Of a stretch of DNA of 64,000 nt, positions 1 through 64,000 are shown in pieces. The notes beneath the pieces were generated by a model. The model saw only the letters and a program-made list of their open reading frames with translations, did not search any database and was not told the DNA's origin. The stretch comes from Archangium violaceum (GTDB lineage: Bacteria > Myxococcota > Myxococcia > Myxococcales > Myxococcaceae), in assembly GCF_016859125.1 (NCBI RefSeq), contig NZ_CP069338.1, positions 2,170,001 to 2,234,000 on the forward strand. The letters are read 5' to 3'. Made by a program: the position numbers and the translations under genes. Position 1 is the first letter of the stretch, and each line of letters begins with the position of its first letter.

Positions 1-126
1 CCCATTATTGCTCACCAACCTATCGAAGAAGGCGTAGGACCCCCAGATGACGGCGGCGAGCAACACGACGAGGAATCCAAATCCGAGCTGCAGCTTCCGG
101 GAGATGGTGAAGTTCTTGAGCAGCAT
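1..126 (-). CDS. Methyl-accepting chemotaxis protein, N-terminal fragment
   Basis: Only the first 42 codons lie in the window; the rest runs off the left edge. The peptide starts MLLKNFTISRKLQLGFG and passes into a hydrophobic stretch (about residues 14-33) that would be the first transmembrane helix. The short basic lead followed by a helix is the usual start of a chemoreceptor (MCP). It sits 42 bases downstream of the cheA stop on the same strand, so it is probably the receptor feeding that kinase. Without the HAMP and signalling domains the assignment rests on the N-terminus and context alone. Confidence 0.6.
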   Translation of the reverse strand, partial: MLLKNFTISRKLQLGFGFLVVLLAAVIWGSYAFFDRLVSNNG

Positions 127-168
127 GGGTGTCCTTCGAGAGGTTTGAGGATCCAGACCATCAGGGCT

Positions 169-1779
169 TCAGCCCATGACGGCCCGCTGGCGGATGGCCG
201 TGCGCAGCAGGGTGGGCACGTCCAGGACGAGCCCCACGCGACCGCTGCCGAGGATGGTGGAGCCGGACACGCCGGGCAGGTGGCGGAAGAGCCGGCCCAG
301 CGGCTTGAGGACGCACTGGCCCTCGCCATACAGCGCGTCCACCACCAGGCCCGCCCGGCTCCCACCGTGGCCCAGCACGACGACACTCTCCCGGGCCGGC
401 ATGGGGCCCTGCACCCCCAGCACCTCGCGCAGCCGCAGGTAGGGCAGCGAACGGCCTCGCAGGCTCAACACGCCCGCACCGGACTGCCCGTTGCGCTCCG
501 CGGGCAGCTCCAGGCACTCGCGCACCGCCGCCAGCGGCAACACGTACGTCTCCTCGCCCACGCCCACCGAGAAGCCCTGGATGGTGGCCAGCGTCAGCGG
601 CACCCGCAACGTCACCGTGGTGCCCTTCCCCTCCTCGCTGCGCAACGTCACCAGGCCCCGCAGCGCCTCCACGCTCCGGCGCACCACGTCCATGCCCACC
701 CCGCGCCCGGAGACCTCCGTCACCGCCTCCGCCGTGGACAGCCCCGGCACGAAGACGAGATCCTCCAACTCCTCCACCGTCATCCGCTCGGGCTCCATCC
801 CCAGCGCGAGCGCCTTCTCCCGCAGCCGCGCGTAGCGCAGACCCCGGCCATCGTCGGACAGCTCCACCACCAGCGAGCCCGGCTCGTGGAAGGCCCTCAG
901 CACCAGCGTGCCGCACGCCTCCTTCCCCGCCGCACGCCGCTCCTCCGGCGTCTCCAGCCCGTGGTCCACCGCGTTGCGCACCAGGTGCAGCAGGGGCTCG
1001 CGCAGGCCCTCCACCAGCGCCGTGTCCACCTCCACGTCCTCACCCTCCAACACCAGCCTCGCCCACTTGCGCTCCACCCGCGTCAGGTCGCGCACCGTGC
1101 GCAGGTGCTGCCGGAAGAGCGGACCCACCGGCACCATCCGCACCCGCATCACCTCTTCCTGCAGCTCCTCGTGGAGGCGGTCCGCCTCGCGGTGCACCTC
1201 CAGGGCCTCCTCGGCCGTGCCCGTGCTCAGCACCTGCGAGAGCCGCGTGCGCGCGATGGCCAGCTCTCCCGTCAGGATGGCGATGCGGTCCAGCTTCTCC
1301 ACGTCCACGCGCAGCGTGCGCCCGCGCCGCCCTCCCACCTCCACCGCCGACTCCTCCGCCGGCACGGCGTACACCACCCGCGGAGACTCCCGCTGGCGCA
1401 ACGACTCGCAGCAGGCCCGCAGCCGCTCCACCAGCCCCTCGTCCTCCTGTGCCGGCCGCTCCTGTCCCGCCAGCACCGCCTGCAACAACTCCCGCAGCCG
1501 GTCCACCGTCGCCAGCAGCAGCGTCACGTGCTCGTCGGACACCGGCAGACGCCGCTCCAGCAGCGTCTCCAGCACGTCCTCCAGCACGTGCGCCACGTCC
1601 GTCATTCCGGAGAGGCCCAGCGCGCCCGCCGCCCCCTTCACCGTGTGCGCGCCCCGGAAGATGGACCGCAGCCGCTCCTCGTCCGGGTGCTCCTCCAGCG
1701 AGACGAGGGTCTCCTCCATCTCGGTGAGGAGCTCCCCCGACTCCTCCGCGAAGGTGGCGAGCAGCCGCTCGCGATCCAT
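169..1779 (-). CDS. cheA: Chemotaxis histidine kinase CheA without a P2 domain
   Basis: Encodes a cytoplasmic CheA-type kinase of 536 residues that autophosphorylates on His and passes phosphate to a receiver. Visible in order: a P1 HPt domain with the phospho-site motif AHTVKGAAG (His45), a dimerisation region around residues 140-200, an ATPase domain with an N-box (HLVRNAVDHGLE), DDGRGL and GRGVGMDVV, and a C-terminal CheW-like domain. The linker between HPt and dimerisation domain is short (roughly residues 105-140), so the P2 CheY/CheB-docking domain is absent. The frame is open further upstream, but the ATG at 1779 is chosen because P1 begins there and a GGGGGAGA purine stretch precedes it; upstream translation is low-complexity. 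It lies between a GAF protein gene and an MCP gene on the same strand. Confidence 0.93.
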   Translation of the reverse strand: MDRERLLATFAEESGELLTEMEETLVSLEEHPDEERLRSIFRGAHTVKGAAGALGLSGMTDVAHVLEDVLETLLERRLPVSDEHVTLLLATVDRLRELLQAVLAGQERPAQEDEGLVERLRACCESLRQRESPRVVYAVPAEESAVEVGGRRGRTLRVDVEKLDRIAILTGELAIARTRLSQVLSTGTAEEALEVHREADRLHEELQEEVMRVRMVPVGPLFRQHLRTVRDLTRVERKWARLVLEGEDVEVDTALVEGLREPLLHLVRNAVDHGLETPEERRAAGKEACGTLVLRAFHEPGSLVVELSDDGRGLRYARLREKALALGMEPERMTVEELEDLVFVPGLSTAEAVTEVSGRGVGMDVVRRSVEALRGLVTLRSEEGKGTTVTLRVPLTLATIQGFSVGVGEETYVLPLAAVRECLELPAERNGQSGAGVLSLRGRSLPYLRLREVLGVQGPMPARESVVVLGHGGSRAGLVVDALYGEGQCVLKPLGRLFRHLPGVSGSTILGSGRVGLVLDVPTLLRTAIRQRAVMG

Positions 1780-1817
1780 TTCCAAGGTTCTCCCCCTCTC
1801 GGGAAATCGCCGCCCGC

Positions 1818-2453
1818 TCAGGATGGCGTGCCGGCGGCGATGCCGCGCGCGCAGTACAAGGCCCTCGCCCCTTCCGTCGCGAGCAGCTCCAGCAGCTCGC
1901 GGTCCTCGGGCTCGAGGCGGGGTTTGTGGGGCAGCAGCCCGAACAGCACCATCATTCCCAGGACGTGGTCGCCCAGCTTCAGCGGCACGCACGCGCGCGG
2001 GCCCTCCGTCCCGCCCTGCGCGCACGACTCCTCCATCAAGTCCCCCAGCCAGCACGCCCCGGTGCGCGCCGCCTGGCCCAGGGGATCATCCCCCAACGGC
2101 AACCGGCGGAAGCGATCCGCGTCGATGCCCAGGGAGACACGCAGCACCAGCTCCGCGCCCCTCGGCTCCAGCTCGAAGATGCCCAGCGCCTCCGAGCCCA
2201 CCAGGTTGACGAGCAGGTCCTGGAGGATCTCCAACAGCGCCAGGGGCTCGAGCGACTCGTGCAGCCGCTGGGCGGCCACGCGCAGGCGCACCAGGTGGGC
2301 GAGCTCCGCCTCCACCAGGTGCTGGCGCTGGGCCCGCCACTGCTCGTCCTCCTGGAGCCGCGCGAGCGATGCCCGCAGTCGCTCGTTCTGCTCGCGCAGG
2401 GAGGCCAGCTCCGTGCGCAGCATCTCGTTCTCCCAGCGAAGCTGCTCCCTCAT
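1818..2453 (-). CDS. Coiled-coil GAF-domain protein
   Basis: A 211-residue protein with a predicted coiled coil over about residues 1-60 (rich in Glu, Leu, Arg and Gln), followed by a GAF-like sensory domain (about 65-200) with the signature strands of a small-molecule-binding GAF. Its ATG overlaps the stop of the upstream receiver gene by 4 bases (ATGA), so the two are translationally coupled. It probably links the receiver and CheA in one signalling assembly. The ligand cannot be read from the sequence. Confidence 0.75.
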   Translation of the reverse strand: MREQLRWENEMLRTELASLREQNERLRASLARLQEDEQWRAQRQHLVEAELAHLVRLRVAAQRLHESLEPLALLEILQDLLVNLVGSEALGIFELEPRGAELVLRVSLGIDADRFRRLPLGDDPLGQAARTGACWLGDLMEESCAQGGTEGPRACVPLKLGDHVLGMMVLFGLLPHKPRLEPEDRELLELLATEGARALYCARGIAAGTPS

Positions 2454-2833
2454 GCGCGCCGCGCCTCTTCCAGGTGGCTGCGCACCTTGGCCAGCAGCTC
2501 CTCACCATCGAAGGGCTTGGTGATGTAGTCGGTGCATCCGCTCTCGAAGCCCTGACGCACGTAGTGGGGCTCGCCGCGGGTCGTCACCAGGATGATGGGG
2601 ACGTCCTTCGTCTCCGAGCGCGAGCGCAGGGCGCGGCACGCCTGGAAGCCATCCATGCGCGGCATGAGCACATCCAGGAAGATGAGGTCCGGATGCTCGG
2701 TGGAGGCCTTGTCGAGCGCCTCCTGGCCATCGCGCGCGGTGAGCAGCTCATAACCGCAGTGGGACAACATCATCCGGTGCAGCAGCAGCACGGTGCTCGA
2801 GTCGTCGACGAGGAGGATCTTCTTCCTGGGCAT
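2450..2833 (-). CDS. CheY-like single-domain response regulator
   Basis: A stand-alone receiver of 127 residues. All key residues are present: acidic pair D10-D11, phospho-acceptor D54 in FLDVLMPRMDG, switch Thr84/Thr85, and the Lys-Pro at 106-107. The ATG at 2833 has an ideal Shine-Dalgarno sequence (GGAGG, 6 bases upstream), which fixes the start although the frame is open further upstream. It is the natural phosphorylation target of the CheA encoded two genes downstream. With no output domain, it must act by protein contact. Confidence 0.9.
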   Translation of the reverse strand: MPRKKILLVDDSSTVLLLHRMMLSHCGYELLTARDGQEALDKASTEHPDLIFLDVLMPRMDGFQACRALRSRSETKDVPIILVTTRGEPHYVRQGFESGCTDYITKPFDGEELLAKVRSHLEEARRA

Positions 2834-2877
2834 GACATTCCTCCGAAAAGGAGATGATGGGGGGGAAACCGCGGGGC

Positions 2878-4041
2878 TCAGGCGAGGCTGCCGCTGATGA
2901 GCTCGCGCAGCTGCATCAGACGGCGGGGGCTCATGCCCAGGAACTGGATGCCCATGCCGAGCGGATACGAGGCGGTGCGGCGCGAGGCATAGGGATTGGA
3001 CCAGGAGACGAGGCCGGGGCCCTCGAGCACCTCGCGCGTGGTGGGCAGGTGGATGCGCAGCTCGAGCGCGGCGCCGGGGCGGGCGGGCACCAGGGTGCGC
3101 ACGAAGAGGGCGCCCGGACTGAGCGCGCTGGAGTAGCAGGAGGACCAGGAGAAGCCGCCCAGCTCGCGGTACTCCACGGGGCACACGAAGGGCACGCGCT
3201 CGTCCACCTGGAGCCCCACGGCGTTGCGCTGCAGGAGGCCGTTGATGCGGGCCAGCAGGTGACGCGGCGCCAGGGTGCGCGCGCTCAGCCACACCTGCCC
3301 GAGCATCGGCAGCTCCGCGACGTCGCTGTCCGTCACCACCACGGTGTGCACCCGCCCCAGGCGCGTCTCGGTGCGCAGACGTTCCACCCGCATCATCTCC
3401 TCCACCGAGTTGACGCGGGAGCGCACGAGCAAGAGGTGGAGGGGCTCGCCGTACTCGGTCACCAGGGCCATCGCGCGCTCAGGGGTGGGGGCGTACAGCA
3501 GGTGATGACCGCACGCCTCCAGGTTCGCCCCCAGACCGTCATGCGTGCCCGCCGCCTCTCCCACCAGCATCACGGTGCGCGGGCCGCGCCGCTCCATCTG
3601 CCGGGCCGTCGGCTTGGGAACCCTGTCACACAGCACGTCGATGCGCGCCTGCAGCTCGGTGATGCGCACGGGGCCGAGCATGCAGTCCTCCGCCCCGCCA
3701 TTCACACACGCCTCGAGCAGCTCCGCCGGCGTGCTGTCCTCCACGATGACGAGGATGGGCACGTCCCCATGGAGCGGATGGCCGCGCAACGCCGCGCAGC
3801 CGGGCCCGCCGTCCGCCGCCAGCACCCGCCAGTCCACCAGCACCATCAGGGGCCGGCACCGGCCCAGCTCGCCTCGGGCCGCCAGCAGGTTGTCCACCGA
3901 CACCACCTCGCAGCCGACGGCGCGCAGCAGTGTCGACAAGGTCAGCCGGAGCACCTTGGCTTGATCGACGAGCAATACCTTCCGGGACGACTGCGCGGAG
4001 ACTCCGGACTGTTGTGGCAGCACATGTGTGGCGAGTGGCAT
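2878..4041 (-). CDS. Degenerate double-receiver protein with C-terminal PilZ-like domain
   Basis: 387 residues in three parts. The first receiver (about 20-135) keeps the phospho-Asp (D70 in VLVDWR) but has only one of the two metal-binding acids (D26-Q27) and lacks the conserved Lys (LGP instead of KP). The second receiver-like domain (about 163-285) has Arg at the position of the phospho-Asp (LLLVRSRV). The C-terminal 85 residues resemble the Myxococcus xanthus paralogous PilZ-like domain (TIGR02266 type), with the typical GALFVRT strand. The ATG at 4041 is preceded by GGGAG. First gene of the chemosensory operon; 44 bases separate it from the CheY-like gene. It may be a scaffold or second-messenger sensor rather than a normal phospho-switch. 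Confidence 0.7.
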   Translation of the reverse strand: MPLATHVLPQQSGVSAQSSRKVLLVDQAKVLRLTLSTLLRAVGCEVVSVDNLLAARGELGRCRPLMVLVDWRVLAADGGPGCAALRGHPLHGDVPILVIVEDSTPAELLEACVNGGAEDCMLGPVRITELQARIDVLCDRVPKPTARQMERRGPRTVMLVGEAAGTHDGLGANLEACGHHLLYAPTPERAMALVTEYGEPLHLLLVRSRVNSVEEMMRVERLRTETRLGRVHTVVVTDSDVAELPMLGQVWLSARTLAPRHLLARINGLLQRNAVGLQVDERVPFVCPVEYRELGGFSWSSCYSSALSPGALFVRTLVPARPGAALELRIHLPTTREVLEGPGLVSWSNPYASRRTASYPLGMGIQFLGMSPRRLMQLRELISGSLA

Positions 4042-4587
4042 GGTGAGACTTCTCCCATCCAGTTTGAGACGGTTTCGACCCGACCCCCGCTCCGCTCCCC
4101 CTACTCCCGGACTCCTCGACGGGTGCGAGGAATCAGCGAGCACTGCGCGAAACTGAGATGAAAGGGAATACGGGAAACCGAGCTTGCCCGCCTACCCGGG
4201 CCAGATTCAAAGCCTCATCCATGGAGGCTAGCGAACACTCACCTGTCAATGCAGGGTGATGTCTGCCATTTCCGCCGGAAGAACAGGCGAGTACATCGTC
4301 ATCCATCCGACGCTGAATTGCCCTCACGAGTGGTCGGACACGGCCCTACCGGAGGCCGGTTGCCTTGCAGTCCACAGTCGGCGCGAAACCTGTTCAGGAA
4401 ATGAAAAACATTCCATGTCGCGTATTGGGAATGATTCACCCGGACAACAATCTCACAACCTGAAATGTGGTTCATGTCATGAATTAGCGGCCCTTACGCG
4501 CACGCGAGCGGACAGGCTGACGGGAACGCCGTGGGAGAACCCACACAACCGCCCGGGCGCGGCGAAGGTGCGGTATGCGTGGAGCCC
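4042..4587. other. Intergenic region between divergent chemosensory operon and cutA
   Basis: 546 bases between two divergent starts. The stretch 4380-4490 is visibly AT-richer than the surroundings. It must hold the promoters of both units, but I could not assign convincing -35/-10 or -24/-12 elements. Short open frames here have no codon bias or ribosome-binding site that would support them. Confidence 0.4.
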
Positions 4588-4914
4588 ATGACCGATGCCA
4601 TCGTCGTCTTCGTGACCGCGCCCACGGCCGACAAGGCCGCGGAGCTCGCCCGCCTGCTGGTGGAGGAAGGACTCGCCGCGTGCGGCAACGTGGTGCCCGG
4701 CCTGCGCTCCATCTACCGGTGGGAGGGCAAGGTGCACGACGAGTCCGAGGTGCTGCTGATCCTCAAGACGCGCGCCCCCCTCTTCGAGGCGCTGCGCGAG
4801 CGCGTGGTGGCCGTCCACCCCTACCAGTGCCCCGAGGTGCTGCGGGTGGACGTGCGGGAGGGCCACGAGCCCTACCTCCAGTGGATTCGCGACAACGTCC
4901 GTCAAACCCCCTGA
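4588..4914 (+). CDS. cutA: CutA-family divalent-cation tolerance protein
   Basis: A 108-residue protein covering the full CutA fold, a trimeric ferredoxin-like protein linked to copper and other divalent-metal tolerance. Recognisable family segments are VFVTAPTADKAAELA, GLAACGNVVPGLRSIYRW, the SEVLLILKT strand, and VHPYQCPEVLRV near the C-terminus. The ATG at 4588 (MTDAIVV) is chosen over an upstream in-frame start at 4531 because GGAG precedes it and the family normally begins there. It stands alone between two genes with unrelated functions. Confidence 0.92.
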   Translation: MTDAIVVFVTAPTADKAAELARLLVEEGLAACGNVVPGLRSIYRWEGKVHDESEVLLILKTRAPLFEALRERVVAVHPYQCPEVLRVDVREGHEPYLQWIRDNVRQTP

Positions 4915-5052
4915 GCCCGCCGGGTCGACGGCCGTTGAGCAAAATGCAACACTTTCCCCCGAGGGCGGGCTGCCGCCCCCGGCACGACGCGTCGTTCCGG
5001 CGTGCTAGACACGAAGCCCACTCCACTCTCGCTCTCCAAGGAAGGCCTGTTC

Positions 5053-7056
5053 ATGACGCTCGCAAGTCGGGAGGCTGCCTACGGCTCATGGAAGTCCCCC
5101 ATCTCCGCCGACATGATCGCCACCCAGACGCTCTCGCTGGGGGAGATCGCCGTCGATGGGGATGATGTGTACTGGTTGGAGGTCCGCCCCGGTGAGCGGG
5201 GACGGCACGCCATCGTACGGCGCACCGGGGATGGGGCCCACACGGACATCCTCCCCATGCCGGGCGAGGGCCGGCCGACGTACAGCTCGCGCAGCCTGGT
5301 GTACGGCCAGGGGGGTGGCTCCTTCGCGGTGTCCGAGGGGCTGGTGGTCTTCGTCAACCACGCGAGCACCGGGGCGCACGTGGATCAGCGGCTGTACCGG
5401 GTGAACCCGGGCCGCACGCCGGTGCCCATCACGCCGGACATGGGCGGCAAGCACCGCTATGGGGACCTGGTCATCGACCGCTCGCGCAACCGCGTGCTGT
5501 GCGTGCGAGAGGACTGGCGCAACCTCGAGGACGGCCAGCCGCGCGTCTCGCTGGTGGCGGTGGACATCGACGGGCAGAAGCAGACGGTGCTGGCGCAGGG
5601 ACGCGACTTCTACTCCTCGCCCGTGATGAGCCCCAATGGCCGGCGTCTGGCGTGGCTCGCCTGGGACTACCCCTGCATGCCGTGGGACGGCTGCGAGCTG
5701 TGGGTGGCGGACGTGGACGAGGACGGCGCGCTGCACCACCCGAGGCTGGTGGCCGGCGGCACCACCGAGTCCATCTTCCAGCCCCAGTGGTCCCCGCAGG
5801 GCGAGTTGTACTTCGTGAGCGACCGCAACAACTGGTGGAACCTCTACCGGTTGCAGGGGCGCAGCGTGGTGCCGGTGCTGGAGAGCCGGGCGGAGTTCGG
5901 CACGGCCCAGTGGAGCCTGGGCATGTCCACGTACGCCTTCATCTCGCCGCGGCACGTGGTGTGCGCCTTCAACGAGCAGGGCCAGTGGAAGCTGGGGCGG
6001 CTGGACGTGGTGCTCGGCCAGTTCGCCGAGCTGCCCACCCCCTTCACGGACATCTCCCAGGTGCGCGGGGGCTTCGCCATGGCGTACTTCGTGGGGGGCG
6101 GACCGGAGCAGCCCGCCTCCGTGGTGCGCCTGGACATGGAGTCCTGCAAGCCGCGGGTGCTCAAGGCCTCCAGCCGTCTGCCCGAGGAGCTGACGCCCTA
6201 CCTGTCGCGCTGCGAGCCGCTGCACTTCCCCACCACGGAGCTGGGCGAGGCCCACGCCTGGTTCTACCCGCCCCGGAACCCGGACCACGCCGCGCCCGCG
6301 GGTGAGAAGCCGCCCCTGCTCGTGATGAACCATGGCGGCCCCACGGGCTCGGCCTCGACGAAGCTGGACTGGACCATCCAGTACTTCACCAGCCGGGGCT
6401 TCGCGGTGGTGGACGTCAACTTCCGGGGCAGCACCGGCTACGGCCGCGAGTACCGCCTGTCGCTGTACGGCAATTGGGGTGTGATGGACGTGGATGACTG
6501 CGCCAACGCCGCGCTGCGGCTGGTGCAGGAGGGCAAGGTGGACGCGAAGCGGCTGGTGGCGCGCGGCAGCGGCACGGGCGGCTACACCACCCTGTCGCTG
6601 CTGGCCTTCCGCGACATCCTGCGCTGCGGCACCAGCATCGGCGGCATCGCCAACCTGGAGACGCTCACGGAGCAGTCGGACAAGTTCGAGGCCCACTACG
6701 TGGACCAGGTGCTCGGACCCCTGCCCGAGTCCAAGCAGCTCCTGCAGGACCGCTCGCCCCTCTTCCACATCGACAACATCAAGCGCAGCCCCCTGCTCTT
6801 CATCCAGGGCCGGCAGGACACCCGGGCGCCCCAGCGCGAAACGGAGGAGATGGTGCGCAAGCTGCGCGCCAATGGCGTGCCCGCGGCGCTGCTGACGGTG
6901 GACGGCGAGCCGTACGGCCCGCGCACCAACGCCGACCTCAAGAGGGCACTGGAGGCCGAGCTGTCCTTCTACTCGCGGGTGATGGGCCTGACCCTGGCCG
7001 AGCCGCTGGAGCCGGTGGTGCTCGAGCCGGCGATGGCCGAGCCCCCCCGCCGCTGA
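5053..7056 (+). CDS. S9-type prolyl oligopeptidase homologue lacking catalytic Ser and His
   Basis: 667 residues with the layout of acylaminoacyl-/dipeptidyl-peptidase S9 proteins: an N-terminal beta-propeller (about 1-390, with repeats such as SPVMSPNGRRLAWLAWD and FQPQWSPQGELYFVSD) and a C-terminal alpha/beta-hydrolase domain (about 410-650, NHGGPTG, FRGSTGYGREYR). The nucleophile elbow, normally RGGSAGGY, reads RGSGTGGY, so the Ser position is Gly507. The histidine motif, normally EGHGF or similar, reads EPYGP, putting Tyr621 at the His position. Only the acid (D589 in GRQDTRAP) survives. The ATG at 5053 has AAGGAAGG upstream; a GTG at 5002 is the alternative. The fold is intact but peptidase activity is not expected. 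Confidence 0.88.
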   Translation: MTLASREAAYGSWKSPISADMIATQTLSLGEIAVDGDDVYWLEVRPGERGRHAIVRRTGDGAHTDILPMPGEGRPTYSSRSLVYGQGGGSFAVSEGLVVFVNHASTGAHVDQRLYRVNPGRTPVPITPDMGGKHRYGDLVIDRSRNRVLCVREDWRNLEDGQPRVSLVAVDIDGQKQTVLAQGRDFYSSPVMSPNGRRLAWLAWDYPCMPWDGCELWVADVDEDGALHHPRLVAGGTTESIFQPQWSPQGELYFVSDRNNWWNLYRLQGRSVVPVLESRAEFGTAQWSLGMSTYAFISPRHVVCAFNEQGQWKLGRLDVVLGQFAELPTPFTDISQVRGGFAMAYFVGGGPEQPASVVRLDMESCKPRVLKASSRLPEELTPYLSRCEPLHFPTTELGEAHAWFYPPRNPDHAAPAGEKPPLLVMNHGGPTGSASTKLDWTIQYFTSRGFAVVDVNFRGSTGYGREYRLSLYGNWGVMDVDDCANAALRLVQEGKVDAKRLVARGSGTGGYTTLSLLAFRDILRCGTSIGGIANLETLTEQSDKFEAHYVDQVLGPLPESKQLLQDRSPLFHIDNIKRSPLLFIQGRQDTRAPQRETEEMVRKLRANGVPAALLTVDGEPYGPRTNADLKRALEAELSFYSRVMGLTLAEPLEPVVLEPAMAEPPRR

Positions 7057-7080
7057 GCGCCGCGAGGAGCGCGGCGGGCC

Positions 7081-7503
7081 TCAGAGATCGCAGGGAGGCA
7101 GCGTGACGATGGCGTCCATCAGCGCCCTCGTCACCTCGGCGGAGAGCCGCCCCTCGAACAGGAAGGCGAGGCCCACCACGGCGAGCACCTCGCCGGCCGC
7201 GTCCAGCAAGGGCAGGGCCACCGAGGCGTGCAGGGCCCGCGCCCCCCTCAGGACGCGCCCGCCCTCGTCCATCAGGACGTCGCCCGTCTGCACCGGCCGC
7301 CGGGTGGCGAAGGCGAGTCCGACCATGCCCCTGCCCTGGGGGATGATGCGCACGGCGTCCACCACCGGGGGTGGGATGTTGAGCGTGGCCACCAGTTCCA
7401 GCGTCTCGCCGCGCCGCAGGTGGACGGTGCCGGCCATCACACCCTGCGCGGAGGCGAAGGACTCCAACCACGGCTGGTAGGGCGGCTTTCCGGTCATCTC
7501 CAT
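7081..7503 (-). CDS. Short GAF-domain protein
   Basis: A 140-residue protein that is almost entirely one GAF-like domain, with VALPLLDAAGEVLAVVGLAF as the characteristic central strands and GMVGLAFATRRPVQTGDV as the preceding helix-strand. The start at 7503 has GGGAGG six bases upstream; the open frame continues further but is low-complexity there. Convergent with the S9 gene (24-base gap) and divergent from the TerC gene. The ligand and partner are unknown. Confidence 0.7.
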   Translation of the reverse strand: MEMTGKPPYQPWLESFASAQGVMAGTVHLRRGETLELVATLNIPPPVVDAVRIIPQGRGMVGLAFATRRPVQTGDVLMDEGGRVLRGARALHASVALPLLDAAGEVLAVVGLAFLFEGRLSAEVTRALMDAIVTLPPCDL

Positions 7504-7739
7504 GATGCTCCTCCCTGTGCGACCCCTCCCCCGGCCGGAAGGGGAGGCATTCCTGCTTCTTCTGTTCTTGAGCGTTTGGGGTCCCCGTGGATCCAGACCC
7601 CGTTCCGAACGAGACAGCCACCGCCAGGATGGAACATTGAAGGGAGAGCGAGCGGACGAGCACCGCCCGCGCCGCATGTTCCCGCTGGAGGGAGGGAGCC
7701 CCGGTTGTTGGTGAGCCCCTGGATTGTCAGCTTCCGAGC

Positions 7740-8720
7740 ATGAATTCCAACCCGGTCTCGCCGTGGGAGTGGGCAATCTTCGGGGTGATCGTACTGGCGA
7801 TGATCCTCATCGACCTGCTCGCCCACCGGCACAAGCATGGGGAGACGAAGAAGGCGGCGTATGCCTGGAGCATCGCCTGGATCCTGGTGGGTCTGGCCTT
7901 CGGGGGCTTCGTCTGGGCGAGACACGGGGCCATCACCGCGCACGAGTACCTGGGCGCCTATCTCATCGAGAAGAGCCTCAGCCTGGACAACCTGTTCGTC
8001 TTCCTCGTCATCTTCGCCAGCCTGAACGTGCCCGAGGACAAGCAGCGCCGGGTGCTCTTCTGGGGCATCTTCGGAGCGCTCGTCTTCCGGGCCCTGTTCA
8101 TCACCCTGGGCCTGCGGGCCATCGAGCAGTGGCACTGGGTCGTCTACGTCTTCGGCGCCATCCTGATCTTCGGTGCGTTCCGCGTGGCGCGCCGCCATCC
8201 CTCGGACGAGTCGGACAACAAGGCCGTGAGGTGGTTGGAGAAGCGCCTGCCGGTGACGACGCAATTCGAGGGCTCGAGGTTCTTCAAGCGCGTGGACGGC
8301 CGGATACAGGCGACGCCGCTGCTCATCGCGCTGCTGTCCATCGAGCTGTCGGACGTGGCCTTCGCCATCGACTCGGTGCCCGCGGCGCTATCGGTGAGCC
8401 GCAACGTGTTCGTGGTCTACTCCTCGAACGTCTTCGCCATCCTCGGGCTGCGCGCGCTCTACATCGCGCTGGCGAAGACGGTGCATGAGCTGCGCTACCT
8501 GCACTGGGGGCTCGCGGCGGTGCTCGCGTTCGCCGGCTTCAAGATGATTGCCTCCGATTGGCTCCACGTGTCCCCGCTGCTCTCGGTGGCCATCATCGTG
8601 GTGTGCATCGGCCTCTCCGTCTGGTGGAGCCTGCGCGCGCGCCGCAAGGCCGCCAGGAGGGCGGGAGCGCCGCGGGAGGAGAAGCCCCGCGGCGAACCGT
8701 ATGAGGAAATCCACGCGTAG
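7740..8720 (+). CDS. TerC/Alx-family integral membrane transporter
   Basis: 326 residues with about eight hydrophobic segments. Family hallmarks are EKSLSLDNLFVFLVIFASLNVP in the first half and IELSDVAFAIDSVPAALSVS in the second half, which carry the intramembrane acidic residues of TerC proteins. These are known or suspected exporters of manganese and related metals. The C-terminus is a basic and acidic tail. No clear Shine-Dalgarno sequence precedes the ATG. The 236-base leader was checked for a yybP-ykoY manganese riboswitch and none was recognised by eye. Confidence 0.9.
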   Translation: MNSNPVSPWEWAIFGVIVLAMILIDLLAHRHKHGETKKAAYAWSIAWILVGLAFGGFVWARHGAITAHEYLGAYLIEKSLSLDNLFVFLVIFASLNVPEDKQRRVLFWGIFGALVFRALFITLGLRAIEQWHWVVYVFGAILIFGAFRVARRHPSDESDNKAVRWLEKRLPVTTQFEGSRFFKRVDGRIQATPLLIALLSIELSDVAFAIDSVPAALSVSRNVFVVYSSNVFAILGLRALYIALAKTVHELRYLHWGLAAVLAFAGFKMIASDWLHVSPLLSVAIIVVCIGLSVWWSLRARRKAARRAGAPREEKPRGEPYEEIHA

Positions 8721-8744
8721 AGCGCCCCCGAGGGGTGGAGCCGG

Positions 8745-9203
8745 CTACTTCTTCGTCTTCGTACGAGACGACGAGCGGCTCCGGGCCGTGGAGGAACCCC
8801 GGCGGGAAGCGCCCGCGCGCGAGGCCGTCTTCGCGCGGCCGGTACGGCCGGCGGCGGCGGCGCGGGGGCTCTTCTTGGCGCCCCGGGTGGTGGTGGCGCG
8901 ACGCGGCGAGGCGCGCTTGCTCTCGCTCAGCTCCCCTTCCCGCTGTCCGAGGCGCAGCGCGCTCTGGGCGCTCCGACGCGTCTTGCGCTTCGCCTGGCCG
9001 GGCTTCGGCGCCGGCAGGGCCACTCCGGCCCGACGCGCCTTGGACAGGCCGATGGCGATGGCCTGCTCACGCGACTCCTTCCCGTGCTTGCCCTCCTTCA
9101 GATGGTGCATCTCCTCGCGGACGAACTCACTGGCCTGCGTCGTCGGGCGCTTTCCCGCGCGCTTCGCCTGCCGCGCGCGCTGGAGGGTCTGCTTCTCTGG
9201 CAT
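8745..9203 (-). CDS. DUF6496-like basic protein with histone H1-like tail
   Basis: 152 residues. The first 65 match a small conserved bacterial domain of unknown function (signatures TQASEFVREEMHHLKEGKHG and REQAIAIGLSKARRAGV), recalled as DUF6496. The remaining ~85 residues are a low-complexity Lys/Arg/Ala/Ser tail (KKSPRAAAAGRTGRAK, SRSSSRTKTKK) like bacterial histone H1-type tails. The charge suggests nucleic-acid binding, which is inference. Convergent with the TerC gene, 24 bases apart. Confidence 0.75.
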   Translation of the reverse strand: MPEKQTLQRARQAKRAGKRPTTQASEFVREEMHHLKEGKHGKESREQAIAIGLSKARRAGVALPAPKPGQAKRKTRRSAQSALRLGQREGELSESKRASPRRATTTRGAKKSPRAAAAGRTGRAKTASRAGASRRGSSTARSRSSSRTKTKK

Positions 9204-9272
9204 CCGGTGTCCTTTCGTGTGGGGTCGCGGGGCCGAAGGTGGTGACGGGGGGCGGGGTTGACAAGAGGCGAC

Positions 9273-10178
9273 CTAGTGGCGCCGCCGCTCGATTTCGCGC
9301 GCGAGCTCCTCCTCCAGGTGCCGGAGCATGACGTCGGCGTCGAAGGACTCGTCGCCCTCGCGCCACACCACCAGCGGGTCCGCGATGCCCAGGCGCTGGA
9401 ACAAGGCGCGCAGCCGCTCCATGGCCCGCTCCATGGCGGCGAGGGTGGTGGGTGAGCACCCGGGGTCGCGCTTGCGCAGGAGGGCGAGGCTCAGCTCCAG
9501 CGTCTGCAAGGGCGTATTGGTGGCGTCGCGCACCACGAGGAAGAGCCGCGCCAGCCGCTCCAGCGCCTCGGCCTCCGTGCGCGCCTCGCGCAGCTTCAGC
9601 TCGATGGAGTGGCTGCGCACCCGGTAGGCCAGCATGGTCAGCGCCACGCCCCCGTAGACGAGCGTTACCCACGGCTCCCACGGAGAGCGCACCCCCGGGT
9701 GCTGGCCCAGCCCCAGCGCGAACCAGAGCACCACCGTCTCCAGGGCGAAGGCGGCGATCAACCCACCTCCGAGCCACAGTCCGGTGGGCGCGAGCACGCC
9801 CAGCGCCAGCATCACCAGCCGGTGGCCCGTCATGGGCACCCAGAGGAGCCCCGAGCCGGCCATGGCGTGCTCGGCCATGGCGAAGACGGGGAGGAAGGGC
9901 AGCACCGCGCCCGCGAAGCAGGCCTCGACCAGGACGGTGCGCAGCCGCTGGCGGAGCGCGAGCAGCACGCCCAGCAGCACCAGCGCCCAGAGCACGTGCA
10001 GCGCGCGCAGCACCGGCAGGGTGGTACCCTGGAACACCCGGGCGTCGATGAAGACGTAGGCCAGCTCCGTCAGCGCGACCAGGACGGAGCCGACCACGGC
10101 GCCGCGCCAGGCCCGCGCCCACAGCTCCTGCTCCACCGCCCCTGGCACCCTAGGTCGTGCCGGTTCCACGGGCACCAC
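9273..10178 (-). CDS. Membrane protein with degenerate kinase-dimerisation tail, no ATPase domain
   Basis: 301 residues. The first ~195 contain about six hydrophobic segments. The cytoplasmic tail resembles a histidine-kinase dimerisation domain, but where HDLRNPL is expected it reads RDATNTPLQ, so the phospho-His is missing. The protein ends about 80 residues later without N, G1 or G2 boxes. The annotated start is GTG 10178, which overlaps the receiver gene by 29 bases; a GTG at 10148 just after the receiver stop is also possible. It is coupled to the upstream receiver gene and may act as a non-catalytic membrane partner. Confidence 0.65.
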   Translation of the reverse strand: MVPVEPARPRVPGAVEQELWARAWRGAVVGSVLVALTELAYVFIDARVFQGTTLPVLRALHVLWALVLLGVLLALRQRLRTVLVEACFAGAVLPFLPVFAMAEHAMAGSGLLWVPMTGHRLVMLALGVLAPTGLWLGGGLIAAFALETVVLWFALGLGQHPGVRSPWEPWVTLVYGGVALTMLAYRVRSHSIELKLREARTEAEALERLARLFLVVRDATNTPLQTLELSLALLRKRDPGCSPTTLAAMERAMERLRALFQRLGIADPLVVWREGDESFDADVMLRHLEEELAREIERRRH

Positions 10179-10536
10179 CCCCCACCAGCTCCAGGAGGAC
10201 CTTCGATTGGATGGGCTTGGAGAGCACCTGGACCTGGGTCAGCTCCAGGGCCTCGCGCACCAGGGGATGGGAGCGGGCGTGGCCGGTCAGGAAGACCGTC
10301 CTCCCGGGGAAGCCGTTGTCCCTCAACCAGCGGTACGCATCCAGCCCGCTGGGCACCCCCTCCCCCAGGTTGATGTCCAGGAGGGCCAGCCCGCACCCGA
10401 GCGCTTCGTCCGCCTTTCGCCGCAGCTCCGCCACGGAGCCGGCGCTCACACAGGCGTCCGCTCCGGACAGGAGCAGCAGCTCGCAGAGGATGGACCTCAG
10501 GTCTTCATCGTCCTCAAGTACGAGCACCCGTAGCAC
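10150..10536 (-). CDS. Single-domain response regulator
   Basis: A 128-residue receiver: VLVLEDDEDLRSIL carries the acidic pair, LALLDINLGEG the phospho-Asp, TVFLTGHA the switch Thr, and VLSKPIQSK the Lys-Pro. The start is the GTG at 10536, with GGAGG eight bases upstream. The frame is open upstream but translates to Pro/Gly-rich shadow sequence. Translationally coupled to the downstream membrane protein gene. The cognate kinase is not evident, since its neighbour lacks an ATPase domain. Confidence 0.85.
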   Translation of the reverse strand: MLRVLVLEDDEDLRSILCELLLLSGADACVSAGSVAELRRKADEALGCGLALLDINLGEGVPSGLDAYRWLRDNGFPGRTVFLTGHARSHPLVREALELTQVQVLSKPIQSKVLLELVGGGARGTGTT

Positions 10537-10887
10537 GTGTCCCGCCCTCCACGGCTGGCTGTCACCTCGAGCGTCCGACGCTCCGGGCCCCCCTCGCAAG
10601 CCGGAACCGGGCGGGTGCGGTACTTTTTCGGACAGGACGGTGGGTAGCGCCCCCCCTACTCCCGGAGTGAACAGACCCACGCCCCAGGTCCGGTGTCCGC
10701 CCGGCCACGGTCCCTCCATCATTCAATGCAACATCCCTGCATTTGTGATGGAATTGCGAAGCGCTCGGGGTCAGGGGGAGCTGCCCGGCGTTCCCCTGAC
10801 TGGCCGGAGTCGCCGCCGGTATCCCCTCGGTGCCCGGTGTCGCACCTTGATTGAGCAAGTGAGATGCAACTTTTAAGGAGTTGGGTT
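10537..10887. promoter_or_regulatory. Divergent intergenic region with AATGCA inverted repeat
   Basis: 351 bases separate the receiver gene from the Fur-family gene. At 10725-10743 there is an inverted repeat AATGCA-N7-TGCATT, 19 bases overall, the size of a Fur-class operator, in a locally AT-rich patch. It could be an autoregulatory site. It does not match the classical Fur box, and one 6-bp-arm repeat in 351 bases is weak evidence. Confidence 0.3.
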
Positions 10888-11349
10888 ATGCGGAAGGAGA
10901 TGGCTGCAAGGAAGAACGCACCCCAGCCGAAGCTCGCCGACTACCAGGACCGCCTCCGTACCGCGGGACTGCGCAGCACTTCACCCCGAGTGGCGGTGTT
11001 GCGCGAACTGGAGTCCGCGACGGCACCCCTGAGTCACGCGGATCTGGTGGAAGCCCTGAGTGAGGAAGGCTACGACCGCGTCACCATCTACCGCAATCTC
11101 ACCGACCTCACCGAGGCCGGTCTGGTGGTGCGCGCGGACCTGGGAGACCACGTCTGGCGCTTCGAGCTCAAGCGCGAGGAGAAGTCGCACCAGGGCACCC
11201 ACCCGCACTTCACGTGCACCGACTGCGGCACCGTGGCCTGCCTGCCCGCCGAGTCCGTCCGCATCACCCCGGCCAAGGGAGCCCCCAAGGCCGTGAGCGC
11301 GCGCTCGGTGGACGTCCAGCTGCGCGGCCTGTGTGACCACTGCGTCTAG
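10888..11349 (+). CDS. Fur/PerR-family metalloregulator
   Basis: A 153-residue Fur-family repressor. The N-terminal winged helix (about 20-85) has the RLRTAGLRSTSPRVAVLREL and YDRVTIYRNLTDLTEAGLV segments of the family. The C-terminal half has HPHFTCTDCGTVACL and a terminal LCDHC, giving the two CxxC pairs of the structural zinc site. The ATG at 10888 is chosen because TTAAGGAG lies 7 bases upstream; an ATG at 10864 is in frame but lacks a site. Which metal or peroxide it senses cannot be read; the subfamily (Fur, PerR or Zur) is undetermined. Confidence 0.9.
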   Translation: MRKEMAARKNAPQPKLADYQDRLRTAGLRSTSPRVAVLRELESATAPLSHADLVEALSEEGYDRVTIYRNLTDLTEAGLVVRADLGDHVWRFELKREEKSHQGTHPHFTCTDCGTVACLPAESVRITPAKGAPKAVSARSVDVQLRGLCDHCV

Positions 11350-11501
11350 GTAGCCAGGTCCCCGCCTTCAAGCCCCGCCCGCCTGCCCGCTCTCCGGACG
11401 GCATTCCCGCCTCCGGATCGCCTCCGGTTGGCGTCGCCCCCCGTGGATACCACCGTTCTCCGGCAGGTATCCCACACGGGTATGCATATGGAGGGGTCAT
11501 C

Positions 11502-12002
11502 ATGAAGAAGCTCCTGGCCACACTGGTCATCACCCTGGGCACGGCCGCCCTGGCGCAGTCGAACGTGGACCCGAAGGCCCAGAAGGAGGACCAACGCAAC
11601 GACGCCAGCCGCATCGAGACGGGCATCGACTCCACCGAGGTGTTACCGGGCCTGAGCGGCTCCAAGGCCCAGAAGCAGGCCGATCAGCAGCAGGCGAGCG
11701 GCGCCCAGAAGTCGAGCGACGCCGCCCTGATGAACAAGGCGAACGCCTTCAACCTGAAGGGCACCCTGAAGAAGGGCTCGGATCGGGATGAGGTCATCCT
11801 CTCGCGCCAGAACCAGAACCTGCCGGACGTGGAACTGGACGTGAGGGATCAGACCCAGGTGATGCTGGACGGCAAGAAGGTGGCGGTGGGCGACATCCCC
11901 GAGGGCGCCCAGGTGCGCGCCAGCTTCCAGCTCGTCGAGGATGACGCGGTGGCGGTGGAGCTCAACGCCACCAGCCCCAAGAAGGGCACCCAGAGCAAGT
12001 AG
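11502..12002 (+). CDS. Exported protein of unknown function
   Basis: 166 residues with a clear Sec signal peptide (MKKLLATLVITLGTAALAQS, cleavage predicted after ALA). The mature protein has a Gln/Asp/Lys-rich disordered N-terminal half, then a small beta-rich part (DEVILSRQNQNLPDVELDV, GDIPEGAQVRASFQL) that looks like a barrel of the PRC/DUF5666 type. Likely periplasmic. No functional residues are recognised. A hairpin terminator follows. Confidence 0.7.
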   Translation: MKKLLATLVITLGTAALAQSNVDPKAQKEDQRNDASRIETGIDSTEVLPGLSGSKAQKQADQQQASGAQKSSDAALMNKANAFNLKGTLKKGSDRDEVILSRQNQNLPDVELDVRDQTQVMLDGKKVAVGDIPEGAQVRASFQLVEDDAVAVELNATSPKKGTQSK

Positions 12003-12066
12003 GTACCCACGAGGGAAAACCGGGCACCCAGCCGGTGCCACGGTCGTCACACGTGATTGTCGGAGC

Positions 12067-12110
12067 CGGGCCCGTCTCCCTCTGAGGGGAACGGGCCCGC
12101 TCCTTTTCCA
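12067..12110 (+). terminator. Rho-independent terminator
   Basis: Nine-bp stem CGGGCCCGT/ACGGGCCCG (12067-12075 with 12091-12099), extended by an inner TCCC/GGGA pairing, followed by CTCCTTTTCC. It sits 65 bases after the exported-protein gene on the same strand. Confidence 0.75.
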
Positions 12111-12270
12111 CCCAGCTTCCGGCGCCGCGAGGGAACGTGAGGTGAATCCCGCTTCCCTCCGTGGCGAGGCCTCCATCCCGCGCGTTCCCTCGACCAACCC
12201 ACCCTCACGGGTATGGCCCTTGCTCTGCTTCACCGCGATTCGAGCAGGAGCCCGAGGAGGCGGGAAGGTC

Positions 12271-13761
12271 ATGCGCAGACTGTTGGGAGCGTGGGCGGTG
12301 GGAGCGGTGGTGGCGTGGGGCTGCGGCGGCACGACGGATGAAACGCGGCCACGAGGACAGGACGAGAACCCGGCACATACCGATGAGCCGGCTCCGCCGG
12401 TGCTCGAGGAACCACCCCCGCCGATCGTGGCGGAACCGGACCCCGGCACGACGGATCCGGGAACCACGGACCCCGAGCCCACGGACCCCGAGCCCACGGA
12501 CCCCGAGCCCACGGACCCCGAGCCCACGGACCCGGATGTCCCGGCGCCGGTGGCGACGCCGGGGCCGTGGCCGAACGAGCCGCTGGTGAACTACTCGAGC
12601 CGCTATGGCCTCGGCAACGTGCGGGCCATGGCCGTGGACGACGCGTACAACATCTGGTTGCTGGACGGTGCCCGCATCGGCGTGCTGCGCCCCAGGGACT
12701 CCGGGCCGCGGTGGACGAGCGGCGTGGGCCAGGCGGCACCGGGCTTCGGCGCCGACAAGCTGGCCATGGGCTCCACCGTCATCTGCGGTGGCAGCGCGGG
12801 CCGCGCCTACGTGGGCTACTTCACCTACGAGCTGGACAGCGCCTTCATCTACAGCCCGGACGGGAGCAACTTCCCCCTCTACAACGACCCGGACCCGAGG
12901 CGCTTCGATCCCGTGCGCTACCAGGAGTACCAGAAGGGTGACCTGGACGTGGTGAAGCTGCAGGAGGACGGCAGCGTGGTACTGGAGACGCACCTGAGCC
13001 GCTCGGCGCGCAGCAACGGGCCGCAGGACATCGGCATCCGCAACACGAACGATCACCACTTCGACGAGGACCGCTCGGTGCTCAGCTGCGTGAAGGTGAT
13101 GCACGGCAAGCACAAGGGCGACGTCTACATCGGAACCAACCACGGCGTGACGCGCATCCAGGGCCTCACCTACAACAGCCACCGGCACCCGGTGTGGTTC
13201 AAGCCCAAACCGGACGGCGGCACGACCCAGATGGCCGGCTACACGTACGCGTTGGGCATCGCGCAGAACGGGGACGTGCTCATCGGCAATGATTGGAGCC
13301 TGGGCGTGGTGACGCCCTCGGTGAACCTGGCGGACTGGGACAAGGTCAACGACTCGCTCAACCCGGAGAAGCTCAACTCCTACCTCCGCGGGCTCAACTC
13401 AGAGGAGGAGAAGGACTACTGGCGTGGCATCCAGCAGACCACGGACGGGCTCTACTACGTGGCGAGCAAGGACTACGGCCTGTGGCGGATGCTCATCTCG
13501 CGGAGCTCCGAGGCCCATGGCGACAAGGTGGAGGGGCTGCCCACGGACCAGCTCACCTCGCTGGCGGCCACGAATGACGGCTCGCTCTTCATCGGCACGG
13601 TGGGCTTCGGACTCTGGAGGCTGGACGCGCAGAAGAAGCTCTCGCACGTGGACGGCGTGGACGGCACGGTGGTGGAGCAGCTCCTGTATGATCCCACGGT
13701 GGACCCGGGGATGCTCTACGTGCTCACCAACGGGGGCCTCACGGTCATCCGTGGCCACTGA
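12271..13761 (+). CDS. Lipoprotein with DPEPT tandem repeats and propeller-like domain
   Basis: 496 residues. The signal peptide ends in a lipobox-like AVVAWGC, so it is probably an outer-membrane lipoprotein. Residues ~20-95 are a Pro/Glu/Asp/Thr-rich stalk with two DPGTT and four DPEPT units. The rest contains repeated strand patterns (VRAMAVDDAYNIWLLDGARI, QQTTDGLYYVASKDYGLWR, LAATNDGSLFIGTVGFGLWR) of a two-component-regulator-type or NHL-like beta-propeller. The ATG at 12271 has GGAGGCGGGAAGG upstream. No catalytic motif is seen. Confidence 0.75.
   Translation: MRRLLGAWAVGAVVAWGCGGTTDETRPRGQDENPAHTDEPAPPVLEEPPPPIVAEPDPGTTDPGTTDPEPTDPEPTDPEPTDPEPTDPDVPAPVATPGPWPNEPLVNYSSRYGLGNVRAMAVDDAYNIWLLDGARIGVLRPRDSGPRWTSGVGQAAPGFGADKLAMGSTVICGGSAGRAYVGYFTYELDSAFIYSPDGSNFPLYNDPDPRRFDPVRYQEYQKGDLDVVKLQEDGSVVLETHLSRSARSNGPQDIGIRNTNDHHFDEDRSVLSCVKVMHGKHKGDVYIGTNHGVTRIQGLTYNSHRHPVWFKPKPDGGTTQMAGYTYALGIAQNGDVLIGNDWSLGVVTPSVNLADWDKVNDSLNPEKLNSYLRGLNSEEEKDYWRGIQQTTDGLYYVASKDYGLWRMLISRSSEAHGDKVEGLPTDQLTSLAATNDGSLFIGTVGFGLWRLDAQKKLSHVDGVDGTVVEQLLYDPTVDPGMLYVLTNGGLTVIRGH
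12469..12528 (+). repeat. Four exact 15-bp tandem repeats encoding DPEPT
   Basis: The unit GACCCCGAGCCCACG is repeated four times in frame with the lipoprotein gene, so copy-number change would lengthen or shorten the stalk without frameshift. Confidence 0.95.
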
Positions 13762-13767
13762 GAGCCG

Positions 13768-13806
13768 CCCTCCCTCTCCCCCCGGGAGAGGGCCGGGGTG
13801 AGGGTA
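13768..13806. repeat. Intergenic hairpin repeat, copy A
   Basis: Reads CCCTCCCTCTCC-CCCCGGGAGAG-GGCCGGGGTGAGGGTA; its reverse complement matches the other two CCCTCACCCC...CCCTCTCCC copies. Lies just after the lipoprotein stop. Confidence 0.6.
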
Positions 13807-14038
13807 TCCGCCCCCCTGGCCGCCAAGGGAGGGCACTCCATCACACACAGGTCCGTCAGGACACCGGGCCGCCGGGCCATGCTCCGGTGGCCCGGAATTT
13901 TTCGTGACATTTTTGCCTTTACCTTCCGCCCGCTGACACCGTCTGGAGGCCGGGCGGGCGGACATGAACCGCGCGCTCGTCGCCCATGGGCGGTGTCCAC
14001 TACAATGCGAACCGTCTCCGACCGACGGAAGGATACTC

Positions 14039-14950
14039 ATGCCCCTGAGACTCGCCCGCCGACGTTCCGCCACCCAGACCGCCGAGGCGGTCTCCGCTCC
14101 CGTTCATGGGCCGCACCGGAACCACATGAAGCGGAACGAGCTGAGGGCCGTGGCGCCGGACCCGCTGAGGCCAGAGGCGCGGCTGCGTTGGAGGGATCAC
14201 TTCACGCTGTCGGAGAACGTGCTGCACGTGCCGGGGATGCACCGGGAGCACGACGGGCTGCGCATCGCGCACCTGTCGGACATCCACGTGGGCCAGGCGA
14301 CCTCGGCGGTGCGCATCCGCCGGGCGGTGGCCGAGGTGAACGCGCGCAACCCGGACCTGGTGTTCCTCACGGGCGACTACGTCACGCACAGCCCCAAGCC
14401 GCTGCCGCGAGTCATCGAGCTGCTGGCGGGCTTCTCCAGCCCGGTGTTCGCGGTGCTGGGCAACCATGACCACTGGGTGGACGCGCACTACCTGCGCACC
14501 GGCTTCGAGCGCCTGGGCTACACGGTGCTGCAGAACGAGCACCGCCAGGTGCACGTGCGCGGGGCGCCGGTGACGGTGCTGGGTATCGACGACGGGCGCA
14601 CGGGCCGAGATGACGTGGAGACGACCTTCCGGGGCGCGCCCGAGTCGGGCACCCGCCTGGTGCTCACCCATGCGCCGCCCACCGTCGACAAGCTGCCGCC
14701 GCACGGCAACCTGGTGCAGTTCTCCGGGCACACCCACGGAGGCCAGTTCGTGGTGCGCGGCCTCACCGAGGCCATCTTCCGGCGCGCGGGCCAGCCCTAC
14801 ATCCAGGGCCACTACCATGTGCGCGGCAACCAGCTCTACGTGAACATGGGGCTGGGCTTCGGCTTCGGCGGGCCCTACCTGCGGCGCGGCACCTATCCCG
14901 AGGTGGCCTTCTTCACGCTGCACCACGTGGAGACGGCGGCCTCTCACTGA
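14039..14950 (+). CDS. Calcineurin-like metallophosphoesterase
   Basis: 303 residues with a complete set of dinuclear-metal motifs in order: LSDIHVG (D-x-H), LTGDYV (GD), LGNHDHW (GNHD), LTHAP and GHTHGG. This matches the YkuE-type branch of bacterial metallophosphoesterases. The ATG at 14039 has GGAAGG upstream; an upstream ATG at 13964 is in frame but less supported. No signal peptide is evident, although YkuE relatives are usually exported. The substrate is unknown. Confidence 0.9.
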   Translation: MPLRLARRRSATQTAEAVSAPVHGPHRNHMKRNELRAVAPDPLRPEARLRWRDHFTLSENVLHVPGMHREHDGLRIAHLSDIHVGQATSAVRIRRAVAEVNARNPDLVFLTGDYVTHSPKPLPRVIELLAGFSSPVFAVLGNHDHWVDAHYLRTGFERLGYTVLQNEHRQVHVRGAPVTVLGIDDGRTGRDDVETTFRGAPESGTRLVLTHAPPTVDKLPPHGNLVQFSGHTHGGQFVVRGLTEAIFRRAGQPYIQGHYHVRGNQLYVNMGLGFGFGGPYLRRGTYPEVAFFTLHHVETAASH

Positions 14951-15743
14951 GCCGCCGCTGTCCCGCACACGCCCAGCACCTGCTCCGGGGCGGAGGCCGG
15001 AACCACCGGCACCTCCGCCGCGGCGACTGGCAGCCGGACGGTGAAGCACGAGCCCCTTCCGGGCTCCGACTCGACCTCGATGCGGCCCCCGTGCCCGGTG
15101 ATGATGCCGTAGGCGACGGCGAGGCCCAGGCCGGTCCCCTCGCCCACGGGCTTCGTCGTGAAGAACGGCTGGAAGAGCTTGTCACGCACCTCGGCGGGCA
15201 TGCCCACCCCGTTGTCGCGCACCCGCACGAGCACCTCGCTGGACCTGGAGAGGGTGCTCACCTCCACCACGCCGTCCCGGGCGGGCAGGGCCTGCGCGGC
15301 GTTGACGATGAGGTTCACGAGCACCTGGCCGATCTGCCGGGCCTGCCCCACGACGACGCCGTGAGGTAGGCGCCGAGCCCGAACCGCAGCATGGAGGAGT
15401 GGCCCACCGGATCCGCGAGCCCATTGAGGAAGAGCACCTGGAAGAGCACGTTGAACCAGGCCAGCAGGTTCCAGTGAAGGAGCTCGGACACCGCCGTGCT
15501 GATGAGCAGGTTGCCCACCAGCAGGAGCCATGTCCCGAGCACGCGGCGCTCCGGCCGTTTCAGCCAGGCGGTGCCCAGGAGGGTGACCCCGCCGCGCAGG
15601 ACGCTGAGCGCGCAGAGCGCCCCCACCGTCGTCCACCTGCCCCAGGTCTCCGAGAGCAGGATGCCCTGGAAGAGGCCCACGCACAGAAAGGTCCAGAGGG
15701 GCAGGTCCCGGGCGGCATCAGTGGGTGGTTGAACCCTGTTCAT
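14944..15743 (-). pseudogene. Histidine kinase remnant: deletion plus frameshift
   Basis: The first part (15743 to about 15355) encodes an N-terminal membrane domain with four to five hydrophobic segments (starts MNRVQPPTDAARDLPLW). A different frame then takes over and encodes the end of a histidine kinase: N-box ([14 protein letters not shown]), [21 protein letters not shown] and IITGHGGRIEVESEPGRG. Between them there is no dimerisation domain and no phospho-His, so a segment of about 100 codons is missing as well as the frame being shifted. It overlaps the end of the metallophosphoesterase gene by 7 bases on the opposite strand. An active kinase cannot be made from this sequence. Confidence 0.75.
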
Positions 15744-15996
15744 GGAGAGCGCCCCCCGTCATCGCAACCGATGAGCCTCGGGATGGCGCGGAGCCCGCCG
15801 CCACCCGTTGTCTCACATTCGCGGAATGAGAAAGATCGTAAAGCAACACGCATGAACGCGGGCGCGCCCACCAGGAGGGAACGCCGCCTCGGAGGCCGAT
15901 GTCTGTGTCATGGGAGACAGCCCGAGCCCGGGCGTTTCCCCGTCAACGCGGGCGGTGTCCTGGCGTCGACAAAGAATTGTGCGCTCCGATGTATGC

Positions 15997-17679
15997 CTAA
16001 CGGCCCCGCCGTCCCCCGCCGCCACGGCCTCGCGAGGAGGGGCCTGTCCCGCGTGGAGGACCCCCCTTGCGCCCTCCCACCTTGCCGCCCGGACGCTCCG
16101 CGCCGCGGGTGCCGCGCCTGCCCTGGCCGGTGTTCTTCCCGCGCGTATCCGCCCCCCTCGCGCCACGGGCGGTGTCCCGGCCACGCACGCCTTCACCCCG
16201 GCGCGCGGGCATCGCGCGTTCCCCGCGAGGGGACTCCTCCCTCCCGCGGCGAGGAGCCGCGCCGCGAGCCGTACCTCCACCGCGAGCCGTCCCCCCACCG
16301 CGAGCCGTACCCCCACCGCGAGCCGTACCCCCACCGCGAGCCGGTGCCGCACGGCGGCTGCTGTCCCCACCGCGACGCTCCGGTTTGCCCTCGCGCGAGG
16401 GACCCACTCCACCGCGGGCCTTCTTCCCACCGGTCTCGGTCCGGGGACGGGGACGTGGACGTGTGCGGTCCGCCTTGCTCGCCGGAGCCTCCCAACTCTC
16501 TTCGAGATCCATCAGGCCCGCGCCATCCTGCCCCTCCCGGAATGTCTGCATCTCCTCGAGGAAGACGGAGTCCTCTCGCGGCACCTCGACGCGCGGCAGG
16601 GTCATGCGGGTGATGCGCTCGATGGCTCGCACGGTCTCCTCGTCCCGCTCGGTGACGAAGGTCGAGGCACGCCCACTCGCGCCGGCCCGCGCCGTACGGC
16701 CGATCCGGTGGACGTAGTCCTCCGGGGAGTGCGGCAGGTCGAAGTTGATGACGTGGCCGATGTCATCCACGTCCAGCCCGCGCGACGCGATGTCGGTGGC
16801 CACCAGACAGCGGTACTGGCCTCGCCGGAAGCCCTCGAGCGCCTGGCGGCGCTGTCCCGGCGTGCGGTCGGCGTGGATGGCGGCGGTCTTGTAGCCCGCG
16901 CGCTTGAGGACCTCCTGCACCTTCTCGGCGCGCTCCCGGGTGCGGGTGAAGACGAGCGTGCTCAGTTGATCCCTGGCGAGCAGGCTGAGCAACAGCGGGT
17001 ACTTCTCCTGCGGATCCACCTCGTACAGCCGCTGCACGGCGCGAGCGGCGGGAGTCCCGCTCGGGGTGACCTCCACCCGGACGGGCCGGCGCAGCACCTC
17101 CTGGGCGAAGCGCGTCACGTTGTGGCCGAGGGTGGCGGAGAAGAGGAGCGTCTGGCGCTCGCGGGGCAGGGCGGCGAGGATCTGCTCCAGCTCGGGCACG
17201 AAGCCCATCTCCAGCATCCGGTCCGCCTCGTCCAGCACGAGCATGCGCACCGAGGAGAGGTTCACCGCGCCCGCCTTGAGCAGGTCGGCCAGCCGGCCCG
17301 GAGTGGCGAGGATCAGCGAGGGACGCTGGCGGAGCACCTCCACCTGGGCGCCCATGTCGGTGCCGCCGATGACCACCGCCCGGGAGATACCGCGCGGCTC
17401 ACCGAAGAAGGCGGCTTCCTCGGCGATCTGCTGCACGAGCTCGCGCGTGGGGGCGAGCACCAGACCGGCGGGGCTGGGTTGACCGGCCAGGCGCTCGACC
17501 AGGGGCAGCAGGTAGGCGGCTGTCTTTCCCGTGCCGGTGACGGCACAACCAATGACGTCCCGCCCGGCGAGCGCCGGCGGGATGGCCTGGGCCTGGATCG
17601 GAGTGGGAGAGGCGAAGCGGGCGCGCCGCACCGCATCGAGCGATTCAGGAGAGAGGCCGAGGGACTTGAAGGTGCTCAC
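15997..17679 (-). CDS. DEAD-box RNA helicase with RGG-rich tail
   Basis: 560 residues. The helicase core (about 1-380) has all motifs: Q-motif (FASPTPIQAQAI), Walker A (AVTGTGKT), PTRELVQQ, TPGRL, DEAD, FSATL, TDIASRGLDVD and HRIGRTARAG. The C-terminal ~150 residues are Arg/Gly-rich with RGGGTA repeats, typical of RNA-binding or condensate-forming tails. It resembles RhlE-type helicases. The GTG at 17679 is chosen because STFKSLGLSP is the normal family start; no good Shine-Dalgarno is visible. Monocistronic. Confidence 0.93.
   Translation of the reverse strand: MSTFKSLGLSPESLDAVRRARFASPTPIQAQAIPPALAGRDVIGCAVTGTGKTAAYLLPLVERLAGQPSPAGLVLAPTRELVQQIAEEAAFFGEPRGISRAVVIGGTDMGAQVEVLRQRPSLILATPGRLADLLKAGAVNLSSVRMLVLDEADRMLEMGFVPELEQILAALPRERQTLLFSATLGHNVTRFAQEVLRRPVRVEVTPSGTPAARAVQRLYEVDPQEKYPLLLSLLARDQLSTLVFTRTRERAEKVQEVLKRAGYKTAAIHADRTPGQRRQALEGFRRGQYRCLVATDIASRGLDVDDIGHVINFDLPHSPEDYVHRIGRTARAGASGRASTFVTERDEETVRAIERITRMTLPRVEVPREDSVFLEEMQTFREGQDGAGLMDLEESWEAPASKADRTRPRPRPRTETGGKKARGGVGPSREGKPERRGGDSSRRAAPARGGGTARGGGTARGGGTARGGGTARGAAPRRGREESPRGERAMPARRGEGVRGRDTARGARGADTRGKNTGQGRRGTRGAERPGGKVGGRKGGPPRGTGPSSRGRGGGGRRGR
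16269..16340 (-). repeat. Four 18-bp tandem repeats in helicase tail
   Basis: Four consecutive 18-bp units, nearly identical (consensus on the + strand CCGTACCCCCACCGCGAG), encode the repeated RGGGTA peptide of the helicase C-terminus. In frame, so copy number may vary without breaking the gene. Confidence 0.9.
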
Positions 17680-17824
17680 ACGTGAGGGGCTAACACACCC
17701 GGACGCGCGGAGCGACCCACAATGTCCTCCCACGGGAGAGAACCCGGGCCTTTGACCGGTTGGCGACGCCCCCTCCCCGACCGGCCAGCCGGAATGGAGC
17801 ACCATCCGAGCGGCCGTGCACCTC

Positions 17825-18448
17825 TCAATGGACGATAAAGTCGAACCTCTCGATTGCCGCCTTGAGTTCCTCTTCGGTCGTCTCGCAACGCCTTGCCTCG
17901 GCGGGCGCGTAGAACGACAAGGCCACCGTGGTGGGCAGTTCCTTGTAGGGGCCCTCCAGGGTCACCGGGCTGAAGCTCCCTGGCCACGAGGCGCTCGTGA
18001 GCTCACGACCTCTGCCGAGGGGATCCAGGATGGTGAAGCAGGGCCAGCGAGGGAGACGCAAAGTACGAGGGTCACAACTCTGGAAGCGACAGAGGTCCAG
18101 GCGGGTCTCCGAGAAGTCGCAGTCCTCCACCGCCCCGTGCTCCCACCACTTCCCATGACCGGGCCACGCGCCGAAGTCGCAGCCCACCATGCGGCCCGTG
18201 AATCGACAGCCCTTCAGTGCCGCGCCCGTCCAGGAGAAGCGCTTCAGCTCCTGCTTCAACTCGATGTCGCAGTCGATGAAGGTCGTTGACCGGATGAACA
18301 GCTTACGGGTGGGTACTCGCACCACGATCGTGCATCGCCGCAGCGTCAGGTTCGGCCCGAGATAGAGAAGGCGATCCGCCTCGGCCTTCAGCTCCACACG
18401 CGCGTCCTCCATCTCGCGCTCCTCGTAGATGATGTTGCCGGGCCTCAT
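17825..18448 (-). CDS. Probable immunity protein for adjacent lipoprotein toxin
   Basis: 207 residues, no signal peptide, rich in short Cys/Phe/Asp/Leu steps (TFIDCDIELK, GCRFTGRMVGCDFG, CDFSETRLDLCRF) that suggest a right-handed beta-helix of the pentapeptide-repeat kind. It begins 26 bases after the stop of the Sit-like toxin gene on the same strand, the usual place for a cognate immunity gene. Function is inferred from position and fold only. Confidence 0.6.
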   Translation of the reverse strand: MRPGNIIYEEREMEDARVELKAEADRLLYLGPNLTLRRCTIVVRVPTRKLFIRSTTFIDCDIELKQELKRFSWTGAALKGCRFTGRMVGCDFGAWPGHGKWWEHGAVEDCDFSETRLDLCRFQSCDPRTLRLPRWPCFTILDPLGRGRELTSASWPGSFSPVTLEGPYKELPTTVALSFYAPAEARRCETTEEELKAAIERFDFIVH

Positions 18449-18474
18449 TTGCGCGCACCTCAGAAGAAGATCAT

Positions 18475-20100
18475 TCAGAAGAACTCTCCGGCCATCCGGC
18501 GGCCGTGCACTCCAAAATTCTCGTCTGTCCCAGATAGCACTTCGTATCGCAGTCCACCTGGCCTGGGATCCACCACATCGACCCCTCGCTGGTTCCAGAG
18601 CAGGTGCCCGAACTCTTCCTTCATCTGTCGATGTACCCAGCGCCCCCTGGCCAGCCCCTCCAGATGAGCAACACTCCGGAGGTTCCCCGCCTTGCGCACC
18701 TTCTCGATCACCTTGCGCTCATCCGGGGAGAGCTGATGGGGCCCCCATTGTCTTGCGATCCGCTCGGCTGCGGCTTGCAACTCGTCTCCCAGCTTGTCCT
18801 CCGCCGGGATGTCGCCAAGCCACTTTCCGCGTGGCAGGTGCCACCTCTGGCCGTTACCGAGGATGACCTGATGATTGCCTCCCCGATGACGAATCGCGAT
18901 GGTCCCTGAGTGGCATTGAGGAGCTACCGCCGAACTGTTCTGGCTGAACATCGCCCCAGCCAGAGGGCCCTGGGGTGATGTGACGACAGCGAGGGCATGG
19001 TCCGACAAGACCACCGTCTCCACCGCCACCACATGCTCCACTGCCTCCGACAGCGTTCCCCGGAAGCCCTGGGCCTTCCACTGCGCCTGCATCGAGCCGT
19101 ATCTCGGCAATGAACGAATGCGCGCAGCCGCGTCTCCCAGCGTGCGTCCGCTCAACGTCGCCACAGCCAGAACCAACGCCCGAGCCGCGTCCGTGCCAAT
19201 TCGCCTCCCGAACACCTCCCCCGCTTCGCGCAACTCCGCGAACGTGGTGGCCTCGTAGGCCCGGTGCGCCATTGCTGCCCACCCATCCACAAGCCCCCAC
19301 ACAGCGTCCACGCCCAGCCATGCCACCAGCAGTACCGATAGCGCCGCGGCTGCTGTTTTGAGGATGGGCTCGGGCACCAGCCAGAGCGCGAGGTACATCC
19401 CAGCAGCCCACACCAGCGACGAGAGCACCGCCTGGGGGCTCAACTCCCGACCCAGGGCATCCCGCGTCTCCTCCAGGACGGAGCCGAAGGCCAGAGCGAG
19501 CGCGAGCGTGCGCTGATCATCCGTACGCAGATAGGGCCCGTCAGTGAGGAGGCCCAGACAATCACCACCGCCGTGCCTCTCGCACCACCTCAGATATCTG
19601 GCCCGGAGCGCAGCCTCTGCCTGGGGGACGAGCGGGCCCTTGTCGTTCAGGGGGACCAGCCTGTAGACCCGACCGCGATACACCTCTGCGAGCAGTTCCT
19701 CCTCTGGCATGGACTGGAACAGCCGCTGCGCGGCCTCTTGCGGCGTCCCCTCTATTCGCAGCCCGTCCCCGAGCTGCTGCACCGCCCGGCGGAACTCCGT
19801 CCCCCTGACGGCTACCGCCCGTGTAGAGCCGCCGGGCTCGAGCACGTCCACCTCGACGACGCTCACCTGCTCGAGCTGGGGGACGGCCCGGCGGGATTCC
19901 CGCGCTGAAGCTTCCGTCGGTGGAGTCAGCGGCGGAGGGCCGCCCCCGCCCACTCGACTACCCATCGGAGTTCGGGTGACACACGCGGCGTGGAGGACGA
20001 GGACGATAAGGGCCAGAGCACCTGTGCCTCCCCACCGCAGTGGACCTGACGAGCCCCACCGAATGGCGGCGCACACGGGACTGCGGTTCTGCTTCGCCAT
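18475..20100 (-). CDS. Sit-type lipoprotein polymorphic toxin (SitA-like)
   Basis: 541 residues. An N-terminal signal peptide ends in the lipobox LHAAC (Cys about residue 40). A Gly/Pro-rich linker follows, then a helical middle with hydrophobic segments around residues 215-260, and a C-terminal module starting near residue 390. The last ~75 residues (GRWVHRQMKEEFGHLLWN, VDVVDPRPGGLRYEVLSGT) would be the toxin head; the spaced Asp and Glu recall nuclease-like folds but I cannot name the activity. Myxobacterial SitA proteins are lipoprotein toxins passed to kin by TraA/B outer-membrane exchange and paired with a downstream SitI, as here. Assignment to the SitA5-like family is from memory of the family. 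It starts 16 bases after the SIR2-like gene. Confidence 0.65.
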   Translation of the reverse strand: MAKQNRSPVCAAIRWGSSGPLRWGGTGALALIVLVLHAACVTRTPMGSRVGGGGPPPLTPPTEASARESRRAVPQLEQVSVVEVDVLEPGGSTRAVAVRGTEFRRAVQQLGDGLRIEGTPQEAAQRLFQSMPEEELLAEVYRGRVYRLVPLNDKGPLVPQAEAALRARYLRWCERHGGGDCLGLLTDGPYLRTDDQRTLALALAFGSVLEETRDALGRELSPQAVLSSLVWAAGMYLALWLVPEPILKTAAAALSVLLVAWLGVDAVWGLVDGWAAMAHRAYEATTFAELREAGEVFGRRIGTDAARALVLAVATLSGRTLGDAAARIRSLPRYGSMQAQWKAQGFRGTLSEAVEHVVAVETVVLSDHALAVVTSPQGPLAGAMFSQNSSAVAPQCHSGTIAIRHRGGNHQVILGNGQRWHLPRGKWLGDIPAEDKLGDELQAAAERIARQWGPHQLSPDERKVIEKVRKAGNLRSVAHLEGLARGRWVHRQMKEEFGHLLWNQRGVDVVDPRPGGLRYEVLSGTDENFGVHGRRMAGEFF

Positions 20101-20116
20101 GAGAAGCGCCTTTCCG

Positions 20117-21109
20117 TTACGGAGTCATCGGACGCTGATGACCCACGGCAGCGAGCTCTCGCACGCGAGCCACGAGCGGCTCGCCATACTCCGCGTAGGT
20201 CAGGAGCTCCAGGGGAAGCCCCTGCAGCCGTGCACGCATGCGGTCACGCTCGGCTCCGCGAACGAGCACATAGTGAGGGCCCCCGGCACCCCGGAATGTC
20301 TCCTCGAGCCACCGGAGTTGATCGCCGAAGGTCGTATCCTCGAAGCTGAAGCCGATGAAGAGCAGCGTGTGTGACGCGAGCAGGACGCGCAACGAGGTGA
20401 GCGCGGCCTCATAGTGAGAGCCTCCCGCATCATTCGTTGCATAGAGGCGGCTGTATCCATCGGGCGTGAGGATCAGATCCGCCGCGTTCGCGATCGTGCC
20501 ATGCAAATGCCAGATCGTCGGGTAGTCGAGGTGGTCGCGCAGCAGCCTCACGAGCTCCGCGGGCGCCTCGATATCCCAGGAGCGCAGATCGTCCCGCTCG
20601 GGACATGCCCAATGCAAGACGCGGTCGTAATTCGTCGTGAGCACGAGCTTGCTGCCGAGCTCCCAGATGGCGCGTGGCAACGCGAGGCTCTCTTCCAGGG
20701 CACGGCCTCGGGGCGGATCGAATACCTCGCTGAGCACCTTGTACCAGGTCGGGCCAAGGCCCTCTCGCGCAGCGCGGGCCGCATCGAGGTAGTTCGGCAC
20801 CTTCTTCGACAGCGCCCCCCGTACCGCCATCGCGTCGCCGGTAAGCCCTTCCTCATCCAGCCTCTGCGCCACCATTCCAAGCAGAGTTCCCCAGCTGGGG
20901 AAGAGGCGCTCACCTGGTCGTGCTGCGTCCAGAACCGCCATTGACGCACCCGCGCCGACGAAGGGGATGACTCGCCCCTCCATGAGCGCCATACGCAATC
21001 CCGAGGGAACGAGCGGGCTCGTCGGCGAGGCGGTGGGCGGAGGCTGAGCGACCCGTGCGAGCCCGATCATGGCCACGGTCGGAGCCCGCCTGGACAACGG
21101 GTTCGACAT
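20117..21109 (-). CDS. SIR2-like domain protein, possibly the C-terminal part of the FHA-GGDEF protein
   Basis: About 330 residues from the ATG at 21109. The SIR2_2-type fold begins at about residue 38: VIPFVGAGAS (NAD loop), LVLTTNYDRVLHW, IWHLHGTIANAADLIL (catalytic His in HLHG) and LLFIGFSFEDTTF. Such domains act as NADases in several defence systems. The ATG overlaps the stop of the upstream FHA-GGDEF frame (TGATG), which could mean coupling, but no ribosome-binding site is seen. The same frame stays open and coding-like (high GC3) up to about 21325, where the other frame loses coding character, so the two may be one protein split by a one-base indel. Directly upstream of the Sit-like toxin gene. 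Confidence 0.7.
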   Translation of the reverse strand: MSNPLSRRAPTVAMIGLARVAQPPPTASPTSPLVPSGLRMALMEGRVIPFVGAGASMAVLDAARPGERLFPSWGTLLGMVAQRLDEEGLTGDAMAVRGALSKKVPNYLDAARAAREGLGPTWYKVLSEVFDPPRGRALEESLALPRAIWELGSKLVLTTNYDRVLHWACPERDDLRSWDIEAPAELVRLLRDHLDYPTIWHLHGTIANAADLILTPDGYSRLYATNDAGGSHYEAALTSLRVLLASHTLLFIGFSFEDTTFGDQLRWLEETFRGAGGPHYVLVRGAERDRMRARLQGLPLELLTYAEYGEPLVARVRELAAVGHQRPMTP

Positions 21110-23649
21110 CACCACCGTGTCAGCGGGCGGAGACGAGACGACCGGCGCGGCCATCGGCACGGCACTCGAGGTGGGTTGCCGCTCGGACGGAGGATTCGGC
21201 GCGGGAATGGCTTGGGTGGCCTCGAAGAAGAGCCGGGCCCGGGTGTCGAAAGGAACGCGAATCGAGGCCTTGTGGTTGGAGGTGACGCCCCGGACGCGGG
21301 CCTCCGCTCCCTTGGGGCGCCCAGCCAGAGTCCCTCGGCCAGGAACACCTCGACCCGGCCACAGCTCTCGCAAGTCCGGGCCGCCACGATCGGTGCGAGG
21401 CACAGCGGCGCACGGCCCTGGACGAGCAGATAACACCAATCGCGCGCCAGCCGCGCCTCGAGGCGCTCATGGCCGATGGGAAAGTGTTCGGTGGCGCCCT
21501 GGTGGCCGTAGAGCGCGTAGCGGACGCCGTCGTCATCCGCTTCCAGCGATTCGATCTCCGCCACGCTGACGAGCCGAGCCTGCTTGAGTGGCTCGAGGAG
21601 CTTGAGGAACTCATCCAGGAGCTTTCCGAACACCTCTTCCTGCTCGCGATACGCATCGTCGGACAGGGTGATGCCGTGGCCGATGAGCCGCTCCCGCTCG
21701 AGGACGGCCTCACGTACCCGCTCCGACAGAGCGGAGCGTTGGCCATCGTTTCTCACCAGGCTCCGCAGCGCGCCCATCACGGGTTCACCCGACGACCTGG
21801 GAAGGAGCACGGCGAGCTGGACGGCCAGCTCTTCCCAGGTGCCCAGAGGGAGTGGCTCGCCGGTGTGGCTGGCGATCAGGGCCGCGGCATCGTCGCGAGC
21901 CCGCGCGTGCTCGCCATCACGCAGGAGAGCAAGCTCCAGGGCCACCACGAAGCGGAGCGACGACTCCAGCGCATCCACGATGGCCTTGAAGCGGGTGAAT
22001 GCCGTGCGCTGGGCGAGGACGAGCGCACGCGGCGCGGAAAGGGGGAACGGCAACTCCGAACGAGAATCCAGCAAGACCGCGCGCCCCGCGTCATCAAGGA
22101 GTTGGACTGCGAGGCGATCCAGGCATCGCTCTCCCGAGGCCACGACAACCTCCGGGGGCAGAACCGCTGTGCGCAGCGAGCGCGTCAGTCTCCCACTGAC
22201 TGCATCCGGAACAGGCCGCGCCACCCAGGCGGCCCTGACCGCATCCACCACGGCACGGGCCCGCTCCTCACCACTCCTCACCTCGAGTGCCGCGAGGACA
22301 TAACGGTCCCGCCAGTTTCCCAGAAGATCCGCGGGGCCAATGACTCTTTCGACCTCCTGCTCCAACTCGAAGGTCCACGTCTCGAAGCTCGATGAGCCCA
22401 GGAGCTCGATGATGCTGCGCTCGTCTGCTACCTCGAAAGCCAGCACGGGACCAGGAGGAGATCTGTCGAGGTTGCGTCGCACGAGTGCCATTCCGTCGAT
22501 GGGCCGACGGGGTTCACGCACCAGCGACGTCACCGAGGCCAGAGTGGTCGCAACTGGGTAGATCGTGCCAACCACCCGGTTACGTCCGCTCTTCTTGGCT
22601 TTGTAGAGATTGGCGTCTGCGACCTTGATGAGTTGCAGGGGCTCCATCATCTCCGGCGTCATGTTCGCCACCCCCAGCGACAGGGTGACCGGGATATCCT
22701 GGCTCTCGAAGGAGAAGTGCTTCTTCTCGATGGTCTGGCGGATCTTCTCCGCGAAAATGAGTGTCCTGTCCGCCCCGTCCTCGGGGATGACGAGCGCGAA
22801 CTCCTCGCCGCCGTAGCGCGCGAAGCACTGCTCCTTGCGCACCATCCGCTTGAGGGTCTGCGCCAGCTCGCGCAGCACGTAGTCACCCGCAAGGTGCCCG
22901 TGGACATCGTTGATCTTCTTGAAGGAGTCGATGTCGAACATCATCAGCGTCAGCGGGCGCCCGTAACGGTGGCACCGCCCCATCTCCCTCTCCAGGTACT
23001 CGAGGAAGTAGCGCTTGTTGTTCACCCCGGTGAGCCCATCCACGATCGTCAGCGTGTAGATGGTCTCGTGGTACTGCAGTTCCACGTTGTCACCGGTGAG
23101 GAACTTGAAGATGGAGCCGCCCATCTTGATGAGGTCACCGCTGCGCAGCGGGGTCTCCTGCGTCACCTCATGGTCGTTCAGGTAGGTACCGTTGGTGGAG
23201 CCCAGATCCTGCACGAACATCCTCCCCTGCCTGCGGAGGATGCGCGCGTGCTTGCGCGAGACGTTGTCGAGGTCCACCACGATGTGGTTGCCTTCTTCTC
23301 GCCCGATGTTGAGCTCGATCTCATGGAGCGTGTACTTCTTCCCCAACTCCGGCCCGTGGATCTGCACGATGCAGAATTCCGCATCGACTGGACTCGCCAG
23401 ATCCTTGATCGAGGATACCGTAGTGGCACGAGTCTCGTCAGAGTTCGAAGGGAACCGTGCGGCTCTCCTTAACAGCCTCTGAGCGGGGCGGCGATGGGGA
23501 GGGGTGCGCAGCAATCCCAGCGTCAGCAATCCCCTTGCTCTCCGTTGCCGCGGCTTTCGCTGCCGGGTTGGAAGTAATCGCACGGTATTGGGCTGTCGGC
23601 TCAAGATCGATCTTTGCTTGCGACTCCGCTGCGGTCGGCTCTGGCGCAT
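21109..23649 (-). CDS. FHA-GGDEF diguanylate cyclase with long C-terminal extension
   Basis: The coherent coding region starts near 23440. It has an FHA domain (IGREEGNHIVVDLDNVSRKH, LGSTNGTYLND), then a GGDEF domain with an active-site GGEEF and the DGLTGVNNKRYF start; the inhibitory-site position reads RKEQ, so product inhibition is probably lost. A degenerate second GGDEF-like stretch (FEVADERSIIELLG) and a helical region with a CESCG zinc-ribbon-like motif follow. The last ~65 residues before the stop are Arg/Pro/Ser-rich and look out of frame; the natural continuation lies in the SIR2 frame after the C-run at about 21320. No convincing start codon is found: an AAGGAG at 23465-23470 has no ATG, GTG or TTG at the right distance. 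The coordinates give the longest open frame. Confidence 0.7.
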   Translation of the reverse strand: MRQSRPQRSRKQRSILSRQPNTVRLLPTRQRKPRQRRARGLLTLGLLRTPPHRRPAQRLLRRAARFPSNSDETRATTVSSIKDLASPVDAEFCIVQIHGPELGKKYTLHEIELNIGREEGNHIVVDLDNVSRKHARILRRQGRMFVQDLGSTNGTYLNDHEVTQETPLRSGDLIKMGGSIFKFLTGDNVELQYHETIYTLTIVDGLTGVNNKRYFLEYLEREMGRCHRYGRPLTLMMFDIDSFKKINDVHGHLAGDYVLRELAQTLKRMVRKEQCFARYGGEEFALVIPEDGADRTLIFAEKIRQTIEKKHFSFESQDIPVTLSLGVANMTPEMMEPLQLIKVADANLYKAKKSGRNRVVGTIYPVATTLASVTSLVREPRRPIDGMALVRRNLDRSPPGPVLAFEVADERSIIELLGSSSFETWTFELEQEVERVIGPADLLGNWRDRYVLAALEVRSGEERARAVVDAVRAAWVARPVPDAVSGRLTRSLRTAVLPPEVVVASGERCLDRLAVQLLDDAGRAVLLDSRSELPFPLSAPRALVLAQRTAFTRFKAIVDALESSLRFVVALELALLRDGEHARARDDAAALIASHTGEPLPLGTWEELAVQLAVLLPRSSGEPVMGALRSLVRNDGQRSALSERVREAVLERERLIGHGITLSDDAYREQEEVFGKLLDEFLKLLEPLKQARLVSVAEIESLEADDDGVRYALYGHQGATEHFPIGHERLEARLARDWCYLLVQGRAPLCLAPIVAARTCESCGRVEVFLAEGLWLGAPRERRPASGASPPTTRPRFAFLSTPGPGSSSRPPKPFPRRILRPSGNPPRVPCRWPRRSSRLRPLTRW

Positions 23650-23746
23650 CCCCCCTCACCCCCGGAGCAAGAGAATGTGGCTGCTGGTCACTGGCAACCA
23701 CCGCACCGATTCCGCCTTCCCCTACGCTGCGCTCTGATTCCGCCAT
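23438..23746 (-). CDS. Possible small hydrophilic protein
   Basis: A 102-codon frame starting MAESERSVGEGGIG and ending just where FHA coding begins. It is Ala/Ser/Pro/Glu-rich, with no domain and no ribosome-binding site, and lower GC3 than its neighbours. It could be a small gene, or the N-terminal extension of the FHA protein in another frame. The stretch is less GC-rich than the flanks, as often seen in acquired DNA. Confidence 0.25.
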   Translation of the reverse strand: MAESERSVGEGGIGAVVASDQQPHSLAPGVRGDAPEPTAAESQAKIDLEPTAQYRAITSNPAAKAAATESKGIADAGIAAHPSPSPPRSEAVKESRTVPFEL

Positions 23747-23812
23747 TCGCGGTGATTATGCCTGTTCGGCGAAGGGCCAAGAAGGGACCCTGCCCATCCG
23801 GAGTGCCCCCAC

Positions 23813-24265
23813 TCAAGACTGTGGGCGCGGACGCAGGGCCGGTGGCAGGCGCCGGGCTTGCCGCTCCAGGAGCACCCGCGATCGTGCCCTGATGCTGTAA
23901 GGGCCGGGTCCGAAGTGCACGAGCAGCAGCGCCCCTCCCGCCATGGAGATGTTCTTCCAGAAGTGGGTCATCTGCATCGCCGCCTCCTGGGGAGGCAGGC
24001 CCCAGAAGCGGTGCATGGTGAGCGCCGCCGCGACGAGGAAGACGGCGATGGCCACCGCGGCGATGCGGGCGAAGACACCGAGCAGGATGCACACCCCACC
24101 CACGAGCAGCACCACGCCCGAGCCGTAGATGGCGAGCGCCGGGAACGGAAGGCCCGCGCTCCGCGCGTAGCCCATCATCGCCTCGCCGTTGGCGAAGTGG
24201 TTGAAGCCGCTGAAGATGAAGATGGCCGAGAAGAGCAGCCGGCCGAGTGGAGCCAGGGCATCCAT
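23813..24265 (-). CDS. DoxX-family membrane protein
   Basis: 150 residues with four hydrophobic helices, including LLFSAIFIFSGFNHFANGE, LAIYGSGVVLLVGGVCILLG and a HRFW-containing loop before helix four, all typical of DoxX/DoxD-like proteins. The ATG at 24265 has GGGAGG 6 bases upstream. The C-terminus after the last helix is Arg-rich. DoxX relatives have been tied to quinone and redox stress functions; the role here is not determined. Confidence 0.85.
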   Translation of the reverse strand: MDALAPLGRLLFSAIFIFSGFNHFANGEAMMGYARSAGLPFPALAIYGSGVVLLVGGVCILLGVFARIAAVAIAVFLVAAALTMHRFWGLPPQEAAMQMTHFWKNISMAGGALLLVHFGPGPYSIRARSRVLLERQARRLPPALRPRPQS

Positions 24266-24336
24266 GACGTCCTCCCTTTCCTCTCGGGGCCAAGATACGC
24301 ACGAGATGTGGCTCACGATGGGGGCTCGGAAGGACA

Positions 24337-24373
24337 TACCCTCACCCCGACCCTCTCCCAGGGGGAGAGGGAG
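24337..24373. repeat. Intergenic hairpin repeat, copy B
   Basis: TACCCTCACCCCGACCCTC-TCCCAGGGGGAGAGGGAG: stem CCCTCTCCC/GGGAGAGGG around a short loop, lying between the PAS kinase stop and the DoxX start. Confidence 0.7.
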
Positions 24374-24381
24374 CATCCGCG

Positions 24382-26292
24382 TCAGGCCGTCTGTGCCGCT
24401 CCCGAGGCCCGGTCCCTCGTCCCGGCTGATTGGCGCGCGTCCCGGGGCAGGACGACGGTGAACGTCGTCCCATGGCTCGCCTCGGAGCGCACCGTCACTC
24501 GGCCGCCATGCGCCTCGACGAGCTCTCGCACGATGAACAGCCCCAGCCCCAGCCCGCTTCCCCGCCCGCTCCTGCCCGCTCCCACCTGACGGAATGGATC
24601 GAACAGCGTGGCCATCTGGTGGCTCGGGATGGGTGCCCCCCGATTGGAAATCTCCAGCACCTGCCGCTGCACATCGCCCGTGCACCGCACGAAGACAGGA
24701 CCCTCCTGCGTGCCGTGCACCAGCGCGTTGGCCACCAGGTTGCTCACCACTTGCGCCAGTCGCTCCGGATCCCAGATGCCCTCGCCCTCGCCCTGGGTCT
24801 CCAGGATGATGTCGCGCTCCGGGTGCGCCACCGTCAGCTCCTCCACCACCTGCCGACACAGCGCGGGCAGGCTCGTGGGCGCCAGGTTCAGGGGAATTCC
24901 CCCGGACAGCCGCACGCGCGTCAGGTCCAGGATGTCCGAGATCATGTTCCCCATGCGCGCCGCGCTCGTCTCGATCCGCCGGGCCAGCTGCTCCTGGGAC
25001 GGAGGCAGGCCACGCCGCAGCAACGCCCGCGCCGACAGCGAGATTGCATTGAGTGGGTTGCGCAGGTCATGCCCCAGAATCCCGATGAAGCGCTCGCGGA
25101 ACCGCGCCTCCTCCTCCATCCGCTCCACCGCGCGCCTGCGCTCGGTGATGTCCATGATCGAGCCGATCATCCGCACCGTGCGCCCCTTCGCGTCGCGGGC
25201 CAGCAGCCCCCGGTCCAACACGTGCGCGTACGTGCCGTCCTTGCGCCGGAAGCGGTACTCGCCCAACCACGCCTCCCCGCCCGACTCCACCGCGTGCTCG
25301 AAATTGCGCAGCACCATCTCCCGATCATCCGGATGCACCTGCTCCGTCCACCAGCCGATGCCGCCCATCTCCTCGGGGAGGTAGCCCAGCACCGCGAGGC
25401 TGGCCTCGCCCCAGTGGATGTGATCCGTGGAGGGGTTCCAGTCCCAGAGCAGATCATTGGTGGCCCAGGAGGCCAGCCGGTAGCGCTCCTCGGCCTCACG
25501 CAGCGCCGACTGGGCCCGCGCGCGCTCGGTGCAGTCCATCACCACGCCGAGCATCCGCGTGGGCTGGCCTTCCTCGCTCAGGGTCTGCCCCACCACCTCG
25601 TAGCAGCGCACCGTGCCGTCCACCCACCGCCCGCGGAACTGGAAGGTGTAGGGACCCTCCGCGCGCCCTCCCTGCTCGAGGGCCTCGATGACCCGGGAAC
25701 GCTCCTCGGGGAGCACCCCGTCCAGGAAGCGCTCCGGCGTGTCGGCGACGCTGCCCGGAGGCCAACCGAAGAAGACATCCGCGTTGGGGGACCAGAGGAG
25801 GGTGCGTCGCGCCGACGACCACTCCCACGTCACCATCCGCGCCGTTTCCAGCGCCAGCCGCAGGTGCTCCTCCCGTGCCCGCGCGGCCCGCTCCCGCTCC
25901 AGTTCCTCGCGCAAGGCGCACAGTTGCGCGTGGGCCTCGGTGATGTCGGAGAGCCACAACGCGAAGCCGTCACCGTGCTTCACCGCTCGAGCCCGGAACC
26001 AGCGCCGCGCGCCCGCGACCCGGCCGCACAGCTCGAAGGTGAGCGGCGTGCCACTCGCCACCACCTCGCCCAGGGTGCTCCGTTCCGGCAAGCCCTCCAC
26101 CCCGCGCCATGCCGAGAGCGCGCGGCCCAGGCCTTCCACGAACGGCTCGGCCGCCGGGTTGAGCGATGTCCACTGGAAGTCGAGCAGGACGCCGGTGTCA
26201 TCCCGCACGGACTGGAAGACGATGCACGCATCCGGACACCCGGCATGGAGCCGCCACGCGAGCTCGGGCCCTGGATCCCAGGATGAAGCCAT
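24382..26292 (-). CDS. PAS-domain hybrid-free sensor histidine kinase
   Basis: A soluble 636-residue kinase. PAS-like domains occupy about 10-120, 145-265 and 275-395 (for example VMDCTERARAQSALREAEERY and IMDITERRRAVERMEEEARF are PAC ends). The dimerisation domain has GILGHDLRNPLNAISLSA with the phospho-His, then the ATPase domain with SNLVANALVHG, FDPFRQVGAGRSGRGSGLGL and a C-terminal GTTFTVVLP. No transmembrane segment, so the signal is internal or partner-borne. GGGGGG precedes the ATG. No receiver gene is adjacent, so it is an orphan as commonly found in myxobacteria. Confidence 0.9.
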   Translation of the reverse strand: MASSWDPGPELAWRLHAGCPDACIVFQSVRDDTGVLLDFQWTSLNPAAEPFVEGLGRALSAWRGVEGLPERSTLGEVVASGTPLTFELCGRVAGARRWFRARAVKHGDGFALWLSDITEAHAQLCALREELERERAARAREEHLRLALETARMVTWEWSSARRTLLWSPNADVFFGWPPGSVADTPERFLDGVLPEERSRVIEALEQGGRAEGPYTFQFRGRWVDGTVRCYEVVGQTLSEEGQPTRMLGVVMDCTERARAQSALREAEERYRLASWATNDLLWDWNPSTDHIHWGEASLAVLGYLPEEMGGIGWWTEQVHPDDREMVLRNFEHAVESGGEAWLGEYRFRRKDGTYAHVLDRGLLARDAKGRTVRMIGSIMDITERRRAVERMEEEARFRERFIGILGHDLRNPLNAISLSARALLRRGLPPSQEQLARRIETSAARMGNMISDILDLTRVRLSGGIPLNLAPTSLPALCRQVVEELTVAHPERDIILETQGEGEGIWDPERLAQVVSNLVANALVHGTQEGPVFVRCTGDVQRQVLEISNRGAPIPSHQMATLFDPFRQVGAGRSGRGSGLGLGLFIVRELVEAHGGRVTVRSEASHGTTFTVVLPRDARQSAGTRDRASGAAQTA

Positions 26293-26395
26293 GCGTCCCC
26301 CCCGGCACCCACACTCCCGGGGAGCGGAGACGTCCGGGGGGCAGGCGCGGACGGGCAGTATGCCATGGGCTTCCGGGCGTCAGCCATGTACCCCA

Positions 26396-26423
26396 GGACA
26401 ATGGACCCAGGGACAATGGACCC
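26396..26423. repeat. Two-copy 15-bp direct repeat
   Basis: GGACAATGGACCC occurs at 26396-26408 and 26411-26423, in the gap between the small lipoprotein stop and the kinase start. It may be a duplicated binding site or slippage product. Confidence 0.5.
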
Positions 26424-26471
26424 CGGGATACACCCAGGTGCCCGATTCCAGGCGCGTGTCAACTCACCTGC

Positions 26472-26897
26472 TCAATAATCCACGGCCAGGATGCGCCACC
26501 CACGAACATCCACGGCATAGGTTGCGCCTACGTCCAGAACGGGATCGCGCAGGGGACATGCATTGGGGTCGAGAACGAAGCGGACGAACACGACCCCCTC
26601 GGGTCCTGGAAAGGCGGAGACGTTGAAGGACTCACGTCGGTACAGGCACACCTCTTCCGGAGTGGCCCCGGAATGGGGTCGGGTGTTCCGAGGACGGAAG
26701 TCATCCATGGCGAGCTGAATCGCCGTGGCCGTGACCCCCGGTATATTCAAGCGTGACGCTTCCGGGATGATGAACGGGAACTGCACCCGCGCCGCCTCCT
26801 CGGGAGGCGCATGCTCGGGACGATAGCGACCGAACTGCTGGAAGAAAGTGCAGGCGGGGAGAAACACGAAGAGGAAGGGCAGCATCGGGCGCTTCAT
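26472..26897 (-). CDS. Small lipoprotein of unknown function
   Basis: 141 residues with a signal peptide ending in a lipobox (FVFLPAC, Cys16). The mature part includes a compact beta-rich region (VVFVRFVLDPNACPLRDPVLDVG). Cys residues at three sites could form one disulphide. CGGAGAC precedes the start. It follows the JAMM-like lipoprotein gene by 57 bases on the same strand and probably belongs to the same operon as the TonB-dependent receptor. Confidence 0.65.
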   Translation of the reverse strand: MKRPMLPFLFVFLPACTFFQQFGRYRPEHAPPEEAARVQFPFIIPEASRLNIPGVTATAIQLAMDDFRPRNTRPHSGATPEEVCLYRRESFNVSAFPGPEGVVFVRFVLDPNACPLRDPVLDVGATYAVDVRGWRILAVDY

Positions 26898-26954
26898 GGA
26901 TGTCTCCGCTCAAGATGACAGGTCAGCCCAGGTGCGCAGGCGGGGAAGTGGCAG

Positions 26955-27580
26955 CTATCCGCCAGGAGGGCTCACGACTCCGGTGGCCTTGTTCTCGGGC
27001 TTGATGATCCCGATGAGCACCCATTCCCTTCCCCGCCGCTCGTACACCTCACCCGGACGCGTCACGCCCAGGTAGGGAATGAGTTTCATGACACGGCACG
27101 TGGTGTCGAACTGGAGTCGAATGGACCAGAGCTGGTTCTTCTCCAGCATGTCCTCCTCGGACATTCGGGAGTAGGGCCAGGGGTGGCTGTGAAAATCGGC
27201 GAGCACCGAGACGTGTCCGCGAGGGTCCTTCACATACCGGGGGGTCTGCACATCTTCCGCTTCGTCGGGTTGATCAACACCGCGGAGCCAAGGGGCGAAG
27301 GATGGCTGGCGTGATAGATGCCATCTCCAAGTGAGTAGATGGCTCCGCAGTACTCCTGCCCGTATTCCCGCCGTTGGACGCGAGGCAGCCTCATCACGGC
27401 GGGACACAACTGATCGATGACCGCATCGGCATCATGGGATGACTTGATCTCATCCCAAGGACCACGCACCCAGACCTTCCCCTCGGGGTTGTAACCGTAA
27501 TTGCCCGTACCGCCCCCCAGGCCTGGACTGCTCGCGCAACCCAGGAGCCAGAAACACGCGCATCCTGCTCGAAACCGCAT
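26955..27580 (-). pseudogene. JAMM/MPN+-type metallopeptidase lipoprotein, frameshifted at a C-run
   Basis: The first frame (27580 to 27230) starts with a lipoprotein signal peptide (FWLLGCASS) and reaches NPTKRKMCRPP. At the CCCCCC run near 27238-27243 the second frame takes over (RYVKDPRGHVSVLADFHSHPWPYS...) and ends at 26955. Joined, the product is about 208 residues and carries a JAMM zinc motif: an upstream Glu in GQEYCGAIY, HSHP, then SEED giving H-x-H-P-x6-S-x2-D. JAMM enzymes are zinc isopeptidases or peptidases. One extra C would restore the frame, so this is either a recent mutation or a sequencing error. It starts 13 bases after the TonB-dependent receptor stop. Confidence 0.65.
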
Positions 27581-27593
27581 ACAGTCCCGTCTC

Positions 27594-30503
27594 TCAGTAC
27601 CGGCCCTTGAGGCCGAGGATGGGCAGCACGATGGGCAGGCCCGTGGGCTTCTTCTCCAGGGGAATGCTCCCGCCGCCGATGTAGTCGAAGCTGACCACCT
27701 CCTGGCTGATCGTCACGTTGAGCATGTCCAGATAGGCCTCGAGCGTGAAGGTCTCATAGGCCCACGCCTTGGACAGCCGCAGATCGAAGCGGAAGAAGGA
27801 CGGCAACCGGTCCGCCTTGTCCCGGCTCACGGGTATCCAACCCGGCCGTCCGGAGCCATCCGTGCCCTCCACCATCGTGCGGCTGGTGAGGTTGCCCGAC
27901 TCCGGACGGCCGGAGTTGAAGTGCAGCACCCCGCCCAGGGTGACGTTGTTGGAGAACTTGTAGCTGAGCACCAGATTCGCGACGTGCGTCTGGTCGAAGA
28001 CGTAGGGCAGGTACGCCTCGGCCTCGCCCACCGGCTGGCCGCTCGAGTCGTACTGCGTGAAGCGCGTGAAGCGCGTGCTGCGCTGCAGCGAGTAGGACAG
28101 CCAGCCGAACCAGTTGCCTCCCAGCGGGCGGCGGATGAGCAGCTCCAACCCGTACGACATGCCGTGGCTGCGCAGGTCCGGCAACTCGAAGTCGGGGATG
28201 GGCTCCTCCTGCTTCATCCCCCGCACGAGACCCCGCCCCCCAGGCCCCCCCGGCCTCCCGGGCTCCACGTCGGGCCCGCCCGGCGGATCGACGACGATGG
28301 GCGGCTCCTCCAAGCTGAAGGGCGTCAGCTCCACCGTGCGCAGCATCGGGTTGAAGTAGCCCTCGAGGCTCACGTCGAAGCCCCACAGGTCCTTGTACTC
28401 CGCGCCCGCGGAGATCTGCAGGGCCTGCTGCAGCCCCTGGTTCAGCGCCGCGATGTCGATGATGGGCAGGCTGATGAGCGTGGTGGGCGGCTGGTGGTAG
28501 AGGCCCACACCGCCCTTGAGCGTGAGCTGCTCGCTCATCTTCCGGCGCACGGAGAGGCGCGGCTCCACCGCGACCTCGTTGACGCCGCCGGACAGGTGGT
28601 AGTTGTCCACGCGCAGGCCGGGCACCACCGTCCACCCCGGCTCCTTCTCCCACAGCAGCTCCGCCCACAGCCCGCTGAAGGTGGCGAGCGCCACGGGCAA
28701 TTCGAGGCGCGTCCTCTGGAGCGGGCCACCTCCCTCCGGACGGGAGCTCTGCTCGAGGGCCACCATCGCGCGCTTGCTGTCCACGTCCAGGCCGCTGCGC
28801 AGGGAGAGTCCCTCGCCCAGCTTCCGCTGGTAGCCCATCCGCGCGGTGAGGTCGCGCTGGTCGATGTCGATGGTGGTGCCCCCTTCTCGCGCGCTCTCGC
28901 CGCCGATGGAGAAGCGGTCCAGCCCCCACGTGACACCCGCCTCCAGCTCGCCGCCTCCCACCGGGTGGCGGTAGCGCAGATCCACCCGGTGGAAGAGGAT
29001 GGCCTGCAGCGCGGTGGTGCCGGAGTCGCTCGTCGCCTGCGTGCCGAAGGTGTCCGAGGAGCCGAAGGCGAAGAGGCGCAGCCGGCCCGGCCCCACCTCC
29101 TGCTCGATGCGGGCCTGGTAGTCATAGAAGTCCAGCACCAGCTTCGAGTCGTTCGAGCCAGGCGGTTGCAGCGCGTTGGCCGCGAGGGCGATCAACCACG
29201 GCGTATACGACAGGCGGCCCGCCACCGAGACGTTGGTGCCGGTGGACTGGAAGGGGTACTCGATGAAGAGGCCCGCGTTGAGGAAGTCCGCGTAGGCACT
29301 GCCATGGACCCGGTCATCGCGCGGGCGGGTCAACCGGCCCTCCACCGCGCCGCCCGTGAGCCGCCCGTACTGGGTGGACGGGTTGCCCGCGTAGAAGTCG
29401 ATGGTGTCGATGAAGTCCGGGTGGATGACGGCGGGCCCGAGGAAGAGGTGGAAGAGGATGGGGACGCGGATGCCGTCGAGGAAGTAGCCGGTGGAGGCCG
29501 GCTGGCTGCCGCGCACCACCGGGTACGAAATGCCCGAGAGCATGCTGTTCACACCGGGCATCAGCATCATCACCCGGAAGGGATCCCCCATCGTGCCGGG
29601 GATCTCCCGCAGCTCCGCGTCGTGCAGCGTGACGCGGGACACCTCGGTGCGCTCGCGGTCGCCGCGCACCACCGTCTCGTAGGGGTTCACCACCAGCGGC
29701 TCCAGGCCGTACACCACCTCGAGCGTCTCGCCCTGACGGACCTCCTCGCGGAAGGCGTTGGGCTTGTGGCCGGGAGCGGTGACGCGCACCCACTGGGTGC
29801 CCGGGGGCAGCCGCGCCTCGAAGCGCCCATCCGGCCCCGTCTCCACGGGCATGTCCCGCGCCGCGTCCGACACCAACACCGCGCCCACCAGCGGCTGGCG
29901 GTTGCCCTTGGCTCGCACCAGGCCGCGCAGCGTGACGGGCCGCGAGGCCGGATCCTCCACGGCCACCACCTGCTGGGGCGCCTCGAAGCGGTACTCGAAC
30001 TGGAGCCGCACCTGCACCGGCACGCCGTCCACCCTCGCGGGGGAGAAGCGCAGCCCGGGCGCGGCATGGAGCGCGGCCTCGTCCAACAGCGGGTGCAGGG
30101 CCTCGAGCAGCCGGACCTCGGCCACCTCACCCTGCTCGTCCAGGAGCAGTTCCAACCGCACCGTGCCCGCCACCGGCTGCGCGGCGAGCGCCTCGGGGTA
30201 GCGCGCGGGCGAGTCCGCCAACAGCTGGGGCGCCTCGAAGCGTGGCTGCGTGCCCCCGTCTCCCTCCCCCGCTCCTTCCAGGGCGAAGCCGCCATCGGAG
30301 CGCTGGAGGTCCACTTCCGTCCGCACCAGGCCCGCGTCGGGAGCATCGGCGAGGGGCGCGTCCGGAATGTTCTGGAGACCGGGAGGTGTGGTGGGCGCCT
30401 GCGCTCGCGCCGGGGCGAGGGGGAGCAACCCGGCCAGCAGCAGCACGCCCAGGGCCACCCGCGGCCCCCACGACGCGTTCAACCGCGACTGCTCGTTCAC
30501 CAT
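27594..30503 (-). CDS. TonB-dependent outer-membrane receptor with N-terminal TonB-like and carboxypeptidase-regulatory domains
   Basis: 969 residues. The signal peptide (GVLLLAGLLPLAPARAQA) is followed at about 90-190 by a TonB C-terminal-like domain (YPEALAAQPVAGTVRLELLL, RFSPARVDGVPVQVRLQFEY), then at ~200-280 a carboxypeptidase regulatory-like (Ig-type) domain (LRGLVRAKGNRQPLVGAVL). The plug starts around 295 (SRVTLHDAELREIPGTMGDP, VVRGSQPASTGYFLDGIRVP) and a long beta-barrel runs to the C-terminus. The ATG at 30503 is preferred over an upstream start because the signal peptide begins there. Having both a TonB-like domain and a receptor in one chain is a Deltaproteobacterial pattern. The substrate is unknown; the two downstream lipoprotein genes are likely partners. 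Confidence 0.88.
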   Translation of the reverse strand: MVNEQSRLNASWGPRVALGVLLLAGLLPLAPARAQAPTTPPGLQNIPDAPLADAPDAGLVRTEVDLQRSDGGFALEGAGEGDGGTQPRFEAPQLLADSPARYPEALAAQPVAGTVRLELLLDEQGEVAEVRLLEALHPLLDEAALHAAPGLRFSPARVDGVPVQVRLQFEYRFEAPQQVVAVEDPASRPVTLRGLVRAKGNRQPLVGAVLVSDAARDMPVETGPDGRFEARLPPGTQWVRVTAPGHKPNAFREEVRQGETLEVVYGLEPLVVNPYETVVRGDRERTEVSRVTLHDAELREIPGTMGDPFRVMMLMPGVNSMLSGISYPVVRGSQPASTGYFLDGIRVPILFHLFLGPAVIHPDFIDTIDFYAGNPSTQYGRLTGGAVEGRLTRPRDDRVHGSAYADFLNAGLFIEYPFQSTGTNVSVAGRLSYTPWLIALAANALQPPGSNDSKLVLDFYDYQARIEQEVGPGRLRLFAFGSSDTFGTQATSDSGTTALQAILFHRVDLRYRHPVGGGELEAGVTWGLDRFSIGGESAREGGTTIDIDQRDLTARMGYQRKLGEGLSLRSGLDVDSKRAMVALEQSSRPEGGGPLQRTRLELPVALATFSGLWAELLWEKEPGWTVVPGLRVDNYHLSGGVNEVAVEPRLSVRRKMSEQLTLKGGVGLYHQPPTTLISLPIIDIAALNQGLQQALQISAGAEYKDLWGFDVSLEGYFNPMLRTVELTPFSLEEPPIVVDPPGGPDVEPGRPGGPGGRGLVRGMKQEEPIPDFELPDLRSHGMSYGLELLIRRPLGGNWFGWLSYSLQRSTRFTRFTQYDSSGQPVGEAEAYLPYVFDQTHVANLVLSYKFSNNVTLGGVLHFNSGRPESGNLTSRTMVEGTDGSGRPGWIPVSRDKADRLPSFFRFDLRLSKAWAYETFTLEAYLDMLNVTISQEVVSFDYIGGGSIPLEKKPTGLPIVLPILGLKGRY

Positions 30504-30595
30504 GCGCACCCGTCCATGCTGGGAGGGGGGATGATGACGCCACCCCCCCAGGACCAAGACAAGCCCTGACTACCATGGAGGGGCTCGCCTGCCCG

Positions 30596-30976
30596 CTAGC
30601 GCTTCTGCAACGCCGCGGCCACCAGCCCAATCAGCTTGAGCTGCGCGGCATCCAGCTTGCGCAGGGTGCGCATGAGGCGGCGCAGCTCGGGGACCTCGTC
30701 GTATTCCTCGGACGGGGCGGACTCGGCCACCCAGGTGGGCACCTCGCCGGTGTTGAGGCCCAGGAAGATGTCCGAGGGCGTGCGCAGCGCGATGCACAAC
30801 CGGCGCAGCGACGGCACACTGGGCAACATCCGCCCCCGCTCCAGCCGTCCGTACACCTCGGTCGCCAGTCCCACCCGCTCCGCCACGTCCGCCTGGGTCA
30901 GCCCCGCCCGCTGCCGCGCCTCACGCGCGATCTCGCCAACGTTTGCTGCCAGCTTGCTGGTCGACGGTTGTCCCAT
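30596..30976 (-). CDS. XRE-family transcriptional regulator
   Basis: 126 residues with an N-terminal Cro/C1-type helix-turn-helix: EIAREARQRAGLTQADVAER, then VGLATEVYGRLERGRMLPSV as recognition helix and loop. The C-terminal part (ELRRLMRTLRKLDAAQLKLIG) is a helical dimerisation tail. The ATG at 30976 (MGQPSTSK) is preferred as the usual family start; an in-frame ATG at 31009 is possible. Downstream of it lies the receptor gene, 92 bases away, so it may regulate that operon. Confidence 0.88.
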   Translation of the reverse strand: MGQPSTSKLAANVGEIAREARQRAGLTQADVAERVGLATEVYGRLERGRMLPSVPSLRRLCIALRTPSDIFLGLNTGEVPTWVAESAPSEEYDEVPELRRLMRTLRKLDAAQLKLIGLVAAALQKR

Positions 30977-31442
30977 GGTGGTTCTCTGGCTCTCGGTGAG
31001 GCGACCCATCAGGCCATCTGCTTAGAGCCGGACAGCGACCCGCGACAGGACAGGATGGGTAGTCGGAGAAACCTGGGACCCTAAGAGTGCTCGGCGCGAC
31101 GAGGGGAACGGGTGGCGCGCACGCGGTGGACACCGGCATGGGGTCCCAGAGGCGAACCGAACGCTTCAGGTCGTCTCCCGCGCCGGAGGCGACAGGTGAC
31201 GAGATGACCATTCACGTCCTGCGCGGGACATGGGACCCGGTTCTCGCCTTCCCCGAGTACCCGGGGTGTCCCACTCCGAACGATTCCGGGCCCAACCCCC
31301 CCCTTCCGGGTGTCTTTCACCCGTTGCGAGGCCCCCGCATCGGTCCACGAGCCAACCCTTCGCCGGTACCGCGGGACATGTCTTCCAGGGCCGCGGACGC
31401 CGTCGTGTTATGGCGCCCCTCGAAGAGGGAAGGGACAGGAGG
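30977..31442. other. Intergenic region between divergent XRE and receiver genes
   Basis: 466 bases with no credible gene: the short frames here lack ribosome-binding sites and consistent codon bias. It should hold the promoters of the XRE regulator and the receiver gene. I found no clear operator palindrome. Confidence 0.4.
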
Positions 31443-31817
31443 ATGATGAGAGAGGGGCATCACCGCGTCCTCGTGGTGGAGGACCATGCGGACAGCAGGG
31501 AATTGCTCGCCGAGTTCCTCGAGGCGCTGGGCTACGAGGTGGACGTGGCGGGCAATGGCCTGGATGCACTCGAACGACTGAGGTCCGCGCCCCGTCCGGC
31601 GGTGATGCTGCTGGACCTGATGATGCCGGTGATGAGCGGCTGGGAGCTGATGCAGTACGTGCGCGAGGATACGTCGCTGAGCTCGCTCGCGGTGGTGGTG
31701 GTGTCCGGCGCGGGTGAGTCCCAGAGCCTGCCCGAGGGCATCCTCGGCGCCATGCCCAAGCCGGTGGACCTCGACGCGTTGAAGGCCTTCCTCAAGACCG
31801 CCACACGGCGAAGCTAG
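31443..31817 (+). CDS. Single-domain response regulator
   Basis: 124 residues: RVLVVEDHADSRELLAEFLE (acidic pair E-D), VMLLDLMMPVMSGWEL (phospho-Asp), VVVVSGAGES (Ser at the switch position) and MPKPVDLDAL (Lys-Pro). Two ATGs at 31443 and 31446 directly follow AGGAGG; with GAGGGAAGGG further upstream either could be used. No kinase gene is adjacent. It overlaps the convergent small gene by 4 bases. Confidence 0.88.
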   Translation: MMREGHHRVLVVEDHADSRELLAEFLEALGYEVDVAGNGLDALERLRSAPRPAVMLLDLMMPVMSGWELMQYVREDTSLSSLAVVVVSGAGESQSLPEGILGAMPKPVDLDALKAFLKTATRRS

Positions 31818-32074
31818 AGCGGAGCGGACGCGGTGAGACTGAGCTCGCCGGACAGGTCGAGCATCTCCACCTGTTCGCGCGAGCGGTCCAGCCGATAGCT
31901 GACCTGGAAGCCCGAGGGCAGCCGCACCACGCCCACCTCGAGACCCATGTGGGGCGCGGGCCGGGAGCCCACGAGCCGCTGGGACAGTTCGCGAAGGATA
32001 CGCCCCCTCACGCCCGAGGGACAGCGCGACAGGAGGCGCGCCACCTGCTGCGAGAGGGTGAACTGGAGAGCCAT
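31814..32074 (-). CDS. Small conserved-looking protein, unknown function
   Basis: 86 residues from the ATG at 32074 (MALQFTLSQQVARLLSR). A helical N-terminal half is followed by a beta-rich half (GLEVGVVRLPSGFQVSYRLD, EQVEMLDLSGELSL). No known family is recognised. Codon bias is normal for this genome. Its 3' end overlaps the receiver gene stop convergently. Confidence 0.55.
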   Translation of the reverse strand: MALQFTLSQQVARLLSRCPSGVRGRILRELSQRLVGSRPAPHMGLEVGVVRLPSGFQVSYRLDRSREQVEMLDLSGELSLTASAPL

Positions 32075-32273
32075 GACCCCAAGCTGGTCATACGTACAGG
32101 GGGCAGCAAGAAAGGGAGCACGCCCCGCGCCCCGCATCTGTCTCCTTGTGGGCACGCACGGTGACCACGCGGCGCGGCACCGCGGCTCCCGTTCCGTCGA
32201 ATGCCCGCTGCGAAACGGACTCATTGTGTGGGTAGACCTGATGGGGCGGGTCTGGGCTAAGCTGCGCCGCCAC

Positions 32274-32855
32274 ATGCGACGCGTTGCGAGCCTCGGAAGC
32301 CTGGTGGTGGCGTTGTGGTCGGGAACATCGGCGGCTGGGGAGTGGCGGGGTTATGCCTCGGTCAGCGCCGGTTTCGTCATCGATCACACCTCGGGTATCA
32401 GGGCCAAGGGAGGTGCGCTCCAGGCCTACCTGGGAGTCGAGACCCCCTTCGGACTGTCACTCGGGGTGGTGGGTGAAGGTGCCGAGACATGGAGCGCGCG
32501 GACCTTCCAGGAGCAACAGCTGCAATTGGATTACCGCTCGCTGGGAGCGGAGCTGCGGCTGCGTTTCCTGAGGGACAGTGGGGTGAACCCGTGGGTGGGG
32601 CTGCGCGTGGCGCAGAGCCGCTCGACGCCGCTGACGCTGGATGAGCTGGGCTCTCCGAGGCGGATGCTGCATGACGGGCTGAGCACGGCGCTGCGTTTCG
32701 GCGTGGACGCGTGGTTCGGAGACCACCTGGGCCTCGCGGCCTCCACGGCCTGGCAGTGGTGCGACGTGCGCGTGGACAGCACCGAGTCGGCCACGTCCGA
32801 CGCGTGCGCCGAGCCGCTACACTCCATCATGCTGGGCCCCACGCTGCGCTTCTGA
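32274..32855 (+). CDS. Exported outer-membrane beta-barrel-like protein
   Basis: 193 residues with a signal peptide (LGSLVVALWSGTSAAGEW). The mature part alternates strand patterns ending in aromatic residues (YASVSAGFVIDHTSG, LQAYLGVETPFGLSLGVVGEG, LGAELRLRFL, VNPWVGLRVAQS) and finishes with IMLGPTLRF, the terminal Phe being typical of outer-membrane barrels. A start at 32241 is in frame and also possible. Function unknown. Confidence 0.7.
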   Translation: MRRVASLGSLVVALWSGTSAAGEWRGYASVSAGFVIDHTSGIRAKGGALQAYLGVETPFGLSLGVVGEGAETWSARTFQEQQLQLDYRSLGAELRLRFLRDSGVNPWVGLRVAQSRSTPLTLDELGSPRRMLHDGLSTALRFGVDAWFGDHLGLAASTAWQWCDVRVDSTESATSDACAEPLHSIMLGPTLRF

Positions 32856-32894
32856 GCGGGCAGGCCCCCCCAGCTGTTCACTGTCGCGCGACAC

Positions 32895-32912
32895 CCCGTC
32901 CCCCGGGACGGG
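32895..32912. repeat. Perfect 8-bp hairpin upstream of esterase gene
   Basis: CCCGTCCC-CC-GGGACGGG. It lies 40 bases after the beta-barrel gene stop and 41 bases before the esterase start. No T-tract follows, so it is at best a weak terminator; it could instead be a pause or protein site. Confidence 0.4.
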
Positions 32913-32952
32913 AATCCGCTTGCGTCCCGTGGACGGAAGGTAAGGTGGGGCC

Positions 32953-33666
32953 ATGAATCGCGAATACCATCGCTGGTATAGCTCGCGCCTGGGCCGGGAC
33001 ATGGAGGTGCTGCTCTTCGGGCACTCCGGGGAACCGGTGATGCTGCTGCCCACCAGCAAGGGCCGTTTCTACCAGGCGGAGGACTTCGGGCTCATCGGGG
33101 CGATCGCGGATCGCATCCAGTCGGGGCGCTATGTCGTGGTGTGCCCGGACTCGGTGGACGAGGAGAGCTGGTTCAATACGTCCATCCACCCGCATGAGCG
33201 GGTGGCGAGGCACGACGCGTACGAGCAGTACCTGCTGCACGAGGTGGTGCCGCTGCTGATGTCACGCAGCACGGGGGGCCGGCTGACGCTGGGAGGATGC
33301 AGCTTCGGCGGCTTCCACACGTACAACATCGGGCTGCGGCACCCGAACACCTTCCGGCGCCTGCTCTCGATGGGAGGCAAGTTCGAGACGGAGGACCTCC
33401 TCGACGGCCACCAGGACGAGAGCGTGTACTACCACTCGTGCATGCAGTGGCTGCCGAGGGCGAGCGATGTGGCGCAGCTCACGGCGCTGAGGCGGGTGGA
33501 GATGGTGCTGGCGGTGGGCGAGCACGACTTCTGCCGGCCCTCGAACGAGAACCTGTCGAAGCTGCTGTGGTCGAAGGACATCCGCAACCACCTGGCCATC
33601 TGGTGGGGAGGCACGCACGACTGGCCGGTGTGGCGGCAGATGATTCAGCACTACCTGCCGTGGTAA
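32953..33666 (+). CDS. Esterase-family alpha/beta hydrolase
   Basis: 237 residues, a minimal alpha/beta hydrolase related to putative esterases (Esterase D type). Nucleophile elbow GGCSFGG with Ser117, acid candidate in VGEHDFC and His in GGTHDWPVW near the C-terminus. The N-terminus (REYHRWYSSRLGRDMEVLLFG) is the typical first strands of this family. No signal peptide, so cytoplasmic. The substrate is unknown. Confidence 0.88.
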   Translation: MNREYHRWYSSRLGRDMEVLLFGHSGEPVMLLPTSKGRFYQAEDFGLIGAIADRIQSGRYVVVCPDSVDEESWFNTSIHPHERVARHDAYEQYLLHEVVPLLMSRSTGGRLTLGGCSFGGFHTYNIGLRHPNTFRRLLSMGGKFETEDLLDGHQDESVYYHSCMQWLPRASDVAQLTALRRVEMVLAVGEHDFCRPSNENLSKLLWSKDIRNHLAIWWGGTHDWPVWRQMIQHYLPW

Positions 33667-34042
33667 GGACCCAGCCGCCCTGCCGCTCACGCTCGCGCAG
33701 GGCGACGAACTCGGCGACGAAGTCGAAGAACCTGCGGATGGCGCGCTCGTGGTCGCCATCGCAGTCGCGGAGGTACTTGGCGTCCCATCCATCCGGGGGG
33801 AACTCCTGCTTCACATCACGGAGCCAGTCGCGGAAGAGACCGTACTCCTCATCCTCGATGCCGTTGGCGAACTGACAAGCACGGTAACCATCGATGAAGG
33901 CCACCCTCCGGGTGATGTCGATGTCGCCCATGCTCAGCAGCAAGTGTCTCCTCAGATTGCCCTGCCGCATGCGCACCAGATAATCGAGCAGGCACACAGG
34001 GTGTCGAGGTAGCTGACCCTCCGAAGCGTTGCCCTCACTCAT
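33479..34042 (-). CDS. Hypothetical protein overlapping the esterase gene antisense
   Basis: 187 codons from the ATG at 34042 (MSEGNASEGQLPRHPV). The first ~125 residues look like a real protein (LLLSMGDIDITRRVAFIDGY, ACQFANGIEDEEYGLFRDWL, HERAIRRFFDFVAEFVAL). The last ~60 are antisense to the esterase gene and turn Arg/Pro/Ala/Ser-rich, so the original stop has probably been lost through a frameshift or mutation. It is small, acidic and uncharacterised. Confidence 0.6.
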   Translation of the reverse strand: MSEGNASEGQLPRHPVCLLDYLVRMRQGNLRRHLLLSMGDIDITRRVAFIDGYRACQFANGIEDEEYGLFRDWLRDVKQEFPPDGWDAKYLRDCDGDHERAIRRFFDFVAEFVALRERERQGGWVLTTAGSAESSAATPASRACLPTRWPGGCGCPSTTAASTGSRSRAGRSRARPPPAPSPPASAP

Positions 34043-34094
34043 CGAGCATCAGCCCTCGAAGCATGCGCAGGCTTCGAGCCCGGGCGGCCGCCCC

Positions 34095-35471
34095 TCACGC
34101 CTCAAGGGGCTGGAAGGTGCCCGTGCTCTGGCGATGGAAGCGCCAGAAGAGCGCGAGCGCCACGGCGGTGAGCCCCGCGCACAGACCCCACCAGATGCCG
34201 AACACGCCGAGCTTCAACCCGAAGCCCAGCAGCAGCGCCACCGGCAGGCCCACCGCGTAGTGCCCCACCATGTTGGCGTAGAAGGTGAAGCGCGTATCCC
34301 CCGCCCCTCGCAGCACGCCCGCGCCCACTCCCTGCACGCCATCGGAAATCTGGAAGACGGCGCACACCATCAACAACGGCACCACCAGGGGCATCACCTC
34401 GGCCGGCGTGCCCATGAACTCCGCCAGTTGCCGGGGAAACAGCGCGAACATGAGCGCGCTCAGCGACATGAAGCCCGCCCCCGAGGCGAAGGCCATCAAC
34501 CCGCTCAGCCGCGCCAGCGGGGTGTTGCGCGCGCCCACGGCCCACCCCACCCGCACACTGCCCGCGTTGCCGATTCCCAGGGCCACCGTGAAGGAGAGGC
34601 TACCGAAGGAGATGGCGATCTGATGCGCGCTCATGCTCTCCGGGCCCAACCACCGCGCCAGCACTCCGGCGAGCGAGAAGACACCCACCTCCGCCGCGAT
34701 GTGCAGGCCGATGGGCACGCCCACCCACAGCGCCTGGAGGATGTCGGAGCGCACCGGCCGCACCGAGGGCATTCCCCCCGGCACCGGCACCTGGCGCACC
34801 GCCCACGCGACGATGGCCCACTGCAACACACTGCACAGCAGCGTCGCGATGGCCGAGCCCTTCACCCCCATGGCCGGAATGAGGCGCAGCGGCCCACACC
34901 ACTCCGGCAGCACCCCGCCACCAAAGACGAGGAGGATGTCCGCGCCCAGGTTGAAGACATTGGCCACCAGGGTGGCCACCACCAACGGGCGGGTGAGCGC
35001 CGCCGCCTGGAGATAGGAGCGCGTGTTGATGAAGAGCAGCATCAGGGGCAGGCTCGGCGCCCGCCAGTCTAGGTAGTCCTGGAACAGGGACAGTTCGGCG
35101 AACTCCACCCCGAACAGGGGCAGCAGCCTCGGCACCACCATCAGCGGCACCGCCAGCACCACGCCCACGATGAGGGCCAGATAGCTGCCCTGCCAGAGGA
35201 GCACCCGCGCGCGCGGTGCGTTGCCCGCCCCGAAGGCCTGGGACACCAGGGGATCCACCCCCATCATCAGCCCCATCGCGAAGCTGCTGAGGGCGAAGAA
35301 GACCGCGGTGGACAGGCCCACCGCCGCCAGCGCCTGGGTGCCCGCCCGGCTCACCACCGCCGTGTCCACGAAACTCATGAGGGACTGGCCCGCCTGGGCG
35401 ATGGCGATGGGCAGGGCGAGCTTCCAGAGTTCTCGGAACTCTTCGCGACGACTGGGAATTGAGGCGGACAT
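34095..35471 (-). CDS. MATE-family multidrug efflux transporter
   Basis: 458 residues with twelve hydrophobic segments in two similar halves. Family signatures are LPIAIAQAGQSLMSFVDTAVV in helix 1, the GVDPLVSQAFGAGN loop after helix 2, and a corresponding VRVGWAVGARN in the second half. These exchange Na+ or H+ for drugs across the inner membrane. The upstream ATG is at 35471; the MSASIPSRREEF N-terminus is normal. Monocistronic. Confidence 0.92.
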   Translation of the reverse strand: MSASIPSRREEFRELWKLALPIAIAQAGQSLMSFVDTAVVSRAGTQALAAVGLSTAVFFALSSFAMGLMMGVDPLVSQAFGAGNAPRARVLLWQGSYLALIVGVVLAVPLMVVPRLLPLFGVEFAELSLFQDYLDWRAPSLPLMLLFINTRSYLQAAALTRPLVVATLVANVFNLGADILLVFGGGVLPEWCGPLRLIPAMGVKGSAIATLLCSVLQWAIVAWAVRQVPVPGGMPSVRPVRSDILQALWVGVPIGLHIAAEVGVFSLAGVLARWLGPESMSAHQIAISFGSLSFTVALGIGNAGSVRVGWAVGARNTPLARLSGLMAFASGAGFMSLSALMFALFPRQLAEFMGTPAEVMPLVVPLLMVCAVFQISDGVQGVGAGVLRGAGDTRFTFYANMVGHYAVGLPVALLLGFGLKLGVFGIWWGLCAGLTAVALALFWRFHRQSTGTFQPLEA

Positions 35472-35629
35472 GGGAGCGGTGCCCTATAGCGGGTTTCCAC
35501 GGCGGATGCCGGGTTGTCTCCCCCGACGTCCCAACCCCCGCTCCCCTGACCCATCAGCCGGCCGCCCGTGCTCCATGCGGCCGGCTACTCACCTTCAACC
35601 GCGGGTCCACGCCTGGGGGGCGCGCCGCG

Positions 35630-37708
35630 TCATGGGTAGGAGATGGGCGCGAACCGCGAGGTGGCCACGGGCTGGGAGAGGTTGCTCACGTGGGCCACGC
35701 GCACACCGGCGTCGGTGATGGCATACACATAATCATCCGCCATCACGCTACGGCGCACGTACGGCACGTAGCTATAGCTCCACTGGTTGTAATTGACCGT
35801 CTGGAACACATCCTTCATGGAGATCGCGCCCACGGGGGTGAAGCCGGTCGCCGGGTCCACGTGGAAGACGCGCAGCTCGCTCACGAAGCCGCCCCAGTAG
35901 TCCCCACCGTAGTACTGCTGCGTCCAGTCCGCGAAGGGAATGGCCAACGTGCCCCTGGCCGGGAAGTAGTTGAAGGCCTTGTGGTCGTAGAGCGACTCGG
36001 AAAAGCCGTAGGCCGTGCCCACCAACTGCGTGAAGGCCTCGCGCGGATTGGCCGGGTCCGTCACGTCGAAGAGGGACAGCTTGATGGCTCGCGACAGCCA
36101 GTCGCCGTTCTCCGCCATGTGCACGCCCACGGTCAGCAGGTGGTTGTCCCCCAGCGGGTGGATGTACGAGGAGAAGCCCGGCACCTTGAGCTCGCCCACC
36201 TTGCGCGGGTGCGCCGGGTCGGACAGATCGAAGGTGAAGAGCGGATCCACCTGGCGGAACGTCACCACGTAGCCCTTGTCGCCGAGGAAGCGCGCGCTGT
36301 AGATGCGCTCGCCCTTTGCCAGCTCCTCGCTCCGGCCCAGAGGCTTCAGCTGGCCATTCTCCTCGCGGTAGGTGGACAGGAGGTTGCTCGTCTCGATGCG
36401 CCCCCAGTCGTTCCCCGGCTCCGCCACCCGGGTGGAGAGGGTGGTGGCCACGCGCAACACGCCCTCGTGCTCGTCCATGCTGAACTGGTTCAGCAGGGAG
36501 CCCTCCACCGTGCCGCTGGCCACGTACGTGGCGCGGTGCGGCTGGGACAGGTCGAGCTTGTGCACGTAGGTGTGCTCCGACTGCCCCACCTCCGGCCACC
36601 ACCACCAGTGGCGCGCCGCCAGGTAGAGCGCGCTCCCGTTGGAGTACACCTCCCCCGGCTCGGTCACCAGCGTGGTGCGGCTCGGGGCCTGCGCCACCTG
36701 CGCGTCCAGGTCGAGCGAGGCCACGGTGACGAAGCCCAACCGGGTGGGCGCGTTCGTCTTGTGGAAGCTCCGGCAGTCGTGGCCCACCCCTGTCTCGGTA
36801 CCATCCGGTCGCTTGAACCGGCCCTGGGGCAACCAGTCCGACAGAGCGCTTGAGCGGATGAGCTGCTCGTTGTGCTCCATCAGCTTGTCGATCTCCTTCT
36901 CCAGGCGCTCCTGGTCGTCCCAGAGCTCGCGCGAATAGTCAGGCCACCAGCGGATGCCGGCGGGCCAGTGGAACGCGTCGCGCAACACCAGCCGCGCGGA
37001 GCTGCCCGCGAGCCGCGCGTCGTGGTAGCCGCCCGGCAGGTACAGCTCGCCCGTCACCTGGGGCGCGGCCAGCTCGGACACGTCCACCGTCGTCACCTTG
37101 GTGAAGGCGATACTGGAGGAGGAGTAGCAGGGGCCCATGGGCGTGCACGCACCTCCGCTCGTGCCCGGAAGCGGCTGGTACACCTCGGAGAAGACGAGCA
37201 CCTTGTCGCCATGCAGGAACATCTGCCGGGGCCAGCCCTCGAGTTGCAGCGAGGACTCCGCGCGCAGCGACTCGGCCGGCCAGGAGCGATGCGCGTACAG
37301 CTTCTGCCCGGAGAGGACGAAGATGCGCGTGCCGTCGTTCTTCACGAAGTCGGCCTCGTCCACGCCGGCCACCTGGTTGTTGGTGCCCGTGTGGTTGTTC
37401 GGCCCGGACGAGCCCCCACCTTCCGCGGGCGCCCCCGAGGGAGGCGCCGAACCATCCACCGCGTCGGGGCTGTCACCTCTGAGCCAACCGCCCCGCGACT
37501 TCCAATAGGACGGCTTGGAGCGCTCCATCGTGGTGCGCATGTCGAGCACCGCGGCATCCTCGATATAGGACTCGAGCGCTCCGCAACTCTCGAAGGACTC
37601 CAGCCGCGCCCTCATCTGCACCGGCTGGTTCTCGGGAATGGCGCTCTTGTCGGCGCACCCCACCAGTCCCAACAGCGCGAGCGCCAACCCACCATGGTTC
37701 TTCCGCAT
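35630..37708 (-). CDS. Beta-propeller domain lipoprotein
   Basis: 692 residues. A lipoprotein signal peptide (LALALLGLVGCADK, Cys18) is followed by a Gly/Ser/Pro-rich linker and a large domain of the beta-propeller type annotated as PF09826-like: VAGVDEADFVKNDGTRIFVL is its highly typical start, and EGVLRVATT, YVVTFRQVDPLFTFDLSDP and HKAFNYFPARGTLAIPF are later blades. The ATG at 37708 has GGAGTCAGGGAT upstream. Surface exposure is likely. The role is not known. Confidence 0.88.
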   Translation of the reverse strand: MRKNHGGLALALLGLVGCADKSAIPENQPVQMRARLESFESCGALESYIEDAAVLDMRTTMERSKPSYWKSRGGWLRGDSPDAVDGSAPPSGAPAEGGGSSGPNNHTGTNNQVAGVDEADFVKNDGTRIFVLSGQKLYAHRSWPAESLRAESSLQLEGWPRQMFLHGDKVLVFSEVYQPLPGTSGGACTPMGPCYSSSSIAFTKVTTVDVSELAAPQVTGELYLPGGYHDARLAGSSARLVLRDAFHWPAGIRWWPDYSRELWDDQERLEKEIDKLMEHNEQLIRSSALSDWLPQGRFKRPDGTETGVGHDCRSFHKTNAPTRLGFVTVASLDLDAQVAQAPSRTTLVTEPGEVYSNGSALYLAARHWWWWPEVGQSEHTYVHKLDLSQPHRATYVASGTVEGSLLNQFSMDEHEGVLRVATTLSTRVAEPGNDWGRIETSNLLSTYREENGQLKPLGRSEELAKGERIYSARFLGDKGYVVTFRQVDPLFTFDLSDPAHPRKVGELKVPGFSSYIHPLGDNHLLTVGVHMAENGDWLSRAIKLSLFDVTDPANPREAFTQLVGTAYGFSESLYDHKAFNYFPARGTLAIPFADWTQQYYGGDYWGGFVSELRVFHVDPATGFTPVGAISMKDVFQTVNYNQWSYSYVPYVRRSVMADDYVYAITDAGVRVAHVSNLSQPVATSRFAPISYP

Positions 37709-37878
37709 ATCCCTGACTCCTCGGATTCGTCTTCCGGCCGCGGCGCGGGCATTGCCACCCGTGTGCCAGGGACGAGGCGCCCCCAGGTGCTCGGGATTCC
37801 GAGGAGTTGGGGACGCACGGCTCGCGCGAAGCGTCTCGGAAAGTCGAGGCGCCTCTGTTTTCCGTGGGCCGAGGGGTG

Positions 37879-39693
37879 TCAGCGACCCGACAGGAGTTGC
37901 GTGAGCTGGCGCGCCACCTGGGCGCACTGCTCGGCATCGCGGGCCTCGAGGGCGGCGTGACCGGACGCCAGCAGCGATCTCACGTTGACCATGGCCGCGT
38001 CCGCCTGATCGCTGGGGTTCTCCTCCGCGGTGCGCTGCAGCAGCTTCGCCAGCTTCTCCCCGCGCTCCAGCAGCTTGCGGAACGTCTCCTCCGTCTTCTT
38101 CGCGTCCGCCTGCGCCTGCTTCCGCGCGTACGAGGCCTGCTCCTTCACGAGCCGGTCGGCCTCCTGTCCCGGAAGGTTCGGACGAGCCTCCAGCCGCACC
38201 GCCTCGCTCAGCCCCGTCTTGAGGTCCGTGGCACGCACCGACAACGTGCCCTCGTTGGACAGCTCGAACGTCACCTCCAGCGGCGTGTCCCCGCGCGAGC
38301 CCACCTCGAGATCGCGCAGCACCACCTCGCCCAGCTTGCGGTTCTCGTCCTGCAGCTCGCTCTCGCCCTGGTAGATGGGGATGCGCGCCTCCGTCTGCCC
38401 GTGGGTGCTCGGGTGGAAGACGTCCTTGGCCACCACTGGCACCGCGCTGTTGCGGGGGATGAGGTGCTTCACCCGCCCGCCCATCACCCCCACGCCCAGC
38501 GAGCTGCCCACCACGTCCAGCAGCAGCGCCGCGCCCGACTGGCGCGCCAGCTCGTCCGCGTGGATGGCCGCGCCCAACGCCACGGCCTCGTCCGGGTTCA
38601 CCTCCGTGGAGGGCTTCTTGCCGAAGAAGTCCCCCACCAGCCGGCGGATGAGGGGCACGCGCGTCATGCCGCCCACCAGCAGCACCGTGTCCACCGAGCG
38701 CGGCTCCATCCCCGCGTCCTTCATCACCGACTCGCAGACCGCGATGCAGCGCCTGGACAACGGCTCGCACAGCTGCTCGAAGAAATCGCGCGTGAGCGCC
38801 GTCTCCAGGCCCGTCAGCTTGCGCGCCGGCTGGTTGTGGTCCCCCAGGCCCGCCAGGGAAATGAGCGTCTCCTCGTAGTCCGTCAGCTCGCGCTTGGCCT
38901 GCTCCGCGGCCACCTTCAGCTTGCGCATGGACACCGCGTCGCGGTGCACCAGCTCGCGGTGGTTGTCATCCACCTGCGCCAACAGCCAGTCGACGATCTT
39001 CAGGTCGAAGTCCTCGCCACCCAGCGAGGGGTCTCCGCCCGTGGCCTTCACCTCGTAGACACCATCCGTTATCTCCAGGACGGTGACATCGAAGGTGCCA
39101 CCGCCCAGGTCGAAGACGAGCGCGTGGCCCTGGAAGCCGCGCGACAGCCCGTAGGCGAGCGCCGCGGCGGTGGGCTCGTTGATGAGGCGGATGGCGTCCA
39201 GCCCGGCGATGGTGGCCGCCTCGCGCGTGGCCTGGCGCTGGCCGTCGTCGAAGTTGGCCGGGACGGTGATGACGCACTTGCTCACCGCGCGGCCGAAATA
39301 CGCCTCGGCGTCCAGCTTCAGCTCCCCCAGAATCATGGCCGCCACCTGGGTGACGGGCACGGTGCGCCCGGCCATCTTCACCCGCACGTCCCCGGTGTTG
39401 CCGCCCGCCAGCTGATAGGGAACCACCGCCTTGGCCGCCTGCACCAGCTCCGGGGTGAAGCGCCGCCCGATGAAACGTTTGGTGGCCCACACCACGCACT
39501 CGGGATGCTCCTCCGCGAGCGCCTGGGCCTTGGCGCCCACCACGCGCTCGGCCGTCTTGGGGGTGAGTCCCACCACGGAGGGCGTCAGCCGCCCTCCCGA
39601 GCGCGAGGGAATGATGCGGGGCCGTCCCTCCTCCACGGAGGCCACGGCGCTGTTGGTGGTGCCCAGGTCGATGCCGATGACGGGGTCGCGCAT
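37879..39693 (-). CDS. Hsp70/DnaK-family chaperone
   Basis: 604 residues. Nucleotide-binding domain with IGIDLGTTNSAVA, WATKRFIGRRF, VITVPANFDDGQRQATREAA, INEPTAAALAYG, LVFDLGGGTFDVTVLE and VLLVGGMTRVPLIRR; then a substrate-binding domain (PIYQGESELQDENRKLGEV) and a helical lid. Somewhat shorter than DnaK (about 640) and without the C-terminal EEVD-like tail, so it is a paralogue rather than the main DnaK. No dnaJ or grpE gene is adjacent. The start at 39693 is set by the conserved N-terminus; no clear ribosome-binding site is seen. Divergent from atpH. Confidence 0.9.
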   Translation of the reverse strand: MRDPVIGIDLGTTNSAVASVEEGRPRIIPSRSGGRLTPSVVGLTPKTAERVVGAKAQALAEEHPECVVWATKRFIGRRFTPELVQAAKAVVPYQLAGGNTGDVRVKMAGRTVPVTQVAAMILGELKLDAEAYFGRAVSKCVITVPANFDDGQRQATREAATIAGLDAIRLINEPTAAALAYGLSRGFQGHALVFDLGGGTFDVTVLEITDGVYEVKATGGDPSLGGEDFDLKIVDWLLAQVDDNHRELVHRDAVSMRKLKVAAEQAKRELTDYEETLISLAGLGDHNQPARKLTGLETALTRDFFEQLCEPLSRRCIAVCESVMKDAGMEPRSVDTVLLVGGMTRVPLIRRLVGDFFGKKPSTEVNPDEAVALGAAIHADELARQSGAALLLDVVGSSLGVGVMGGRVKHLIPRNSAVPVVAKDVFHPSTHGQTEARIPIYQGESELQDENRKLGEVVLRDLEVGSRGDTPLEVTFELSNEGTLSVRATDLKTGLSEAVRLEARPNLPGQEADRLVKEQASYARKQAQADAKKTEETFRKLLERGEKLAKLLQRTAEENPSDQADAAMVNVRSLLASGHAALEARDAEQCAQVARQLTQLLSGR

Positions 39694-39886
39694 TGAAGGA
39701 GGGGCCGGTGTCCGGAGGCTACGACGCCGGCCCGTGTTCCCATGATACGCCGGAGATGCAGGATTCCAGAGGCCCCCGTGAGCCCACGCCCGGAGTACAA
39801 CCCCAGGGGAACTTATTGGAGACCCCGCACGCGGTACACTCCCAGCATTGCCCCTGGGCAGGGGGCGTGCTAAGCGCCGCCGCGTC
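39694..39886 (+). promoter_or_regulatory. Divergent promoter region of hsp70 paralogue and atpH
   Basis: 193 bases. A possible sigma-70 promoter for atpH is TTATTG (about 39814) and TACACT 16 bases further on. CCCAGGGG upstream and CCCCTGGG downstream of it form an inverted pair spaced by about 50 bases. Both calls are by eye. Confidence 0.25.
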
Positions 39887-40432
39887 ATGGTGAACGTGTC
39901 CATCGCCCGCCGTTACGCCCGCGCGCTCCTCGACGTCGCCACTGAGACTGGCCGCGCCGACGCCGTGTCCGAGCAGCTCTCGACCTTCTCCGGTGCGCTC
40001 GCGCAGAACCGCGAGCTGGAGGACGTGCTGCTCAACCCCGCCTACTCCCGCGAGCAGCGCACCCGCGTGATGGAGGCGCTCCTCAAGGCGCTCGGCCCGG
40101 TGGAGCCCGTGCTGGGCAACACCCTGCGCCTGCTGGTGGACCGCAACCGGCTCATCTACCTGCCGGACATCGCCCGCCTCTACCGCGACATGGCCGATGC
40201 CCAGGCCGGACGCCTGCGCGGCCACGTCACCAGCGCCGTGCCCCTTGCCTCGGACACCCTCCAGAAGCTCGCCGGCACCCTCAAGGAGCTCACCCAGCGC
40301 AATGTCGTGCTGGAGGCGCGCGTGGACCCCACCGTCCTCGGCGGTGTGTCCGCCCAGGTGGGTAGCACCCTGTACGACGGCACCCTGCGCACCCAGCTGG
40401 AGCAGATGCGCCGCGAGCTCAAGCAGCGCTGA
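39887..40432 (+). CDS. atpH: ATP synthase F1 delta subunit
   Basis: 181 residues, the stalk subunit that joins F1 to the peripheral stalk at the inner membrane. Typical delta/OSCP features are IARRYARALLDVATE at the N-terminus, NPAYSREQRTRVME, LLVDRNRLIYLPDIARLY and the C-terminal DPTVLGGVSAQVGSTLYDGTLR. ATG at 39887 (MVNVSIARR). The partner alpha-subunit gene lies downstream but is separated by a histidine kinase gene. Confidence 0.93.
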   Translation: MVNVSIARRYARALLDVATETGRADAVSEQLSTFSGALAQNRELEDVLLNPAYSREQRTRVMEALLKALGPVEPVLGNTLRLLVDRNRLIYLPDIARLYRDMADAQAGRLRGHVTSAVPLASDTLQKLAGTLKELTQRNVVLEARVDPTVLGGVSAQVGSTLYDGTLRTQLEQMRRELKQR

Positions 40433-40567
40433 GCCGCCTGCTCGCCCAGCTCGGGAGGAAGCCGCGCTGTCGGGTCCTCCCCACTTCCCGGCAAGCCCGG
40501 TATTCCCAGCGGGCCATGGAACGAGTATGGTGACCGCACGGGTTCTCTCCCGTGCCTCCATCCATCC

Positions 40568-42049
40568 ATGGCGCAGCCAGTCCTCAACCGCCCTCACGCA
40601 GTCACTCCGGTCCCCTCTCTACCCGAGGAGGCCCTGCACTGCTTCGGTGCGTTGCTCCAGGCCCCGGGCCTTGGACTGGCCTTCCTGGACAGGGAGCTGC
40701 GCTTCCGCTTCGTCAACAACGCGCTCATCACCCTGAGCGGGCTGCCCGGCACCTCGTATGACGGCCGTACGACCGGAGAGGTCTGGCCCGGGCTCTCGTC
40801 GGTGCTGTCCCCCCTGCTGACCCGGGCCCTGGCGGGCGACGTGGTGCACGGGGAGCGGGTGTCGGGCGTGCTCGGAAGCTCGCCAGGCAATGGCGTGCGC
40901 CACTTCCGGGTGTCGGTGCTCCCGGCGTCCACGGGCGGACTGCGCTCGGGCGTGAGCCTGACGCTGGAGGACGAGACGGAGCGCGTGTCCCAGGAGCTGG
41001 CCCTGCGCGAGAGCGAGGAGCGGCTGAGGGGCCTCGTCGCCGTGTCCTGCGACGGCTTCTTCCTCCATGAGGCGGGCACCATCCTCGAGGCCAACCGCTC
41101 GCTGGCCAGCCTGTTCGGCAGCACGCCCGAGGAGATGGTGGGTCAACCCCTGACGCGCTGGGTGGCCCCCGAATCCCGCGAGGCGGTGCAGCGCGCGACG
41201 TCCCGGCAGGTGGAGTCCCCCTACGAATTGACGGGGCTGCGCTCCGACGGAAAGCGGCTCTTCCTGGAGGTACTGGGGCGGACCGTGGAGTACGCCGGAC
41301 GCAACGTGCGGATGACGGCCGTCTGGGACATCAGCGCCCGCAAGGCCACCGAGGAGGCCACGGCCCGCGCCGACGCCTTCCGCGAACAGCTCCTGGGGGT
41401 GGTGGGGCACGACCTGCGCTCCCCCCTCTACGCCATCCAGCTCAGCGTGGGGGCGCTCCAGCGTGCTGGAGGACTCAGCGAGACGCAGCTGCGCCAGGTG
41501 ATGCACGTGGACACCGCCGCCCGGCGCATGGAGCGGATGATCCGCGAGCTGCTGGACTACACGCGCGCGCGGCTGGCTGGAGGCCTCCCCGTGCGCCCCG
41601 CGCCGCTCTCCCTGGAGAAGCTGCTGGAACGGGTGGTGGAGGAGTTCCAGGTGTCCCACCCCACCCGGCTCATCGTCTCCACGGTGGAGGGCGACGTCCG
41701 GGGGAGCTGGGACGAGTCGCGGCTCGGTCAGCTGCTGGACAATCTGGTGGGCAACGCCGTGCAACACAGCCCCTCGGACACTCCGGTGGAGGTGAAGCTG
41801 GCCGGGGTCGCCGATGGCATCACCCTCACGGTGCGGAACGAAGGGCCGCCCGTCCCGCTCGAAGAGCGAGCGACCCTGTTCGAGCCCTTCAAGCGCGGCA
41901 AGCGCGCCAGTGGCGATGGCCTGGGGCTGGGCCTATATATCGCCCGGCAGATCGTCGTGGCGCATGCGGGCCGCATCTCGGTGGAGTCCGGCGTCGGGTT
42001 GGGGACGCGCTTCATCGTGTGGCTGCCCCGGCACGCCCCGGGCGCCTAG
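40568..42049 (+). CDS. PAS-domain sensor histidine kinase inserted between atpH and atpA
   Basis: 493 residues, no membrane segment. Two PAS-like domains (about 20-140 and 145-265), dimerisation domain with GVVGHDLRSPLYAIQLS (phospho-His), ATPase domain with LLDNLVGNAVQHSP, FEPFKRGKRASGDGLGLGLY and GLGTRFIVWLP. It starts 135 bases after atpH and ends 164 bases before atpA, on the same strand, so read-through could place it in the atp operon. Similar in layout to the kinase at 24382-26292. No receiver is adjacent. Confidence 0.9.
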   Translation: MAQPVLNRPHAVTPVPSLPEEALHCFGALLQAPGLGLAFLDRELRFRFVNNALITLSGLPGTSYDGRTTGEVWPGLSSVLSPLLTRALAGDVVHGERVSGVLGSSPGNGVRHFRVSVLPASTGGLRSGVSLTLEDETERVSQELALRESEERLRGLVAVSCDGFFLHEAGTILEANRSLASLFGSTPEEMVGQPLTRWVAPESREAVQRATSRQVESPYELTGLRSDGKRLFLEVLGRTVEYAGRNVRMTAVWDISARKATEEATARADAFREQLLGVVGHDLRSPLYAIQLSVGALQRAGGLSETQLRQVMHVDTAARRMERMIRELLDYTRARLAGGLPVRPAPLSLEKLLERVVEEFQVSHPTRLIVSTVEGDVRGSWDESRLGQLLDNLVGNAVQHSPSDTPVEVKLAGVADGITLTVRNEGPPVPLEERATLFEPFKRGKRASGDGLGLGLYIARQIVVAHAGRISVESGVGLGTRFIVWLPRHAPGA

Positions 42050-42213
42050 AGGGAAATCCCTCCCGCTAGCGCCTCTTACAGCGCCGATGACACCTCGTGC
42101 CTCCGGACCCCCTTGCGCGTTGCGGCGGGGGGGTACGCGTGGTAAGGGGGCCCGGCCAATATCAGGTTTCTGTGGCGGCATTCCCACCGGCCGCCCCCGT
42201 ACAAGGACGCAAG

Positions 42214-43761
<1,548 letters not shown>

Positions 43762-43792
43762 TCGGCGTCACCCCGGAGTGAAGCACCACCGG

Positions 43793-43834
43793 GCCCCGCG
43801 CTCCCCCCTCGAGGGACGCGGGGCTTCGTGTTTT
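43793..43834 (+). terminator. Rho-independent terminator after atpA
   Basis: Stem GCCCCGCG/CGCGGGGC (43793-43800 with 43817-43824), inner TCCC/GGGA pairing, then TTCGTGTTTT. Strong terminator form, ending the atp transcript after atpA. Confidence 0.85.
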
Positions 43835-44160
43835 CAGGTGAGGACCCGCCCGGCCACCTTGAGCGCCTTGTCCAGGTAGCCCGCGAGCTCGGTCAACCGG
43901 CCCACCGCCTGGCTGATCTTGTTCAGGTCGTCGGCGGCCTCGGTGAGGGCGTGGTTGGTCTCGTGCATGGCGTCGGTGGCCCGCTTGAACTCGGCCGAAT
44001 CCGCGTCGAAGCGCGCCCCCAACAGCCGCATCAGCAGCTCGCGCAGCCGCTTGCCGTGGGCGAGGTACTCGGCGCGGGTCTCCTGCGGAAGGGCGCCACT
44101 CATCGACAGGTCGAAGCTGCGCTCGACGATGCGGGTCAACGTCTGGGTGTCGAAGAGCAT
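43834..44160 (-). CDS. Small helical protein of unknown function
   Basis: 108 residues, all helical by composition (MLFDTQTLTRIVERSFDL..., HETNHALTEAADDLNKISQA), with heptad-like Leu spacing that suggests a four-helix or coiled-coil structure. No known family. Start at 44160 lies 4 bases after the stop of the lipoprotein gene, so the two are coupled. Confidence 0.65.
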   Translation of the reverse strand: MLFDTQTLTRIVERSFDLSMSGALPQETRAEYLAHGKRLRELLMRLLGARFDADSAEFKRATDAMHETNHALTEAADDLNKISQAVGRLTELAGYLDKALKVAGRVLT

Positions 44161-44164
44161 GGCG

Positions 44165-45100
44165 TCACTCCTTCTGGGGCGCGCGGATGCGCTGAACGGC
44201 GGCGGCTGCGGTCTCCACCCGGCCCTGGAAGGCCCGCATGGCGGAGGAGAGCTCCTCGAAGGACTCGGGTTTGCGATCCGCGCGGGCGAAGCGCAGCAGG
44301 GCCTCGTGCGCGTCGCGCAGGGCACGGGCCAGCTCCACGGGGTTGGCCACCACCAACGCCTCGTAGGACTCGGAGGCGTGGCGGATGTCGTCCAGCACGG
44401 CGCGGCGCTCGGCGAGCGTCAGCTTCGAGCGCTGGAGGTTGTAGTACATCACCCGGAAGGCCAGCGACTGCTTGGCGCCCGAGAGCCGCTGCGGCCCGAG
44501 CACCTCCACCATGTCCTTCTCCAGCAGCTCGATGATGGCGTTGACCCGAGGCGAGCCCTGCTCCAGCGCCTTCTGAAGGGCCTGGCCCTGTCTGGCCTCC
44601 AGGAAGAGCGAGCCCACCACGCCCACCAGCGTGGACACCGGCTCCACGTACTTGCTGGCCGTGGAGTCACCCTGGCCCGCCAGCGTCTGCAGCTGCTGAC
44701 CCAGGGAGCCGAGCTGCGTCCCCAGGGCCGTGGCCCCCTCGGGCAGTTTGCCCGCGTTCTCCGCGCCGGCCAGCGTGGCCAGACGCTCGGCGTAGACGCC
44801 CAGCAGGGCGATGGCGTCCATGCGCGCCTGGATGGACTCCGGCGAGAAGAGCGTCCCCACCAGCGGCGTGGGCCGGCCGGCCGTGTCCGTGGCGAGCACC
44901 TCCAACCCCGGATCGTACAGGCGCTCGTCGAGGTAGACGTCCCGCTCGAAACGGTTGAGCTCCGAATAGTACTGGCCGAGCGCGGTGCTGGCCTGGGTGT
45001 TGCCCTGTTGGAACAAGGCCACGGGTTCGCGGTAGCTGCCCGGCGTCTTGCACCCCGCCAGCAGCACCAACACGAGCGCCCACCCTCGCATCCCTCTCAT
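44165..45100 (-). CDS. Helical lipoprotein of unknown function
   Basis: 311 residues with signal peptide and lipobox (LVLVLLAGC, Cys about 15). The mature protein is rich in Ala/Leu/Glu and mostly helical. Possible hydrophobic segment STLVGVVGSLFLEARQG around 160. GGGGAG precedes the ATG at 45100. Followed by the small helical protein gene 4 bases downstream. The two probably form a cell-envelope pair. Confidence 0.7.
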   Translation of the reverse strand: MRGMRGWALVLVLLAGCKTPGSYREPVALFQQGNTQASTALGQYYSELNRFERDVYLDERLYDPGLEVLATDTAGRPTPLVGTLFSPESIQARMDAIALLGVYAERLATLAGAENAGKLPEGATALGTQLGSLGQQLQTLAGQGDSTASKYVEPVSTLVGVVGSLFLEARQGQALQKALEQGSPRVNAIIELLEKDMVEVLGPQRLSGAKQSLAFRVMYYNLQRSKLTLAERRAVLDDIRHASESYEALVVANPVELARALRDAHEALLRFARADRKPESFEELSSAMRAFQGRVETAAAAVQRIRAPQKE

Positions 45101-45138
45101 CGACTCTCCCCGAGACTGAGTGGCTACGACCCCCGAGC

Positions 45139-45396
45139 CTACTTCTTCCGGGTGACCGAAGTGCCCTCCACGTCCTCCGTCCACTCCGAGGAGGGAATCA
45201 CCAAGGTGCCCGGAATGGGAGGCGGGGGTGGGGGCGGCTTGTTGGCCGCTTCACGTTCGGACAGGACCTCCGGCGGCGGCGGCACGTCCGTGTAGACGGC
45301 ATAACGCACAGGTCGGCTCCCAGGGGTGCGGCCGGTCCCGCCCCCTCCGCCGGCGGTGACCTCGGTCCATCGAACCGGCGGTGTAGACTCGCGCAC
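45139..45396 (-). CDS. Proline-rich small protein, start uncertain
   Basis: A frame of about 85 codons from a GTG at 45396, with GTGRTPGSRPVRYAVYTD, a run of seven prolines and SEWTEDVEGTSVTRKK at the end. No ribosome-binding site is clear. It lies 38 bases upstream of the lipoprotein gene on the same strand. It could be a small operon member or non-coding. Confidence 0.35.
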   Translation of the reverse strand: MRESTPPVRWTEVTAGGGGGTGRTPGSRPVRYAVYTDVPPPPEVLSEREAANKPPPPPPPIPGTLVIPSSEWTEDVEGTSVTRKK

Positions 45397-45423
45397 GCTG
45401 ATCGCCGTACCAGGGGGCGCTCC

Positions 45424-47052
<1,629 letters not shown>

Positions 47053-47058
47053 CGCGGC

Positions 47059-47913
47059 TCAACCGCGCAGGCGCGGGAGGATGGCGCGAAGGCTCGGGTC
47101 CATGCCGCCGCGCGCCCCGAGCGAGGCGATCGCCCGGCGCTCGTACTCGAGCGTGTTGGTGCGGGCCACGAACTGCACACTGGCCCCGAGCGCCGCGGGC
47201 ATCGCCAGGTCCAGCTCGAAGATGTCGCCGGCCACCAGCGTCGTCTCCGGCGAGGTGTCCGTCTCGTTCCAGATGCGGCGCAGCGCCTCGTAGTAGCGGC
47301 CGCGGCGCAGGAAGATGGGACGCACCAGCGCGCCCTCCACCCGCATCGTCTCGGGAAGGGCGTCGAAGACGGCATCGGACGTCGCGGGAGACTCGATGAG
47401 GAACTTGCGCGCGTCGCCGGACACCCGCAGGCGCTCACGGCCTCGCGGCGCCAGCTTCGTCAGCTTCGCCTCCACCGTGTCCGTGTGCGCGTTGGTGACG
47501 ACGTGGATGGACAGCCCCGTGTCGAGCAGCGCCTCCAGCACCTCCTTCGCCTCGGGCTTGAAGGCCATGCCCACCTGCGCGTAGGCCTCGCGGTAGAGCC
47601 TGTCCAGCAGCGCCGCCCGCTCCGCCTCGTCCCGCATCACCCCAAGCCGCTCACACAGCCGCCGCGCCACGAAGTTGGACAGCAGGTACGGGTCCGCCGT
47701 GGCCGGCGCCACGATGCGGCCTCCCACCTCCCAGCCGTGCTCCTCGTTGCTGGTCACCACCTGCTCCTCCACCTGCGCCCACCCCGCCTCCATCACGTCA
47801 CGGCCGAGCTCCTCGGACAGGCGCCCGCGGAAGTGCTGGACGAAGGGCGCGCCTTCCGCCGCCACGTCGGTGAAGGTCCCGTCGAAATCCAGCACCACGC
47901 ATCGAATCGCCAT
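47059..47913 (-). CDS. HAD-superfamily hydrolase
   Basis: 284 residues. Motif I VVLDFDGTFTD (nucleophile Asp9, Asp11), motif II LSIHVVTNAHTD, and motif IV LVAGDIFELDLAMPAALG with the metal-binding acid. A large helical cap lies between motifs I and II. Convergent with the sigma-54 activator gene, 6 bases apart. Phosphatase substrate unknown. Confidence 0.88.
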   Translation of the reverse strand: MAIRCVVLDFDGTFTDVAAEGAPFVQHFRGRLSEELGRDVMEAGWAQVEEQVVTSNEEHGWEVGGRIVAPATADPYLLSNFVARRLCERLGVMRDEAERAALLDRLYREAYAQVGMAFKPEAKEVLEALLDTGLSIHVVTNAHTDTVEAKLTKLAPRGRERLRVSGDARKFLIESPATSDAVFDALPETMRVEGALVRPIFLRRGRYYEALRRIWNETDTSPETTLVAGDIFELDLAMPAALGASVQFVARTNTLEYERRAIASLGARGGMDPSLRAILPRLRG

Positions 47914-48373
47914 CGTCCTGAGTCCTCTTTGTCGTAGGAAGTGGGAAATAGGCGCCCTCTCCCTCCGGAATCAAGCCGGAGCGCGTCAGCCGGGGCGGTG
48001 GAACCACTGGGCGCGTGGGTGTGTCAGACCCTCAGTGCAGAACGGAGGTCGCGGTCGGAGGAGGAATCGTGGGCATGTCAGACCCTCCAGATAGAACTCC
48101 AGGTGTCGGCGCGACGTGGCGCCACATGCTCCGGCGGTCCCCTGGGAAGGCCACCAGAGCATCCATGCAGTAGGGCTGCACTTCCGCCGGGCACCCTCGG
48201 GTGCTGGCGGCGGGGCGGCGCGTCCGGATCCCCTCCCCGGGCGCGCCGCCTCTTCTTTTTCGGCCCCCCCTGTCTCACGGACTTTTTCTCGCTCTCCGCC
48301 TCCCGCGAGGCTGAGCGCCCCTCCCCCTCGCCCCACCCGGGATGATTCCCTTGCGCCGCGCCTGAAATCCGAG
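47914..48373. other. Intergenic region with short direct repeats
   Basis: 460 bases between divergent genes. TGTCAGACCCTC occurs at 48022-48033 and again at 48076-48087, each followed closely by an AGAAC; 54-base period. A pyrimidine-rich stretch with C and T homopolymers occupies 48230-48300. No gene is seen. Confidence 0.5.
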
Positions 48374-48393
48374 CATGCTCATTCTTGAGCATG
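48374..48393. promoter_or_regulatory. Perfect palindromic operator over the TetR start codon
   Basis: CATGCTCA-TTCT-TGAGCATG: perfect 8-bp arms around a 4-bp spacer, whose last three bases are the ATG of the TetR gene. A GAGCATGCTC palindrome overlaps its left arm. Arms of this length and symmetry fit a TetR dimer. Binding here would block transcription or initiation of the TetR-COQ4 operon, i.e. autorepression. Confidence 0.75.
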
Positions 48394-49077
48394 GTCACTT
48401 CTCGAAAGAGCCGCGCCCGCCCGGAGCCCGCCGAGGCCCCCGGACTGAGGGAGCGCAACAAGCAGGAGAAGCTGGAGCGCATCCGGGAGGCGGCGCGGGA
48501 GCTCTTCGCGAAGAAGGGCTTCGCGGAGACGACGACGCGGGAGATCGCCGAGCGGGCGGGAGTGGGGACGGGGACGCTGTTCCTCTACGCGCGCACCAAG
48601 GAGGAGCTGTTGATGCTGGTGCTCGCCGAGCGGGTGGAGGCGGTGCAGGAGGAGCGCTTCCGCACGCTGCCACGCGAGGCCCCGCTGCTGGAGCAGTTGC
48701 TGCACGTCATCGAGGGCTTCTTCACCTTCTACGCGAAGGAGCCGAAGCTGGCGCGCATGTTCATCCGGGAGCTGCTCTTCCTGGAGCCGGGTCCGGCGGG
48801 CGAGCGGCTCCACCTGGAGCGGAGCTTCGCGGCCCGGCTCGCGGAGCTGGTGGCGGCGGCCCGGGAGCGCGGCGAGGTGGCGCCCGACGTGGACCTGGAG
48901 ACGGCCGGCTTCAACCTCTTCGCGCTGTACATCACGACGTTGATGGGCTGGCTGTCCGGGGCGCTGGGGCCCGGGGAGAGCTGGCGGGTGACACTCGAAC
49001 GCGCGCTCGCGCTCCAACTCCGGGGCCTCGGGCCCGGCGAGCGCCCCCCATCCACGAACAACCGGAGGAAGTCATGA
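48391..49077 (+). CDS. TetR-family transcriptional repressor
   Basis: 228 residues. N-terminal helix-turn-helix (KLERIREAARELFAKKGFAE, TTTREIAERAGVGTGTLFLY) is a textbook TetR domain. The C-terminal ligand domain has a long helical region (LLHVIEGFFTFYAKEPKLAR) as in AcrR-like regulators. The start ATG at 48391 is within a perfect palindrome that is probably its own operator; a TTG at 48385 is in frame. Its stop overlaps the COQ4-like gene start by 4 bases. Confidence 0.92.
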   Translation: MVTSRKSRARPEPAEAPGLRERNKQEKLERIREAARELFAKKGFAETTTREIAERAGVGTGTLFLYARTKEELLMLVLAERVEAVQEERFRTLPREAPLLEQLLHVIEGFFTFYAKEPKLARMFIRELLFLEPGPAGERLHLERSFAARLAELVAAARERGEVAPDVDLETAGFNLFALYITTLMGWLSGALGPGESWRVTLERALALQLRGLGPGERPPSTNNRRKS

Positions 49078-49661
49078 GCCACGAGGCGACCCTGACACTG
49101 AGACAGGCGCGCGAGCGCTACTTCGAGGAGAACGGTTTCGGGACGGGAGGCAACTACGACGAGCGCTGGGTGCGGGTGGAGGTGGGCCCGGTGCCGGTGT
49201 GGTTCCCCAACTCGGCGGAGCGGGTGCGCGCGCTGCGCTTCCATGACCTGCACCATGTGTTGACGGGCTACCGGACGGACTTCCCGGGCGAGTGCGAGAT
49301 CTCCGCCTGGGAGATCGCGGGCGGGTGCACGAACCACTGGGTCGCCTGGCTCCTGAACGTCTCCGGCATGGGCGCGGGGCTGTTCTTCATGCCGCGCCGG
49401 GTGGCGAGGGCCTTCCAGCGGGGCCTGCACACGCGCAACCTCTACCGCGCCGAGTACGGCGAGGCCCTGCTGGGACGGACGGTGGAGGAGATGCGGCACG
49501 CGCTCGGGATGGACAGGCCGGTGCCCGCGCCGACGTGGAAGGACCGGTGGACCTTCGCGGGCTGGTCCCTGGCGGCACTGCTGTCGTCCGCACTGAGCGT
49601 GGCGCTCCTCCTGTCACCGCTGGCACTGGCGGCGTGGGCGCTGGCGGGCCTGTTGCACTGA
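49074..49661 (+). CDS. COQ4-family protein
   Basis: 195 residues. Carries the metal-binding motif of COQ4: HDLHH with Glu 11 residues later (H57, D58, H61, E73; HDxxH-x11-E). COQ4 has been linked to decarboxylation/hydroxylation in ubiquinone assembly. Residues 155-195 are two hydrophobic segments (LAALLSSALSVALLL and LALAAWALAGLL), so it is probably membrane-anchored, unlike classical COQ4. CGGAGG precedes the ATG. Translationally coupled to the TetR repressor (ATGA overlap). Confidence 0.85.
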   Translation: MSHEATLTLRQARERYFEENGFGTGGNYDERWVRVEVGPVPVWFPNSAERVRALRFHDLHHVLTGYRTDFPGECEISAWEIAGGCTNHWVAWLLNVSGMGAGLFFMPRRVARAFQRGLHTRNLYRAEYGEALLGRTVEEMRHALGMDRPVPAPTWKDRWTFAGWSLAALLSSALSVALLLSPLALAAWALAGLLH

Positions 49662-49760
49662 ACGGCGCACGTGCCCACCCCTTGCACCTTGAGACCTACC
49701 CAAGCGCCCTGAATATGTTCTGAGCTCCAACCAACCACGAGCGCCGAGGAGAGGGCCCGG

Positions 49761-50603
49761 ATGGAGCGAGCAACGAGCGACGCGGAGAAGCGCCGGCGCG
49801 CGCGATTGCCGTGGTTGTTGCTCGCGGGCTCGCTGGGGGTGTCGGTGTTGGGCGGCTGGGCGGCGGCACGCTCCATCTCCTCGCTGCTGACGCGGGTGGA
49901 GCAGTTGGAGCGCGAGGCCTCCGAGTCCGAGGCCCGGGTGGCGGAGCTGCAGGTGCTGCGCGACAGCATGACGCGGCGGATGCGCCTGCTGGAACAACAG
50001 CAACAGGGACTGACCACCCAGCACGCGGCCCTCAACAAACGGACCGGGGACCACAACGTGCTGCTCGCGCGGCGCGAGGCGGTGCGCGTGGAGCTGGAAC
50101 AGCTGCTGAAGGCGGAGCTGGGGCGGGGCGAGGTCTTCCTGGAGGAGTCCGAGGGCCGGCTGCGGGTGGAGCTGGCGGACCGGGTGCTGTTCGAGCCGCG
50201 CAAGGCGGTGCTGACTCCCGGGGGCAAGGAGCTCCTGACGCGGGTGGGGGCGAAGCTGGCGGTGGAGGGGCACCTGGTGCAGGTGGCGGCGCACACGGAC
50301 GCGACGCCGGAGACACCGGAGCCCGCCTCCGCGTCGACGAGCTGGGAGCTGTCGGCGGCCCGCGCGGTGACGGTGGTGCGTCTGCTGGGGGAGAAGACGA
50401 AGCTGACCCCGGAGAAGCTGGTGGCCGCGGGGTATGGGCCCGCCCACCCGGTGGTGCGGGACGACGGACCGCAGTCCCGGGAGCGCAACCGGAGGCTGGA
50501 GCTGCGGCTCATGCCCGCGCCGCCGCCGCTGAAACCCGCGGCTCCCCCGGCCCCGCCCGCGGACCAGCGGCTGGCCAAGAAGCGCCCGGGCAATCCCCGC
50601 TGA
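49761..50603 (+). CDS. OmpA/MotB-family peptidoglycan-binding protein
   Basis: 280 residues. One N-terminal membrane helix (LPWLLLAGSLGVSVLGGWAA, about 17-36), a coiled coil (about 40-100), then an OmpA-like domain (about 120-250: RVLFEPRKAVLTPGGKELL, HTDATPE, SAARAVTVVRLL, VAAGYGPAHPV, RERNRRLELRL). Such domains bind peptidoglycan. The C-terminus is Pro-rich. Followed by an exported-protein gene 95 bases downstream on the same strand. Confidence 0.88.
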   Translation: MERATSDAEKRRRARLPWLLLAGSLGVSVLGGWAAARSISSLLTRVEQLEREASESEARVAELQVLRDSMTRRMRLLEQQQQGLTTQHAALNKRTGDHNVLLARREAVRVELEQLLKAELGRGEVFLEESEGRLRVELADRVLFEPRKAVLTPGGKELLTRVGAKLAVEGHLVQVAAHTDATPETPEPASASTSWELSAARAVTVVRLLGEKTKLTPEKLVAAGYGPAHPVVRDDGPQSRERNRRLELRLMPAPPPLKPAAPPAPPADQRLAKKRPGNPR

Positions 50604-50698
50604 CGAGGGCCCCCGAAAATCCTTGAATAAATGAAGCGAGCAGCCGTCCGAGCCCCGGGTCCCCCACCGACCCGCCCCTTCCGCCCCGGAGACTCCTC

Positions 50699-51664
50699 GT
50701 GCCCAACGTGAGGCAACTGCTGTGCGCGGCCCTGGCGACTGGCCTGCTGCTCGAGCCTGGCTCGGCGGAGGCGCGCTTCGGTAAACGCTCGTCCAAGTCC
50801 TCCAGTTCCTCCAGGTCCAGCGGTAGCAAGGTCCACGACGCCTCGCCCGTGGGCTCGAGCGATGACGACGATGACAGCTCCAGCGGCTCGAGCGGCTCCG
50901 GTGGCTCGAGCGGCTACAGCGACGCGTCCGTCTCCAACACCATCGACACCGTCTCGACGCTCCTCGACGTCCTGCTCTTCGTCGCGGACACCGCCGAGAG
51001 GGTGCGGGCCCACGAGACGAGCACCTACGGGAGCGTGCCCGTGACGGCCCCCGACGACGGCCACACGCCGATGTACCCCTACTCGTACCGGCCGCCGGAG
51101 GTCGAGCAGCGGCAGTCGGAACCGCAAGGAGGCAACCGCAACCCGGTGCTGTTCCGGCTGGGCTTCGAAGGGCAGTCGCTGGGAGACGTGGAGGGCTCGG
51201 CGGTAGGGCTGAACGTGGGAATCGAGGGGAAGGTGGTGGGCGTGAACGGGTCCGCGCTGTCACTCACCCTGCCCACGGATGACGGAACGCAGGGAGAGGA
51301 CGAGATCGACCTGTACGCGGCGCACCTGACCCTGGCGATGTACTCGAGCGAGCGGGGACGGCTGCGCGGAGAGCTGGGCGTGGCGGCGGCGAAGGCGCCG
51401 GACATCTCCTTCGTGGGCCCGAGCCTCGGCATGTCCTTCGAGCACTGCCTGTTCGGCGCGGTGGACGCGGAAGCCCGCGCGCAGCTCGTGCCATTGCCCT
51501 ACCTGCAACTGGACTCGCAGGCGGGTCTCGCGCTGCACCTGGGTGTGGTGACGGTGCGCGGCGGCTGGCGCTTCCTGATGCTGGACGACCGCGGCCACGT
51601 GGACGGCGAGGCGCACCGCGACACCTTCAGCGGTCCCTACGCGGGCCTTGGCCTGAGCATCTGA
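50699..51664 (+). CDS. Exported protein with Ser/Asp-rich linker
   Basis: 321 residues from a GTG at 50699. Signal peptide (QLLCAALATGLLLEPGSAEA), then a Ser/Gly/Asp-rich low-complexity stretch to about residue 80. The C-terminal ~190 residues have beta-strand repeats (NPVLFRLGFEGQSLGDVEG, LTLAMYSSERGRLRGELGVA) and the end GPYAGLGLSI, as in outer-membrane barrels. No known family is recognised. Confidence 0.7.
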   Translation: MPNVRQLLCAALATGLLLEPGSAEARFGKRSSKSSSSSRSSGSKVHDASPVGSSDDDDDSSSGSSGSGGSSGYSDASVSNTIDTVSTLLDVLLFVADTAERVRAHETSTYGSVPVTAPDDGHTPMYPYSYRPPEVEQRQSEPQGGNRNPVLFRLGFEGQSLGDVEGSAVGLNVGIEGKVVGVNGSALSLTLPTDDGTQGEDEIDLYAAHLTLAMYSSERGRLRGELGVAAAKAPDISFVGPSLGMSFEHCLFGAVDAEARAQLVPLPYLQLDSQAGLALHLGVVTVRGGWRFLMLDDRGHVDGEAHRDTFSGPYAGLGLSI

Positions 51665-51667
51665 CAG

Positions 51668-51707
51668 CCACTCCCCTCTCCCTCCAGGGAGGAGAGGGGG
51701 GAGGGTC
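51668..51707. repeat. Intergenic hairpin, copy D of the CTCTCCC type
   Basis: CACTCCCCTCTCCCTCC-AGGGAGGAGAGGGGGGAGGG: near-perfect stem CCCTCTCCCTCC / GGGAGGAGAGGGG. It lies between convergent gene ends, so it probably serves as a bidirectional terminator. More diverged than copies A-C. Confidence 0.6.
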
Positions 51708-51724
51708 TCCAGCCAGCTCCGGAC

Positions 51725-52414
51725 CTACTTGCCGGAGATGCCTTCGGACGCGGCCTCCAGCGAGGCCGGTGCCGGGCTCCCCGCGGTGGACTCCGCCTTC
51801 TTGCCCCGGCGCTTGGGCGGCGGAGCGAGCCGCGGCGCGGAGCCGAACAGCCGCTCATAGGTCTCCGGGGTGTTGATGTTGACGACGACGCCCGGATCCT
51901 TCACGGCGACGCGGCGCACCTGCAGGCCTCGCACGGCCCCCTCCAGCGACGTGTCACCCGAGACCTCCTTGTCCCGCAGACGCTCGGCCGCGGCGCGCGA
52001 GAGGATGATGGGGTAGCCCGGAGCGCCCTCGAACTCGGGGCGGACGGCCTCCAGCGAGTCCCCCAGCCCCTTCATGAGCGACTTGAGCGTGGACGCCCTC
52101 AGGGCGGGCATGTCCACGGGGTGGATGAGCAGCACGTCCGCGCCTTCCTCGAAGGCCGCCTCCACTCCGGCCTTCACCGAGGCGAGCTGACCGTCCTGCC
52201 ACCGCTCGCTCTCCACCAGGTGGACCGCGGGGTGCTGCTCCCTCACGGCGTCGGCCTCCTTGCCGATGATGCCGATGACCGAGCAGCCGGCCTTGCCAAA
52301 CGTCGATGCGAGCGACTGGAGGAAGCTCTTACCCCCCTCATGCTCGATGAGCGCCTTGGGGTAGCCCATCCGCTTGGACTCCCCCGCGGCGAGGATGATT
52401 GCCACTGCCTTCAT
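51725..52414 (-). CDS. MobA-like NTP transferase (molybdenum cofactor cytidylyl/guanylyl-transferase type)
   Basis: 229 residues. The nucleotide-binding start IILAAGESKRMGYPKAL (consensus LAAGxSxRMGxxK) and LLIHPVDMPALRASTL (metal-binding Asp in PVDMP) are typical of MocA/MobA-type transferases. Later, GAPGYPIILSR and GVVVNINTPETY are also family segments. A C-terminal basic, Ala/Ser-rich tail is unusual. No molybdenum cofactor gene is adjacent. Confidence 0.85.
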   Translation of the reverse strand: MKAVAIILAAGESKRMGYPKALIEHEGGKSFLQSLASTFGKAGCSVIGIIGKEADAVREQHPAVHLVESERWQDGQLASVKAGVEAAFEEGADVLLIHPVDMPALRASTLKSLMKGLGDSLEAVRPEFEGAPGYPIILSRAAAERLRDKEVSGDTSLEGAVRGLQVRRVAVKDPGVVVNINTPETYERLFGSAPRLAPPPKRRGKKAESTAGSPAPASLEAASEGISGK

Positions 52415-52799
52415 GCCACGCCTCCTCGAGCCCCCACCGGTTGGCGTGGGAGCGACCTGCTACAGGCTGGCAAGCGTGGAGAGATCTGGCCTCGCCCCTG
52501 GGGACGAGGCGTCGGGAAGAAAGCATTTGATGGGAGTGAGATGTTCACCAGACACGGAAACGCCACGCCATTCCGCTCATGAGCGAACTTCTCACCTGGA
52601 GTCCTCCCTTGGAAGGGAGGCCATCGGCGCCGGAGACGGCATCGGCCTGGGGCTGAGCGATACGCCCCGGGAGCTGTCCACACGCACACGCCGCGAAGTG
52701 GAGGGACCCCACCCTCCCCTGGAACACCCTTCCGGTGGCAGAACTCACCGGAGGGGACCTCATCGCCGCCAACCCCTGACGGGTGGCGGACGCGCGCTG
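52415..52799. other. Intergenic region, no gene seen
   Basis: 385 bases, between the CBS gene stop and the MobA-like gene start. Short frames here lack conserved features or ribosome-binding sites, and no hairpin with T-tract is evident. Confidence 0.4.
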
Positions 52800-53162
52800 C
52801 TAGTGCACCCAGTTCGAGCGAGCGCCCTGCCCGCCCGGTATGAAGACCAGACGCGAGGAACGCTCGGAGGACTGCTCACCGGCAATTCCTTCCGAGGCGA
52901 TGGTCGCGCGGGCAGTCAGAATTTCAGACATACGGGCCAGGGGCAGCGTGGACCAGATGCGGTGCAGCTCCTCCTCGCTGACGTGTCCGAGGATCTCACC
53001 GTGTCGTTCATCCACCACTGGCAACAGGTGCACGCCATAACGGTGCATCACTTCGAGCGCTCGCATCACCGTATCCCGCGGATAGAGGATGATGTCAGGC
53101 ATTGCGACGACTTGGGGCTCGATGATCCGGCGCGACACGGGTACCTCCAGGAAGAAAGCCAT
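52800..53162 (-). CDS. CBS-domain protein
   Basis: About 120 residues from an ATG at 53162; ATG 53102 and a GTG at 53231 are alternatives and none has a good ribosome-binding site. The CBS-type motif is PDIILYPRDTVMRALEVMH, YGVHLLPVVDERHGEILGHV, SEEELHRIW. The N-terminal half of a CBS pair is short, so only one CBS is complete. The C-terminal 35 residues are disordered. Possibly adenine-nucleotide sensing. Precedent for function is lacking here. Confidence 0.65.
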   Translation of the reverse strand: MAFFLEVPVSRRIIEPQVVAMPDIILYPRDTVMRALEVMHRYGVHLLPVVDERHGEILGHVSEEELHRIWSTLPLARMSEILTARATIASEGIAGEQSSERSSRLVFIPGGQGARSNWVH

Positions 53163-53290
53163 CCAGGCTGCCCCGTCCGTAGCAATCCACCTGCCAATCC
53201 GAGCAAAGGCAAAGGGGCCCTCCCGACGCACCCGGGACAGCCCCTTCCTGGATTCACCTGGAGTGTGACGGCCCGGCCGGGCCCCTGCGC

Positions 53291-55288
53291 CTACTTGCGC
53301 GCGTGGCGGGCCTGGTGCAGCCGGAAGTCCTCGTGCCAGGCGCCATCCAGCCGCGTCAGCAGCTCGCGGGTGTCCAGCGTGCGCCGCTTCTCCAGCGTGG
53401 CCTGCATGTGACTGTCACCCACGAGATAGCCGTTGGCGTACAGCGTCCGCGCCTCGGGACCCACGCTGGCCAGCTCCTCCGGCGTGCCCAGCGCGAAGTT
53501 GAACACCTGACCGGAGAAGGGCACGCGCTCCACACCCACCAGCGTCGCCGTCCCGGTGCGCGTGAGCAGGGCCTCGCCCACCTTCAGCTCCGCGGCCTGC
53601 ACCACGCCGCGCTTCGCCGTCACCATCGGGTGGGTCTCGGTCACCATCACCTCGCCCCCCTGCTCATCCCGCAGCTTCACCAGGGGCTTGTGCTCGCCAC
53701 CGCGCGACACCGCCGTCACCGTCAGCGCCACCCCCCGTCCATTCGCCAGCAGCTTGTCCCCCAGCTTCACCTGCTCCACCGGCACCGTCTTCCCGTCCGC
53801 CTTCGTCACCCGCGTGCCCTCCGCGAGGCAGGCATTGCGCCAGTCGACGTTCACGATGTCCTGGAAGCGCGAGCGGGTATAGGAGGTCTGGTTGCCACGG
53901 GAGTCGGTGCAGGTGGCCCTCATGGTGGCGCGCAGCATGAGGCGCGCGTTCTGGAATTGCCGCAGACAGTCCCTCCCGAAGTCCGCCACCCCGCTGAAGG
54001 GCACGTGCAACAGCGCGGGGAGAGAGGTGTCGGCGAAGGGCGTCTTGAAGGGAATGCTCCCCTTGAGCACGCTGGTGCCGGGCGCCGTGCCCGCGCTGCA
54101 CTTGCCGCCCCGCTCCATCAGGATGACGGACGCATCGCTGGTGAGGGTGTCGACGTTGCAGTGCTCGGGCAGGGAGACCAGGTACTCGCCGCTCATGGCG
54201 ACATAGAGGTGCGAGACGTCATAGCCACCGGCGGGCTCCCAGTAGTGGCCCCGGGCGGGAACCCACTCGCCCATGGGGGGCTTGCTCGCCGAGGGGTCCA
54301 CCGCGGAGATGCCGGTGTAGGGTTTGGCGAAGGGCGTGAAGACGCCCGTCACGGGATCCTTGCTCCCCGTGGCGTAATCACAATCCAGATAGCCCTGGAG
54401 GTAACCCCGCTCGAGGCAGGTGCGGATGGGGTTGTCCTGGAAGTGATTGCCGACCAGCTCGCGCGGGTGCTCGATTCGCAAGATGTTGTAGTCCCGGGCC
54501 GTCAGCGCCACGATGGACGACTCGGCCGCCGCATAGGACAGGTGCGACTCGCCAGTGGACTCGTCGAAGGCCATGGCCATCGAGTCCACGAAGAGCTCCT
54601 CCCCGGTGCCAACCGCCAGGCCGAGGTCCACCGGCGGCGTCTCGAGGACCGCGCCCGCGTACTCCTCGAGGGATTGGGTGTCGAGCACGCGGAACCGCGT
54701 GCGCTCGGGATTGGCGGCGAAGGCCGTCACGTCGGCATAGGAGTAGTCGGAGCCGTTGAAGCAGGTCACGAGGCCGGAGGCCTGGAAGCGGGCCACCGAG
54801 GTGTCGGAGGTCACCACATCCGTGAGCGGCAGCAGGTGGCCGCACCGGGAGCCTTCCGAGGACTCGCCGGAGGTCTGCGAGGTGAGCAGGGCCTCGCGGG
54901 CCGCCGCGCCCGGGGGAGTGCCGGTCTTCTTCTCCTTGCGCGCCTTCTCCAGGCGGCGGAAGAGCTGCGGCGAGTTCTCCGGCGTGTTGCCCGCGGCCAG
55001 GAGCCGGTTCTTCACGAAGCTGTACTGCGCGTCGTCGGAGAGGTCGATGGGCATCTGCCTGCCGTCATCGTTCTTCCGGCCCCCCTTGCCCTGGGCCTGG
55101 ACCTCCTGCTGCCACCGCGCGTAGAGCCGGGCCATGTGGAGCGAGTCGGCGGCCAGCACCCGTCGATCCGCCTCCTGCCGCGACGGTGCCTTCTGCTGGC
55201 CACAGCCAGTACCGAGCATCGCCAGACACGCCAGGGCAGGGACGAGACGCGAGATCCTCCGGGATGCTGCACTCAACGACACGTTCAT
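53291..55288 (-). CDS. Lipoprotein with C-terminal Hint (Hedgehog/intein) autoprocessing domain, copy 1
   Basis: 665 residues. Signal peptide with lipobox (LAMLGTGC, Cys about 29), a helical region, then a ~350-residue passenger domain (CGHLLPL, ARFQASGLVTCFNGSDYSY, HPRELVG, CLERGYLQGYLDCDY). At Cys487 a Hint domain starts: CLAEGTRVTKADGKTVPVEQ, LGDKLLANG, VTETHPMVT (the TxxH motif) and LYANGYLVGDS. Such domains cleave just before the Cys by N-S acyl shift. The Hint domain is followed by only ~40 residues, with no toxin. The ATG at 55288 has GAGGTGA upstream. Its paralogue lies directly upstream. Confidence 0.8.
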   Translation of the reverse strand: MNVSLSAASRRISRLVPALACLAMLGTGCGQQKAPSRQEADRRVLAADSLHMARLYARWQQEVQAQGKGGRKNDDGRQMPIDLSDDAQYSFVKNRLLAAGNTPENSPQLFRRLEKARKEKKTGTPPGAAAREALLTSQTSGESSEGSRCGHLLPLTDVVTSDTSVARFQASGLVTCFNGSDYSYADVTAFAANPERTRFRVLDTQSLEEYAGAVLETPPVDLGLAVGTGEELFVDSMAMAFDESTGESHLSYAAAESSIVALTARDYNILRIEHPRELVGNHFQDNPIRTCLERGYLQGYLDCDYATGSKDPVTGVFTPFAKPYTGISAVDPSASKPPMGEWVPARGHYWEPAGGYDVSHLYVAMSGEYLVSLPEHCNVDTLTSDASVILMERGGKCSAGTAPGTSVLKGSIPFKTPFADTSLPALLHVPFSGVADFGRDCLRQFQNARLMLRATMRATCTDSRGNQTSYTRSRFQDIVNVDWRNACLAEGTRVTKADGKTVPVEQVKLGDKLLANGRGVALTVTAVSRGGEHKPLVKLRDEQGGEVMVTETHPMVTAKRGVVQAAELKVGEALLTRTGTATLVGVERVPFSGQVFNFALGTPEELASVGPEARTLYANGYLVGDSHMQATLEKRRTLDTRELLTRLDGAWHEDFRLHQARHARK

Positions 55289-55497
55289 GGGGTTCACCTC
55301 GAGAGGTCGGCAACGGCACTCGACTCCCCTCGAACCACGAGAAGGAGGAACACGGGCGAGCGGGAGTGAGCGCCGGTTCGTCCAACAACCTGGGGATTCC
55401 TCGCGGGCTGTGAAGATGGACATGGAAAACCTTTTCCCAGCATGTCCAAACACAGACACCCCGCAGGACAATCCCCACCAACAGCCGACAATCCCTC

Positions 55498-57492
55498 TCA
55501 TCCGCCGGGATGGACACGCGGCCAGCCAGGCGGCTTCCCCGCGTGCCGGGCCCTGGAGAGGCGGAAGTCCTCGTGCCAGGCGCCATGCACCCGGGACAGC
55601 ACCTCCCGCGCGTCCATCCGCTTGCGCTTCTCCAGCTCCGCCTGCATCTGGCTGTCCCCCACCAGGAAGCCATTGGCGTAGAGCGACCTCGACTCGAGCC
55701 CCCCGTGGGCCAGCTCCCCGGGAGTGCCCAGCGAGAAGTTGTAGACGAGCCCCTCGTAGGGGACGCGCTCCACGGCGACGAGCTTCCTCGCCCCGGCGCG
55801 CGTGAGCACGGCCTCGCCCACCTTCAGCTCGCCGGCCGGCACCACCCCCCGCGACACCGTCACCAGGGGGTGCGTCTCCGTCACCCGCACCTCGTCCCCG
55901 TGCTCGTCACGCAGCTTCACCAGGGGCTCGCGCTCGCCGCCGCGGTGCACCGTCGTCACCGTCAGCGCCAATCCCTTGCCGTTGGCCAGCAGCTTGTCGC
56001 CGACCTTCACCTGCTCCACCGGCACGGCCTTCCCGTCCGCCCGCGTCACCCACGTCCCCTCCGCCAGGCAGCCCCGCTTGTAGTCCACGCGCTCCACCTC
56101 CGTCTTCGAGGGGCAGCGGAAGGGCTCGGGCTCGCCGCCAAACGGGTCCGGACAGGTCCCTTCGGCGTAGACCCAGATTTCCAACCGGACATTCTGCGCG
56201 TTGTTCAGACAGTTGCCCGTGCCGAAGTCCATGATGCCGTCGAAGGGATACTCGCCGGGCGTGGTGGACGGCCTGAAGGGCAGCTCGCCATGGGCCACCG
56301 TGGTGCCGGGCGTGCCACCCGCCTCGCACATGCCCCCCGTGTCCATCAGGATGGCCGCCACCTTGCTGGTCACGCTCGTCACCTGACACTCCTCGAGGAC
56401 GTGGGGCAGGAACTTCCCGCGTGCGGGGACCTGGAAGCGCGCCGGATCGAAGGGCTTCCCCTCGGGCTCCCAGTACGCGCTCCTGTCCGGAATCCACGTC
56501 GGCGTGCCCCCATCGGAGGCAGTGGCCTTCGTGGCCTCGACATCCACCGCGGCGATGCCCGTGGCGCCGCCCGCGAACGGCCTCCAGCCCCCATCCGGCA
56601 GGACTCGCACCGCGCCGTAGTCGCAGTCCAGGAAGCCGTGGACGCTCCCGCGCTCCAGACAGCTGCGGATGGCCTGGTCCGACGGCGACTCGTCGAGCAG
56701 CTCGCGCGGGTGCTCGACGAGGATGTCCCCCGCCTCGCCCGGCATGTTCAGCGTGGCCGTCACCGACGTATAGGTGAGGTGCTCCTGGCCGGTCGCCTCG
56801 TTGAAGGCGACGGCGAGCGAATCGGCGAGCAGCTCCTTGCCCGGCTGCCTGGGCAGGGACAGGGAGAGGGGCGCCGTCTCCAATACCCTGCCGCCGTACT
56901 CCTCATGGGACTCGGAGCCCACCGGGTCGAAGACCATCCGCGACTCGTCCGTGACGAAGGCATTGAGGTCCACGAAGGCATAGTCCGAGCCGCCGAAGCA
57001 CGAGGTGAGGCCCGTGCCCTGGAAGCGCGCATGGTCCGCGTCGCCACCGGTGCCACCGAGCGGAATCAGGTGCCCGCACCACGCCCCATCCATCGTGCCC
57101 GACACGTCCGCGGCCCGCGTCCGCCCCTCCGAAGCAGCCAGGGGCCGCCCCGGCTCGGACGGCCGCCCCCGGCGGTGGAGCTCATCCAGGCGCGCGAAGA
57201 GTCGCGGGGCATTCCGGGCGGTGATGCCCGCGGCCCCCAGCCGGTTCCTCACGAAGCGGTACTGCACCTCGTCGGAGAGCTCGATCGGCATCCGCGCGTT
57301 GGCGCCCCCCTTCCTCGACAAGGCGTGGGGGGACTGCTGCCATTGCGCGTAGGAACGAGCCATGGCACGCGAGTCCTCGGCGAGCTGTTGCTTGTCTACC
57401 TGCTCGGGGATCGGAGCCTGCCGTTGCTGACCGCACCCGACGCCGAGCGCGGCCAACATCATCACCCACATCATCTTCGCGAAACTTCTCAT
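55498..57492 (-). CDS. Lipoprotein with C-terminal Hint (Hedgehog/intein) autoprocessing domain, copy 2
   Basis: 664 residues, same architecture as copy 1: lipoprotein signal peptide (LAALGVGC), passenger domain (CGHLIPL, ARFQGTGLTSCFGGSDYAF, HPRELLD, CLERGSVHGFLDCDY), and a Hint domain from Cys475 (CLAEGTWVTRADGKAVPVEQ, VGDKLLANG, VTETHPLVT, LYANGFLVGDS). The Hint domains of the two copies are about 80% identical over the first 50 residues, while the passenger domains look nearer 45%. ATG at 57492 with GGAAAG upstream. The 209-base gap to copy 1 holds no gene. A tandem duplication is likely. Confidence 0.8.
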   Translation of the reverse strand: MRSFAKMMWVMMLAALGVGCGQQRQAPIPEQVDKQQLAEDSRAMARSYAQWQQSPHALSRKGGANARMPIELSDEVQYRFVRNRLGAAGITARNAPRLFARLDELHRRGRPSEPGRPLAASEGRTRAADVSGTMDGAWCGHLIPLGGTGGDADHARFQGTGLTSCFGGSDYAFVDLNAFVTDESRMVFDPVGSESHEEYGGRVLETAPLSLSLPRQPGKELLADSLAVAFNEATGQEHLTYTSVTATLNMPGEAGDILVEHPRELLDESPSDQAIRSCLERGSVHGFLDCDYGAVRVLPDGGWRPFAGGATGIAAVDVEATKATASDGGTPTWIPDRSAYWEPEGKPFDPARFQVPARGKFLPHVLEECQVTSVTSKVAAILMDTGGMCEAGGTPGTTVAHGELPFRPSTTPGEYPFDGIMDFGTGNCLNNAQNVRLEIWVYAEGTCPDPFGGEPEPFRCPSKTEVERVDYKRGCLAEGTWVTRADGKAVPVEQVKVGDKLLANGKGLALTVTTVHRGGEREPLVKLRDEHGDEVRVTETHPLVTVSRGVVPAGELKVGEAVLTRAGARKLVAVERVPYEGLVYNFSLGTPGELAHGGLESRSLYANGFLVGDSQMQAELEKRKRMDAREVLSRVHGAWHEDFRLSRARHAGKPPGWPRVHPGG

Positions 57493-57763
57493 GGGGCTCT
57501 TTCCAAGGGCATGGAGATGACGACACACCTCCCCTTTCCACAGGGAGGAGGAGCCCTGGTGGCGTGATCACTCGCGAAGTTGCCTGGTGATGGGTCGGAA
57601 TGCACACGCCCCGGCTCGGCGCTCAACGTGTGTCCGCATCGAGCGCCGTGCAGTGGGAACGGGGTTGCGTGTGAATCCACGAACACCCGGGAGGGGCTCG
57701 CGTCCGCCTCACGACAGCCGGGCGTGTCCACGGATGGACGCGGCCCTCCGGATGCGTTCTCCG

Positions 57764-58342
57764 CTACTTCTTCTTCATCGACTCGAGCAGCTTGCGGAAG
57801 CCCTTCTCCGCGCTGGCGACGGTGCGCTCGGGGCCGGTGAGCTTGAAGAAGACGGGGCCCTGGGGGCCCTCGACGATGGCTCCGAGCAGGCGGGAGCCGG
57901 GCTTCGGCGTGGAGGGGCCCATCATGGGGCCACCGCCGGTATAGGTGCCCTTGACGTCCACCGTGGTGACGGAGATGCCGTTGAGGGTCTCCTTCTTGGT
58001 GCGCGCGTCCTTCTCCGTCACGGGGGTGCCGTCGGCCTTCTGGAACTGGCCCAGCCAGCGCTTCACGTTGGCGTCCACCGCGCCGCCCTGGCCGGCGCCG
58101 AAGTAGAAGACGGCCAGCTCCGCGCCCTCGGTGTCCCCCTTGGCGGGAGCAATCCGGTAGGTGGCCACGCGCATGGGCCGGGAGCCCTGCGACTCCCATC
58201 CCGTGGGCGCCGACCAGGTGAGCCCACCCGCCTCGGGGGCGCCCTGCGCGGCCTGCTGCGCATGGGGCGTCGTCTGCTGCGTCTGGGCCTGGGCCATGCC
58301 CACGGCCGCCATCATCGTCATCACACCGAGAAATCGTTTCAT
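57764..58342 (-). CDS. Exported protein of unknown function
   Basis: 192 residues with a signal peptide (FLGVMTMMAAVGMAQAQ). The mature part has LTWSAPTGWESQGSRPMRVA, GAELAVFYFGAGQGGAVDAN and VKRWLGQFQKADGTPV, followed by VEGPQGPVFFKLTGPERTV, all resembling a small periplasmic domain found in myxobacterial and planctomycete proteins. No active-site residues are recognised. Divergent from the FadL gene. Confidence 0.7.
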   Translation of the reverse strand: MKRFLGVMTMMAAVGMAQAQTQQTTPHAQQAAQGAPEAGGLTWSAPTGWESQGSRPMRVATYRIAPAKGDTEGAELAVFYFGAGQGGAVDANVKRWLGQFQKADGTPVTEKDARTKKETLNGISVTTVDVKGTYTGGGPMMGPSTPKPGSRLLGAIVEGPQGPVFFKLTGPERTVASAEKGFRKLLESMKKK

Positions 58343-58496
58343 GGGCCCAACCTATACCGGGCCCGGCTCGCTGGCATCGCACGCTTTTCTGTCTGGGAGC
58401 GCACGCGCCCTGGCCCGCGCGGCGGGGATGCGGCCCACCAGGGTGAGACACACGCTTACCCCCTGAAGTCAGACGCCGCGAAACAAGGACTCGCGT

Positions 58497-59705
58497 ATGA
58501 AGAAGACACTCATGGCAGTGACCCTGCTCGCCGCTGGCGCCAGTCAGGCGTCGGGCCTCGCCATCGACACCCAGAGTGGCCGGGCCACTGGCATGGGCTC
58601 GACGGGGGTGGCGAGCGCGCAGGACGCCTCGGCCATCTTCTACAATCCGGCGGGTATCCTGGGAGTGAACAAGCTCGACGCCCAGCTCGGGGATGCGCTC
58701 ATCCTCGTGAACCTGGGCTTCACCCCCGAGGGAGGCACGGAGCAGACCCAGAACACCGTCTCCCCGCCGCCGCACGCCTATTTCGTCTACAAGTTCACCG
58801 AACAGTTGGGCGCGGGCATCGGTGTCTTCACGCCCTTCGGCGCCAACAGCCGTTGGCCGGATGATTTCGTGGGGCGGCAGATCGCCCTGGCGTCGTCGGT
58901 GAGCACCTTCGACATCAATCCCACACTGGGCTTCGCGCCCGTGAGGTGGCTGCGGATTGGCGCGGGCGCGCAGATCGTCTACGGCATGGTGGAGCTCCAG
59001 CGCCAGCTCGCCTTCGGCGCCGGCATCCCCGAGGGCTCCTTGCAGCTGACGACCGACGCGTGGGGATTTGGCTTCAACGCGGGCGTCCAGGCGGACGTGT
59101 TGCCGGGGCTGCTCACCCTCGGCGCCACCTACCGCAGCCGGGTGGGGATGAATACGGAGGGCGACGCGGACTTCGAGGGCATCCCGCCGGGCCTTCCAGC
59201 GCCGGTCGCCGCGTCGCTCGTGGATCAACCCGTCACGCTGGACGTCACCCTGCCGGCCACGGTGGGGCTGGGCGTGGCCTTCACCCCCACCCAACGGCTG
59301 ACGCTGGCCGTCGACGCCAATTGGGTGGAGTGGTCCACCATCCAGGAGCTCTTGTTCGAGTTCCAGACAGCCCCCGCGCTCAACGAGCCGGCCCCCAAGC
59401 GATGGAGGGACACGTGGAACTTCCACGTGGGCGGGGAGTACAAGGCCACGGACGCCCTGGCACTGCGTCTGGGCTTCATCTACGACCCGAGCCCCACCCC
59501 CGAGGAGACGCTCACGCCGGACCTGCCGGACGCCGACCGTCTGAACTTCTCGGCGGGCGTGGGCTATGCCGTCTCCCACTTCCGGGCGGACCTGGGCTAC
59601 CAGTTCGTCCTGCTCCAGGACCAGCGCAGCACCGCGGAGGAGCTGCCCGGCACCTACAGCGGCTCGGCCCATGTGATTGGTCTGACGCTGGGTTACTCGC
59701 GGTGA
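58497..59705 (+). CDS. FadL/OmpP1-family outer-membrane transporter
   Basis: 402 residues. Signal peptide (TLLAAGASQASG), then the FadL hatch and start: SGRATGMGSTGVASAQDASAIFYNPAG, with the NPAG motif. Barrel strands follow (FTPFGANSRWP, LGFAPVRWLRIGAGAQIVYG, LPATVGLGVAFTPTQRLTLAV, VDANWVEWSTIQELLFEF) to the C-terminus IGLTLGYSR. Probably brings in long-chain fatty acids or other hydrophobic compounds. Followed by the SEC-C gene 54 bases downstream. Confidence 0.9.
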   Translation: MKKTLMAVTLLAAGASQASGLAIDTQSGRATGMGSTGVASAQDASAIFYNPAGILGVNKLDAQLGDALILVNLGFTPEGGTEQTQNTVSPPPHAYFVYKFTEQLGAGIGVFTPFGANSRWPDDFVGRQIALASSVSTFDINPTLGFAPVRWLRIGAGAQIVYGMVELQRQLAFGAGIPEGSLQLTTDAWGFGFNAGVQADVLPGLLTLGATYRSRVGMNTEGDADFEGIPPGLPAPVAASLVDQPVTLDVTLPATVGLGVAFTPTQRLTLAVDANWVEWSTIQELLFEFQTAPALNEPAPKRWRDTWNFHVGGEYKATDALALRLGFIYDPSPTPEETLTPDLPDADRLNFSAGVGYAVSHFRADLGYQFVLLQDQRSTAEELPGTYSGSAHVIGLTLGYSR

Positions 59706-59759
59706 CGCGCGCGGCCTGTTAGAGGAGCCGGGTATTTTCTCCTCGAGAGGTCGAAGGAC

Positions 59760-61040
<1,281 letters not shown>

Positions 61041-61049
61041 CGGCTCCCG

Positions 61050-61766
61050 TCAGGAGGCCTGGCGCACGAACACCAGGAAGTACTGGTCCGGCAGGAAGTC
61101 GTGCGCCCCGGCCTGCTCGTAGCCCGCCGCCTCCAATTCCTTTCGCACCTGTTCCGCCGTCAGCTTGTGCTCCCGCGGCGGCCCCTTCGGCGAGTCCTCG
61201 CGGAAGTCGATGATCACCACCCGCCCCCCGGGTCGCAGCTCGTCTCCCAGCTTCCTCATGTACGCCACCCGGTCGCCAATGTGGTGGTACGTGTCCACGA
61301 TGAGCGCCACGTCCACGGGCTCCGGCAGCTTCGGATCCGCCGGCTCGCCCAGCACCGGTTCCAGGTTGTCCACGCCCTCGCGCTTCGCGCGCTCGCCCAG
61401 GTAGCGCGTCATGTCCGGCTCGATGTCCACGCCGTACACGCGCCCCTGCGGCACCGCCCGCGCCAGCCTCACCGCGAAGTAGCCCGTCCCCGCTCCAATG
61501 TCCGCCACCTTCGCCTCCGGCGGCAGCTCCAGCGCCTTCACCACCTCATCCGGCTTCTGCCACGCGTCCCGCTCCGGATCATCGAAGCGCTTCGCCCACT
61601 CCTCCGCGTCCTCGAAGCGATGCGGCATCCCTCCGTGGTGGGCCCCGTGCTCGTGGTGGGTGTGCGCGGGCGCCTCGCTCCCGTGCTTGCAGGCGGTGAT
61701 CGACAGCAGCGCCACGGTGGTGAAGAGGGCTCGCAGCGCTCGGGGGGAAATGATGCTCGGGGTCAT
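61050..61766 (-). CDS. Lipoprotein-type SAM-dependent methyltransferase
   Basis: 238 residues. A signal peptide ends in a lipobox-like LLSITAC, then a His-rich stretch (HTHHEHGAHHGGMPHRF) and a class I methyltransferase domain: VADIGAGTGYFAVRLAR (SAM site motif I), VYGVDIEPDM (motif II) and VDVALIVDTYHHI. GGAGG lies 8 bases before ATG 61766. Family relatives are often annotated as exported methyltransferases, which is puzzling because SAM is not expected outside the cytoplasm. Convergent with the SEC-C gene. Confidence 0.85.
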   Translation of the reverse strand: MTPSIISPRALRALFTTVALLSITACKHGSEAPAHTHHEHGAHHGGMPHRFEDAEEWAKRFDDPERDAWQKPDEVVKALELPPEAKVADIGAGTGYFAVRLARAVPQGRVYGVDIEPDMTRYLGERAKREGVDNLEPVLGEPADPKLPEPVDVALIVDTYHHIGDRVAYMRKLGDELRPGGRVVIIDFREDSPKGPPREHKLTAEQVRKELEAAGYEQAGAHDFLPDQYFLVFVRQAS

Positions 61767-61858
61767 CAGGGATGCCTCCATTCGCAAGAGGGCCCGAGCG
61801 TAGTCATCCGATCGCTCGTGTCCACGGCTCGTGTGGCCAGGAGATGAACACGGGTGGA

Positions 61859-61910
61859 TATACCCTCACCCCGACCCTCTCCCAGAGGGAGAGGGAGAGG
61901 GTGGGGGTGA
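61859..61910. repeat. Intergenic hairpin repeat, copy C
   Basis: TACCCTCACCCCGACCC-TCTCCCAGAGGGAGAGGG-AGAGGGTGGGGGTGAG: the longest copy, with a near-complete palindrome. It lies between the LVIVD lipoprotein stop (61919) and the upstream promoter side of the methyltransferase. Confidence 0.75.
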
Positions 61911-61918
61911 GCTCTGGC

Positions 61919-63478
61919 TCATGGCTCCGGGAAGATGAGCAGGCCCCTCGAGGTGTCGATGACGTACAGGTAGCCGTCTCCCGGTACCCTCATCCCGATC
62001 GCCCCCTCGTAGAAGCTCTCTCCCCGGTTCGGATCCGTCTCCCGGTAGGTGTTGTAGTACGCCACCTCCTTCGGGTTCTCCGGCACCGAGACGTCCAGCA
62101 CCCTCACCCCGTTCTGGTAGTGCGCGATGTAGAGCCGCTCGCCCTTCAACACCATGTTGTGGATGGAGACGTTCTCGTTCAGCTCGTACCCGCCAATCCG
62201 CTTCGGGCGCGCCGGCTCCGTCACGTCCAGCACCCGCAGGTGCGCGCCCCAGTTCTCTCCTCCCTCGAACGCGATGAGCCGCTCCCCGAACTTCCCCACC
62301 GCGTTCGCGTGACTCGTCGCGTACGGGTAGGCGTACGAGCCCAGCCGCTTCGTGTTCTCCGGATCGCTCACGTCCACGATGACGTACCCGCTCGACCAGT
62401 GGTTGATGTACAGCCGCCCCTCGAAGGCCAGCGCGTCATGTGGATAGCCCACCACCCAGGGGTTGTCGGCCGCTCCCGGCTCCGCGTACTCGCCGAGCAG
62501 CCTCGGCGCGGTGGGCTCCTGGATGTCGAAGATGAGCGTCTTCGGCTGCGGGCCCGGTGACATGCCGTACAGCCGCTCCCCCTCCACGAAGACGGTGTGC
62601 ACGTCGATCGGCCCCGTCCCCGGGAAGCTGCGCACCTGCCGCGGCTCCGCGGGATTGGAGATGTCGAAGACCACCACCCCCGTGTCCGCGCTCGCCACGT
62701 AGAGCGCGTTCCCCTTCGCCCACACCCCGTTCCAGTAGTTGTCCGTCGGCAGGCTGATCCGCTTCCTCAGCACCGGAGCGGCCTTGTCGCTCACGTCGAA
62801 CACCGAGAGGCCTCCCGGCTCCTCTCCCCTCGGGATGGACACCACGTACGCGTGGCCCTGCGTCACGTAGATGTCCACGGGCTCGCCCTGCTCCACGAAC
62901 GACTCGGACGCGAGCCGCAACCCCGAGGCCTCCGCCTCTCCCGCGCGCGGCTCCCACTTCTCCGCCATGAAGGTGCCCGCGTAGGTGAGGGTGCCATTGC
63001 GGCACGTGGCATGGCAGCCGTACAGCCGGTTGCCCTCGGCGCGGCAGCCCACCAGCGAGCTGCGCATGGACACACTCGAGGACGGATTCCACGTGCGCGT
63101 CAGGAAGAAGCCCTCCACCTCCTGCCAGCGCTCCGTCGGGGCTCCTCCCCGGAAGGAGTCGAGGCTGCCGTCCTCCGAGATGCGGAAGGAGCCCGCGTTG
63201 ATGTACGGCGGCTCGTGCTCGGTCCGATACACCAGCGTGTAGATGCCGTCACGCGGGAGGCTGGCCAGTGAGGCCTTGTCGCACCCGATGAGCTCGAAGG
63301 ATTCAGCCCCACAGGTATGCGAGGAGTAATCCCCTATCACCCTGCACGCGGCGTAACGGCCGGTGTCCGCCCAGTCCGCATCGTCGGAGGACAACACGGG
63401 CGGTTTCTCTTCACGACAGCCGGACAACGACAGGCCGCCCAGGACCAGGACGGCCCAGGCACTCCGCATCCCTCTCAT
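61919..63478 (-). CDS. LVIVD-repeat beta-propeller lipoprotein
   Basis: 519 residues with lipoprotein signal peptide (LGGLSLSGC, Cys about 21), then a Cys-rich N-terminal domain (CRVIGDYSSHTCGAESF, GCHATCRNGT), then LVIVD repeats in a beta-propeller (GVVVFDISNPAEPRQVRSF, TLIFDIQEPTAPRLLGEY, GYVIVDVSDPENTKRLGSY, LRVLDVTEPARPKRIGGY, VRVLDVSVPENPKEVAYY). Probably surface-exposed. The Cys residues may make two or more disulphides. Confidence 0.88.
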   Translation of the reverse strand: MRGMRSAWAVLVLGGLSLSGCREEKPPVLSSDDADWADTGRYAACRVIGDYSSHTCGAESFELIGCDKASLASLPRDGIYTLVYRTEHEPPYINAGSFRISEDGSLDSFRGGAPTERWQEVEGFFLTRTWNPSSSVSMRSSLVGCRAEGNRLYGCHATCRNGTLTYAGTFMAEKWEPRAGEAEASGLRLASESFVEQGEPVDIYVTQGHAYVVSIPRGEEPGGLSVFDVSDKAAPVLRKRISLPTDNYWNGVWAKGNALYVASADTGVVVFDISNPAEPRQVRSFPGTGPIDVHTVFVEGERLYGMSPGPQPKTLIFDIQEPTAPRLLGEYAEPGAADNPWVVGYPHDALAFEGRLYINHWSSGYVIVDVSDPENTKRLGSYAYPYATSHANAVGKFGERLIAFEGGENWGAHLRVLDVTEPARPKRIGGYELNENVSIHNMVLKGERLYIAHYQNGVRVLDVSVPENPKEVAYYNTYRETDPNRGESFYEGAIGMRVPGDGYLYVIDTSRGLLIFPEP

Positions 63479-63669
63479 GTGCGCGCTCCCCTTTCGTGGC
63501 TCCGGGCGCGCACCCTACCTCCACCTCGTGGCAGGCCTCGCCCGGCCCCGGCGCATGCCCGGAGAACGAGCGGGCAACGGACACATATCGGGTCATCCGC
63601 GCGAGGCACCGGTATACCGTGGCCCCCACGACGTTTATCGTGCGGTCTCCGCCCACGGAGTGCTTCTCC

Positions 63670-64000
63670 ATGAAACTGCTGACCTCGCTCTGCCGTGGAT
63701 GGGTGCTGTTGCCGCTCGCGCTGCACGCCCCCTCCGCTCTCGCGCACCTGGGATATCCCGACACCACCAGCGTCACCCTCCGTCGCGGCCACCCCGAGGA
63801 CATGTTCGTCGGAGCCACCTTCGGCGCGGTCATCTCCCGCGACAGCGGGAAGAGCTGGAACTGGCTCTGCCCCGCGGGCATGGGCTACGGCAGCTGGCGC
63901 CCCGAGACCTTCCTCTGGCAGCCCGAGGGGACCCTGCTCGCGGCCACCGGCGCCGACCTCATCCGCTCGCGCGATGGCGGCTGCACCTGGGAATCGCACC
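63670..64000 (+). CDS. Exported BNR/sortilin-type propeller protein, N-terminal part
   Basis: 110 codons are visible and the gene continues past the right edge. It starts MKLLTSLCRGWVLLPLALHA, a signal peptide ending around APSALA. The mature start has repeated blades FVGATFGAVISRDSGKSWNW and LLAATGADLIRSRDGGCTWE, the Asp-box pattern S-x-D-x-G-x-T/S-W of BNR and photosystem II-stability-type propellers. ACGGAG lies a few bases upstream of the ATG. Function unknown. Confidence 0.7.
   Translation, partial: MKLLTSLCRGWVLLPLALHAPSALAHLGYPDTTSVTLRRGHPEDMFVGATFGAVISRDSGKSWNWLCPAGMGYGSWRPETFLWQPEGTLLAATGADLIRSRDGGCTWESH

What the first reader, a model, noticed from the sequence alone, without database searches (positions are those of the whole stretch)
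26955..27580. Lipoprotein JAMM/MPN+ metallopeptidase
Seen: a lipobox start and, across a frame change, an Glu...HSHP...SEED zinc motif matching H-x-H-P-x6-S-x2-D. Known: JAMM enzymes are zinc isopeptidases or peptidases, normally cytoplasmic. A lipid-anchored one next to a TonB-dependent receptor is unusual. Inference: an envelope peptidase cooperating with the receptor.
Basis: partly seen in the sequence, partly recalled or inferred. Interest (0 to 1): 0.5.

Follow-up and report, generated by a model that had tools for sequence, protein, structure and literature searches.

The report
Broken JAMM lipoprotein with immunity-like partner
In soil myxobacteria this gene belongs to a family of fat-anchored, envelope-facing proteins with the zinc site of JAMM enzymes that almost always sit beside a second small lipoprotein resembling an inhibitor, and in this genome the enzyme gene is broken while the partner gene is intact.

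Summary
On the minus strand, 27580 to 26955, lie a lipobox, a frame change at a C-run near 27236-27244, and a canonical JAMM motif (Glu 27353-27355; HSHPWPYSRMSEED 27150-27191). Homologues ("J") are mostly intact single-frame lipoproteins of about 210 aa, found in one family among 195 genomes of the phylum; 96 of 97 intact copies keep E, H, H, S/T, D. A confident model has the JAMM fold. The TonB-receptor link fails: no relative of the receptor lies in the stretches read around 120 J loci, and the five other genus genomes held keep receptor and kinase without J between them. The real partner is the next gene (26472-26897, "P"), another lipoprotein, intact beside J in 118 of 120 loci, modelled as a cystatin/PepSY-like fold. 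In these loci J is disrupted at about 17 independent places, P at none. Best reading: an envelope JAMM hydrolase with a cognate inhibitor (immunity-type) lipoprotein, present here as an accessory two-gene cassette whose enzyme is broken or mis-sequenced. It resembles Tox-JAB-2/DUF4329 toxins and SitAI cassettes but fails a SitA feature. No activity is tested. Nine searches of one open-licence library listed no description of this pair.

The parts
26955..27580 (-). J: JAMM lipoprotein gene, split into two frames (27580->about 27241 and about 27260->26955)
   Evidence: the halves hit complementary parts of the family profile; most homologues are single-frame (97 of 120)
27536..27547 (-). lipobox LLGC (signal peptide II)
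   Evidence: translation; the corresponding Cys is invariant in the 60 aligned homologues
27353..27355 (-). predicted catalytic Glu (QEYCG)
   Evidence: Glu in 96 of 97 intact homologues
27236..27244 (-). C-run at which the frame changes
27150..27191 (-). JAMM zinc motif HSHPWPYSRMSEED
   Evidence: in 97 intact homologues both His 97, Pro 95, Ser or Thr 97, Asp 97
26472..26897 (-). P: partner lipoprotein, 141 aa, intact; predicted cystatin/PepSY-like fold
   Evidence: profile match E 2e-58; directly downstream of J in 118 of 120 homologous loci; model pLDDT 90.5; fold comparison
26400..27593 (.). approximate extent of the J-P cassette that lies between receptor and kinase genes here and not in five relatives
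   Evidence: DNA alignment to five relatives breaks at 27593/27594 and at 26302-26399
27594..30557 (-). TonB-dependent receptor: neighbour only, not part of the module
   Evidence: Pfam TonB_C, Plug, beta-barrel; orthologue without J in 5 of 5 genus relatives

Best explanation
J is an exported, lipid-anchored JAMM-fold zinc hydrolase, most likely a peptidase acting in the periplasm or at the outer membrane. P, the lipoprotein encoded directly downstream, is its cognate inhibitor and works as an immunity-type protein. The two genes move and duplicate as a cassette in one family of myxobacteria. J can be lost while P is kept, because P still protects against J from sister cells or from paralogues in the same genome. 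In this window the cassette lies between a TonB receptor gene and a histidine kinase gene that are adjacent in relatives; J is frame-broken (real or sequencing error) and P is intact. Shown here: motif, fold prediction, lipoboxes, conserved cysteines, linkage, presence/absence at this site, asymmetric decay. Inferred: catalysis, substrate, inhibition, delivery to other cells.
For: Motif: E+H+H+S/T+D in 96 of 97 intact J. Model of homologue L054: pLDDT 90.8, pTM 0.84; nearly all of the 50 PDB entries listed are JAMM/MPN proteins, complexes holding one, or RadC, best PfJAMM1 5ld9 Z 7.7, rmsd 3.6, 116 aligned (a few titles, such as 2kks and 9ea4, do not say so). Pfam at E up to 1: Prok-JAB in 51 of 60 and DUF4329 in 33 of 60 members. 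Export: a lipobox plus start was found in 89 of 97 intact J and 123 of 129 P by my rule; J has four further Cys kept in 96-97 of 97; P has two invariant Cys besides the lipobox one. Linkage: P follows J on the same strand in 118 of 120 loci, J stop to P domain at most 57 bp, median 15; 17 loci hold a second P domain, fused to the first in 7. P fold: designed cystatin 4r80 Z 7.3, YpeB 5boi 6.5, YpmB 2gu3 6.0, a vibriolysin chain 3nqz 4.8, a chain of the Tae3-Tai3 effector-immunity complex 4hz9 4.5 (that YpeB, YpmB and the vibriolysin stretch are PepSY/propeptide domains is recalled). Asymmetry: J frameshifted, stopped or truncated in 20 of 121 loci with the window (4 more ambiguous), at least 17 independent; P intact in 119 of 121, absent in two, broken in none. 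In the cut-off listings, in-frame stops occur in 14 J rows and 1 P row. J scars upstream of P in 5 of 19 hand-picked J-less P loci. Selection: dN/dS below 0.5 for both genes in all 54 orthologue pairs with J intact (J at most 0.31, P at most 0.49). Precedent: Tox-JAB domains are predicted toxins with immunity partners, one (Imm65) a lipoprotein (PMC3482391, passages); VgrG2b is a periplasmic metallopeptidase toxin with an envelope immunity protein (PMC6899460, passages).
Against: No toxicity, inhibition or zinc has been measured. Purifying selection and orthologues at fixed loci fit an ordinary envelope enzyme as well. P's fold match is weak (Z at most 7.3, a range the tool calls common), amine oxidase domains rank among the best rows, and such folds serve many functions. 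The excess of P over J (491 vs 219 matches) is partly distant J missed at the cut-off: in this genome 6 of 8 P matches have a J-like gene beside them when looked for more loosely. One P elsewhere has an in-frame stop. 14 of the 19 J-less P loci showed no scar that I accepted. No secretion or receptor gene was seen to recur beside J in the 20 named loci clustered. The frame break may be a sequencing error.
Confidence: 0.55

Rival explanations
1. J is an ordinary envelope JAMM peptidase (processing or turnover of envelope proteins) and P is its chaperone, adaptor or activator; there is no conflict role.
For: Purifying selection on both genes; orthologous loci kept across species; no hypervariable toxin domain; constant gene order.
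Against: P is kept where J is broken or deleted, odd for a dedicated chaperone; second P domains at 17 of 120 loci; patchy presence (58 of 96 genomes of the family) and presence/absence at this site look accessory.
Confidence: 0.27
2. J is a nuclease-type JAB toxin, as proposed for RadC and toxin JABs, delivered into the cytoplasm of recipients; P acts elsewhere or blocks entry.
For: Zhang et al. 2012 argue toxin JAB domains may be nucleases (PMC3482391, passages); RadC is among the structural matches (2qlc Z 5.8).
Against: Both J and P are lipoproteins with conserved extra cysteines, so both should sit in the oxidising envelope, away from nucleic acids (inference).
Confidence: 0.1
3. One reading: an envelope peptidase cooperating with the adjacent TonB-dependent receptor.
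For: In this genome J starts 13 bases after the receptor's stop codon, same strand.
Against: No relative of this receptor in the stretches fetched around 120 J loci; 5 of 5 genus relatives have the receptor without J.
Confidence: 0.02
4. J is a non-catalytic, binding-only MPN protein.
For: A few members have changed motif parts: HSHS in 2 (L060, L062), Glu to Ala in 1 (L093), and one residue more before the Asp in L104, L110, L112, L113, L115 and L127.
Against: 96 of 97 intact copies keep all five residues.
Confidence: 0.06

Closest known systems
Tox-JAB-2 / DUF4329 (PF14220) domain of polymorphic toxins
   Same: JAB superfamily; E, H[ST]H, S, D motif; reported with immunity genes (PMC3482391, passages); 33 of 60 J members hit DUF4329 weakly
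   Different: J is a small stand-alone lipoprotein; the survey lists Tox-JAB-2 with T2SS, T6SS, T7SS and TcdB/TcaC-type delivery and RHS repeats. P is a cystatin-like lipoprotein without a Pfam match, whereas the partner listed for Tox-JAB-2 is Imm-NTF2 family 2
Tox-JAB-1 / Imm65
   Same: JAB toxin with a lipoprotein immunity protein
   Different: listed from Bacteroidetes with RHS repeats; P gave no Imm65 match in Pfam (I did not verify that Imm65 is in that library)
SitA/SitI toxins of myxobacterial outer-membrane exchange
   Same: myxobacterial lipoprotein followed by a partner gene, many paralogues per genome, extra partner copies (passages of PMC5562445 and PMC8546572, part 1 of PMC12077181)
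   Different: J has no separate escort domain and no NCBIfam SitA-type match; SitA1 and SitA3 toxin domains act in the cytoplasm, while P is itself exported
VgrG2b / PA0261 and Tpe1 / Tpi1 metallopeptidase effector-immunity pairs
   Same: metallopeptidase acting in the periplasm, neutralised by an envelope-located partner, in some species an outer-membrane lipoprotein (PMC6899460, passages)
   Different: HEXXH metallopeptidase, VgrG2b being delivered by type VI secretion; not a JAMM lipoprotein
PfJAMM1, AF2198, Rpn11, AMSH (JAMM/MPN+ proteins)
   Same: fold and zinc motif
   Different: cytoplasmic, several acting on ubiquitin-like tails (recalled); J is exported, with four conserved cysteines besides the lipobox one

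Membership tests
JAMM/MPN+ (JAB) superfamily | E ... H-x-H-P-x6-S-x2-D motif | tested here: met
   window; homologues: 96 of 97 intact with E, H, H, S/T, D; six have one residue more before the Asp
JAMM/MPN+ (JAB) superfamily | JAMM fold | tested here: met
   AlphaFold model of homologue L054 (pLDDT 90.8); nearly all of the 50 listed VIA rows are JAMM/MPN, complexes with one, or RadC, best Z 7.7. Foldseek E-values are weak (best 0.046). The window's own broken product was not modelled
JAMM/MPN+ (JAB) superfamily | zinc-dependent hydrolase activity | not testable with these tools
   no experiment
Prok-JAB PF14464 | score above the curated cut-off | tested here: not met
   window C half 16 bits and L054 17.4 bits against a cut-off of 25; 51 of 60 members match at E up to 1, best E 2.3e-6, bits of the others not shown
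DUF4329 / Tox-JAB-2 | profile match and E, H[ST]H, S, D motif | tested here: inconclusive
   33 of 60 members match DUF4329 at E up to 1, best 1.8e-4; no DUF4329 match for the window's own halves; motif met, with x of HxH being S or T in 89 of 97
Polymorphic toxin / effector-immunity pair | partner gene directly downstream, same strand | tested here: met
   118 of 120 loci
Polymorphic toxin / effector-immunity pair | partner retained when toxin is lost | tested here: met
   J disrupted in 20 of 121 loci, no broken P in them; J scars beside P in 5 of 19 J-less loci; one P elsewhere has a stop
Polymorphic toxin / effector-immunity pair | toxicity neutralised by the partner | not testable with these tools
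   needs co-expression
SitA (outer-membrane exchange toxins) | N-terminal escort domain (up to about 375 aa) plus C-terminal toxin domain | tested here: not met
   J is about 208 aa and JAMM matches span residues 49-206 of the model; no SitA-type model among NCBIfam matches at E up to 1 (not verified that each SitA model is in that library)
SitA (outer-membrane exchange toxins) | TraAB-dependent transfer between cells | not testable with these tools
   needs co-culture
Cystatin/PepSY-like fold (for P) | helix packed on a four-strand antiparallel sheet | tested here: inconclusive
   model pLDDT 90.5 with helices and four strands; best rows include cystatin/PepSY-type domains and amine oxidase domains, Z at most 7.3; no sequence family

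The most novel reading that the evidence does not exclude
J and P are an undescribed kin-discrimination or competition cassette of myxobacteria: an outer-membrane-anchored JAMM peptidase, handed to neighbours with outer-membrane content (as SitA lipoproteins are), that cleaves envelope proteins unless the recipient holds the cognate cystatin-fold lipoprotein P. It would be a JAMM enzyme working outside the cytoplasm, with a protein inhibitor of its own.
Probability: 0.3. Interest if true: 0.78.

Novelty: new variant of a known kind. Interest (0 to 1): 0.55.

Why it matters
JAMM enzymes are best known as intracellular ubiquitin-type isopeptidases. The 2012 survey of toxin JAB domains noted that earlier prokaryotic JAB domains were intracellular and suggested that the toxin versions may be nucleases (PMC3482391, passages). 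A lipid-anchored, cysteine-bearing JAMM family paired with a lipid-anchored, inhibitor-like partner makes the question testable: what does a JAMM enzyme cut in a bacterial envelope, and does the partner block it? If the pair is a weapon, it would add an enzyme class to the myxobacterial kin-discrimination arsenal.

Tried and rejected
Receptor partnership: tested by synteny and by search of 120 loci, rejected. Mobile-element carriage: no match to J homologue L054 in 50,697 phage or 72,556 plasmid records at E up to 0.01; two IMG/VR contigs carry J followed by P, host or prophage origin not settled. Programmed frameshift: thought unlikely, since 97 of 120 homologous loci read J in one frame. Spread beyond the family: of 195 genomes of the phylum, 57 matched at E up to 1e-5, all in the window's own family (at most 15 candidates per genome were scored, and other phyla were not searched with the profile). 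Pfam and NCBIfam gave no name for P. Sequence search of the PDB found no significant relative of J (best 2kks, E 0.14) or P (best E 0.21). A link of P genes to SitAI6-type loci was seen at one place and in no other locus held. TraA/TraB co-occurrence was not tested. The excess of P over J (491 vs 219) was not used as evidence of orphans, because distant J are missed. Weaker tblastn hits upstream of P in L194, L198 and L201 were not accepted as J scars, on identity and position; the E-values there are not corrected for 60 queries. Literature: nine searches listed no paper describing this pair; they cover open-licence PMC papers only. Seen of each paper: passages of PMC3482391, PMC10469887, PMC5562445, PMC8546572 and PMC6899460; part 1 of 2 of PMC12077181; all others search listings only.

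Full report
What is there. On the minus strand, the ORF starting at 27580 reads MRFRAGCACFWLLGCASS..., a lipoprotein signal with lipobox LLGC, and runs through QEYCG before leaving frame at a C-run around 27236-27244.

Homologues. The C half found matches in 49 of 96 genomes of the same family; a profile found 58 of 96, distant copies included. Among 195 genomes of the phylum, 57 matched at E up to 1e-5, all in that family and in 8 of 90 genera. Named records with homologues include Archangium, Myxococcus, Corallococcus, Pyxidicoccus, Citreicoccus and Hyalangium, and one labelled Comamonas. I call the family J. I fetched 120 J loci, not all that one search listed, and read them with profiles. 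In 97 of 120 J is a full single-frame gene. Across these 97, Glu is kept in 96, both His in 97, Pro in 95, Ser or Thr in 97 and Asp in 97; six have one residue more before the Asp. A start plus lipobox was found by my rule in 89 of the 97. In the 60-sequence alignment the lipobox Cys and four more Cys (C60, C79, C111, C162) are invariant; in the 97 they are kept in 96 or 97. That suits an exported, disulphide-bearing protein (inference).

Fold. An AlphaFold2 model of the intact homologue L054 on that alignment has pLDDT 90.8 and pTM 0.84. Foldseek's best hits are Pyrococcus JAMM1 and other JAMM proteins but with weak E-values (best 0.046). The second alignment gives PfJAMM1 5ld9 at Z 7.7 (rmsd 3.6, 116 aligned), and nearly all of the 50 listed entries are JAMM/MPN proteins, complexes that hold one, or RadC (a few titles, such as 2kks, 9ea4 and 9is6, do not say so). 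Z below 8 alone would be modest; together with the motif I take membership of the JAMM superfamily as firm. Pfam at E up to 1 gives Prok-JAB in 51 of 60 members and DUF4329 in 33 of 60, best E 2.3e-6 and 1.8e-4; the window's C half and L054 are below the Prok-JAB cut-off.

The receptor is incidental. None of the 120 fetched J stretches (about 2 kb on each side, less at contig ends) has a relative of the window's TonB-dependent receptor. The five other genomes of the genus that are held have the receptor, HTH gene, response regulator and histidine kinase in the same order, with no J or P match between receptor and kinase. DNA alignment to those relatives stops at 27593/27594 on one side and 26302-26399 on the other, so about 1.2 kb containing J and P is extra here: an insertion, or less simply a loss in five relatives. 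Two of the relatives carry a different insert at the same place.

The real partner. Clustering of neighbours in the 20 named loci plus the window showed one recurrent gene just downstream: in the window it is 26472-26897, 141 aa, intact, also starting with a lipoprotein signal. I call it P. In the 120-locus set P follows J on the same strand in 118; the exceptions are a contig end (L170) and a wrecked J (L167). J's stop and P's domain lie at most 57 bp apart in these 118, median 15. In 17 loci there is a second P domain, fused to the first in 7. P has no named family in Pfam or NCBIfam and two invariant Cys besides the lipobox one. Its model (pLDDT 90.5, pTM 0.78) resembles designed cystatin 4r80 (Z 7.3), amine oxidase N-terminal stretches (up to 6.8), YpeB (6.5), YpmB (6.0), a vibriolysin chain (4.8) and a chain of the Tae3-Tai3 effector-immunity complex (4.5). 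That several of these are cystatin- or PepSY-like is recalled. They are weak matches of a small fold, consistent with an inhibitor but not proof.

Distant pairs. The window's own genome has further, distant J-like genes next to P-like genes at about 0.17, 1.25, 2.15, 2.34, 3.10 and 4.29 Mb; one lacks the HxH stretch (2.15 Mb) and one lacks a normal N-terminus (4.29 Mb). Profile comparison supports relatedness for five of the distant J (98.5% probability, E 1.7e-15) and for five distant P (99.1%, E 1.6e-18). Two P matches (4.45 and 7.79 Mb) have no recognisable J.

Asymmetric decay. J is split by frameshift or stop, or truncated, in 20 of 121 loci including the window; four more (L086, L097, L135, L170) are ambiguous or cut by a contig end. 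P is intact in 119 of 121, absent in two, and broken in none. Grouping loci that share both flanks leaves 16 independent J-broken loci besides the window. If breaks fell in proportion to length (211 and 139 profile positions), 17 of 17 in J would have a chance of about 2 in 10,000. The loci were found through J, so P losses beside a good J would have been seen, while complete J losses would not. The cut-off listings point the same way: in-frame stops in 14 J rows and in 1 P row, the latter showing that P can break too. Of 20 hand-picked P genes without J (one, L196, at a contig edge and dropped), J scars that I accept lie just upstream in L190, L195, L200, L202 and L203; weaker hits in L194, L198 and L201 were not accepted. 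In L202 the J tail is fused to the preceding transporter frame (transporter name recalled). Retention of the partner after loss of the enzyme is what immunity genes do. Both genes are nevertheless under purifying selection: dN/dS stays below 0.5 in the 54 orthologue pairs with both J intact, of 92 pairs sharing flanks (J at most 0.31, P at most 0.49). One pair (L083, L111) shares flanks at 86.7% but has J only 54% and P 43% identical, as if the cassette had been replaced.

How it probably works. J reaches the envelope as a lipoprotein and acts as a zinc hydrolase, more likely on proteins than nucleic acids given its location (inference). P sits in the same compartment and restrains it. The precedents are the predicted Tox-JAB toxins with immunity partners, one of them a lipoprotein (PMC3482391, passages), and VgrG2b, a metallopeptidase toxic in the periplasm and neutralised by an envelope protein (PMC6899460, passages). 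Delivery by outer-membrane exchange, the SitA route (PMC5562445, PMC8546572, passages), is an attractive but untested guess; J lacks the SitA escort domain.

The window copy. Both halves of J are well conserved and P is intact, so the break is recent or a sequencing error in a C homopolymer. The neighbouring receptor, kinase and HTH genes show no frame trouble against five relatives. Either way the gene as held does not encode the joined product.

Verdict. I rate it a new variant of a known kind. The toxin-immunity reading is the best supported but rests on comparative evidence alone.

Noticed in passing
L216:6741-8423 (own genome, about 4.447 Mb): A P gene without J follows a 183 aa exported AHH-like ORF (name from recall; no Pfam hit) and a double-CXXCG-type ORF (PF09535 E 5.8e-5, just below cut-off; Imm11 E 0.023), i.e. 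a SitAI6-like locus.
   Followed up: partly
L083, L111: Loci with flanks 86.7% identical but J 54% and P 43% identical: possible cassette replacement.
   Followed up: no
L237, L238 (gap between receptor and kinase): Two relatives carry another insert at the same intergenic site, including ORFs that look like a PD-(D/E)XK/Rpn-type transposase (recall; not scanned).
   Followed up: no
L032:5288-6184, L035:5222-6184; also L064, L085, L098, L145, L149, L159, L165: P-type proteins with two P domains in one chain, about 300 aa in L032 and L035.
   Followed up: partly
L241, L242: Two IMG/VR viral contigs (28.7 and 24.3 kb) hold a J followed by P; whether these are prophages or host DNA was not examined.
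   Followed up: partly
window 20117-21439 (-): 440 aa ORF that looks like a SIR2-type domain protein (recall; not scanned), next to a 541 aa ORF at 18475-20100 with no Pfam match at E up to 1.
   Followed up: no
L202, upstream of P: The last residues of a J gene appear fused in frame to a cation-efflux-type transporter ORF, a likely scar of J deletion (transporter name from recall).
   Followed up: partly
L047 (BNCN01000009.1): A record titled Comamonas sp. carries J and two P; its contig has the same length (427,423) as contig C9 of G066, a genome placed in the window's own family, so the title is probably wrong.
   Followed up: partly
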